Part shown: piece after piece, positions 1-40,582 of the stretch
Position numbering within the stretch: the stretch's first letter is position 1
How the letters are laid out: each line of letters begins with the position of its first letter
Source of the DNA: Oscillospiraceae bacterium
GTDB lineage: Bacteria; Bacillota; Clostridia; Oscillospirales; Ruminococcaceae
Direction of reading: 5' to 3'
DNA length: 40,582 nucleotides
NCBI GenBank assembly: GCA_022787085.1
Contig: JALFVE010000011.1
Location: 1-40,582, forward strand
Notes under the pieces: model-generated
Told to the model about the DNA's origin: nothing
Database searches by the model: none
The model's input: only the letters and a program-made list of their open reading frames with translations
Translations under genes and position numbers: made by a program

Positions 1-170
1 GCAATATCTTCCGTAAAGTTTTGGTCTGGGGTGGGGACTTGTTAGTTTGAACGGTTTTATCTGATGCAAAACTTGTCGGCGCGGTGACAAAATATGCCAA
101 TCCGCACTAATTAACAACGTGACCTCGCCGCGGGGCGTCCCACGCAAATTCCGATTTGTCGGTGAGATGA
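1..170 (+). ncRNA. 3' part of a structured RNA of unknown identity
   Basis: No protein-coding frame is convincing here, and the stretch ends in a perfect intrinsic terminator. It can fold: TTGTTAGTT (39-47) pairs with AATTAACAA (109-117), enclosing GCGG (81-84)/CCGC (102-105). A small hairpin CAAAT-TCCG-ATTTG lies at 145-158. The 5' end is outside the window. I looked for hallmark motifs of tmRNA, RNase P RNA and SRP RNA and did not see them. The long hairpin with an internal open region is loosely like 6S RNA, but that is only a shape resemblance. It could also be the 3' UTR of an upstream gene. Confidence 0.35.
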
Positions 171-171
171 G

Positions 172-207
172 ATCCTGAGAAGAATACCGTTCTTCTCAGG
201 ATTTTTT
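172..207 (+). terminator. Intrinsic terminator
   Basis: A perfect 13-bp stem (172-184 with 190-202, loop TACCG) is followed by a run of T. It ends the transcript that enters from the left edge. Confidence 0.9.
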
Positions 208-236
208 GTGAATCAGAACAAATTTTTCAAATACGC

Positions 237-265
237 TTGACAAATTGGCACAGATGTGCTATAAT
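237..265 (+). promoter_or_regulatory. Sigma-A promoter P1 upstream of the RNase J operon
   Basis: TTGACA (237-242), a 17-nt spacer and TATAAT (260-265): a full consensus match. It lies 30 nt after the terminator of the preceding transcript and is the first of two tandem promoters. Confidence 0.8.
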
Positions 266-316
266 ATTATCGGTAAGAATTTTTTGGTGTGTATCCATAA
301 GTTTACATAATTCGTC

Positions 317-345
317 TTGACATTGACGGAAATTTGGGGTATAAT
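317..345 (+). promoter_or_regulatory. Sigma-A promoter P2 upstream of the RNase J operon
   Basis: TTGACA (317-322), a 17-nt spacer and TATAAT (340-345), exactly 80 bp downstream of P1. A start near 352 would give a leader of about 495 nt before the RNase J start codon. Confidence 0.8.
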
Positions 346-351
346 AATTTT

Positions 352-846
352 AATTATTGTGTTCGGACTTGGCGCAGGTGCTTTTTTTCGCTTGCGGCTT
401 TTGTTGAAATGAAATGTTATGACTGCCCTTGGGGGGCAAAGGAAAATGTTTATCTGCCTGTTAATATAAAAGTTGCTTTCGGCAGATGGGATCCGCTATG
501 CTGTGTTTTTTGGCGGTCAGGCGGCAGGAACAGTCGGGAACGGATAATGCAGGCTCATGGGAGCAGGCATATTTTGAGATCAGCGTTTTTTTTACGGCAG
601 GGTGCCGTATCCCGTTTTTATGCAGTCGTGCTGTATCCGCCGCTGCTCATAGGTGTATTTTTTTTCCTTTGCTATGGGTATTTTTTCACGCAGGAAGACG
701 CTTTGCTTTTTTGTCCGCACAATAAAGCCCGTCTGCACCGAGAGAGGTGACGACAGGATATTTTTTAAGCTTCTCCGTGTATATTCGGAAATATTACGGG
801 GAATAATCGCTATTATTTTTATTATATTGAAACGAGGTAAAGAAAA
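352..846 (+). other. Long untranslated leader of the RNase J operon
   Basis: About 495 nt between the second promoter and the TTG start of RNase J. The reading frames that cross it lack a ribosome binding site, are rich in Phe, Cys and Arg, and look like chance. It contains T-rich runs (about 580-600, 655-670, 685-700) and hairpins such as TACGGCA-GGG-TGCCGTA (about 591-610) and GCCC-TTGG-GGGC near 424-438. I see no known riboswitch. Post-transcriptional autoregulation would be plausible for a ribonuclease gene, but that is inference. Confidence 0.5.
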
Positions 847-3102
847 TTGGCTGAAAACCGAAACAATGAAAACGAGCCCACAGTAAACGAATACGGTGAA
901 AAGATCGCTCCCAAGACAGAAAAAAAAGACGCTGCTCCCGCTGACAGCAGACGTTCAACTAAGCGTCCCTACAATCAGCGCAGACCTATGCTCCCCCCGA
1001 GGGGAGTTTCTCCCGAAAGCTTTGACAGGCAGCTGTCCCCCGCCGTTCAGCAGGACTCAAGGGGCGACAATCGCAGCTATGAACAGCGCAGGCCCTACAA
1101 GTCCTACAACAGCAGCTCTAAACCTTATTACAGCCGTCCTTACAACAATAACAGAAGCTACGACGGCAGGCAGCAGTACGGAAGAAACAACGAGAGAAGC
1201 TATGAAAGATCTTATGACAAGCCCGCTTCCGACACGTCGGTATTTGAAAGGACTTCCTTTGAAAGAGCCTATGAGAAAAATTCCCCCAAGGCTCCCTATG
1301 AGCAGGGCAGCAGAGACAGATATCAGGGCGGCAGATACCGCAGCGGCTATGACGCTCAGTATCAGAGAAGCAGTATTTCTGCCGACGCTTCCGAAACAGA
1401 TAATTCCCGCATTTCCGATCACTCCAATCACAGGGCGGTCAAGCGCACTCCTCTGAAAATTATCCCTCTGGGCGGTCTTAATGAGATCGGCAAGAACATG
1501 ACCGTTTTTGAATGCGGTAACGATATGTTCATCGTGGACTGCGGTCTTGCCTTTCCCGACAGCGATATGCCGGGCGTTGATCTTGTTATCCCCGATTTTA
1601 CCTATGTTGAACAGAATATCTCTAAGGTCAGGGGCATTGTTATCACTCACGGTCACGAGGACCACATCGGTTCCCTTGCTTATCTTCTGAAAAAATGCAA
1701 TATTCCCGTTTATGCCACACGCCTTACCATCGGTCTTATCGAGGGCAAGCTCAAGGAACACAATCTGACAGGTCAGGCTAAGCTCAATGTTGTCTCCCCC
1801 CGTCAGACCGTTAAGATGGGCTGCATGGCTGTGGAATTTATCAGAGTCAATCACTCCATTCCCGATGCTGTGGGACTTGCTATCCACACCCCTGCGGGCA
1901 TTGTTATCCACACGGGCGATTTCAAGGTTGATTTCACTCCCATCGAGGGCGGCATTATTGATCTGGCAAGATTCGGTGAGCTTGGAAACAGAGGCGTTCT
2001 CGCTCTTATGTCCGACTCCACCAATGCCGAAAGACCCGGTCACACCGCTTCCGAACGCACTGTGGGCGAATCATTTGAAAAGTTATTTGCAAAGGCAGAG
2101 GGCAAGAGGATAATCATTGCTACCTTTGCTTCTAACATTCATCGTATCCAGCAGATAATCAACAAGGCGGTAAGCAGCGACAGAAAGGTGGCTGTTTTCG
2201 GCAGAAGTATGCTGAATGTTATTTCCACTGCCATGGAGCTGGGTTATCTGTCAGTTCCCGAGGGGGTAATTATTGATCTGGAGACTATGAACAAATATCC
2301 CCCCGAGAAGATCGTTCTTATCACCACGGGCAGTCAGGGCGAGCCTATGTCCGCTCTTACAAGAATGGCTATGAATGAGCACAGGAGCGTTACCATCACT
2401 CCTATGGACTACATTATCATCAGTGCCAATCCCATTCCCGGAAATGAAAAGTACGTTACAAAGGTGGTAAACGAGCTGCTCAAGGCGGGCGCTGAGGTCA
2501 TTTATGAATCTATGTATGACGTTCACGTTTCGGGTCACGCTTGTCAGGAGGAGATCAAGCTTATCATGTCCCTCACCCGTCCCCGCTTCTTCATTCCCGT
2601 TCACGGAGAATATAAACACCTTAAAAAGAGCGCTGCGCTGGCTTATTCCCTGGGTATCCCCGAGAGCAATGTTATCATCGGCTCTATAGGCGACGTTATT
2701 GAGACCGACGGCGTTAACATCGGCGTTACGGGCAAGGTCCAGGCGGGCAGAGTCCTTGTGGACGGTCTGGGCGTGGGCGATGTGGGCTCCATCGTTCTCA
2801 GAGACAGAAAGCACCTTGCCGAGGACGGTCTTATCGTTGTGGTCGCTACCATCGAAAGCGAGAGCGGCACCATTCTGGCAGGTCCCGACATTCTCTCCAG
2901 AGGCTTCGTTTACGTCAGGGAAAACGAGGAGATGATGGAGGCTGCAAGGGATATCCTCAGAAGAACTCTCGAAGCCTGCCTCTCAGGCGGCGTCAGAGAC
3001 TGGAACAGCATCAAATCAGGTCTCAGAGATTCTCTCAGCGACTATATCTATATGAAAACCAAGCGCAATCCTATGATACTCCCCATTATTGAGGAAATAT
3101 GA
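847..3102 (+). CDS. rnj: Ribonuclease J with long disordered N-terminus
   Basis: RNase J is a metallo-beta-lactamase/beta-CASP nuclease with 5'-to-3' exonuclease and endonuclease activity, central to mRNA decay and RNA maturation in Firmicutes. The start is TTG, set by GAGG at 834-837. The protein is 751 aa, against about 555 in Bacillus RNase J1. The excess is residues 1-200: low complexity, rich in Arg, Tyr, Ser, Asn and Gln with repeated RPY, RSY and NNR-like motifs, predicted disordered and basic. The catalytic core begins at about 202 (LKIIPLGGLNEIGKN). The metal motif HGHEDH is at 268-273, and the later motifs HTGDFK, SDSTNAE and PVHGEYKHL are present. It is the first gene of an apparent eight-gene operon. 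The core assignment is firm. Any role of the tail, such as RNA binding or condensate formation, is inference. Confidence 0.95.
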   Translation: MAENRNNENEPTVNEYGEKIAPKTEKKDAAPADSRRSTKRPYNQRRPMLPPRGVSPESFDRQLSPAVQQDSRGDNRSYEQRRPYKSYNSSSKPYYSRPYNNNRSYDGRQQYGRNNERSYERSYDKPASDTSVFERTSFERAYEKNSPKAPYEQGSRDRYQGGRYRSGYDAQYQRSSISADASETDNSRISDHSNHRAVKRTPLKIIPLGGLNEIGKNMTVFECGNDMFIVDCGLAFPDSDMPGVDLVIPDFTYVEQNISKVRGIVITHGHEDHIGSLAYLLKKCNIPVYATRLTIGLIEGKLKEHNLTGQAKLNVVSPRQTVKMGCMAVEFIRVNHSIPDAVGLAIHTPAGIVIHTGDFKVDFTPIEGGIIDLARFGELGNRGVLALMSDSTNAERPGHTASERTVGESFEKLFAKAEGKRIIIATFASNIHRIQQIINKAVSSDRKVAVFGRSMLNVISTAMELGYLSVPEGVIIDLETMNKYPPEKIVLITTGSQGEPMSALTRMAMNEHRSVTITPMDYIIISANPIPGNEKYVTKVVNELLKAGAEVIYESMYDVHVSGHACQEEIKLIMSLTRPRFFIPVHGEYKHLKKSAALAYSLGIPESNVIIGSIGDVIETDGVNIGVTGKVQAGRVLVDGLGVGDVGSIVLRDRKHLAEDGLIVVVATIESESGTILAGPDILSRGFVYVRENEEMMEAARDILRRTLEACLSGGVRDWNSIKSGLRDSLSDYIYMKTKRNPMILPIIEEI

Positions 3103-3129
3103 ATCCGAAACAAAAGGTCGTGAAATCAT

Positions 3130-5286
3130 ATGGCAGGAAACAGCAGAAATTTATTCAAGCTGGTGTCGATGCTCCTTGTGGCTGCCTCACTTTACAGTGC
3201 ATTCGGCTCGTTAAGAGGCGGTGAGGTCAGATTCTGGATATCTCTTTGTGTTACTTCACTTATCGGCATTGCTTACCTGATTCTGTTTCTGGATAACGAA
3301 AAGGAGCTTCTGAAGGCAAAAAAGGACGCTGAAGTTCCTCCTATCCCCGATGATAACTCCAAGGTTAACAGATTCTTTCTGAATAACTGCCCCTTTCCTG
3401 CTATCATCATCGACGAGGAGGGCAGGCTGCTTAAAAAAACAAGCGGCGCTTCGGAGATATTTCCCGAGTTCAGAGAGGGCGAAAAGCTTTCGGACTGCCC
3501 TGCCGCCGAACGGCTTAATTATCAGCCCGACGAGGACCAGCTGCTCAGAGATTTTGAATGGAGCCATTATTTGGTTTCCAAGCTGACCGCTCCCAACACT
3601 GAGGAAGCAGGCAAATCCTTTACTCTTTTGTGCTTTCGTGATATGAGAGAGCTGGATTCCCTGAAGGACCAGGCGGAGGACAGCAGAAATTATGTTGCAA
3701 TGCTCATTATCGACTGCTATGACGAGCTTTTCTCCAAGGTCTCCGATTCCGAAAAGGCTCAGATCACTATGAAGATCGACAAGCTCTTTGAAGGCTTTAT
3801 CGAAAGGCACAACGGACTTCTGAAAAAAATCGACGAGGATCACTATTTCGCTATTATCAGTGAAAAGGAGATCAAGGCTCTGGAGGAGGAGAAGTTTTCT
3901 TCCGTTCTGGACGAGGCTCACAAGATCACTGTTTCGGGACGCTTCCCCGTTACTGTTTCCATGGGCATCGGCAGAGGCGGCTCAAGTCTCAGGGAAAGCG
4001 AGGAGCTTGCCCGTGACGCCCTTAAAATGACTCAGGGCAGAGGCGGCGATCAGATTGCTGTCAAATACAGCAAAAATGATTCCAGATACGATTTCTACGG
4101 CGGTCAGTCCGAAAGAATGGAAAATAATTCCAAGGTCAAGACCCGTATTTTCAGCGACAATCTTATGAATCTGATCGTAGGCTCCGACAGGGTCCTGTTA
4201 ATGGGTCATGCCTTCAGCGATATGGACGCTGTGGGCGCTGCTGCCGGTTTATGCGGCGCTGTGAGAGCTATGGGCTTTGAGGCAAATGTCTGCGTCAACG
4301 AAAAAACTACCCTTGCCCGTCCTGTTATCGGCCGTCTCAGAGACAGGCTCCCCGATGAAAAGGAGCTTTTCATCTCCGAGGATGACGCTCTCAAACGAAT
4401 GACTGTGAATACTCTCCTCGTTATCGTGGACACCAATAACAGAGAAAAGCTCGACAGCAAGGCTGTTTATGCCAATGCGAACAATGTTGTCTATATCGAT
4501 CACCACAGGCAGGTCGCTACCTGCATTGACAATGCGGTCATTTCTCTGCTTGACCCCGACGCTTCATCTGCCAGCGAGATGGTTACGGAGGTCATCAGCT
4601 ATTTCTCTGCCGCAAAGGCGCTTTCCTGCTATTTTGCGGACGCTCTCCTTGCGGGAATTACCCTCGATACCAAGGATTTTGTTATGAAAACAAGGACGAG
4701 GACCTTCGAGGCGGCAGCTTATCTTAAATCTCTGGGCGCCGATCCCGTTCCCGTTAAAAAGCTGTTTGCCAATCCCCTTGAGCAGGATATACTCCGCTCA
4801 AGACTTATCGCAAACGCCGAGATCTACAGAAACTGCGCCATCACCTGCCTTGACAAGGAGCTTCCCAACATAAGGATCGCTGCTTCTCAGGCTGCCGATC
4901 AGCTTCTGAATACCGAGGGCGTTAAGGCAAGCTTCGCCATTTATTCCGGCGGCGGTGCGGCTAATATTTCCGCCCGCTCCTACGGCACTCAGAACGGCGG
5001 TACCAATGTTCAGCTGCTTATGGAAAAGCTGGGCGCCGCCCCCGGCGACGGCGGCGGTCATCTTACGGCGGCGGGTCTTTCCATGAAGGGCGTTTCAACC
5101 GAGGAGCTGTACAGCAGGCTTAAAAAGGTCCTTGACGAGTATTATGCCGATGTTCAGTCCATTGACAGCCGTCCCAAGGAGGAGCTGCACGATGAGCCTG
5201 AGCTGACCTCTGAGGCTGCGCCGTCCGATAATGCCGCTCCCTCCGATGATATCAGCCATCACAGCTATTCAAATAACAAGGAATAA
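3130..5286 (+). CDS. gdpP: Cyclic-di-AMP phosphodiesterase GdpP (DHH/DHHA1)
   Basis: A membrane-bound enzyme that hydrolyses c-di-AMP to pApA, controlling potassium and osmotic balance and wall stress in Firmicutes. It has 718 aa. Two transmembrane helices (about 8-26 and 34-55) are followed by a PAS-like region (about 80-170). A degenerate GGDEF domain (about 180-310) has the signature position replaced by DEDHY. Then come DHH (SDMDAVG with D364 and D366; DHH at 457-459) and DHHA1, whose glycine-rich GDGGGHLTAAG lies near residue 640. The tail of about 50 residues is acidic and Ser/Pro-rich. The ATG follows an AAAGG at 3114. It lies 27 nt after rnj and 5 nt before the next gene, so it is surely cotranscribed. 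The order gdpP-rplI-dnaB is a familiar Firmicutes arrangement, here interrupted by a SUFU gene. Confidence 0.95.
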   Translation: MAGNSRNLFKLVSMLLVAASLYSAFGSLRGGEVRFWISLCVTSLIGIAYLILFLDNEKELLKAKKDAEVPPIPDDNSKVNRFFLNNCPFPAIIIDEEGRLLKKTSGASEIFPEFREGEKLSDCPAAERLNYQPDEDQLLRDFEWSHYLVSKLTAPNTEEAGKSFTLLCFRDMRELDSLKDQAEDSRNYVAMLIIDCYDELFSKVSDSEKAQITMKIDKLFEGFIERHNGLLKKIDEDHYFAIISEKEIKALEEEKFSSVLDEAHKITVSGRFPVTVSMGIGRGGSSLRESEELARDALKMTQGRGGDQIAVKYSKNDSRYDFYGGQSERMENNSKVKTRIFSDNLMNLIVGSDRVLLMGHAFSDMDAVGAAAGLCGAVRAMGFEANVCVNEKTTLARPVIGRLRDRLPDEKELFISEDDALKRMTVNTLLVIVDTNNREKLDSKAVYANANNVVYIDHHRQVATCIDNAVISLLDPDASSASEMVTEVISYFSAAKALSCYFADALLAGITLDTKDFVMKTRTRTFEAAAYLKSLGADPVPVKKLFANPLEQDILRSRLIANAEIYRNCAITCLDKELPNIRIAASQAADQLLNTEGVKASFAIYSGGGAANISARSYGTQNGGTNVQLLMEKLGAAPGDGGGHLTAAGLSMKGVSTEELYSRLKKVLDEYYADVQSIDSRPKEELHDEPELTSEAAPSDNAAPSDDISHHSYSNNKE

Positions 5287-5291
5287 TTTTT

Positions 5292-6056
5292 ATGAAACTC
5301 TTATCTAAGCTGTATTTTGCCGCTGCGGGAGCTATTAAAAGACTTACGGGCAGGGTTGCTCCCACTCTTTACATGGAGGAGATAGAAAAGCATTTTGCCG
5401 ACGTTTTTGAATACCAGCCCGATGAAGCAAGAGTTTTTCACGAGCTTATGTCGGACTTCGTTCACATTGATGTGCATATCGTTCCCCCTTCCGAAAAGCG
5501 TCCCTTTTATCTCCTTTTTACCACGGGTATGAGCGATCTTCCCATGACCCTCCCCGAGGACTGCTCCTGGGATGATAAAAAGATCAACGAAAGGGCTGAG
5601 CTTTACTGCCTGCTCCCCCCAGACTGGAAATTTGACGGTTTCGCCGATGACAGGGAGGCGGGACATTATATGTGGATAATCACTGCTCTCAAGCAGGCGG
5701 CAAGATATCCCCATCAATGCGAAAGCTGTCTCGGAAGTATGCACTCCCTGCAGTTTACCGAGGATAATATTCCCTTCGCCGAAAACACCCGATTCTGCTC
5801 TGCGGTCTTCCTTCATTCGGACAGCAGGGATTTCGGAGGCAAATATGGCGACAGGCTCAATTACCTGCGCACCGAGGACGGCGCTTACATCAATCTCCTC
5901 TGCTTTATCCCCATGTACGAGGACGAGATGCATTTCAAGATCGAAAAGGGCGGCAGCGAGCTTTTCCTGCGGCTCTTCGGGGAAACTGTTACTGATTTTT
6001 CTCAGCTTATCATTGATATAAACAGAGAAAGCGTATGCATGAACAAATGCATATAA
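5292..6056 (+). CDS. Suppressor-of-fused (SUFU) domain protein
   Basis: A cytoplasmic protein of 254 aa with no signal peptide or membrane helix. It matches the SUFU-like domain by its pattern: an N-terminal helical part, then HIDVHIVPP, FYLLFTTGMSDLPM (about 75-90), RAELYCLLPPDW (about 105-117), and a long central segment ending in YINLLCFIPMYEDEM. AAGGA at 5278-5282 overlaps the end of gdpP and gives 9-nt spacing to the ATG. Bacterial SUFU proteins are often annotated as immunity-like proteins in toxin systems, but no toxin gene is adjacent, so its role is unknown. A 7-bp inverted repeat (TATGCAT/ATGCATA, 6034-6053) covers the end of the gene. The domain call is from recalled family pattern, not a search. 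Confidence 0.75.
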   Translation: MKLLSKLYFAAAGAIKRLTGRVAPTLYMEEIEKHFADVFEYQPDEARVFHELMSDFVHIDVHIVPPSEKRPFYLLFTTGMSDLPMTLPEDCSWDDKKINERAELYCLLPPDWKFDGFADDREAGHYMWIITALKQAARYPHQCESCLGSMHSLQFTEDNIPFAENTRFCSAVFLHSDSRDFGGKYGDRLNYLRTEDGAYINLLCFIPMYEDEMHFKIEKGGSELFLRLFGETVTDFSQLIIDINRESVCMNKCI

Positions 6057-6080
6057 TACTTATTTTGGAGGTTTATTACT

Positions 6081-6527
6081 ATGAAAGTCATTTTTTTACA
6101 GGACGTTAAGGGCTCTGGCAAAAAGGGCGAGGTCAAGGAGGTTTCCGACGGATACGCAAGAAATTTCCTCATAGGCAAGGGTCTTGCTGTTGAGGCTAAT
6201 GCAAAAAATATGTCAGATCTGGCAGGAAAGAAATCCTCCGAGCAGCACAAGGCTGATGTTGCAAGGCAGGAGGCTCTCGACAACGCTGCTAAGCTCAAGG
6301 GCAAAAACGTTGTTATCAAGGCTAAGGCCGGCGCAGGCGGCAAGCTCTTCGGCGCTGTTACCGCTTCCCATGTGGCTGACGCTGTTTCCGAACAGCTGGG
6401 CATTACCGTTGAAAAGAAGAAGATCGCTCTTTCTTCCGAAATAAAGGCTTTCGGCGGCTATACCGCTGAGATCAAGCTCCACTCGGGCATTTCCGAGAAG
6501 ATCACTGTGAACGTTGTTGAGGAATAA
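6081..6527 (+). CDS. rplI: Large ribosomal subunit protein bL9
   Basis: The full-length protein (148 aa) binds 23S rRNA with its N-terminal domain. The N-terminus has the bL9 signature [16 protein letters not shown]...[12 protein letters not shown] Lys/Ala-rich connecting helix spans about 45-75 and the C-terminal domain about 80-148 ([16 protein letters not shown]). TTTGGAGG at about 6065-6072 precedes the ATG. It ends 9 nt before dnaB, as in many Firmicutes. Confidence 0.97.
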
Positions 6528-6536
6528 GGAGCAGTC

Positions 6537-7892
6537 ATGGATTTTGACGAGATCGCAGGGCGGGAAACGCCCCACAGCGTTGAGGCTGAACAGACCATTT
6601 TAGGCGCTGTGCTTCTTGACTCGGGACTTCTGGGCACTGCCATGAACTATGTCAAGCCCGAAAGCTTCTTCGTTGAAAAGCACAAAAAGCTCTTCGCTAT
6701 CATTATCAGTCTTTTTACCCTAGGCGTCAATTCGGATATCATTACCGTTCTGAATGAGGCGGTGCAGGAGGGCATTTTCGAGGACGAGGGCTCGGGCAAG
6801 GAATATCTCGCCGCCATTATGAACGGCGTTCCCACTCTTGCCAATATCGAAAGCTACTGCAAGATAGTTGAGGAGAAATATTATCTCCGCTCCCTGATGG
6901 AGGCTGCAAAAAAAATTATCGAAAACTGCTCCGAGGGCGCTGAGCCTGCTTCGGTCATTCTCGATTCTGCCGAGCAGATGATCTATGATATCAGGCAGGG
7001 CAAGGAGATCGACGGCCTTACCAAGGTGGACGAGGTCCTTCTTGACACCTATGAGCACCTGAACCGCATTTCGGGCGTTGACAAGGAGAAATATCAGGGC
7101 GCTAAATCGGGCTACACCGATCTGGATAATGTTATCAGCGGTCTGAACAAGTCCGACCTGCTTATCCTTGCGGCACGTCCGGGTATGGGCAAGACCTCCT
7201 TTGCGCTTAACATTGCCGCTAATGTGTGCAGACATTCTGCTGAGAAGGAGGTTGTCGTTTTCTCACTGGAAATGTCAAAGGAGCAGCTCGTTACCCGTAT
7301 GCTCTCCGCTGAAAGCCTTGTGGACAGCGACCATCTTATCAAGGGCAATATTGACGACAAGGACTGGGAAAAGCTCGCTCAGGGCGCTGACAGAATGGCG
7401 GGAATGAACCTGTATCTTGACGATACTGCGGGTATTACCGTTGTGCAGATGAAGGCTAAGCTCCGCAGACTTAAAAATGTGGGGCTTGTTATCATCGACT
7501 ATCTCCAGCTTATGAATTCAAGCAAGCGTACAGATAACCGTGTTAACGAGATCTCAGACATCACAAGACAGTTAAAGCTTATGGCTAAGGAGCTTAATGT
7601 CCCAGTTATCACCCTTTCTCAGCTGTCACGTTCCGTTGAGTCCCGTCCCGACAAGAGACCTCTGCTTTCCGATCTTCGTGAATCGGGCTCTATTGAGCAG
7701 GATGCGGATATCGTTATGTTCCTCTATCGTGACGGCTATTACAACAAGGACAAGACCGAGGATATCAATTTAGCGGAATGTATCGTTGCCAAAAACCGTC
7801 ACGGCGAGACGGGCACTGTTAATCTCCGCTGGAACGGTCAGTACACCCTCTTTATCAGCGAGGACAGACGGTATACGCCGTCTGAAAGCTGA
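6537..7892 (+). CDS. dnaB: Replicative DNA helicase DnaB/DnaC
   Basis: A hexameric 5'-3' helicase of the replication fork (named dnaC in Bacillus), 451 aa, the usual length. The N-terminal DnaG-interacting domain (HSVEAEQTILGAVLLD) covers about 1-110. The RecA-type motor has Walker A ARPGMGKT with K219, the motif SLEMSKEQL, Walker B VIIDYLQLM, the LSQLSRSVESR loop and the C-terminal LRESGSIEQDADIVMFLYR. AAGGAG (6526-6531) overlaps the rplI stop and lies 5 nt before the ATG. No intein or truncation is seen. Confidence 0.97.
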   Translation: MDFDEIAGRETPHSVEAEQTILGAVLLDSGLLGTAMNYVKPESFFVEKHKKLFAIIISLFTLGVNSDIITVLNEAVQEGIFEDEGSGKEYLAAIMNGVPTLANIESYCKIVEEKYYLRSLMEAAKKIIENCSEGAEPASVILDSAEQMIYDIRQGKEIDGLTKVDEVLLDTYEHLNRISGVDKEKYQGAKSGYTDLDNVISGLNKSDLLILAARPGMGKTSFALNIAANVCRHSAEKEVVVFSLEMSKEQLVTRMLSAESLVDSDHLIKGNIDDKDWEKLAQGADRMAGMNLYLDDTAGITVVQMKAKLRRLKNVGLVIIDYLQLMNSSKRTDNRVNEISDITRQLKLMAKELNVPVITLSQLSRSVESRPDKRPLLSDLRESGSIEQDADIVMFLYRDGYYNKDKTEDINLAECIVAKNRHGETGTVNLRWNGQYTLFISEDRRYTPSES

Positions 7893-7893
7893 T

Positions 7894-9267
7894 ATGGACG
7901 TTTTTGCTTCTGTCCGGGAGACTCTTTCCCGATATGACATGATAAAAAAAGGCAGCAGGGTGATCGTATGCCTTTCGGGCGGTGCGGACAGCGTTTGTCT
8001 GCTGAGAGTTCTCTGTGAGCTTGCACCTGAGCTTGACATCTCACTTTCTGCCGTTCATGTGAACCACTGTCTGCGGGGGGAAGAGAGCGACAGGGATATG
8101 CGCTTCTGTGAGGAGCTTTGCGAAAAGCTTAATATCCCGCTGACGGTCACTCATGTGGATGTTAAGGGCTACTGTGAAAAGCACGGCGTTTCCTGCGAGG
8201 ACGGCGCAAGGCAGCTTCGTTACGGCGTTTTTGAGGAGGAAGCCCGCAGGCTTCACGGAGCGCTCATTGCCACCGCTCACAACAAGGGCGACAGCAGCGA
8301 GACTGTTCTTCTTAATCTGTCAAGAGGTACGGGCATTAAGGGGCTGAGAGGCATCCCGCCCAAAAGAGACAATATTATCCGTCCGCTCCTTGGGGTCACA
8401 AGAAGAGAGATCGAAGAGTTTCTCCAAAGCATCGGGCAGGAGTTTGTTACCGACAGCTCCAATCTTTCCGAGGATTTTTCCAGAAATATCATCAGGCACA
8501 GGGTCATCCCCGTTCTTGAGGAATTAAACGGGAATTTCCATGAGGCGGTCTCACGTTTGTCAGAAAGCGCTGCGGAGGACGAGGATTATTTTGATATGCT
8601 TTTATCCCAAATTCCCCACAAGGATATTTTCAGATATCCTCCCTCGGTGAGAAAGAGATATATCCGCAAACGGCTCTCCGAGGTCGGGGCGGAATGTTCC
8701 TATGAGAGATTAAACATTCTTGACGGAATGATGGTCTCGGGGAAAAATGTTAAATATGACCTGAAGGGCGATATGTTTGCGTTTTTTCACGATGGCTGCA
8801 TGGATATTCGGAGGCTGCCTTCCCGTGAGAACATTTCCTTTGAGAAAAAGCTCGATTTTTCTCGGGATACCGAAATAATCATTCCCGAATTTGATAAAAT
8901 GGTGATAATTCGGAGAGTTTGCAATGATATTTTTAATTGCGAAGGCAATATTCAAAAAAAATTAACAAATCACTTTGTAAATTGTGATAAAATACAAGGT
9001 GTTGCTGCTTTACGCAATAAGCGTGACGGCGACAGGATACGTTTTTATAACCGTGGCATTACCACTAAGCTCAAAAAGCATTTCAATGCCCTGAAGCTCT
9101 CCGATCCCGAACGGCTTTCCGCTCTTGTTATGGAGGACGATGCCGGGATCTTCTGGTGCGAATACGGCGGTGCGGCGGACAGGGTTTTCCCGGATCCGGA
9201 CGACACCGAAAATATTTTTGAAATTATTGTGAGAAAGACGGCGGATAATGATTACCGAAACTATTAA
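7894..9267 (+). CDS. tilS: tRNA(Ile)-lysidine synthetase TilS
   Basis: TilS uses ATP and lysine to convert C34 of tRNA-Ile(CAU) to lysidine, so that it reads AUA. The chosen start is ATG 7894, one nucleotide after the dnaB stop, giving 457 aa. The open frame continues upstream into dnaB, but that part is not homologous. The PP-loop is SGGADS at about 29-34, followed by HVNHCLRGEESDRD and TAHNKGDSSETVLLNLSRGTG typical of the family. The C-terminal domain is at about 370-440 (LRNKRDGDRIRF...KLKKHFNALK). Codons at about 8870-9010 are distinctly AT-rich compared with the rest of the gene. There is no clear ribosome binding site, so translation is probably coupled to dnaB. Confidence 0.94.
   Translation: MDVFASVRETLSRYDMIKKGSRVIVCLSGGADSVCLLRVLCELAPELDISLSAVHVNHCLRGEESDRDMRFCEELCEKLNIPLTVTHVDVKGYCEKHGVSCEDGARQLRYGVFEEEARRLHGALIATAHNKGDSSETVLLNLSRGTGIKGLRGIPPKRDNIIRPLLGVTRREIEEFLQSIGQEFVTDSSNLSEDFSRNIIRHRVIPVLEELNGNFHEAVSRLSESAAEDEDYFDMLLSQIPHKDIFRYPPSVRKRYIRKRLSEVGAECSYERLNILDGMMVSGKNVKYDLKGDMFAFFHDGCMDIRRLPSRENISFEKKLDFSRDTEIIIPEFDKMVIIRRVCNDIFNCEGNIQKKLTNHFVNCDKIQGVAALRNKRDGDRIRFYNRGITTKLKKHFNALKLSDPERLSALVMEDDAGIFWCEYGGAADRVFPDPDDTENIFEIIVRKTADNDYRNY
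8962..8993 (+). promoter_or_regulatory. Possible internal promoter within tilS
   Basis: Inside the AT-rich patch, TTAACA (8962-8967) is followed 17 nt later by TGATAA (8985-8990), which continues into AAAT. It could give extra transcription of hpt and ftsH. The match is weak and the patch may simply be coding. Confidence 0.25.
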
Positions 9268-9799
9268 TAATTACGGCTACAGCGGAATCAAGCGTGAGCT
9301 TTTTTCCCGTGACAAAATAAAAGAGAGAATTGCCATGGCAGGCGCAAAGATATCCCTTGATTATGCGGGCAAGCCCCTGCTCCTCCTCAGCGTTCTCAAG
9401 GGCTCCTTTATCTTCCTTGCCGACCTGTGCAGGGCGGTGGAGATACCCTGCGAGATCGGCTTTATGGCGGCTTCAAGCTACTATGACGGCACTGTTTCCT
9501 CGGGTAATGTGAAAATCACCCTCGACCTTGACAGGGATATCTCAGGATATCACGTTGTCATCGCTGAGGATATCATAGATACGGGCAGGACCCTCGCTAA
9601 CATCTGCGAGCTGCTCCGCAAACGCAATCCCCTTTCTCTAAGCGTTTACACTCTCCTCGACAAGCCCTGCCGCCGTGAAGTGGATTTTTCGGCGGACGTG
9701 AGCCTGTTTACCGTTCCCGACATCTTTGTGGTGGGCTACGGTCTGGACTGCGGGGAGAAATTCAGAAACCTTCCTTTTATTGCGGAGGCGGATCTGTAA
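9248..9799 (+). CDS. hpt: Hypoxanthine phosphoribosyltransferase
   Basis: A purine salvage enzyme converting hypoxanthine or guanine plus PRPP to IMP or GMP, cytoplasmic, 183 aa. Visible motifs are [15 protein letters not shown] near residue 40, SSYYDGT, and the PRPP-binding loop [13 protein letters not shown] near residues 98-110. The C-terminal [17 protein letters not shown] matches the family closing segment. The ATG lies inside the end of tilS (20-nt overlap), so translation is coupled. tilS-hpt-ftsH is a conserved order in Firmicutes. Confidence 0.95.
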
Positions 9800-9869
9800 C
9801 TTTTTTGGCAGTCCATTATTTTTACTGAAGGTACGGTGCTTTTCCGTATCAAGAAAGGAATATCAGCAG

Positions 9870-11852
9870 ATGAAAAAAGGCAGCGGTTTATTTATTTACA
9901 TTATAATAGCCATTGTTCTCATGTTTTCAATGGTCTATTTTCTGAGGCAGTCTACTCAGACGAAATCCGAATACACATATTCCCAGATCATGGAATATTT
10001 TGATAATTATCAGGTTTCCGAATACACCTTCGATCTGGGCACAGGCGAACTGAAAATGACCGTCAATACCGATGAGGGCTCTAAGAATATTCAGTACACC
10101 GTTCCCAATGTTGGCATCTTTATTGACGAGATCCAGTATTCAGAGGGCGGCGAGGAGAATTACCGTGAGGCTTACAACAAGCTCCATCCCGACGCTCCCC
10201 TCAGCCAGGATTATTACAAGATCCAGGACAACACATGGCTTTACAACGTTCTCCCCTCTGTTGTGCTCATTATTCTTATGGTGGCGCTTTTCATCTTTAT
10301 GATGAGACAGGCGGGCGGCGGCTCCAAGCTCAACAATTTCGGCAAGGCTAACATCAAAAATCAGTCCAAGAAGAAGAACACCTTCAAGGATGTCGCAGGC
10401 GCTGACGAGGAAAAGCAGGAGCTTGCAGAAATAGTTGACTTCCTGAAAAATCCCAAGAAATACAATGATATCGGTGCGAGGATCCCCAAGGGCGTTCTGC
10501 TCATGGGCCCTCCGGGTACAGGTAAGACCCTCCTTGCAAAGGCTGTTGCAGGCGAGGCAGGCGTTCCATTCTTCTCTATCTCGGGTTCGGACTTCGTTGA
10601 GATGTTCGTCGGCGTGGGTGCCAGCCGTGTAAGAGACCTTTTTGAGACTGCCAAGAAAAATGCTCCCGCCATTGTTTTCATTGACGAGATAGATGCTGTG
10701 GGTCGACAGAGAGGCGCAGGTCTGGGCGGCGGTCATGATGAACGTGAGCAGACACTCAATCAGCTACTTGTTGAGATGGACGGCTTTGAGGGCAACGAGG
10801 GCGTTATCGTTATTGCGGCTACTAACAGACGTGATATTCTTGACCCCGCTCTGCTTCGTCCCGGTCGTTTCGACAGAGAGGTCATGGTCGGATATCCCGA
10901 TGTTAAGGGCAGAGAAGAGATCCTCAAGGTTCACGCTAAGAACAAGCCCCTTGCTCCCGATGTTGACCTCAAGGTTATTGCTAAGACCACTCAGCAGTTT
11001 ACCGGTGCGGATCTTGAAAATCTGCTTAATGAGGCTGCTCTCCTTGCTGCTCGTCATGACAGGCGGGCTATTACCGAGGAGGATGTTGAAGAGGCTACCG
11101 TTAAGGTCGTTGCGGGTCCCGAGAAGAAGTCCCACATTGTTACCGATCGTGACAGGAGAATAACTGCTTATCACGAGGCCGGTCATGCTGTTGCGGCTTA
11201 CAATCTTCCCGAGTGCGAGAAGGTTCACATGGTTACTACTATTCCCCGAGGCGACGCAGGCGGATTTACCATGGTTCGCCCCGAGACCGATGACGAGCAC
11301 GTTACAAGAGCTAAAATGTATCAGGATATTGTGATGGGTCTGGGCGGACGTGTTGCGGAGGCTATCACCTTTGAGGATATCTGCACGGGCGCTTACGGCG
11401 ATATTCAGCAGGTTACAAAGCGTGCAAGAACTATGGTCACTAAGGTCGGCTTCTCCGATAAGCTGGGACCTGTGGCATACGGCGGCAGCAGCGACGAGGT
11501 TTTCCTTGGCAGAGATTACGGTCACACTCAGAATTACAGCGAAGCTACGGCTGCTTTGATCGACGAGGAGATCAGAGGTATTATCAACAAGGCTTACAAT
11601 GAATGTGAGGAGCTTCTCAAGGCTCACAGGACTCAGCTTGACGAGCTTGCCGAATATCTTATCGAATACGAGAAGATCGACGGTGAGGATTTTGACAAGC
11701 TTATGAAGGGCGAGCTGAAATGGGAAAAGAACGTAAAGAAGTCTGAGGATAAGACCGATGACGTTAAGCCCGAGGATAAAGCTGAAAAGGCTGATACCGA
11801 GGAAAAGACTGAAGATAAGCCTCAGGAGAAGCCCGAGGATAATAAGGAATAA
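9870..11852 (+). CDS. ftsH: ATP-dependent zinc metalloprotease FtsH
   Basis: A membrane-anchored AAA+ protease that degrades damaged membrane proteins and short-lived regulators. The start at 9870 is chosen from AGAAAGGAA about 10 nt upstream; an upstream in-frame extension to 9726 lies in hpt and is not family-like. The protein is 660 aa. Transmembrane helices are at about 9-27 and 127-146, with an external loop between. AAA domain: Walker A GPPGTGKT with K219, Walker [15 protein letters not shown] motif [20 protein letters not shown]. The zinc motif is HEAGH at 435-439. The last ~40 residues are a low-complexity run of Glu, Lys and Asp (EDK/EEK repeats). It is the final gene of the rnj operon, followed by a strong terminator. 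Confidence 0.97.
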
Positions 11853-11856
11853 TTTC

Positions 11857-11889
11857 AAAGCTCCGATTCTGATGAATCGGAGCTTTTTT
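11857..11889 (+). terminator. Intrinsic terminator after ftsH
   Basis: AAAGCTCCGATTC (11857-11869), a TGAT loop and GAATCGGAGCTTTTTT (from 11874). It closes the eight-gene plus-strand unit. Confidence 0.93.
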
Positions 11890-11905
11890 ACTGCAATACA
11901 AGCAG

Positions 11906-11933
11906 AAAAATGCCGCACATTTTCATGTGCGGC
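11906..11933 (-). terminator. Intrinsic terminator after pflA
   Basis: GCCGCACAT/ATGTGCGGC (11912-11920 with 11925-11933), with a T run on the minus strand given by A 11906-11910. It ends the pfl unit and lies face to face with the ftsH terminator. Confidence 0.85.
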
Positions 11934-11938
11934 ATAAA

Positions 11939-12706
11939 TTATTTGCTGTTTCGTTCAGCCAAAAGTCCGTCCTTGATTCCCTGCATTATAACATCTCTTG
12001 CCTTGGCCGCTTCCTCTTTGGGGAGTGGTTCAACATCTGCAAGGGCATAATCAATGCCGAGATTCTTGTACTTCACCTTACCCATATCATGATAAGGAAG
12101 CACATCAAGGGCTTTGACCGATTTCAGTCCCGATATGAACACGCCCAGCTCATGGAGATATTTATCATTCTGAGTGATTCCCGGAACCACAACGTGACGT
12201 ATCCAAAGCTCTTTTTTCTTTGCGCTTGCGTATTTTGCAAAGGCAAGGATATTTTTATTGCTTTGTCCTGTGAGCTTTTTATGCTCCTCGTCATCAATAT
12301 GCTTGATATCGAGCATAATAACGTCAGTCACGTTCATCAGTCTGTCCACTGCTGCGGTATTTTCGGGGTTGAAGGTGATTCCCGAGGTGTCGAGGCAGGT
12401 GTGTATCCCACGCTCCTTGGCTTTTTCAAAAAGCTCCGTCAGGAAAGGAAGCTGTGCCATCGGCTCGCCGCCTGTGCAGGTAATACCCCCGTCCTTCAGA
12501 AACTCCTTGACACCATCGTACATATCAAGAATTTGCTCTGCCGTCACTGCCTTGCCCACGTCGTTATTTTCGGTATGGAAATCCCATGTGTCGGGATTGT
12601 GGCAGTAGAGGCACCTCATGGGGCATCCTTGGAAAAAGACGACGAACCTGATACCGGGTCCGTCGACTGTTCCGAACGATTCAGTTGAATGTATGAAGCC
12701 GTTCAT
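11939..12706 (-). CDS. pflA: Pyruvate formate-lyase activating enzyme
   Basis: A radical SAM enzyme that abstracts a hydrogen from the glycine of the PFL glycyl-radical domain. It has 255 aa, close to the usual 246-ish. The N-terminus MNGFIHSTESFGTVDGPGIR is diagnostic. The 4Fe-4S cluster motif is C28-C32-C35 in GCPMRCLYCHNP, and the GGE motif is in ITCTGGEPMAQ. It begins 12 nt after the separate glycyl-radical gene, its direct substrate here, and is followed by a terminator. In this genome the activase must recognise a stand-alone domain rather than the end of a long polypeptide. Confidence 0.96.
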   Translation of the reverse strand: MNGFIHSTESFGTVDGPGIRFVVFFQGCPMRCLYCHNPDTWDFHTENNDVGKAVTAEQILDMYDGVKEFLKDGGITCTGGEPMAQLPFLTELFEKAKERGIHTCLDTSGITFNPENTAAVDRLMNVTDVIMLDIKHIDDEEHKKLTGQSNKNILAFAKYASAKKKELWIRHVVVPGITQNDKYLHELGVFISGLKSVKALDVLPYHDMGKVKYKNLGIDYALADVEPLPKEEAAKARDVIMQGIKDGLLAERNSK

Positions 12707-12718
12707 AAACTCAGTGGA

Positions 12719-12961
12719 TCACAGGGATGCGTGGAATGTTCTTGAGATAACGTCGTCCTGCTGCTCCTTGGTGAGCTTGATGAAGTTTACTGCATATCCG
12801 GATACACGGATAGTGAGCTGAGGATAGTTCTCAGGGTGTTTCTGTGCATCGAGAAGGGTATCTCTTGTAAACACGTTAACGTTAAGGTGGTGGCCGCCCT
12901 TGGTTGCATAACCGTCAAGAAGACCTACGAGATTGTTTATCTGCTGTGCATTTGCTGCCAT
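12719..12961 (-). CDS. Stand-alone glycyl-radical domain of pyruvate formate-lyase (GrcA-like)
   Basis: An 80-aa protein equivalent to the C-terminal glycyl-radical domain of PFL and to the spare part GrcA/YfiD. AAAGGAG upstream of ATG 12961 sets the start; a TTG six codons earlier lies inside that site and is rejected. Motifs are [20 protein letters not shown], then [13 protein letters not shown] with radical Gly55, then [14 protein letters not shown] to the end. It aligns in full with the last ~80 residues of E. coli PflB, which the neighbouring large gene lacks. It lies 163 nt after that gene and 12 nt before pflA. GrcA in E. coli repairs oxygen-cleaved PFL. Here no intact PFL is encoded in the window, so this protein is probably the obligatory radical subunit (inference). 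Confidence 0.93.
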
Positions 12962-12989
12962 AGTAAAAACTCCTTTCAAATCAGGTTAA

Positions 12990-12995
12990 ATTATA
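12990..12995 (-). promoter_or_regulatory. Possible -10 element for the glycyl-radical gene
   Basis: TATAAT on the minus strand, 29 nt before the start codon of the small gene. No good -35 is seen at 17 nt, so it is either an activated promoter or chance in AT-rich DNA. Confidence 0.3.
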
Positions 12996-13051
12996 CTCGG
13001 TTGGTGTACTTTCTATATGCTAAATATACCACAAAATTATGTCTTTTTTGT

Positions 13052-13086
13052 GCCGACAGTCTTAAAATATTGTAAAGACTGTCGGC
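13052..13086 (-). other. Strong intercistronic hairpin between the two PFL genes
   Basis: A perfect 12-bp stem, GCCGACAGTCTT (13052-13063) with its complement at 13075-13086. It has no T run on either side, so it is unlikely to be a full terminator. It sits between the stop of the large subunit and the start of the small one, where it could mark an RNA processing or stabilising site that sets the subunit ratio (inference). Confidence 0.6.
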
Positions 13087-13124
13087 TCAAACTTTTCGTT
13101 TCAGAATGACTTGATGGTCAGAAT

Positions 13125-15215
13125 TTATCTGTCATTGTCGCTGGTGTTGGGAATATTTGCGCAGGAGGGGCAGAGTGCGTCGATATCGAGATCGCCAACA
13201 AATACGCCGCCGTCCTTACCGAGAGCATCGGGAATGATGGAGAAGGTATTGGAGATACCGTCCTGAGCGTTGGAGAACTGAAGCTTGGATACAGAAGAGA
13301 GTGATGCGGATGCACCATGTGTATCTCTGCCGTGCATGGGGTTAGCACCGGGTGCGAGAGGCACGCCAAGCTTACGTCCGTCGGGTGTGGAGCCTGTCTT
13401 CTTACCATATACAACATTGGAGGTGATGGTAAGGATAGATGTTGTGGGAAGACCGTTTCTGTATGTGTGCTGCTGGCGGATCTTGTTCATGAAGCGGTTG
13501 AGGATATCCTCTGCGATCTCATCAACACGGTCATCATCGTTGCCGTACTTGGGGAAGTCGCCCTCGATCTCGTAATCAACAACAATACCCTGCTCGTTTC
13601 TGATGGTCTTTACCTTAGCATACTTGATTGCGGAGAGGGAGTCTGCTACTACGGAGATTCCTGCGATACCTGTTGCAAAGTATCTCTTAACCTCTCTGTC
13701 GTGGAGAGCCATCTGGAGGCTTTCATAGCAGTACTTGTCGTGCATATAGTGAATGATGTTGAGGGTATTTACATAAAGCTCAGCGAGCCATGTCATCATA
13801 TCATCATACTTTTCCATAACCTCATCGAAATCAAGATACTCGGAAGTGATGGGTCTGAACTTTGTTGCTACCTGAACGCCGCTGATCTCGTCAACACCGC
13901 CGTTGATAGCATAAAGGAGGCACTTAGCGAGGTTTGCTCTTGCGCCGAAGAACTGCATTTCCTTACCAACTCTCATGGAGGATACGCAGCAAGCGATAGC
14001 ATAATCATCGCCGTGAGTTACTCTCATAAGGTCATCGTTCTCATACTGGATGGAGGATGTATTGATAGAGATCTTTGCGCAGTATGCCTTCCATGCAGCG
14101 GGGAGTCTTGTAGACCAGAGAACTGTCATGTTAGGCTCGGGAGATGTGCCCAGATTCTCGAGAGTGTGGAGATAACGGAAGCTGGTCTTTGTAACCATAT
14201 GTCTGCCGTCGATGCCCATACCGCCGAGGGACTCTGTTACCCACTGGGGGTCGCCGGAGAAGAGTGCGTTATACTCGGGTGTTCTTGCAAATCTTACAAG
14301 ACGGAGCTTCATGATGAAGTGGTCAATAAGCTCCTGTGCCTCAACCTCAGTGATTCTGCCAAGCTTGAAGTCTCTCTCGAAGTAGATATCGAGGAAGGTG
14401 GATGTACGTCCGAGGGACATTGCTGCACCGTTCTGGTCCTTTACAGCGCCCAGATAGCCGAAGTATACAGCCTGAACTGCTTCCTTAGCGGTTACTGCGG
14501 GCTTGGAGATATCGCAGCCGTAGATCTCAGCCATCTTCTTGAGGTTCTCAAGAGCACGGATCTGCTCAGCGATCTCCTCTCTTGCACGGATCTTTTCCTC
14601 TGTCATGGGGCAGGTATAGAATGCCTTCTGCTCCTTCTTGTCCTCGATAAGTCTGTCAACGCCGTACAGAGCAACACGTCTGTAGTCGCCGATGATTCTT
14701 CCTCTGCCGTATGCATCGGGAAGACCTGTGAGGATATGAGCTGTTCTTGCTGCTCTCATTTCGGGAGTATATACATCAAAAACGCCTGCGTTATGTGTCT
14801 TGCGGTATTCGGTAAAGATGTGCTTGATCTCGGGATCAATGGTATAGCCGTTGTCGGAGCAAGCCTTTTCAGCCATTCTGAGGCCGCCGTAGGGCATAAG
14901 TGCTCTCTTGAAGGGCTTGTCTGTCTGGAGACCTACGATCTGCTCCAGATCCTTTTCAATATAGCCTGCGCCGTGGGATACCAGTGAGGATACTACCTTT
15001 GTATCCATATCGAGAACGCCGCCTGCTTCTCTTTCCTTCTTAGCAAGCTCCATTACGTCGTCCCAGAGCTTCTTGGTAGCGTCTGTGGGATCTGCAAGGA
15101 AGCTTTCGTCGCCGTCATAGGGAGTGTAGTTCTTCTGGATAAAGTCACGGACATTGATCTCCTTTGTCCACTGACCGCCCTTGAAGCCTTCCCATTCCTG
15201 TGGCATCTGATTCAT
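13125..15215 (-). CDS. pflB: Pyruvate formate-lyase large part lacking the glycyl-radical domain
   Basis: PFL cleaves pyruvate with CoA to acetyl-CoA and formate. This protein is 696 aa against about 760 for E. coli PflB. The start has GGAGG just upstream ([16 protein letters not shown]). Active-site cysteines C409-C410 are in [21 protein letters not shown]. Family segments [26 protein letters not shown] and [15 protein letters not shown] are intact. Homology continues to [11 protein letters not shown] and then stops: a short tail with a CPSC motif replaces the next domain. The missing glycyl-radical domain is the neighbouring 80-aa gene. The genes have separate ribosome binding sites and 163 nt between them, so this is a gene split, not a frameshift. 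A long antisense frame over this gene is a codon-bias shadow. Confidence 0.95.
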
Positions 15216-15237
15216 AGTTTATTTTCCTCCTTCAATC

Positions 15238-15307
15238 TTTCGCACCGCCCTTATGAGGATGTGCGAAGCTATCCTTCTGCGCTGTCCTTATGGGACTGCG
15301 CAAAGCT
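15238..15307 (-). repeat. Two tandem covarying hairpins in the pfl leader
   Basis: Two 29-nt copies (15242-15270 and 15279-15307; 21 of 29 identical) lie end to end, 8 nt apart, and each folds into a hairpin. Differences at two base-paired positions are compensatory (A-T to G-C in the outer stem, C-G to T-A in the inner stem). As RNA both loops contain CAUAAGG. They lie just upstream of the pflB ribosome binding site. Confidence 0.7.
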
Positions 15308-15358
15308 GTAAATGAAATAATTTTGCCGTTATGTACAAATACTGCACATAAAAAATTT

Positions 15359-15387
15359 ATAGCAGACCCGTTTTTATGCTTTCACAC
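15359..15387 (-). other. Hairpin in the middle of the pfl leader
   Basis: On the minus strand AGACCTGTT pairs with AACGGGTCT further along (one G-U), just before an AT-rich run. It belongs to the same leader as the tandem hairpins and may be an alternative structure. Limits are approximate. Confidence 0.35.
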
Positions 15388-15435
15388 CGAACAGGTCTGA
15401 TAAACTATACTTACAAGGTATTATTTCAATACCAT

Positions 15436-15474
15436 AAAAAAGCAGAATTTTTGCCGATGGACAGCCGATTCTGC
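15436..15474 (-). terminator. Terminator-like hairpin at the start of the pfl leader
   Basis: On the minus strand GCAGAAT (15474-15468) pairs with ATTCTGC (15448-15442) and is followed directly by six T (15441-15436). It starts only about 16 nt after the predicted transcription start, so transcripts would be either about 50 nt long or read through into pfl. It looks like an attenuator or the end of a tiny RNA. Confidence 0.65.
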
Positions 15475-15496
15475 GATCTTCTTCAGCTTCACTATT

Positions 15497-15525
15497 ATAA
15501 TACAACATTTGCACACAATTGTCAA
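15497..15525 (-). promoter_or_regulatory. Promoter of the pfl operon
   Basis: On the minus strand TTGACA (15525-15520), 17 nt, TATTAT (15502-15497). The predicted leader is about 275 nt. No palindrome matching a Rex operator was found by eye near it. Confidence 0.75.
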
Positions 15526-15579
15526 GTGGGTTTTATTATATTTTGGCAATTTTCATAAAAAATTGACCTCCATTTCACC

Positions 15580-15617
15580 AAAAAAGCAAGCTGCACGGTG
15601 ATTCCGGCAGCTCGCTT
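15580..15617 (-). terminator. Terminator of the giant repeat protein gene
   Basis: Stem 15607-15617 with 15584-15594 (AAGCGAGCTGC/GCAGCTTGCTT, one mismatch), followed by a T run on the minus strand. Confidence 0.85.
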
Positions 15618-15635
15618 GGTAATTTTGGTTAATTT

Positions 15636-18600
15636 TTAATGGACAAGCTTGTTTCCGCACTCGGCACAGAACTTCGCTGTCTCACTTGTGATCTTCGCTC
15701 CGCACTGATCGCAGAACTTGATCTTGGGCTTAGGTGCCTCGGCAGGCTTGCTCTGCTCCACCGGCTTAACGGGTGCAGCAGCGGGCTGTGCAGACTTTGC
15801 TGCCTCAACAGGCTTAACGGGTGCAGCAGCGGGCTGTGCAAGCTTTGCTGCCTCAACAGGCTTAGCAGGAGCAGCTGCGGGCTGTGCAGGCTTTGCTGCC
15901 TCAACAGGCTTAACAGGAGCTGCAGGCTTGCTCTGCTCCGCAGGCTGAACGGGCTTTGCAGGTTCAGCAGGCTTGCTCTGCACTACATCTATAGGCTTGA
16001 TGGGCTTGACCTCGGGAATGGAGGAAACAACCACTTCAATAGGCTTGATGGGCTTGATAGGCTCGGGCTTCTTTTCGGGAACAGCCTCGGGTTTCTTTTC
16101 CGCAGCAGCCTCGGGCTTCTTTTCGGGAACGGGCTTGGGTGCGGCAGCCTCCTTCTCGGCATTTTCTGCCTTTTTCCTTGCCTCCTCGATCTCCTTGCGC
16201 TCCTCCTCAAGCTCCAGAAGCTTTGCTTCCTCGGCAGCCTTGATCTCCTCGGCTTCCTTGAGCTTTGCCTCTGCTCTCGACTTCTGAATTGCGGCAAGAA
16301 CTCCGTTCAATACCTTAGCAGTAGGCTCAAATGCCTTCTTTTCAAAGTTGGAGTGAAGATCTGTGGACTTTCCGTTCTTCTCGATAACCTTGAAGGTCGC
16401 TCCCAGAATTCCGCTCTTGCCCTCAAATCTCTCGATCTGATCGACAGGGATATGGAGAAGTCCCGATGTTTTGCCCATTCCGTAAAGGTATTCGGTGGTG
16501 AGAAGGTAGGATTCCTCTGGATGTCCCATGGTAAATTCGTGAACAAATACGGGAAGCTCGAACTGCTCGGTTCTTGCATAGGTATTCTGGATCTTCACAA
16601 ACACGCTCTCGAAGGATTTTGAGATTCCGGGGATATAGAACTGGGATTCCTTGACGCTGTTTTCATACATGAGCTTCTTCATAAGCTCAACAAAGCCGTC
16701 TCTCTCCACTGTTCTGAGATTTGTGATATGAAGCTCCACCTGATTGATAAAGCGCTTCTTGGTGTCGGCGTCGATATCCATCTCATTGATATCCTTGATA
16801 AGCTCGAAGCAGCGATGCTCGCCCGAATTTCCGAGATTTTTGCACTTTTCGGAAAGGATATTGGCATCTGCCTCGCGGATCTTGGAATTAACCTTGCCGA
16901 TATACCTCTGGAGCATATCGTCGGGAGCATGATTTTCGTTTTTGTTTATCTTCTCGAGAAGGACGATAAGCTCTGCACGGCTCATGGCACCTATCTTCTC
17001 GGTGAGCTTTGTGTAATACTGAACATGGAGATTTGTAACTGCCTCGTCGATCCTCTTGATGAAGGGGAAGGTGATCTCGGGAATGAAGTCTCCCTCGGAG
17101 ATCTGCTCCTTGATATCCGCAAGCTTTTTCAGATCATGGCTTGCCACATCTCCGCAGAGCTTTTCAAGCTCCTGCCTCTGGAGAAGCTCTCTGCGCTCTC
17201 TGAGCTTTGTAACAGACGATTCATAAAGCTTTGGATCGAGTGTGGGCTTGCGCTTGTCAAGATCATCTGCAAATTTGTCGATCTCCTCGGCGGTGAGCTT
17301 CTCGATGGATGCCATCTGCTTGTCAAATTCAGCCTTGTCAAGCTGCTTGAGACGGCTTTCGATCTGCTCCGCATATGCCTTGCCCGCATCCTTATACTCG
17401 GGTGTATCATTAAGGGCAAGCTTCATGCTCAGAAGCTTATCCTTGGGTGCGCTCTGGATATTCTTGCAAAGCTCGGCAAGCTCCTGCTTGATAAGAACTT
17501 CGGTGCGCTCGTCGATCTGCTTGATGTATTTTGCGGAAAGCTCCTTGTCGAAATCTCCGCCCGAAAGAGCTTCTCTGAGCTTGGAAAGCTCCTTTCTGGG
17601 TGTTGTGGCGATATTCTTGCAGAGATTTTCCATCTCCGCCTTCATAAGCGTGATCTCGCAGCCTCTGATCTTTTCGAGATAAGGCGCGGTATTTTCCTTC
17701 TTGAAGCCAAGTGCGGAAATATCTGCGGAAAGCTTCTCCAGCTCGGGCTTTTTGAGCTTAGCGATATCCTTGCACATTGCGTCAAGCTTGTCAGTCTCGA
17801 TCTTATCGAATCGCTTGTCGATCTCGTCAAAATACTTCTTGACATATTCGGGATCGAATTTCTCGTTTTTGAGCTTCTCGGAAAGGGATGCAAGCTCGGG
17901 CTTGAACATATTTCCGATATTCTTGCAAAGCTCGTCGGCTTCCTTGTTGTAAAGGCTCTTTCTGCGTGCCTTGATAGTATCGAAATAGCCGGAGGTAAGC
18001 TCCTCGGGATATTTCTTGTCTCCGAGAGCCTTTTCCAGAGCATCGAGCTTTGCGTGGTCCATTGTGGGGATATCCTTGCACATATCGGAAAGCTCTGCCT
18101 TGAGGAGAGCCTTTGCACGCTCCTCGGTCATGGGGAGATACTTCTTTGAGATATCCTCGGGATATTTACCGCTCTTCAGTTCCTCGATGATCTTGTCAAG
18201 GTCGGACTTATTCATCTGAGGAATGGTATCGCACTTCTTGATAAATTCCGCATTTCTGAGCTCAGTCTCACGGGAATCAAGCTGAGACTTGTATTTGTCG
18301 GTAAGTGCTGCGGGATATTTGCCCGAAGCAATGACCGCTCTCAGGCTGTCGAGCTTTGCCTTGTCGGCAGCGGCAATGCCTGCAAATGCATCGGAAACCT
18401 CCTTATTAAGAAGCTCCTGCTTTCTTGCGTCGATATCCTTCTTATAAGGTGCCTTGAGTCCCTCTCTGCACTTAACTTCGGAGAGCTTTGCAAGCATATC
18501 ATCGAGAGCCTTGTTATCGGCTTCGGAAATGCCCTTGCAGAGTGCGGAAAGCTCAGTTCTTGCAAAGCCGTCCCTTGCCTCGGAGAGCTTAGCGGTGAAA

Positions 18601-20363
18601 TGACGGGTGAACATTTTGTCATATTTTCCCGATGCAAGGGTCTTTTCCAGCTCGTCTGCCTTTGCCTTGTCGGGGATAGCCTTGAACATTTCCGAAAGAT
18701 CTTTCAGCTGTGCTGTGAGGGCAGCATCCTTTACCATTGCGATATAGGGAGCTGATACAACCTCGTCATAGCCGCCTTCGGTTATCTTCTTCATAACTGC
18801 GTCAAGCTCCTCGGGCTTTTTCAGGGTAAGCCCCGTGCAGAGAAGCTTCAGCTGATTTTCCTCGCAGTTTAGGAGGGCAAGCTTTATCTTGAGAAGATAC
18901 TTGCCTGTGTTTTTCTTATCAAGGGGCATATCAAAAATGCGCTTGCGGAGCTGCTTCAGCTCGTCCTCATTAAGAGCTGAAAGATCTGCGCATTCCTCTG
19001 CAAGAACAGCCTCGTTCTTAACTGCCTTTTCCATCTCCCCGACCGTATCGAAAATGGTGCCGTTATAGGTTCTGGCGGCAATCTCGTATTCCTTGCAGTA
19101 TGTATCCAGCTCCTCGAAAACGGGAGCGTTTTTAAGCTTGTATTTTGCTGCGGCTGCCTTTATATCCTCGGAAATAAGGGCAGCTCTTGCTCCGCCGCAA
19201 TTGAGCTTTCCATCAGCGTCACGGCAGTCTGCGGGGATATAGGAGCTTTCAAGATATTTTCCAAGCTCTGCGGGAGTGAGGGCAGAGCTGTTCCAGTATT
19301 CAGCAATATTCTCAACTGCCTCTGCGTCTGCGGGAGATGCGGCTCTTGCCATATTGAAAACTGCGGGATATGCGGGACGGACTCCCAGCATAGCGGCAAT
19401 ATCCTTTTTAAGCTCCTCGGGAGCTGCGGAGGAAAGCTCCGCTGCCTTTAAGCTCTCAGCAAATTTGTCCTTGTCGGGAGCAGAATATTTAAAGCCATAG
19501 CTGTTTTTCTCGGAAACAAGCTTTCTGAAATTATCCTTTAATACAACGGTATCTTCGGAGGCATATGCCCTCTCGTCGATGGAAACGCCGCACTTTGCAG
19601 CAAGCTTTGAAAAGAGCCTGCCGGTAAATCCCTTAATATCAAAATCTATCTCGGCTGCCTTGAAGGCTGCGGCATGAGGCTCCATATCCTTTATAAGCCT
19701 GTCGCACAGCTCAAGGCCCTTGTCAAGCTCCTTGCAGCGGGATTCGTTCTTATCGCAGGAGATCTTTGTGCCGAATATCTCAAACTCGGTCTCGCCGATT
19801 ATCTCGGGGGATACAAACTCGGAAGCAAGCTCGTCCAGATAGCCGTTTATCTTTTCCGAAACGTCCTTTTCCGAAAGCACGGCGGGGTCCTCAAGGGTGC
19901 ATTTTTTATAAAGGAAATGATTCGTTATCTTCTTAAAGGGCTGAACAACGTTGGTGAGGGGTGTTACGGGGGCATATGGCTTGCCCTCCTTTTTCATATG
20001 CTCCTCGCTGATGATAAGGGTGTCGTGCTTTCCGTCGATCATCCAGTCCTCTGCCTCAAAGGCTGCATCAAAAAGAAGACTTGCAATGATGACCTTGCCG
20101 TTTTCGGCGGCGATCTTTCTTGCATCGGCTATTTTAAAAGGCTCAAAGCTCTCGCCGTCCTCGGACATGAGAAGCATATCCGACATTCGGCAGATATCGG
20201 TGCTGTTGCTCTTTGCCTCCTCCTTTGAGCAGGGAATGTAGATAACTCCGTCAAGCAGAGGGTGGCAGAAAAGCCGTCCCACATTGAAATATTTGTCGGT
20301 AAACGCCGCTGTAAATTCGCTGCAGGAAGCCTTAAAACGACCGTAATCCCTAAAAATTTCCAC
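15636..20363 (-). CDS. Giant helical-repeat, PH-like, zinc-ribbon protein of unknown function
   Basis: The protein has 1575 aa if started at GTG 20363, which has GGGAGGAA 8 nt upstream; an ATG at 20420 has no such site. No signal peptide or membrane helix. An N-terminal region of about 450 residues is of unknown fold (starts MEIFRDYGRFKASC). Residues 458-1224 are fifteen tandem units of ~51 aa. The typical unit begins C-K-x-I, continues L..L...L, and ends Y...I..R...L...EL. Residues ~1236-1335 look like a bacterial PH-type domain (YLLTTEYLYG...IPVDQIERFEG). A charged coiled coil spans about 1340-1400, then a Pro/Ala/Lys linker with 16-residue repeats. The end is a zinc ribbon, CDQC...CAEC, at 1551-1575. 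It has its own promoter and terminator, so it is a single-gene unit. The layout suggests a cytoplasmic scaffold or adaptor (inference). I do not recognise the family. Confidence 0.85.
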   Translation of the reverse strand: MEIFRDYGRFKASCSEFTAAFTDKYFNVGRLFCHPLLDGVIYIPCSKEEAKSNSTDICRMSDMLLMSEDGESFEPFKIADARKIAAENGKVIIASLLFDAAFEAEDWMIDGKHDTLIISEEHMKKEGKPYAPVTPLTNVVQPFKKITNHFLYKKCTLEDPAVLSEKDVSEKINGYLDELASEFVSPEIIGETEFEIFGTKISCDKNESRCKELDKGLELCDRLIKDMEPHAAAFKAAEIDFDIKGFTGRLFSKLAAKCGVSIDERAYASEDTVVLKDNFRKLVSEKNSYGFKYSAPDKDKFAESLKAAELSSAAPEELKKDIAAMLGVRPAYPAVFNMARAASPADAEAVENIAEYWNSSALTPAELGKYLESSYIPADCRDADGKLNCGGARAALISEDIKAAAAKYKLKNAPVFEELDTYCKEYEIAARTYNGTIFDTVGEMEKAVKNEAVLAEECADLSALNEDELKQLRKRIFDMPLDKKNTGKYLLKIKLALLNCEENQLKLLCTGLTLKKPEELDAVMKKITEGGYDEVVSAPYIAMVKDAALTAQLKDLSEMFKAIPDKAKADELEKTLASGKYDKMFTRHFTAKLSEARDGFARTELSALCKGISEADNKALDDMLAKLSEVKCREGLKAPYKKDIDARKQELLNKEVSDAFAGIAAADKAKLDSLRAVIASGKYPAALTDKYKSQLDSRETELRNAEFIKKCDTIPQMNKSDLDKIIEELKSGKYPEDISKKYLPMTEERAKALLKAELSDMCKDIPTMDHAKLDALEKALGDKKYPEELTSGYFDTIKARRKSLYNKEADELCKNIGNMFKPELASLSEKLKNEKFDPEYVKKYFDEIDKRFDKIETDKLDAMCKDIAKLKKPELEKLSADISALGFKKENTAPYLEKIRGCEITLMKAEMENLCKNIATTPRKELSKLREALSGGDFDKELSAKYIKQIDERTEVLIKQELAELCKNIQSAPKDKLLSMKLALNDTPEYKDAGKAYAEQIESRLKQLDKAEFDKQMASIEKLTAEEIDKFADDLDKRKPTLDPKLYESSVTKLRERRELLQRQELEKLCGDVASHDLKKLADIKEQISEGDFIPEITFPFIKRIDEAVTNLHVQYYTKLTEKIGAMSRAELIVLLEKINKNENHAPDDMLQRYIGKVNSKIREADANILSEKCKNLGNSGEHRCFELIKDINEMDIDADTKKRFINQVELHITNLRTVERDGFVELMKKLMYENSVKESQFYIPGISKSFESVFVKIQNTYARTEQFELPVFVHEFTMGHPEESYLLTTEYLYGMGKTSGLLHIPVDQIERFEGKSGILGATFKVIEKNGKSTDLHSNFEKKAFEPTAKVLNGVLAAIQKSRAEAKLKEAEEIKAAEEAKLLELEEERKEIEEARKKAENAEKEAAAPKPVPEKKPEAAAEKKPEAVPEKKPEPIKPIKPIEVVVSSIPEVKPIKPIDVVQSKPAEPAKPVQPAEQSKPAAPVKPVEAAKPAQPAAAPAKPVEAAKLAQPAAAPVKPVEAAKSAQPAAAPVKPVEQSKPAEAPKPKIKFCDQCGAKITSETAKFCAECGNKLVH
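15798..15945 (-). repeat. 48-bp tandem repeats in the Pro/Ala/Lys linker
   Basis: Three nearly identical copies with a 48-bp period (phase points 15801, 15849, 15897), encoding the 16-residue unit AAPAKPVEAAKxAQPA. Flanking sequence carries degenerate copies. The DNA-level identity points to recent expansion by slippage or recombination. Confidence 0.85.
16692..18992 (-). repeat. Fifteen ~51-residue protein repeats (coding)
   Basis: Tandem units inside the giant protein, residues 458-1224, about 153 bp each. Most start with Cys-Lys/Gly/Asp-x-Ile and keep a Tyr about 34 residues in and an Arg about 4 residues later. They are diverged at DNA level, unlike the linker repeats, so they are an old array. 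Confidence 0.85.
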
Positions 20364-20483
20364 AGTTGATTCCTCCCGTTTGCTGACTCTGCGCCGTTCC
20401 GCAACAGCAGCAGAGGTCATTTTTTCTTTGTTTGCGAGCCCGTCTCCCTATAAGAAAGGCTTCTATCGCATGATATTATTAAC

Positions 20484-20512
20484 ATTATAACAAAAAAAAG
20501 GAAGTATGTCAA
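20484..20512 (-). promoter_or_regulatory. Promoter of the giant repeat protein gene
   Basis: On the minus strand TTGACA (20512-20507), a 17-nt spacer with a long T tract, TATAAT (20489-20484). The leader is about 115 nt. Confidence 0.8.
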
Positions 20513-20601
20513 CGTGAAGTTAGAGTATTTTATACAAAAATATTTTCAAATTTATTTGTTACATTTGCATAATCGGGCGTTTGAGGCAGCAAAAACGCCA
20601 T

Positions 20602-21165
20602 TTACATATCCGCAATAGTTTTATTTTCATTTTCTGACATCTGAATCATTTCATCAAGAGTTCTGGGGGTATATCCGTTTACATCCACGCCTGCATTGAA
20701 GGCTCTCTCGAAATGCTCTTTGTTATTTAAAATTATCCGATATGCGGGGGTATCGAAATTATTGTGGATATGCCCGTAAACATGATACGCCCCTCTGAAA
20801 TAGCCGTCCCATTCAAGCAGAGGATAGTGGCAAAGCACCACACTTCTGTCATTATCCTTGATTACCGCATAATTCTCAACCGATACAAATTCCTTTCTGA
20901 GCCTTTCATCGGTGAATCTCTTGTCATGATTGCCGAGGATAAGATGCTTTCGTCCCATTAGCCTTCTGAGAATAGTCAGCTCATCTTCAAGCTGCATTTT
21001 GAAAAACACATCTCCGATAACATAAACATCGTCATCCTTTGTAACGACCGAATTCCAGTTATGAATAATAGAATTAATCATTTCCCTGCCGTTCTCAAAG
21101 GGTCGCTCTGACATACAGATAACATTTTCATGCCCTAAATGAAGGTCTGCCGTATAGAAAATCAT
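20602..21165 (-). CDS. Calcineurin-like metallophosphoesterase
   Basis: A soluble protein of 187 aa. The start at 21165 is chosen because AAAGGAG lies 7 nt upstream; a longer frame begins inside that region. Dinuclear-metal motifs in order: TADLHLGHENV (D7, H9), VIGDVFF, LGNHDKR, LCHYPLLEW, VYGHIHNN. The C-terminal FNAGVDVNGYTPRTLDEM is typical of a small phosphoesterase group common in bacteria and phages. The substrate is unknown. The gene follows the tRNA terminator and probably has a promoter I could not identify, or is reached by read-through. Confidence 0.9.
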   Translation of the reverse strand: MIFYTADLHLGHENVICMSERPFENGREMINSIIHNWNSVVTKDDDVYVIGDVFFKMQLEDELTILRRLMGRKHLILGNHDKRFTDERLRKEFVSVENYAVIKDNDRSVVLCHYPLLEWDGYFRGAYHVYGHIHNNFDTPAYRIILNNKEHFERAFNAGVDVNGYTPRTLDEMIQMSENENKTIADM

Positions 21166-21189
21166 GGTCAATCTCCTTTCTGTGAATAT

Positions 21190-21220
21190 AAAAAAAGTCC
21201 CCTTCAATCAAGAAGAGGAC
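21190..21220 (-). terminator. Terminator of the tRNA operon
   Basis: On the minus strand GTCCTCTT (21220-21213) pairs with AAGGGGAC (21204-21197), followed by seven T. It lies 4 nt after the CCA end of tRNA-His. Confidence 0.85.
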
Positions 21221-21224
21221 ACTG

Positions 21225-21302
21225 TGGGGTGGGAGATGGGATTCGAACCCACGATCTTCGGGACCACAATCCGACGCTTTAACCAGCTAAGCTACACCCA
21301 CC
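21225..21302 (-). tRNA. tRNA-His (GTG)
   Basis: The cloverleaf is readable on the minus strand. The anticodon loop has GTG, the T arm is GTGGGTTCGAATCCCAT, there is an extra 5' G (G-1) opposite C73, and the 3' CCA is encoded. One T-T mismatch is seen in the acceptor stem. Confidence 0.93.
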
Positions 21303-21419
21303 ATATAAAATGCAGCATCTGAGGATGCTACATAATAATACGCTCCCGAACGCAGAAGCATGGGAGCTGTTCGGATAAAGAAGCGACACAGACAAGCTGC
21401 AGGGCTTCAAAGGAAAGAA

Positions 21420-21496
21420 TGGCGCGTCTTACTGGACTCGAACCAGTGGCTTACTGCTTAGAAGGCAGTTACTCTATCCAACTGAGTTAAAGACGC
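21420..21496 (-). tRNA. tRNA-Arg (TCT)
   Basis: Acceptor stem GCGTCTT/AAGACGC, anticodon stem CTGCC.. with loop CTTCTAA giving TCT, T arm with GGTTCGAGTCC, discriminator G and encoded CCA. Confidence 0.95.
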
Positions 21497-21502
21497 ATAT
21501 AT

Positions 21503-21521
21503 AAAACCCCGTTCGACGGGG
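21503..21521 (-). other. Hairpin between tRNA-Gly and tRNA-Arg
   Basis: CCCCGT-TCG-ACGGGG followed by TTTT on the minus strand. It resembles a weak terminator inside the tRNA operon, or a processing element between the two tRNAs. Confidence 0.5.
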
Positions 21522-21524
21522 ATT

Positions 21525-21599
21525 GTGGAGCGGGTGATGGGAATCGAACCCACGCGACCAGCTTGGAAGGCTGGAGTTCTACCATTGAACTACACCCGC
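21525..21599 (-). tRNA. tRNA-Gly (TCC)
   Basis: Acceptor GCGGGTG/CACCCGC, anticodon loop CTTCCAA (TCC), T arm GTGGGTTCGATTCCCAT, discriminator T and encoded CCA. It is the first gene of the tRNA operon. Confidence 0.95.
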
Positions 21600-21631
21600 A
21601 TATCAGCGTATCACCTCAAGTGACGTTTTAT

Positions 21632-21660
21632 ATTATATCACACATATCTGCAGATGTCAA
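21632..21660 (-). promoter_or_regulatory. Promoter of the tRNA operon
   Basis: On the minus strand TTGACA (21660-21655), 17 nt, TATAAT (21637-21632): a full consensus match, fitting strong stable-RNA transcription of Gly-Arg-His. Confidence 0.85.
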
Positions 21661-21765
21661 GTGTTTTTGGTGAAAAAATTTTTCTGCGGCGCAATATTTT
21701 TTTGTGCAATATATGCAACTTTTTCCCTAAACCGCTTTAAATCGTCATTTGGGCAAAAATATTCA

Positions 21766-21794
21766 TTGACAAACAGGGCAGAAAAAGATATAAT
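21766..21794 (+). promoter_or_regulatory. Promoter of the aconitase operon
   Basis: TTGACA (21766-21771), 17 nt, TATAAT (21789-21794). The predicted start is near 21801, giving a leader of about 90 nt. Confidence 0.85.
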
Positions 21795-21810
21795 ATAAAG
21801 TATAAAAAAA

Positions 21811-21869
21811 GCAAGGGCGCTTTCCATCCGTTGTGCGCCCTGCGGGGACGTCGGCGGAAAGCCCCCCGC
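21811..21869 (+). promoter_or_regulatory. Kissing-loop RNA structure in the aconitase leader
   Basis: Hairpin 1 is GCAAGGGCGC (21811-21820) with GCGCCCTGC (21835-21843). Hairpin 2 is GCGGGG (21842-21847) with CCCCGC (21864-21869). Loop 1 holds CTTTCC..CCG (21820-21830) and loop 2 holds CGGCGGAAAG (21852-21861), which can pair over 9 bp. The structure ends only a few nt before the ribosome binding site GAAAGGA (21873-21879). It may be a regulatory fold, but no known riboswitch class is recognised. Confidence 0.5.
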
Positions 21870-21888
21870 TCTGAAAGGATTGATTAAA

Positions 21889-23826
21889 ATGGGACTTACA
21901 CTTACCGAAAAAATCCTCAAGGCTCACGTTGTTGACGGCGAATTTGTCAAGGGCGGCGAGATCGGTATCAGGATCGACCAGACATTAACGCAGGACGCTA
22001 CGGGCACCATGGCTTACCTCGAATTTGAGGCTATGGGCGTTCCCAGAGTCAAGACCGAGCGTTCTGTGGCTTACATTGACCATAACACTCTTCAGTCGGG
22101 CTTTGAAAATGCTGACGACCACCGTTTTATAGGCTCTGTTGCCAAGAAGCACGGAATCTATTTTTCACGTCCCGGCAACGGTATCTGCCATCAGGTTCAT
22201 CTTGAGCGCTTCGGTGCTCCCGGAAAGACCCTTATCGGCTCCGACAGCCACACTCCCACAGGCGGCGGAATCGGCATGATCGCTATCGGTGCGGGCGGTC
22301 TTGATGTTGCTGTTGCAATGGGCGGCGGCGCATACTATATTACATATCCCAAGATCGTTAAAGTCGAGCTTACAGGCAAGCTTTCCCCCTGGGTCTCCGC
22401 CAAGGACGTTATCCTTGAGGTTTTAAGACGTCTCTCCGTTAAGGGCGGCGTGGGCAAGGTCATCGAATACTGCGGCGAGGGCGTCAAGACCCTTTCCGTT
22501 CCCGAGAGAGCTACCATCACCAACATGGGCGCTGAGCTTGGCGCAACCACCTCCATCTTTCCCTCAGACGAGACTACAAGGGAATTTCTCAAGGCTCAGA
22601 AGAGAGAGGACGTTTACGTTCCCCTTTCCGCTGATCCCGACGCTGTTTATGACGAGGTCGTTGAGATAAATCTCTCCGAGCTTGTTCCTCTTGCAGCTTG
22701 TCCTCATTCTCCCGACAATGTTAAGACCGTTGAGGAGATAGGCAGCCTGAAAATTGATCAGGTCTGCATCGGTTCCTGCACCAACAGCTCCCTTATGGAT
22801 ATGATGAAGGTCGCTCACATTCTCAAGGGCAAGACCGTTCATCCCGACGTTTCCCTTTCCATTGCTCCCGGCTCCAAGCAGGTGCTCAATATGCTTGCTC
22901 AGAACGGCGCTCTCGCTGTTATGATTGACGCAGGTGCAAGAATCCTCGAATCTGCCTGCGGTCCCTGCATCGGCATGGGTCAGTCCCCCAACTCAAAGGG
23001 CATTTCTCTAAGAACATTCAACCGCAACTTTGAAGGAAGAAGCGGCACCAAGGACGGTCAGATCTATCTCGTATCCCCCGAAATGGCTGCTGCATCCGCT
23101 CTCACAGGCTATCTCACGGACCCCAGAACTCTCGAGGGCAGCTTTGAATTTACTATGCCCAAGGAGTTCGTTATCAATGATAACATGGTTGTTCCTCCTG
23201 CGACAGAGGCTGAGATGGATTCCGTTCAGATACTCCGCGGTCCCAACATCAAGCCCTTCCCCGAGACTGCTCCCCTCGCAGATTCCATTGAGTGCGGCTG
23301 CTCCCTCAAGGTCGGCGACAATATCACCACAGACCACATTATGCCCGCAGGCGCAAAGATACTTCCCCTGCGCTCCAATATCCCCGCTATCTCCAATTAC
23401 TGCTTCACCGTATGCGATGAGAAGTTCCCCGAGAGAGCCAAGTCTATGGGCAAGAGCATTATCGTGGGCGGCTCCAACTACGGTCAGGGCTCGTCCCGTG
23501 AGCACGCTGCTCTCGCTCCCCTTTATCTGGGCGTCAAGGCTGTTCTCGTTAAGAGCTTTGCCCGTATCCACAGAGCAAATCTTATCAATGCGGGTATCCT
23601 TCCTCTCACATTCGTGAACGAGGATGATTATGAGAATATCGCTCAGGGAGATGAGCTGGTTATTGCCGATGTCAGAAAGGCTGTTTCCGAGGGCAGATCG
23701 GAGCTTACCGTTGTAAACAAGACAAACGGCAGGGAAATTCCCGTTCTCTGCGAGCTTACAGGCAGAACCAAGGATATCGTTCTTGCAGGCGGTCTTCTTG
23801 ACTACACAAGAGAATCCCTGAAATAA
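21889..23826 (+). CDS. acn: Aconitate hydratase
   Basis: Interconverts citrate and isocitrate through cis-aconitate with a 4Fe-4S cluster. It has 645 aa, matching the shorter aconitase type found in anaerobic Firmicutes rather than the ~900-aa AcnA. ATG 21889 is chosen over an in-frame TTG at 21880 because GAAAGGA ends directly before the TTG. Cluster cysteines are C297 (CIGSCTNSS), C357 and C360 (ACGPCIGMG). The mobile C-terminal domain has GGSNYGQGSSREHAA. With the isocitrate dehydrogenase two genes downstream it forms an oxidative branch to 2-oxoglutarate; citrate synthase is not in the window. Confidence 0.95.
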   Translation: MGLTLTEKILKAHVVDGEFVKGGEIGIRIDQTLTQDATGTMAYLEFEAMGVPRVKTERSVAYIDHNTLQSGFENADDHRFIGSVAKKHGIYFSRPGNGICHQVHLERFGAPGKTLIGSDSHTPTGGGIGMIAIGAGGLDVAVAMGGGAYYITYPKIVKVELTGKLSPWVSAKDVILEVLRRLSVKGGVGKVIEYCGEGVKTLSVPERATITNMGAELGATTSIFPSDETTREFLKAQKREDVYVPLSADPDAVYDEVVEINLSELVPLAACPHSPDNVKTVEEIGSLKIDQVCIGSCTNSSLMDMMKVAHILKGKTVHPDVSLSIAPGSKQVLNMLAQNGALAVMIDAGARILESACGPCIGMGQSPNSKGISLRTFNRNFEGRSGTKDGQIYLVSPEMAAASALTGYLTDPRTLEGSFEFTMPKEFVINDNMVVPPATEAEMDSVQILRGPNIKPFPETAPLADSIECGCSLKVGDNITTDHIMPAGAKILPLRSNIPAISNYCFTVCDEKFPERAKSMGKSIIVGGSNYGQGSSREHAALAPLYLGVKAVLVKSFARIHRANLINAGILPLTFVNEDDYENIAQGDELVIADVRKAVSEGRSELTVVNKTNGREIPVLCELTGRTKDIVLAGGLLDYTRESLK

Positions 23827-23855
23827 TCAGGCATTGCGGAATAAGGAGACAGACT

Positions 23856-24071
23856 ATGAACCCCGAATCATTTATGCTCAGGCTCCGCAGCGGTCCCCGC
23901 ACAGCCGAGGAATGGATCGTATTCATCCTTGCAGTGGCTATGGGTGTGGGCATTGACACATCATTAAAGAAGAAATTTCCCGATATGAGTCTGAGAATGA
24001 GGCGGGCAGTCTCCTATATTCCAATGATCGCTATACTTATAATTTACCTATTCTTTATTAAAAGTCATTAA
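23856..24071 (+). CDS. Small membrane protein of unknown function
   Basis: A 71-aa protein with AAGGAG shortly before the ATG. The N-terminus is polar and basic. A hydrophobic stretch spans about 20-33 (EEWIVFILAVAMGVGI) and a clear transmembrane helix lies near the C-terminus (SYIPMIAILIIYLFFI, about 53-68). It sits 29 nt after acn and one nucleotide before the next gene, so all three are probably cotranscribed. No family is recognised. Confidence 0.7.
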   Translation: MNPESFMLRLRSGPRTAEEWIVFILAVAMGVGIDTSLKKKFPDMSLRMRRAVSYIPMIAILIIYLFFIKSH

Positions 24072-24072
24072 A

Positions 24073-24546
24073 ATGGAACAGAAAGCTGTAACCATGGCAA
24101 AATGCGGCATGGACTGCACAGCCTGCCGCTTCTCCCTTGAAAACGACTGCCCCGGCTGTCCCTATACATTCCCTCCCGAAAGCCGTGAAAGGCTATTTGA
24201 GGACGAGGAATGTGAGGTGGGGATATGCTGCGAGGCAAAGGGCTTTGATACCTGCGCCCGCTGCACCGATTTTCCCTGCGACGCCCTTAAAGCCGTAAGC
24301 TTTGACACCGAAACAGGTGACGGCGGCGGCAGGCTTATGACCCTCAAGGCACTGAAGGACAGCGAATACCGCATAAAAAGGCGGAAGCTGACCGCTCCCG
24401 CTGCGGGAGGATGTCTGGGGCTGATTGCGGGCATAATAATCGGCTGCATCACAGGAAATATCCCTGCCTACATTGCCGCAGGGATCATTGCAGGCACAGG
24501 TCTGGGCTATATTATTGGCATAGCCAAGGGAGACAGAAGGAACTGA
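24073..24546 (+). CDS. Cysteine-rich DUF3795-like protein with glycine-zipper membrane tail
   Basis: 157 aa. Residues about 10-75 hold many cysteines in pairs ([31 protein letters not shown]), the pattern of DUF3795 proteins and suggestive of metal or Fe-S binding. After a basic segment (RIKRRKL) come two hydrophobic stretches rich in small residues ([15 protein letters not shown] and [18 protein letters not shown]), like a glycine-zipper membrane hairpin. The start lies 1 nt after the preceding stop with no good ribosome binding site, so translation is coupled. A second Met seven codons in is an alternative start. The role next to aconitase and ICD is unknown. Confidence 0.75.
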
Positions 24547-24584
24547 GCTTCCCGTATCAAATATCATTCCGGAGGTATAATAAA

Positions 24585-25799
24585 ATGGCTGATAAAATCA
24601 AAATGACTACCCCTATCGTTGAAATGGACGGAGACGAGATGACACGAATCATCTGGAAGATGATAAAGGATATCCTTATTCTTCCCTATGTTGAGCTTAA
24701 TTCCGAATATTACGATCTGGGTCTTGTTCACAGAAACGAGACTAACGATCAGGTAACTATTGATTCCGCTGAGGCTACAAAGAAATACGGCGTTGCCGTA
24801 AAGTGCGCAACCATCACCCCCAACGCTCAGAGAATGACCGAGTATGACCTGAAGGAAATGTGGAAATCCCCCAACGGCACCATCAGAGCTATCCTTGACG
24901 GCACCGTTTTCAGAGCGCCCATTATCGTAAAGGGCATAACTCCCCTGCTTCCCACATGGACAAAGCCCATCACCATTGCCCGTCACGCATACGGCGATGT
25001 TTACAAAAACACCGAAATGCAGGTTTCCGAGGGCTCGAAGTGCGAGCTGGTATGCACCGACAAGGACGGCAAGGAAACCCGCTCCCTTATCTATGATTTC
25101 AAGGACAGCGCAGGCGTTATCCAGGGTCTCCACAACAAGGATAATTCCATCGCAAGCTTTGCAAAGTCCTGCTTCAATTTTGCCCTTGACACCAAGCAGG
25201 ATCTCTGGTTCGCAACAAAGGACACCATCTCCAAGAAGTACGATCACCGCTTCAAGGATATCTTTGCAGAGATCTACGAGAATGAGTACAAGGAGAAATT
25301 CGAGGCTGCAGGCATTGAATATTTCTACACTCTCATTGATGACGCAGTAGCAAGAGTTGTCCGCTCAAACGGCGGCTATATCTGGGCGTGCAAGAACTAT
25401 GACGGCGACGTTATGTCCGACATGGTCGCAACCGCATTCGGAAGCCTCGGAATGATGACCTCCGTTCTCGTTTCTCCCGACGGAGTATATGAGTACGAAG
25501 CTGCTCACGGCACCGTTACACGTCACTATTACAAGCACCTGAAGGGCGAGGAGACCTCCACAAACTCCGTAGCCACCATCTTTGCATGGACAGGCGCTCT
25601 CAAAAAGAGAGGCGAGCTGGACGGAAATGCCGCTCTCTCCGATTATGCGGAGAAGCTTGAAAAGGCTACGATCCGGACTATTGAGGAAGGCGTTATGACA
25701 GGCGATCTCTATGTTCTCTCTCACCTTGAGAACAAGAAGAAGGTCAACACCGAGGACTTCCTCCTTGAGATAAACAAGCGCCTTGCGGCTATGATGTAA
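24585..25799 (+). CDS. icd: NADP-dependent isocitrate dehydrogenase
   Basis: Oxidises isocitrate to 2-oxoglutarate and CO2 with NADP. It has 404 aa and belongs to the eukaryote-like homodimeric subfamily, recognised from [20 protein letters not shown] at the N-terminus and [11 protein letters not shown]. The C-terminal part has [17 protein letters not shown] and [18 protein letters not shown] at 24571-24575 sets ATG 24585; an open extension upstream lies in the previous gene. It supplies 2-oxoglutarate for glutamate synthesis and NADPH. Confidence 0.96.
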
Positions 25800-25820
25800 T
25801 TTATTCAGTGATTCTTTTAT

Positions 25821-25860
25821 GCGGGGGTCGGAAGCAATCGCTTCCGGCATCCCGCTGTTT
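25821..25860 (+). terminator. Probable terminator after icd
   Basis: The stem GCGGG..GTCGGAAGC-AATC-GCTTCCGGC..CCCGC (25821-25855) is followed by a short, imperfect T stretch. Confidence 0.6.
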
Positions 25861-25905
25861 ATTCGGCAGATCTTTGCACATTATATAAAGGAACGGTTTT
25901 GAAGT

Positions 25906-26544
25906 ATGGCAAAAAAAGAGGATATATCCGCTTCGGTAATAAAAAGGCTTCCCAGATATTACCGCTTCATCGGCGAGCTTATCAAGCAGGGAAAAACAAG
26001 GATATCCTCAGCCGAGCTTGCGGTTCAGATGTCTCTCACAGCCTCACAGATCAGACAGGACTTAAACTGCTTCGGCGGCTTCGGTCAGCCGGGCTGCGGC
26101 TATTCCCTCCCCGAGCTTCATTCGGAGATAGGACGTATTTTAGGGCTTGACGGGCATAGAGGAGCAGTGCTTATCGGTGCGGGAAATTTAGGCAGAGCCA
26201 TTGCCATACACATGGATTTTGAAAAATTCGGCATGGAGCTGAAAGGGATATTCGACTGCGACAAAAGCAAAACAGGGCTTACTGTGGCGGGGATAAGGAT
26301 ACTCCCCATGGAGGATATGGAGAAATTCATTCTCAGGGAAAACCCTCAGATAGCCATACTCTGTATCCCCAAGGAGTCTGCGGAGGAATGTGCGGATATG
26401 CTGGTGGGCTGCGGAATAAAGGCATTCTGGAATTTCTCCCACTACGATCTCACCGCAAAATACAAGGATATCGCCGTGGAAAACGTCCATCTGGGGGACA
26501 GCCTCATGCTGCTTTCTTACGGAATTGCCAATTCGGGGAAATAA
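25906..26544 (+). CDS. rex: Redox-sensing transcriptional repressor Rex
   Basis: A cytoplasmic repressor that leaves DNA when NADH binds, controlling fermentation genes. 212 aa, the usual length. The N-terminal winged helix (about 1-80) has SVIKRLPRYYRFIGEL and SSAELAVQMSLTASQIRQDL. The Rossmann domain has GAGNLG at 91-96. The C-terminal swap helix ends with ENVHLGDSLMLLSY. AAAGGAA precedes the ATG. Likely targets nearby would be pfl, but no clear Rex operator was found by eye at the pfl promoter. Confidence 0.95.
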   Translation: MAKKEDISASVIKRLPRYYRFIGELIKQGKTRISSAELAVQMSLTASQIRQDLNCFGGFGQPGCGYSLPELHSEIGRILGLDGHRGAVLIGAGNLGRAIAIHMDFEKFGMELKGIFDCDKSKTGLTVAGIRILPMEDMEKFILRENPQIAILCIPKESAEECADMLVGCGIKAFWNFSHYDLTAKYKDIAVENVHLGDSLMLLSYGIANSGK

Positions 26545-26580
26545 TTTTAGTGCAAAAAATAGTATTTTTTACTAAAACCA

Positions 26581-26609
26581 TTGATTTTTTGTTGAATGTG
26601 TGATATACT
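26581..26609 (+). promoter_or_regulatory. Probable promoter of the 327-aa gene
   Basis: TTGATT (26581-26586), 17 nt, TATACT (26604-26609), about 85 nt before the start codon. Confidence 0.55.
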
Positions 26610-26693
26610 TATTAGGACATACTGTTTTTAAATCAAAACAGCCTGACTTTGAAATTAACCGCAGCCCAAGGGCAGCGGACTGGAGGAAATATA

Positions 26694-27677
26694 ATGCCAT
26701 ATCCTATCATTACACCGTCATATTTTCAGGAGCTTGCCGAGGACAATACTCAGGAGGAGAAGATCCTGTACAACGTGCTGACTTCTCCCAGCGCAATTGA
26801 ATACACATTTCCTATCTATCAGAAGCCCCTGATAAGAAAGCTTATGAGCATTAAGGACGTTCTCAGCTTCAAAATGACTAACCTCAAGCCCGAGCATGAG
26901 GAGGAATTTGCAAAGCAGGGCGCAGAGCTGGTGGAAAAGTATCCTCATCTCAAGCATTACTGGAATTTCAAGGTACTCACCATGCAGATCCTTCAGAACA
27001 GAAATTTCATATTTGAAAAGCGTATGCTTATGCTCAACTATGCCTATAAGACCCTTCAAGGTATGCTCGACAAGACCGAGGGCGAGGAGCAGGATAAGTA
27101 TATCGCTGCCTTTCTGCGTGATATGACCGTTCCCAAGCACCACGACGCTATTATGAAGTATTTCGAGACAATTACCCCCAACTTTGCTTACAGCCTGTGC
27201 GACGCACTTTCTCTGCTCCGCGCGCTTCCTCCCTCCGAGGAATACAACAAGCTCCTTGACAAGGTTTTCGCCGCTGTGAACTGCGACCGTGCAATGAAGG
27301 AGTTCAGGTTCGACGAGAAAATTTATATGCCCATGAAGAAGGCTTATTACGAGGATTTCCTCAAGGACAGAGAGCATTACATCGAGCAGGTAATGGTAAA
27401 TTATGTATGGACCTATTGTATGCCCTATGCAGACTGCACCTCCAACCTGTGGGATAATTTCATCTTCTTCAACACCCTTTTCAACACTCTCAAGGTGCTT
27501 ATTACTGTTGCAACCTACATTGCGGATGACAAGGACGAGGCATTCGTGGAGGCTGTTTCCGAATTTGACTCGGCTCTCAGAAGAACAAAGGGCAGCATCG
27601 TAAAGCTGGTTGCTGCGGCAAATGCCAAGGAGGGTCTTGCCACAAACGGCGATATGGCAATTCTTTCCATGAGCTGA
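26694..27677 (+). CDS. Conserved-looking protein of unknown function
   Basis: 327 aa, started at ATG 26694 by GGAGG 8-12 nt upstream. It appears almost wholly helical and soluble, with no signal peptide and no membrane segment. Aromatic-rich motifs are seen (PIITPSYFQEL at the start, LKHYWNFKVLTMQILQ, VNYVWTYCMPY, FIFFNTLFNTLKVL). No catalytic motif is recognised. It has its own promoter and lies 98 nt before moxR, with which it may be transcribed. Composition and codon use match its neighbours. Confidence 0.75.
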   Translation: MPYPIITPSYFQELAEDNTQEEKILYNVLTSPSAIEYTFPIYQKPLIRKLMSIKDVLSFKMTNLKPEHEEEFAKQGAELVEKYPHLKHYWNFKVLTMQILQNRNFIFEKRMLMLNYAYKTLQGMLDKTEGEEQDKYIAAFLRDMTVPKHHDAIMKYFETITPNFAYSLCDALSLLRALPPSEEYNKLLDKVFAAVNCDRAMKEFRFDEKIYMPMKKAYYEDFLKDREHYIEQVMVNYVWTYCMPYADCTSNLWDNFIFFNTLFNTLKVLITVATYIADDKDEAFVEAVSEFDSALRRTKGSIVKLVAAANAKEGLATNGDMAILSMS

Positions 27678-27775
27678 TCTCTTCGGAAAAATATTCATTA
27701 AATTCATCAGGCGGCGGGAGCATTACTCTTGCCGCTTTGTCGTCGCAAATATAAAACAAGGTTGGTTTTAAAAGA

Positions 27776-28729
27776 ATGGACATCAATAAGAAGCTTATCT
27801 CACTGCTGAAAAATGCCGCCGACGAGATCAGAAAATCGGTCATCGGCAAGGACGAGATCATTATCAAGGTCCTGATGACCGCCTGCGCAGGGGGACATAT
27901 CCTTTTAGAGGATATCCCCGGTGTGGGAAAGACCACCATGGCTGTGGCATTTTCCAAGGCGCTGTCCCTTAAATATAACCGTATGCAGTTCACCTCCGAC
28001 GTTATGCCTGCGGATGTGACGGGCTTTTATATCCCCAACCGCTCCACAGGGGAGTTTGAATTTAAAGCGGGAGCGGTTTTCTGCAATCTGTTTCTGGCAG
28101 ACGAGATAAACCGGACCTCCAGTAAAACACAGTCCGCTCTGCTGGAAGCCATGGAGGAGGGGGCTGTTACCGTTGACAGCGTAACAAGGCAGCTGCCCGA
28201 CCCATTTATCGTCCTTGCAACTCAGAATCCCTGCGGCTCCGCAGGCACTCAGAATCTGCCCGAAAGCCAGCTTGACAGATTTATGATACGCCTGACCATG
28301 GGCTATCCGGAAGCCTCGGACGAGGCGGCAATACTGAAGGCTAAATCCTCAAAAACAGAGCTTCCCGAGGTAAATCCCGTTATGACCGCCGAGGATCTGC
28401 GTGAGCTTCGCATTGCCGCTGACAGGATATTCGTGAGCGACGAGCTTTTTGACTATATCGCAAGGCTTTCTGCGGCTACAAGAAGCGATCCCCGCCTTGA
28501 GCTGGGGGTAAGTCCCAGAGGCTCGCTTGCAGTTACCGCAATGGCTAAGGCTTCCGCAATGTTCAACGGCAGAGGCTATGTTATCCCCTCGGACGTTTCC
28601 TATGTTTACACCGATGTATGCGCCCACAGGGTCATTCCCGCAAGAGTCAGAGGCAAGCTCCCCGATGACAGCGAAACAAGACGTATCATCGAAAGCATCT
28701 GCGGCTCTGTTTCCGCTCCCAGACTTTAA
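27776..28729 (+). CDS. MoxR-family AAA+ ATPase
   Basis: A chaperone-like ATPase usually paired with DUF58 and transglutaminase-type membrane proteins. 317 aa. Walker A is GVGKTT with K52, Walker B is LFLADEINRTSSKTQSALLEAMEE, sensor 1 is VLATQNP, and the C-terminal lid is YIARLSAATRSDPRLELGVSPRG. The ribosome binding site is weak. It is followed by DUF58 after 12 nt. It probably acts in assembly or quality control of envelope complexes (family knowledge; target unknown here). Confidence 0.93.
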   Translation: MDINKKLISLLKNAADEIRKSVIGKDEIIIKVLMTACAGGHILLEDIPGVGKTTMAVAFSKALSLKYNRMQFTSDVMPADVTGFYIPNRSTGEFEFKAGAVFCNLFLADEINRTSSKTQSALLEAMEEGAVTVDSVTRQLPDPFIVLATQNPCGSAGTQNLPESQLDRFMIRLTMGYPEASDEAAILKAKSSKTELPEVNPVMTAEDLRELRIAADRIFVSDELFDYIARLSAATRSDPRLELGVSPRGSLAVTAMAKASAMFNGRGYVIPSDVSYVYTDVCAHRVIPARVRGKLPDDSETRRIIESICGSVSAPRL

Positions 28730-28741
28730 AAGGGATAAGCT

Positions 28742-29755
28742 ATGACAAGATTTCTCTATATTTTTATCCTTATCGGCGCAGCGGCATTCTATCTGCTGTT
28801 TGCCGATAACCTTTCGTTTATACTTCTTATCGCACTGCTTATCCTGCCTGTGATAATGCTTTTGCAGCTTATCATCAGCGCATTGTTTCTCAGATGCTCG
28901 GTAAAGGCGGAGCAGATAACTGCCTTTCGGGGCGAGCCCTGCGAAATCGCCTTTCGGATAACGAATAATTCGGTTTTCCCTCTGTGCGGCGCAAGGCTTC
29001 GGATACGTTCCGTCTGCCATCCCTCGGAAACGGTGAAGATCACAAATGTGGTGGTTCCCGTCCCTGCGCTTCAGACAAGCACGGTTACGCTGGGCTTCGG
29101 CTCGGAGCATTGCAGCAGGGTGGATATAACCGTGGAGAATATCAAGCTTTACGATCTGCTGCGGCTGTTTTCCGCAAGGGTCTGCAAAAGGAGGCTTCAC
29201 TGCTCATTGTTTGTGATCCCAAAGCTCAGGGAGCATTATATGGACGAGGCAAGAGAGCTTGCCGCCCGTTCGGCGGACAGCGCTTATACAGATTCTGATA
29301 ATTTCAGAGAACGTGGAAACGGTATTCCCGGGGACGTGTGCGGTTTCAGGGATTTTCTCCCCGGAGACAGGCTGAGCCTTATGCATTATAAGCTCAGCGC
29401 AAGATTTGACAGGGATATCGTCAAAATTCTGAGCGTAAACGGCGCCGCAAGATTTCTTCTCACCGCCGATCTTTCATCGGATTCCCCCGATGAACGTGAC
29501 GGCGTCCTTGAACGGCTTATGAGCGTGGCATATTACCTCTGCGGAGAAAATGCGGAGGTTTACATTGCCGCTCCCTCGGGAAAGGACACTTTCGGTCTGC
29601 CTGTGCTTTCGGGAACGGGAAATGAGGAGCTTTTTGCCATAAAGCTTTGCAGCGGCTCGGATTATTTCGCTGCCGCAAAGGCTCTCTGCGGGGCGAATAT
29701 ACCTGCAGCGGAAAATCACAGGGACTTTATCTGCTGCGATCTGTCGCAGAACTAA
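28742..29755 (+). CDS. DUF58 domain membrane protein
   Basis: 337 aa. Two N-terminal transmembrane helices span about 3-20 and 24-45. A beta-rich segment follows, then the DUF58 signature RERGNGIPGDVCGFRDFLPGD and MHYKLSARFD at about 195-225, and a von Willebrand-A-like region (LLTADLSSD). It stands between moxR and the transglutaminase gene with spacings of 12 and 19 nt, the standard order for this module. Its substrate is unknown. Confidence 0.9.
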   Translation: MTRFLYIFILIGAAAFYLLFADNLSFILLIALLILPVIMLLQLIISALFLRCSVKAEQITAFRGEPCEIAFRITNNSVFPLCGARLRIRSVCHPSETVKITNVVVPVPALQTSTVTLGFGSEHCSRVDITVENIKLYDLLRLFSARVCKRRLHCSLFVIPKLREHYMDEARELAARSADSAYTDSDNFRERGNGIPGDVCGFRDFLPGDRLSLMHYKLSARFDRDIVKILSVNGAARFLLTADLSSDSPDERDGVLERLMSVAYYLCGENAEVYIAAPSGKDTFGLPVLSGTGNEELFAIKLCSGSDYFAAAKALCGANIPAAENHRDFICCDLSQN

Positions 29756-29774
29756 GATATTTGGAGGCGGAGCT

Positions 29775-32408
29775 GTGAAACTGAATAAAAAAATGCTCCG
29801 CAGAGGCAGCGAAGCCTTTCCGCTGAGTGTTTCTGCGGGTATGCACGTTGAAGTCCGCAGGCTTCGGATAATATATATTATAATGCTGAGCCTGATTTCA
29901 CTTCTCGGACTTTTCGGCTCGGTGCTTACCTTTATCACCGCCTGCGAAAGGGCAGGAGGCGTAATTATTCCGAAAAGCTTTGCCGCCGCAGTTACCCTTA
30001 TCTGCTTTGTGATATTCACGGCAGTTTTTGCGCTTTATCACCGTTTCCCCAAGGCATCGGGTGCATCGGCGGTCATACTGACAGCAGGTCTTGCCGCCTT
30101 CTGCGCAGTTAAGCTCCCACTGCTTGTCAGGGGCTTTCAGTATCTTGCAAACGGCTTTATGGGCTGCGTTTTTGAACAATATTCGGAAAAGCCCTTTTAT
30201 TTTCTTTCGGAATTTTTCTATCATGACGGGAAATATTTTCAAAATGAATACTGCGCAAAAATTGCGGTCATATGCATTATTGCAGTAATGGCTCTGGGAG
30301 CCTGCAGCTTTGTCAGAAGTCAGAATATACTCATTTTTATCTGCGCCACCTTCCCCCTGCCCGAGCTATGCCTTTATTTCGGACTTGTGCCCGATTATCT
30401 CATATTCGGACTGCTCATTGCAGGCTGGTGCGGTGCGGCGGCGGCGGATATCGCAAGGCTCGGAAGCTTCAGCGACAAGGGTGCTGAGCGGATATTTTCA
30501 AAGGCAAGCGCCCAGAGCGGACTTGCGGCGGCGGTCATTATGCTCATGAGCTTTGCGGGAGCGAATCTGTATGTAAATGCCGCCCATTTCAAGCGTCCCG
30601 ACTCGGTGAAGGAGTTCAGAAACGGCGTTGTTATCTATATGCAGGATTTTTCATGGGATAAGCTGATGGGCGATCTGCGCAGCAGCTTTTCCACCGAAAG
30701 CAAGGGCAGGCTCACCCATGACGGAAAGCTTGGAAACACCGAAAGCGTGAAATTTTCGGGAAAGAATATGCTTGAGGTAACACTCCCCTCGGACTGTGAA
30801 GGACTGTATCTCAAGGGCTTCACGGGAGTGAGCTACACAGGCTCTGAATGGGGCAAGGGTGAGGCTCTCCCCAGACTTGAATCAAATCTCACCTCCCCCG
30901 AATTTCTCGGCGGAAGGATATTAAAGCAGCTGGACGGCTTCGGCAGTCTCAGGGCAAAGGACGTTATCACAAGGAATGTGGGAATAAGCGCAGGGGTAAG
31001 ATATTTCCCCATAAACGGCGCAGGACTGCTTGAAACTGACGGAGTAAGACGGCGGTATGGAGTGTATTTCCCTGAAGGTGACTGGCGCAGCACCGTACTT
31101 TCCTCGGCTGAGAACGCCTCCCTTGACCCTGAGCTTGCCGCAGATGAGCTGAAAATGCGTGAATATGCCTATAAATACTGCCTTGACGTTCCCCCGTCAT
31201 TTACAGCCTCGGAGGATTTCTTCAGGGATTTTGAAGGCGGCACGCAGGCAGATACACTCATATTTATCAGAAAAGAGCTGGCAAGGCGTTGCGAATATTC
31301 CCTTGAATCGGGCAAAAAGCCCTTCGGAGCGGACTTTGCCCAGTGGTTCCTAACGGATAACAAAAAGGGCAGCTGCACCCATTTTGCATCGGCGGCAGTA
31401 TTGCTTTGCAGGAGCATGGGAATACCCGCAAGATACTGCGAGGGCTTTGTGATAAAGGCGGAGGATATCGAAAAATTCCCCGAAACAGATGGCTTCACCA
31501 CCGTAAGCGTTCCCGACAGCAGAGCCCATGCATGGGCGGAGGTATATGTTAACGGCTTCGGCTGGATGTCATTTGAGTCCACCCCGGGCTACGGAAATAT
31601 GATAACCGAGCCCTACAGCATGGAAAAGGGCTTTGAAGAGCCTCCCGCTTCGGAGCTGACATCGGTATCCACCGAAGCTCCCGTATATTCGGAAAATCCC
31701 GCCGCCAGAACGGAAATTTCAGAAACGGCTTCGGAAGAGGAAAATATTACCGAAACGGAAACAGAGCCTGCCTCCGAAAGCGAGTTCACCGACACCACCG
31801 TTATCTATGAAGATATTACCGAAACGGCGGAAAGCGGCACAGCGGAAACAGCAGCGGAGATATCCTACCAAAATGACGGCGAGGCTGTCGGAACAGACAG
31901 CGGCATTGTGACGGAATATTCCGAAACGGTGCAGACCGCTATCGGCGAGGAGCTTGCTCCGAGAGAGGAGCCTTCCCCCGGGTCGGGGCGGATTTTTGCC
32001 GTTATCCTTGCCGCAGCGGCAATAGTATTTATTCCCATAGCGGGCAGGCAGGCGGTCTTTTTTGCAAGGCGCAGGCGCATAAGCTATGCACCCGACAGGG
32101 CGGCGGCGGATATGTACAGGCTGCTGCTCGCCGCCTCAGGCGAGGATAACGTCCCCGAAAGGCTCGCAGAACGCCTTGAAGCCGCTGATATCCCGAGAGA
32201 GCTTTCGGAAACGGTGGTGAGCGCCGCCATGAAATCACGCTTCGGCGGCGGGATCTCCGTCCATGAGGCGAAGCTGGAAGCTGAGGCGCTGGAAACGGCG
32301 CTCAGGCTGATTTATGAAAAAAAGAACGCTTTGGGCAAGGTACTTTCATGGCTTCTGGTCAGGGACAGCTGCCTGAAAAGAGGTGGGGATAATAGAAAGG
32401 ATCCTTGA
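29775..32408 (+). CDS. Transglutaminase-like membrane protein (TgpA type)
   Basis: 877 aa, GTG start with GGAGG at about 29762-29766. Several transmembrane helices lie in residues about 34-285, then an external region. The transglutaminase core has Cys534 (GSCTHFAS, followed by MGIPARYCEGF) and His585 (AHAWAEVYV), with the third position in WMSFESTPG, where Glu stands in for Asp as in related proteins. A spacer rich in Thr, Glu and Ser spans about 620-735. One more membrane helix spans about 738-760, followed by a cytoplasmic C-terminal part. It is the third member of the MoxR-DUF58-TGase module. The protein probably works on the outer face of the membrane; whether it crosslinks, cleaves or only binds is unknown. 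Confidence 0.9.
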   Translation: MKLNKKMLRRGSEAFPLSVSAGMHVEVRRLRIIYIIMLSLISLLGLFGSVLTFITACERAGGVIIPKSFAAAVTLICFVIFTAVFALYHRFPKASGASAVILTAGLAAFCAVKLPLLVRGFQYLANGFMGCVFEQYSEKPFYFLSEFFYHDGKYFQNEYCAKIAVICIIAVMALGACSFVRSQNILIFICATFPLPELCLYFGLVPDYLIFGLLIAGWCGAAAADIARLGSFSDKGAERIFSKASAQSGLAAAVIMLMSFAGANLYVNAAHFKRPDSVKEFRNGVVIYMQDFSWDKLMGDLRSSFSTESKGRLTHDGKLGNTESVKFSGKNMLEVTLPSDCEGLYLKGFTGVSYTGSEWGKGEALPRLESNLTSPEFLGGRILKQLDGFGSLRAKDVITRNVGISAGVRYFPINGAGLLETDGVRRRYGVYFPEGDWRSTVLSSAENASLDPELAADELKMREYAYKYCLDVPPSFTASEDFFRDFEGGTQADTLIFIRKELARRCEYSLESGKKPFGADFAQWFLTDNKKGSCTHFASAAVLLCRSMGIPARYCEGFVIKAEDIEKFPETDGFTTVSVPDSRAHAWAEVYVNGFGWMSFESTPGYGNMITEPYSMEKGFEEPPASELTSVSTEAPVYSENPAARTEISETASEEENITETETEPASESEFTDTTVIYEDITETAESGTAETAAEISYQNDGEAVGTDSGIVTEYSETVQTAIGEELAPREEPSPGSGRIFAVILAAAAIVFIPIAGRQAVFFARRRRISYAPDRAAADMYRLLLAASGEDNVPERLAERLEAADIPRELSETVVSAAMKSRFGGGISVHEAKLEAEALETALRLIYEKKNALGKVLSWLLVRDSCLKRGGDNRKDP

Positions 32409-33234
32409 GCTTTTCTGCAATGAGGAGGGCATTTCTGCGGAGAATTATCTTCGGAAAAAGGGGATATCCCGCCGCACACTTGTGTCACTGAAGCGCACTC
32501 CCCTGGGGATAACACGAAACGGCGTTCTCTGCCGCTCGGTGGATATCCTTCAGAAGGGGGATAAAATAATTCTCCGAATCCCCGAAAGCGACGGAGGTAT
32601 AACGCCCAATTTCGAGCTTGATATCCCAATAATTTACGAGGACGAGGATATAATCTGCTATGATAAGCCCTTCGGAGTACCCGTTCATCAGTCCCCGGGG
32701 CATTACGTAGATACACTTGCAAATGCCTTTGCCGCCCGTTTTCCCGACAGAGCCTTTCGTGCCGTCAACAGGCTGGATAAGGATACATCGGGGCTTTGCC
32801 TTGCGGCGAAAAGCAGGCCCGGAGCAAATATCCCCGCAAAAAATATCGAAAAGGTTTATTATGCCGTTTGCTGCGGAAAATTCCCCTCCCCCATGAGGAT
32901 AGATATGCCCATCGGAAGAGCGGACGGCTCCGCCATAATGCGGACGGTGAGAGAGGACGGAAAGCAGGCTGTTACAAATGTCTTTCCCATGGAGGGAAAC
33001 GAAAAATTCACCCTGCTTAAAATAATTCTCGAAACAGGGCGCACTCACCAGATAAGAGTGCATCTCAGCAATGCGGGCTTTCCGCTGGCGGGAGACGGGC
33101 TTTACGGCGGATATATGTCGGATATAAACAGGCAGGCTCTCCACTGCGGGGAGATGGGCTTTATCCATCCGATCAGCGGCGAAAAAATCAAGCTTTCATC
33201 CCCCATTCCCGAGGATATGAGGAGGTTGATATAA
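32383..33234 (+). CDS. RluA/RluD-family pseudouridine synthase
   Basis: Converts specific uridines of rRNA or tRNA to pseudouridine. 283 aa. A short S4-like N-terminal part is followed by the catalytic motif RAVNRLDKDTSGL (Asp in the LDKDTSG) and GRTHQIRVHL near the C-terminus. The start GTG 32383 is the only one open, because a stop lies three codons before it, and it overlaps the end of the transglutaminase gene by 26 nt. It is therefore translationally coupled. Which RNA it modifies cannot be told. Confidence 0.92.
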   Translation: MGIIERILELFCNEEGISAENYLRKKGISRRTLVSLKRTPLGITRNGVLCRSVDILQKGDKIILRIPESDGGITPNFELDIPIIYEDEDIICYDKPFGVPVHQSPGHYVDTLANAFAARFPDRAFRAVNRLDKDTSGLCLAAKSRPGANIPAKNIEKVYYAVCCGKFPSPMRIDMPIGRADGSAIMRTVREDGKQAVTNVFPMEGNEKFTLLKIILETGRTHQIRVHLSNAGFPLAGDGLYGGYMSDINRQALHCGEMGFIHPISGEKIKLSSPIPEDMRRLI

Positions 33235-33286
33235 ATTTTTTCTCTTCCATTGTACGGCTTGTACAAGAGAAGTATAAAAAAATTTA
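33233..33286. other. Long hairpin after the pseudouridine synthase
   Basis: TCTCTT (33241-33246) pairs with AAGAGA (33265-33270) around an inner GTAC/GTAC. A-rich and T-rich flanks can extend it. It has no T run on the 3' side in either direction, so it is not a standard terminator. Confidence 0.4.
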
Positions 33287-33314
33287 CATTTGTGGAGAAT
33301 TTTTTTCCAAGCTC

Positions 33315-33343
33315 TTGTATTTTATGTAACAATATGGTATAAT
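33315..33343 (+). promoter_or_regulatory. Promoter of the chemoreceptor gene
   Basis: TTGTAT (33315-33320), 17 nt, TATAAT (33338-33343), 38 nt before the start codon. It is sigma-A like, not the sigma-28 type common for chemotaxis genes. Confidence 0.65.
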
Positions 33344-33381
33344 TTCTACAAATATATATATATAAAAGAGGGTATGGAGCA

Positions 33382-35370
33382 ATGAACCCAATCAAATCAA
33401 TTAAAAAGCATATCATTATCATCACTCTGATAATCGTAATGATACCGCTTGTTATCTTAGGAACATTCTGCTGCACATCAAACAATTATTCGGCAACACA
33501 GCTTGCGCAGAGCAGCATGAAGGAATCGGCTGAGCTTGCCGCCCAGCGAGTGAAATGGGAGCTGGAATATTTCCTGACCATCACCTCCGAAACCGGCTGC
33601 AACACCGAGCTTTCCAATCCTAATACCACCGACAAGCGCAAGCAGGAGATCGTTGATCTGAAGGTGGCTCAGTACAGCGTAATGGACAGAGGCTGTGCAA
33701 TAAATGCCGATGGCATGGGCTCAAACGGTATTGATTACAGTGACCGTGCATACTTCAAGAACGCAATGAACGGCAAGACCACCATCACAGAGCCCACTCT
33801 TGCAAAATCCACAGGCAAGATGGCAATAATCGTTGCCGCTCCCATCTGGGATAACGGCGTTGCGGGCAAGAAGGCTGTGGGCTGTGTTTATTTTGTTCCC
33901 CACGAAGAATTTCTCAATGACATTGTAAGAGATCTTGTTGTCAGCGAAAACAGCACTGCCTACGTTCTGAGCAAGGATGGCGTTAACATCGCAGACCCGG
34001 ATTCTGAGGTCGTTAATAATCAGGAATGTGTCATTTCCATGGCTGAAAATGACAATAGTCTCAAACAGCTTGCAGAGATACATAAGCTTATGATAGCAGG
34101 AGAATCAGGCTCTGCTTCCATAAAAGCGGAAGGACAGTCCACCATCATCGGCTATGCCCCCATTGAGGGTGATAACGGCTGGTCTGTAGCTGTATCAGCT
34201 CCCTCAATGGACTTTATGGAAACAACCATTATCTGCATGGTAATAGCCATTGTTCTGGTAGTTATCGCTGCTGTTGTTTCCACAATAAATTCGGGCAATA
34301 TGGGTCACAAAATCGGCGATCCCGTTGCACTCTGCGCCGAGAGAATAAAGCTTCTCTCCGAGGGCGACCTTTCAAGCCCTGTGCCACATATCAATACCAA
34401 TGATGAGACTAAGGTGCTTGCCGATGCTACCGAGCGGTTAGTCGGCGACCTGAACAGCATAATGAGCGATATCGGCAGTATGCTCAGCTCCATGGCAAAC
34501 GGCGATTTCAATGTTAATTCCTCCTGCGGCGAGGGCGTTTACAAGGGCGATTTCCACATTCTTATTGATTCGGTTTCCGAGATCAACAGAAAGCTCAGCC
34601 ATACCCTTTACCAGATCAACACCTCCGCAGATCAGGTATCGGGCGGTTCGGATCAGGTATCCGGCGGCGCACAGAGCCTTTCTCAGGGCGCAACAGAGCA
34701 GGCATCCTCAATCGAGCAGCTCACCTCCACCATTCACACCATTTCCGACAAGGTTTCCGACACTACCGCTCACTGCGCAGACGGCAAGCGTCTTGCAGAA
34801 GAATCCGCAGAATACATAAACGAGGCGTCCAGATATATGGACAGGCTCACCGAGGCTATGCGTGACATCAGCGAGGCTTCCGACGAGATCAGCAGGATCA
34901 TCAAGGCAATCGAGGATATCGCATTCCAGACAAATATCCTTGCTCTCAATGCAGCTGTTGAGGCAGCAAGAGCAGGAGACGCAGGCAAGGGCTTTGCAGT
35001 TGTTGCGGACGAGGTAAGAAATCTTGCCTCCAAGTCCTCCGATGCAGCTCAGGAGACTACGGTTCTCATTGAAAGAGCCATCAGCGCCGTTGAAAACGGA
35101 ACAGGGATCACCGAGCAGACCGCCCGTGCGGTTTCCGACGTGGCAAAGCGTTCCGAGGAGGTTAGAAGCATTGTGGCACAGATTGCCGAGGCAAGCACAG
35201 TTCAGGCAGATATGATCGCACAGGTAACTCAGGGCATGGAGCAGATCTCGGGCGTTGTCCAGACAAACTCCGCTACCGCAGAGGAAAGCGCCGCTGCATC
35301 CGAAGAACTTTCGGGACAGGCACTCATTCTCAAGAAGCTGGTGGGCGGCTTCAAGCTCAGAAGACAGTAA
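33382..35370 (+). CDS. Methyl-accepting chemotaxis protein
   Basis: A chemoreceptor of 662 aa. The first transmembrane helix spans about 12-33 and the external sensor about 35-275, with the dCache-like pattern ([52 protein letters not shown]). The second helix is at about 283-303, then HAMP, then the signalling coiled coil with hairpin tip [23 protein letters not shown] (residue range about 530-555). GGAG precedes the ATG. No che or flagellar genes are near, so it is an orphan. The ligand is unknown; dCache domains often bind amino acids or organic acids. Confidence 0.95.
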
Positions 35371-35380
35371 TAGTAAGTAC

Positions 35381-35417
35381 AAAACTCCCGCAGGATTCGC
35401 TCCTGCGGGAGTTTTTT
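35381..35417 (+). terminator. Terminator after the chemoreceptor
   Basis: ACTCCCGCAGGA paired with TCCTGCGGGAGT (stem 35381-35395 with 35401-35415), then a T run. Confidence 0.93.
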
Positions 35418-35450
35418 GTGAAAAGATCTTATTTCAAATTATAGAATCTC

Positions 35451-35487
35451 TCGCCGCAAAATCCATATTCGCAAGATTTTGCGGCGA
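35451..35487. repeat. Perfect 13-bp inverted repeat
   Basis: TCGCCGCAAAATC (35451-35463) and its exact complement (35475-35487) with an 11-nt loop. It is followed by TTTCTTCT on the plus strand. It lies just after a complete terminator, so its role is unclear. Confidence 0.6.
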
Positions 35488-35518
35488 TTTCTTCTCCATA
35501 ATTCAAATAGAGTATAGT

Positions 35519-35560
35519 AAAATCTCCCTAACAGGCATCATACCTGCAAGGGAAATTTTA
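35519..35560 (-). terminator. Probable terminator of the acidic-tail membrane protein
   Basis: On the minus strand TTTCCCTTGCAGG pairs with CCTGTTAGGGAGA, followed by ATTTTAC. Imperfect stem, short T run. Confidence 0.6.
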
Positions 35561-35572
35561 ACGTAAATGTAA

Positions 35573-36541
35573 TCAGTTTTCGGAAGCTTCTTCTGTGGTA
35601 TCCTCCGACTCTGTTTCGGATTCGGATGTGTTATCAGTCTCGCTTTCAGTCTCTTCAATATCGCCCTCAGAGCTTTCGGAATCGGAATTTTTCTCCTCCG
35701 CAAGCTTGTCGGAGAGCTTGTCAAGCTTTTCCTTAGCGTCCTCAATGGTCTTGAAAATGGGATATTCGATGGAGAAATAGGTGTAGCTCCAGCTGCCGTC
35801 GGTAATGTCATACACAAGCTGTCCGTTCTCCTCGGTGAGATTTTTCGCCTCGTCAAAATAAACCTCACCGTTAATGATCATCTTGGTGCCGCTCCACTCA
35901 CAGTCAAATTCGGTGGGCTTGGGAGCTTGCTTTACAAGCTTTTTGATGGTTGTGTCCATCCTGATAAAGCCCTTGTCCACATCAAGGGTATTGGGCTGAA
36001 CATAAACGCAAAGCTTTCCCGTGGACTTGTTCTGAACATCAAGGATATAATACCTGAAGGCTCCCGAGGGGGAAACACCCCTTTCGATAAGAGTATCTGT
36101 GGTCGTCACCCTGAACACGTTCATCACAAGGAAAAAGGCAATTCCGCCCAGTATGTACATCAGCAGGAAAATTGTTCCGAATATGGTTTTAGCCGTCTCG
36201 TTCATGTGGCAGCAGAAAAAGCCGAACAGCGTAACCACCGCCGCAGGCAGCAGCAATGGCCAGTTACCCCAGTCAAGCAGCAGCAGCGGAAAGAAGAGAA
36301 CCATGTTCACCATGCCGTAAATACAGGTCAGGGGCGATTTTCTCGTGTAAAGAAACAGCAGGCAGATAAGTGCGGAGAAAACAGATCCGACAATGGCAAA
36401 TTCCTTCTGGCTCACATATTCGATATCGTAGAAAAAAACGTTGTAATCGAAATATGCCAGCACAATGGAATAGATCACTCCCAGAAGGCTCACGCCGATA
36501 CGAAACCATTTATTGGTAACGACCGTCATAAACTTATTCAT
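35573..36541 (-). CDS. Membrane protein with extracytoplasmic domain and acidic tail
   Basis: 322 aa. Five hydrophobic segments lie in the first half (about 13-30, 46-64, 73-87, 90-107, 117-138). A soluble domain follows at about 140-265 with alternating beta-like stretches (YYILDVQNKSTGKLCVYVQP, KMIINGEVYFDEA). The C-terminal ~55 residues are almost only Glu, Ser, Asp and Thr. No catalytic motif or family is recognised. GGAG lies a short distance before the ATG. It is transcribed alone from the promoter at 36587-36614. Confidence 0.75.
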   Translation of the reverse strand: MNKFMTVVTNKWFRIGVSLLGVIYSIVLAYFDYNVFFYDIEYVSQKEFAIVGSVFSALICLLFLYTRKSPLTCIYGMVNMVLFFPLLLLDWGNWPLLLPAAVVTLFGFFCCHMNETAKTIFGTIFLLMYILGGIAFFLVMNVFRVTTTDTLIERGVSPSGAFRYYILDVQNKSTGKLCVYVQPNTLDVDKGFIRMDTTIKKLVKQAPKPTEFDCEWSGTKMIINGEVYFDEAKNLTEENGQLVYDITDGSWSYTYFSIEYPIFKTIEDAKEKLDKLSDKLAEEKNSDSESSEGDIEETESETDNTSESETESEDTTEEASEN

Positions 36542-36586
36542 AATGTAAACGCTCCATTCATTTTAATTATAGAACTGCATATTACC

Positions 36587-36614
36587 ATTATATCAGAAAA
36601 ACGGAATAAATCAA
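36587..36614 (-). promoter_or_regulatory. Probable promoter of the acidic-tail membrane protein
   Basis: On the minus strand TTGATT (36614-36609), 16 nt, TATAAT (36592-36587), 45 nt before the start codon. Confidence 0.55.
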
Positions 36615-36649
36615 CAACAATAAGGTTACAATTCGGGGAGAAAACGGTA

Positions 36650-37816
36650 TCAATCAATTGCACCCCAGACAACATTCTGAAGTCTTCTTGTAAAATCGGT
36701 GCAGCCTGTATAAGCCTGCTGAACGAAGTACATAAAAGCAAGCTCCTCCTTGGGATCAATGCAGAAATAGCAGCCCAGCATACCATCCCAGCCAAATTCG
36801 CCAAGAGAGCCGTTGATTCCTGCCGCATGAGGATCCATAAGCACACGCATGAAATTGCCATAGCCCTGACCTATCATGCTGTCCCAGTTGAGGGAGGCTC
36901 TCTGAGCGTCGGTAAGACCGTTTGATGCCATCAGCTCAACGGTTTTCCTGCCCAAAATACGCACACCGTTAGCCGAGCCTCTGCCCAGAAGCATTTTCAC
37001 GAATTTTGAATAATCCTCAAGGGTGGAAACCAGTCCCGCACCGCCCGATTCAAAGGCAGGGGGAGCCATAAAATCGGTAGTGCAGAGATCGTGATTGGTA
37101 TAAACCGCATTTCCCTCGGGAGTCTGAACATAGGGAGTCGCCAGACGGTGCTGCTTCTCCTTGGGAATGAAAAAGCCCGTGTCATTCATTCCCAGCGGGA
37201 CAAAAATCTCCTTTTTGAGAAATTCGCTGTATTTCATTCCGCTGACCGTTTCGATAACCGCACCCATAATATCCGCAGAAGCGCCGTATTCCCATTTAGC
37301 TCCGGGAGTGAAGGCGAGAGGCACATTTCCCATTTCAAGAGCGAAATCACGGGTGGAAAGAGGCTTGCCGCCCTTTTCGTAATTCTCGCTCTGCCTGCCC
37401 CATACCTCGCCCATTTTCATTCCCGAGGGAGTGCCGCCGGGATATGAGATACCCGAGGTCATAGTGAGCAGATCGCCGATGGTGATATCTCTTTCTGCGG
37501 GACGAAGCCCTTTTTCATCAAGCACCTGCGGATTCTCAAAGGTGGGGAGGAACCATTTCAAGGGATAGCGAAGCTCAATTTTTCCCCTTTCGAGAAGCAG
37601 CATTGCGGCTGTGGCAGTAATGGGCTTTGTTAGGGAGAACAGCCGAAACATTGTACTGCCGTCAATTTTTTTGCCGCTTGCTCTGTCGGCATAGCCATAA
37701 TGCTCCTTGAATATTGTCTCGCCCTTGCGGATAACCGCCACACTGCCGCCTGCAATGCTGTCCTTTTCAACAGCCTCGCTCATCAGGAGGTCTATATATT
37801 TCAGATTTTCATACAT
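36650..37816 (-). CDS. Serine hydrolase of the beta-lactamase/EstB type
   Basis: 388 aa when started at ATG 37816, 9 nt after AAAGGCGG; an in-frame extension to 37894 overlaps the purA end and lacks a site. The catalytic SxxK is SLTK in FRLFSLTKPITATAAML near residue 70. The second motif is likely the tyrosine in WEYGASADIMGAVIE. The C-terminus has FGWDGMLGCYFCIDPKEELAFMY, the place of the third motif. There is no signal peptide, so it is probably a cytoplasmic esterase or peptidase rather than a resistance enzyme. It follows purA after that gene's terminator, and may have its own unrecognised promoter. Confidence 0.9.
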   Translation of the reverse strand: MYENLKYIDLLMSEAVEKDSIAGGSVAVIRKGETIFKEHYGYADRASGKKIDGSTMFRLFSLTKPITATAAMLLLERGKIELRYPLKWFLPTFENPQVLDEKGLRPAERDITIGDLLTMTSGISYPGGTPSGMKMGEVWGRQSENYEKGGKPLSTRDFALEMGNVPLAFTPGAKWEYGASADIMGAVIETVSGMKYSEFLKKEIFVPLGMNDTGFFIPKEKQHRLATPYVQTPEGNAVYTNHDLCTTDFMAPPAFESGGAGLVSTLEDYSKFVKMLLGRGSANGVRILGRKTVELMASNGLTDAQRASLNWDSMIGQGYGNFMRVLMDPHAAGINGSLGEFGWDGMLGCYFCIDPKEELAFMYFVQQAYTGCTDFTRRLQNVVWGAID

Positions 37817-37835
37817 ATAAAATAACCGCCTTTCA

Positions 37836-37867
37836 TAAAAACGGGGCGAAAGACGTGCTTTCGCCCC
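37836..37867 (-). terminator. Terminator of purA
   Basis: GGGGCGAAAG/CTTTCGCCCC (37843-37852 with 37858-37867). On the minus strand the 3' side runs into a short T tract. Confidence 0.88.
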
Positions 37868-37883
37868 ATTTGAAAAATTCAGC

Positions 37884-39158
37884 TTATCTTTCAATTACCT
37901 GCTCTCTGTCGGGACCAACGCCAACCATGCTGATAGGACACTCGCAAAGCTCCTCAAGACGAGCGATATACTTGCGGCAGATCTCGGGAAGCTCCTCGAA
38001 CTTTCTGCAAGCGGAAAGATCCTCGGTAAAGCCCGGGAATTCCTCATAAACAGGCTCGCAGCCCTCAAGACCCTCAAGCGTGGGAGGGAAATCCCTGATA
38101 ACAGAGCCGTCGGGCTTCTTGTATGCAACGCATATCTTCAGAGTATCAAGACCTGCAAGAGTATCAAGCTTGTTGATAACGAGAGAGGAAAGACCGTTAA
38201 CTCTTACCGCATGACGAACAATAACCGAATCGAACCAGCCTGTTCTTCTGGGTCTGCCTGTGATAGTGCCGAACTCGCCGCCCTTGTTGCGGATATAGTC
38301 GCCTGTCTCGTCATTCAGCTCAGTGGGGAAGGGACCCTTGCCCACTCTTGTGGTGTAAGCCTTGGCAACGCCGTAAATGCCGTCAATTACCATAGGACCG
38401 ACGCCCGAGCCTGTGCAGACGCCTGCGGACAGGGGGTGGGAGGAAGTAACATAAGGATATGTTCCGAAGTCGATGTCAAGGAGAGTAGCCTGCGCACCCT
38501 CGAAAAGAATGGTCTTGCCTGCCTTCTTAGCCTCATAGGTAAGAACAGAAACATCATCCATAAACTTAGCAAGACGCTGACCGTAGCCGATGTATTCCTC
38601 AATAACCTTGTCAAGGTCAATAGCCTCACCGCCGTAAACCTTAGTGATGATGGCATTTTTCAGCTCGCCCACGCTCTTAGCCTTCTCCCTGAAAATATCG
38701 GGATGAACAAGGTCATAAAAGCGCAGACCGCTTCTCTCGTACTTATCCATATAGGTAGGACCAATGCCTCTGTGAGTGGTTCCGATGTCCTTATTGCCTC
38801 TGAACTTCTCTGAAAGACCGTCAAGAGCGATGTGCCAGGGCATGATAATGTGCGCTCTGGGGTCGATCTTCAGATTATCGAAGGAAATACCTCTTGCGGA
38901 AAGAGAGTCGATCTCGCCCAGAAGGTCCTTGGGGTCGAGAACCACACCCGCACCGATAAGGCAGAGGGTATCTTTATAGAGAATACCCGAGGGAATGAGA
39001 TGGAGCTTGTAGGTCTCGCCGCCGCTGGCAACGGTGTGACCTGCATTGTTTCCGCCCTGAGCACGGACAACAACATCTGCACGGGAAGCAAGGATATCAA
39101 TGACCTTTCCCTTGCCCTCGTCTCCCCACTGGGTGCCGATAACGATATTAGCAGACAT
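37884..39158 (-). CDS. purA: Adenylosuccinate synthetase
   Basis: Joins IMP and aspartate with GTP to adenylosuccinate, the first step to AMP. 424 aa, the usual size. The P-loop-like GDEGKGK is at 12-18 with catalytic Asp13. His41 is in NNAGHTV. IMP and GTP segments IGTTHRGIGPTY and TGRPRRTGWFDSV are present. GAGGA lies before the ATG. It has its own consensus promoter, 75 nt from the start codon, and its own terminator, so it is a single gene unit. It is divergent from galE. Confidence 0.97.
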   Translation of the reverse strand: MSANIVIGTQWGDEGKGKVIDILASRADVVVRAQGGNNAGHTVASGGETYKLHLIPSGILYKDTLCLIGAGVVLDPKDLLGEIDSLSARGISFDNLKIDPRAHIIMPWHIALDGLSEKFRGNKDIGTTHRGIGPTYMDKYERSGLRFYDLVHPDIFREKAKSVGELKNAIITKVYGGEAIDLDKVIEEYIGYGQRLAKFMDDVSVLTYEAKKAGKTILFEGAQATLLDIDFGTYPYVTSSHPLSAGVCTGSGVGPMVIDGIYGVAKAYTTRVGKGPFPTELNDETGDYIRNKGGEFGTITGRPRRTGWFDSVIVRHAVRVNGLSSLVINKLDTLAGLDTLKICVAYKKPDGSVIRDFPPTLEGLEGCEPVYEEFPGFTEDLSACRKFEELPEICRKYIARLEELCECPISMVGVGPDREQVIER

Positions 39159-39233
39159 TTAAAATTCCTCATTTCGATGATTATTTCGGTTTATGGCAAT
39201 GTGCTTCACAGCAGTTTGCCGCAATACAGTATC

Positions 39234-39262
39234 ATTATAGCAGACTTTTCCCCTTATGTCAA
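39234..39262 (-). promoter_or_regulatory. Promoter of purA
   Basis: On the minus strand TTGACA (39262-39257), 17 nt, TATAAT (39239-39234): full consensus. Confidence 0.85.
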
Positions 39263-39338
39263 TATTTTTACGCCCTCATACCGAATTTTTTCAAATAACA
39301 ATTGCTTCAAAAGTGCATATCAAAGAAGCAAAAATCTA

Positions 39339-39367
39339 TTGAAATAAGCTTTGGAATAATGTATAAT
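39339..39367 (+). promoter_or_regulatory. Promoter of galE
   Basis: TTGAAA (39339-39344), 17 nt, TATAAT (39362-39367), 33 nt before the start codon. Confidence 0.75.
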
Positions 39368-39400
39368 ATAATCAAATAAAACGAAACGGGAGGAATAAAA

Positions 39401-40408
39401 ATGGCAATACTTGTAACAGGTGGAGCAGGATATATCGGCTCTCACACCTGCGTTGAGCTTTTAAATTCCGGAGAGGACATAGTGGTTCTCGATAACTTTT
39501 CAAACTCAAAGCCCAGAGCGCTTGAGCTTGTAAAGGAGCTTACGGGAAAGGATTTCAAATCCTACGAGGCAGATCTTCTTGACAGAGCGGCAGTGGAGAA
39601 GGTTTTCGAGGAGAATGAGATCGACTCCGTAATTCATTTTGCAGGGCTCAAGGCAGTGGGCGAATCGGTAAGAAAGCCCATCGAATACTACCACAATAAC
39701 ATCACAGGAACGCTTATCCTCTGCGATGTAATGAGAAAGCACGGCTGCAAGCGGATAGTGTTCAGCTCCTCCGCAACGGTATACGGCTCTCCGAAATCTG
39801 TCCCCATCAGAGAAGATTTTCCCCTTTCCACCACCAATCCCTACGGCTCAACCAAGCTGATGATCGAGGGAATTTTGCAGGATATCTGCAAGTCCGACAG
39901 CGAGTGGAGCGTAGCCCTGCTCAGATATTTCAATCCCATCGGCGCACACAAAAGCGGCAGGCTGGGCGAAAATCCCAACGGCATACCCAATAATCTCATG
40001 CCCTATATCCAGCAGGTAGCAGTGGGCAAGCTTCCCTGCCTGGGCGTATTCGGAAATGATTATCCCACCCATGACGGCACAGGCGTGAGAGATTATATCC
40101 ACGTTGTGGATCTTGCTCTGGGTCATGTAAAGGCAATAAACAAGGTCAGAAGCATGACAGGCGTGGGAATATGGAATCTGGGCACAGGCAAGGGCTATTC
40201 CGTCCTTGACGTGGTAAATGCGTTTATCAAGGCAAGCGGAGTGGATATCCCCTATGAGATCAAGGATCGCAGAGCAGGAGACATTGCCGAATGTTACGCA
40301 GACCCCTCAAAGGCTCTGAACGAGCTTGGCTGGAAGGCAGAGCGAGGCATTGACGAAATGTGCGAGGACAGCTGGAGATTCATAAAGAATAACCCCAACG
40401 GACTATAA
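39401..40408 (+). CDS. galE: UDP-glucose 4-epimerase
   Basis: Interconverts UDP-glucose and UDP-galactose using bound NAD. 335 aa, normal length. The Rossmann motif GGAGYIG is at 7-13. Catalytic YxxxK is Tyr148/Lys152 in NPYGSTK, with Ser in FSSSATVYG upstream. Substrate-site segments RYFNPIGAH and [12 protein letters not shown] are present. GGGAGG precedes the ATG. No other Leloir gene is in the window. The gene is complete, and the mobile element begins about 50 nt after its stop. Confidence 0.97.
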
Positions 40409-40453
40409 CTATAATAGTACAAAAAGCAAGCGTTATATCCTCTGTGATATAAT

Positions 40454-40505
40454 CCCCTTAGAGTAGACACTCGAAAAAACAAAAATTCGAGACTACACTA
40501 AGGGG
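40454..40505. repeat. Long imperfect inverted repeat before the transposase
   Basis: CCCCTTAG.GTAG..CTCGAA (from 40454) mirrors TTCGAG..CTAC.CTAAGGGG (to 40505), with an A-rich loop. Arms are about 20 nt with a few mismatches. It lies directly before the transposase start and may contain the left end of the element or a hairpin that limits its translation. Confidence 0.65.
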
Positions 40506-40513
40506 GTTAATTT

Positions 40514-40582
40514 ATGCCAAAAAGAATACATAAGAAATATTCTGTAGAACTGAAATTAAAAGCAGTGAACGACTATTTGTCC
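40514..40582 (+). CDS. Partial transposase (IS3-type OrfA), cut by the window end
   Basis: Only 23 codons are visible, MPKRIHKKYSVELKLKAVND and three more residues. KYSVELKLKAV.DYL is the opening of the helix-turn-helix domain of IS3-family OrfA proteins. AAGGGGG is upstream, at the 3' arm of the inverted repeat, which could hide it when folded. The sequence is more AT-rich than the surrounding genes, fitting acquired DNA. Confidence 0.7.
   Translation, partial: MPKRIHKKYSVELKLKAVNDYLS

Follow-up and report, generated by a model that had tools for sequence, protein, structure and literature searches.

A probable two-chain pyruvate formate-lyase with a separate glycyl-radical subunit in an Oscillospiraceae bacterium

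Pyruvate formate-lyase (PFL) is a radical enzyme, and oxygen cuts its chain at the radical. The window, i.e. the whole stretch of 40,582 nucleotides analysed here, encodes on its minus strand a PFL body, then, after a gap of 163 nt, an 80-aa glycyl-radical protein and, after a further 12 nt, a PFL activase (Table 1). The locus raises the question of whether a single gene has been broken or the enzyme is built of two chains and, in the latter case, what the body carries in place of its missing end. An earlier note on this DNA had read the locus as a PFL encoded by two genes, a body and a stand-alone radical subunit; this reading is confirmed here and is correct in its details.

Table 1. Coordinates of the features of the PFL locus in the window
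Feature	Position	Strand	Basis
PFL body (formate C-acetyltransferase without glycyl-radical domain), 696 aa	13125..15215	-	TIGR01255 match
Catalytic cysteine codons C409-C410	13986..13991	-	sequence; invariant in 32 split bodies
Body C-terminal tail after ALGK: acidic VFxGDLDxD stretch, then Cys motif	13128..13214	-	conservation across split bodies
Tail cysteine motif CPSCANIPN	13146..13172	-	degenerate-motif search of 61 genomes
12-bp perfect stem-loop between body and small-subunit genes, without T-run after it	13052..13086	-	
Stand-alone glycyl-radical subunit GrcA3, 80 aa	12719..12961	-	NCBIfam NF038360
Radical glycine codon G55 in VSGYAV	12797..12799	-	sequence; invariant in alignments
PflA, PFL-activating radical-SAM enzyme, 255 aa	11939..12706	-	TIGR02493 288 bits, cut-off 231.75

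Two genes in place of one

The body exceeds the cut-off of TIGR01255 (1114.3 bits versus 994.2), but it does so over profile positions 1-667 of 744 only, and its alignment to E. coli PFL covers residues 7-680 of 759. The glycyl-radical domain is not in the body chain and is found in the next gene, whose product aligns to E. coli PFL residues 683-758 and whose ATG is preceded by AAAGGAG. Hence the body does keep its catalytic cysteine pair and end before the radical domain, and the missing end, with Gly55, does form a following gene with an AAAGGAG of its own, as the earlier note had it. Neither cysteine varies among 32 aligned split bodies (that of the window included), the mean column identity of which is 78%; likewise, G55 is invariant in 26 aligned rows, again including the window's, and the radical glycine loop in 120 of 120 stand-alone rows, duplicates counted in.

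With PflB (TIGR01255; E. coli structure 1h16) the window's enzyme has in common the body over that profile range, the cysteine pair and the neighbouring activase; unlike in PflB, a chain of its own provides the last ~80 residues, the radical glycine among them, and the body has a new conserved tail. The 80-aa protein exceeds the cut-off of the GrcA3 model (NF038360, 164.4 bits versus 158) at stand-alone length and stays under that of GrcA/YfiD (TIGR04365, 96.2 of 170 bits, profile positions 65-126 only). The stand-alone radical protein already has a curated NCBIfam family, GrcA3, so that the split is less unknown than the earlier note implied; the GrcA3 model, the name of which speaks of a cofactor, covers the small protein alone, and not the body without radical domain, its tail or the third protein described below. 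GrcA/YfiD also has its radical domain on a chain of its own, as have the versions encoded by T4-type phages. E. coli GrcA is described in PMC8683613 as having an extra disordered front half, the window's domain instead keeping the native helix. Moreover, E. coli GrcA serves an intact PFL after damage, whereas the radical domain of the window is the only one.

The solved chains closest to the body are PDB 38la and 38lb ('Formate acetyltransferase', 687 and 739 residues). Since both match the body and are absent from the 34 sequences matched by a GrcA3 query, they look like PFL bodies without the radical domain, whether by a natural split or as constructs truncated from a fused PFL, which suggests existing work on split PFL by others.

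Most relatives of this locus are draft MAGs, with MAG in the title of 73 among the best 80 named loci (drawn from at least 583 stretches encoding a relative), a circumstance in which an assembly or sequencing artefact could divide one gene. Such an artefact is nonetheless extremely improbable. Body and small subunit are arranged in this way in 109 split loci, the gap ranging from -38 to 982 nt and two of the gene pairs overlapping, and sequencing error is thereby excluded. In addition, 60 of 103 loci have a third gene, as a rule inside the gap, and the split occurs in a complete chromosome (L072, Claveliimonas bilis) as well as in Eisenbergiella tayi (L073), Lacrimispora amygdalina (L088) and L062, the records of which bear no MAG label, the first three species being among the 7 named loci of the best 80 without MAG in the title. 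Body and grcA3 lie in the same frame in 31 of the 109 loci, about the third expected by chance, and at least one stop stands between them in all 31; the same-frame pairs reported in the genome searches within and outside the genus (frames up to 878 aa) were consequently rejected as fusions. The exclusion of a frameshift in the earlier note is thus upheld by the recurrence of the arrangement, the varied gaps, the stops between in-frame pairs and the records not labelled MAG.

A strong stem-loop is found between the body and small-subunit genes in many loci. In regions of 45-320 nt, the best stem was compared with those of 60 shuffles and beat all of them in 12 of 19 regions between body and grcA3, in 7 of 20 between body and third protein, and in 7 of 18 between third protein and grcA3. 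Within the genus its sequence differs between subclades, part of the genus keeping the stem with an altered sequence, and the stem-loop is absent at gaps of 21 to 39 nt. In the window the stem-loop is followed by ACAAAAAAG, with no T-run, and for this reason it may tune the ratio of the two chains via mRNA processing or stability rather than stop transcription. Promoter-like sites ahead of grcA3 are no more numerous than in shuffles.

Single loci show other peculiarities. In L089 and L092 the order is body, activase, grcA3, and the cysteine motif discussed below is absent. L084 has two grcA3 genes (1885-2139 and 5017-5271), 3.1 kb apart and with identical protein sequence, and in one split pair (G261; L105, 206-208) the PFL body contains one in-frame TAA. 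Beside the PFL genes of the window, at 15636-20420 on the minus strand, lies the gene of a 1594-aa protein with proline/alanine-rich repeats and a C-terminal CxxC...CxxC, for which no match was found in NCBIfam.

Probable dependence on the separate subunit and history of the split

The assembly of the window's genome (2.53 Mb, 56 contigs, 95.36% complete) has one match to the PFL-like Pfam model, namely this body, and three to the Gly_radical model, namely the small subunit, the body end and a protein on contig 18. The latter was considered as a second PFL and rejected, being the anaerobic ribonucleotide reductase NrdD (TIGR02487, 439 bits, cut-off 326). With the two Pfam models and TIGR01255, no second full-length PFL was found in this assembly, in which an unassembled fused copy remains conceivable.

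The same holds more widely. The stand-alone GrcA3 is present in 16 of the 19 other genomes of the genus, and TIGR01255 has a match in 18 of 20; no fused PFL was seen among these 20, of which the two without any PFL match are 77% and 81% complete, and one (G010) has a front piece of the body only, which would fit a fused and a split PFL alike. Of the 24 split genomes outside the genus, 22 gave no sign of a fused PFL, with body pieces only in G211, G258 and G422; in G311 and G415, which belong to one genus, fused and split PFL are both present. The claim that the separate domain would be obligatory therefore stands, given a body without radical domain, no other PFL in the genome at the completeness stated, and no fused PFL in the genus or in most split genomes beyond it.

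Could the small protein nonetheless serve as a spare, like GrcA of E. coli, beside a body that is a truncated, dead PFL? The NCBIfam name 'autonomous glycyl radical cofactor' points that way, as does the action of E. coli GrcA on cleaved PFL reported in PMC8683613; yet the genome is without an intact PFL to repair, and none was seen in the genus either, the catalytic residues of the body are kept amid high conservation, and the protein misses the GrcA cut-off by a wide stretch of bits. This account was already disfavoured and is highly improbable. On the contrary, the window very probably encodes an obligate two-chain pyruvate formate-lyase, the complex and activity of which I infer from the sequences. 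As for its metabolic weight, PFOR was the other route looked for, and no full match to its model TIGR02176 was found in the window's genome (22 bits over 91 of 1167 positions), so that the split PFL may be a main or central route from pyruvate to acetyl-CoA.

In a class-wide sample of 391 genomes searched with NF038360 (E<=1e-42), 25 match GrcA3; two of these are fused (G386 and G382), which leaves 23 with a stand-alone protein, the window's genome included. GrcA3 is present in 2 of 398 genomes of a phylum-wide draw, one being the window's own. By filing, the best 80 named loci comprise 47 Lachnospiraceae, 15 Oscillospiraceae, 2 Erysipelotrichaceae, 1 Clostridiaceae and 1 Eubacteriaceae, and 14 without family. 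To the point raised in the earlier note, whether related genomes have the same split, the answer is affirmative, as it is the rule in the genus and recurs in some of the class genomes and in the loci examined.

The history of the split was approached with a tree of 52 PFL cores, the tail being left out, thinned from 99 full-length rows to <89% identity within one state. Two changes between fused and split are needed on this tree. The split rows form one group, inside which the fused G386 (L134) and G382 (L135) are nested, and a tree with the split rows forced together without these two is rejected (p-AU 0.0003). One origin of the split and one apparent re-fusion would be the simplest history on the tree; the high GrcA3 scores of G386 and G382 (151.5 and 149.7 bits, versus 105-135 among the 20 fused matches that exceed 100 bits) fit the re-fusion.

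Stand-alone GrcA3-like genes were also met on IMG/VR viral contigs of up to 332,864 bases (L157, L160 and L162-L167), where no PFL body was found within ~3 kb of them. On the viral contig L158, a tail-less body ending SLGKDED adjoins a GrcA3-like gene, and on L159 and L168 (4209-4211) the viral PFL body is interrupted by one in-frame TGA, i.e. a broken gene or an altered code. Of 50,697 phage records, 1539 have a GrcA3 protein match, most of them under the names of enterobacterial phages.

The body tail and a third small protein

The following counts refer to 103 non-redundant loci (the 80 closest to the window's subunit, the class hits and the genus), which are not a random sample. After ALGK, the body tail reads V/I, F, any residue, G, D, L/I and an acidic part; of 101 tails, 95 have the F, 97 the G and 91 the D. 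The earlier note had called this tail new and non-homologous, which is true only in part: E. coli PFL does not resemble it, but split bodies have its first part in conserved form, and the cysteine motif turns up again on other small proteins.

This motif, two cysteines followed by a proline (CPSCANIPN in the window), is located in cis on the body tail in 30 of the 103 loci, in trans in 60, in both places in none and in neither in 13, so that not every split PFL needs it; the genus members L014, L127, L128 and L118 are without it. The mutual exclusion of cis and trans has a Fisher p of 4e-16, kinship uncorrected, and is not significant when corrected for kinship, there being 4 independent pairs in which the other trait changed, on average, the opposite way in 2.4, never the same way, and not at all in 1.6.

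A degenerate DNA form of the window's motif was searched in 61 related genomes together with a control pattern. It occurs 12 times, 8 on PFL body tails and 4 in a small gene ahead of nth, the control pattern being found 0 times. The order of motif gene and nth is the same in the window's genome, G009, G012 and G018. A case in point is the second motif gene of the window's genome (contig 46, 10254-10472, minus strand; L201, 7252-7473), which encodes 73 aa directly ahead of nth, the latter identified as endonuclease III by a TIGR01083 match over cut-off. The 73-aa protein has a helix-like LIKMLDSYMESGG front; within the window's genome the third-protein profile gave no report of it at E<=1, nor had it an NCBIfam match, and its kinship with the third protein consequently rests on the motif and the front.

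A strict exclusion of cis and trans at the level of the genome was also considered and rejected, because in the window's genome, G009 and G012 the body motif is accompanied by a second motif gene at another place; the exclusion is thus one per PFL locus, not per genome. L014, the same locus as that of G018, has a PFL core 99% identical to the window's and a body without the motif, and G018 keeps the separate gene.

The third protein is encoded between body and grcA3 on the same strand, with the exception of L094, where it stands behind grcA3. Its median length from the first ATG is 68 aa (53-90; n=56), and a Shine-Dalgarno-like tetramer lies within 18 nt in 42 of the 56 genes. D15, G23, C47, A53, C54 and P57 (L056 numbering) are invariant in 32 aligned third proteins, and the median pN/pS of 0.27 (21 of 120 drawn pairs passing a saturation filter) suggests, by a rough count, purifying selection. 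No Pfam or NCBIfam family was over cut-off for five examples, which gave weak front-half matches to GrcA3 (best E 2.9e-5), and no PDB chain was matched by the one example searched. In the class-wide sample, the third-protein profile matches 9 of 391 genomes (E<=1e-6), all on the same contig as grcA3 and within a few hundred bases of it.

Small cysteine-bearing partners of a glycyl radical enzyme are known from benzylsuccinate synthase and 4-hydroxyphenylacetate decarboxylase, where they carry Fe-S clusters. A further small-protein family, whose front half is similar and which bears a GRCDVGSPWA-like motif, was noticed in L175-L178 and L181, L176 having only part of the motif; these weak profile matches were set aside after their neighbour genes had been inspected by eye.

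Among the papers listed in searches of the open full-text literature (no preprints and few subscription papers) none is on split PFL or GrcA3, an absence that weighs little. The conserved tail, the third protein and the alternation of cis and trans are undescribed in the sources searched (open literature, Pfam, NCBIfam, PDB).

A proposed working of the enzyme

When oxygen has cut the PFL of E. coli, YfiD (GrcA) binds to it and receives the radical there, as reported in PMC8683613. According to the same paper, with PFL cut to residue 695 the binding of YfiD was undetected under the conditions used and activation was down 32-fold, which its authors read as the loss of a recognition element, and residues 696-733 of cleaved PFL are required for measurable binding and full activation (PMC8683613). 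The split body ends even earlier than this cut, so that some element must take over the role in recognition.

The following working is proposed. The 696-aa body would fold the barrel bearing the catalytic cysteine pair; GrcA3 would supply the last helix, the tenth barrel strand and the radical-glycine loop by docking into the open barrel; and PflA, encoded by the third gene of the cluster, would install the radical on GrcA3. Once cut by oxygen, GrcA3 would be released and replaced, the tail or the third protein guiding it to, or holding, the site. The body may keep its acidic tail with the cysteine motif because its open C-terminal end is without the stretch that E. coli needs to recognise the spare part. 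That the tail or the third protein is the recognition or holding element for an exchangeable radical subunit is advanced as a plausible suggestion, somewhat short of an even bet. The gain, to which I would give about even chances, would be that oxygen destroys only an 80-aa chain, one that can be replaced much as GrcA makes good cleaved PFL in E. coli.

The third protein could also act as a plug. By profile comparison, the helix and tenth strand of GrcA3 have a counterpart in its front half (probability 92.4, E 5.3e-7, 31 columns), the protein is without the glycine loop, and in L056 the second invariant cysteine, C54, stands 28 residues past the strand asparagine, the same spacing as that of G55 in GrcA3. 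Along this line, the third protein or the cysteine tail of the body would fill the empty barrel and shield the catalytic cysteines, or quench the radical by its thiols, until a fresh GrcA3 arrives; the confinement of the third-protein profile to split-PFL genomes in the class sample (9 of 9, all among the 23 with a stand-alone GrcA3) agrees with such a role. Yet the spacing differs among third proteins, the cis tails are without a helix-strand mimic, and the 13 loci noted above do without both tail motif and third protein, so that a plug appears unlikely, guidance or holding of the site being the preferred role.

Should the plug nonetheless exist, the split PFL would be a three-part machine, in which a body and a radical subunit that can be exchanged are joined by an imitation of the latter, devoid of the glycine but with a conserved cysteine pair, that holds and guards the empty site between radical subunits, a picture that is doubtful for now. 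It is similarly speculative that the imitation would be either a separate protein or, as in the window, one shrunk to a body tail. If true, the enzyme would come with a fuse and a fuse-holder of its own for the glycyl radical.

The third protein and the alternation of the cysteine motif between cis and trans are concrete and testable. A split PFL would offer a ready system for studying the installation of a radical on an isolated subunit, and would be a template for more oxygen-tolerant radical enzymes. To gut anaerobes, a widespread natural PFL with its radical piece as a separate chain would give a cheap route of repair.
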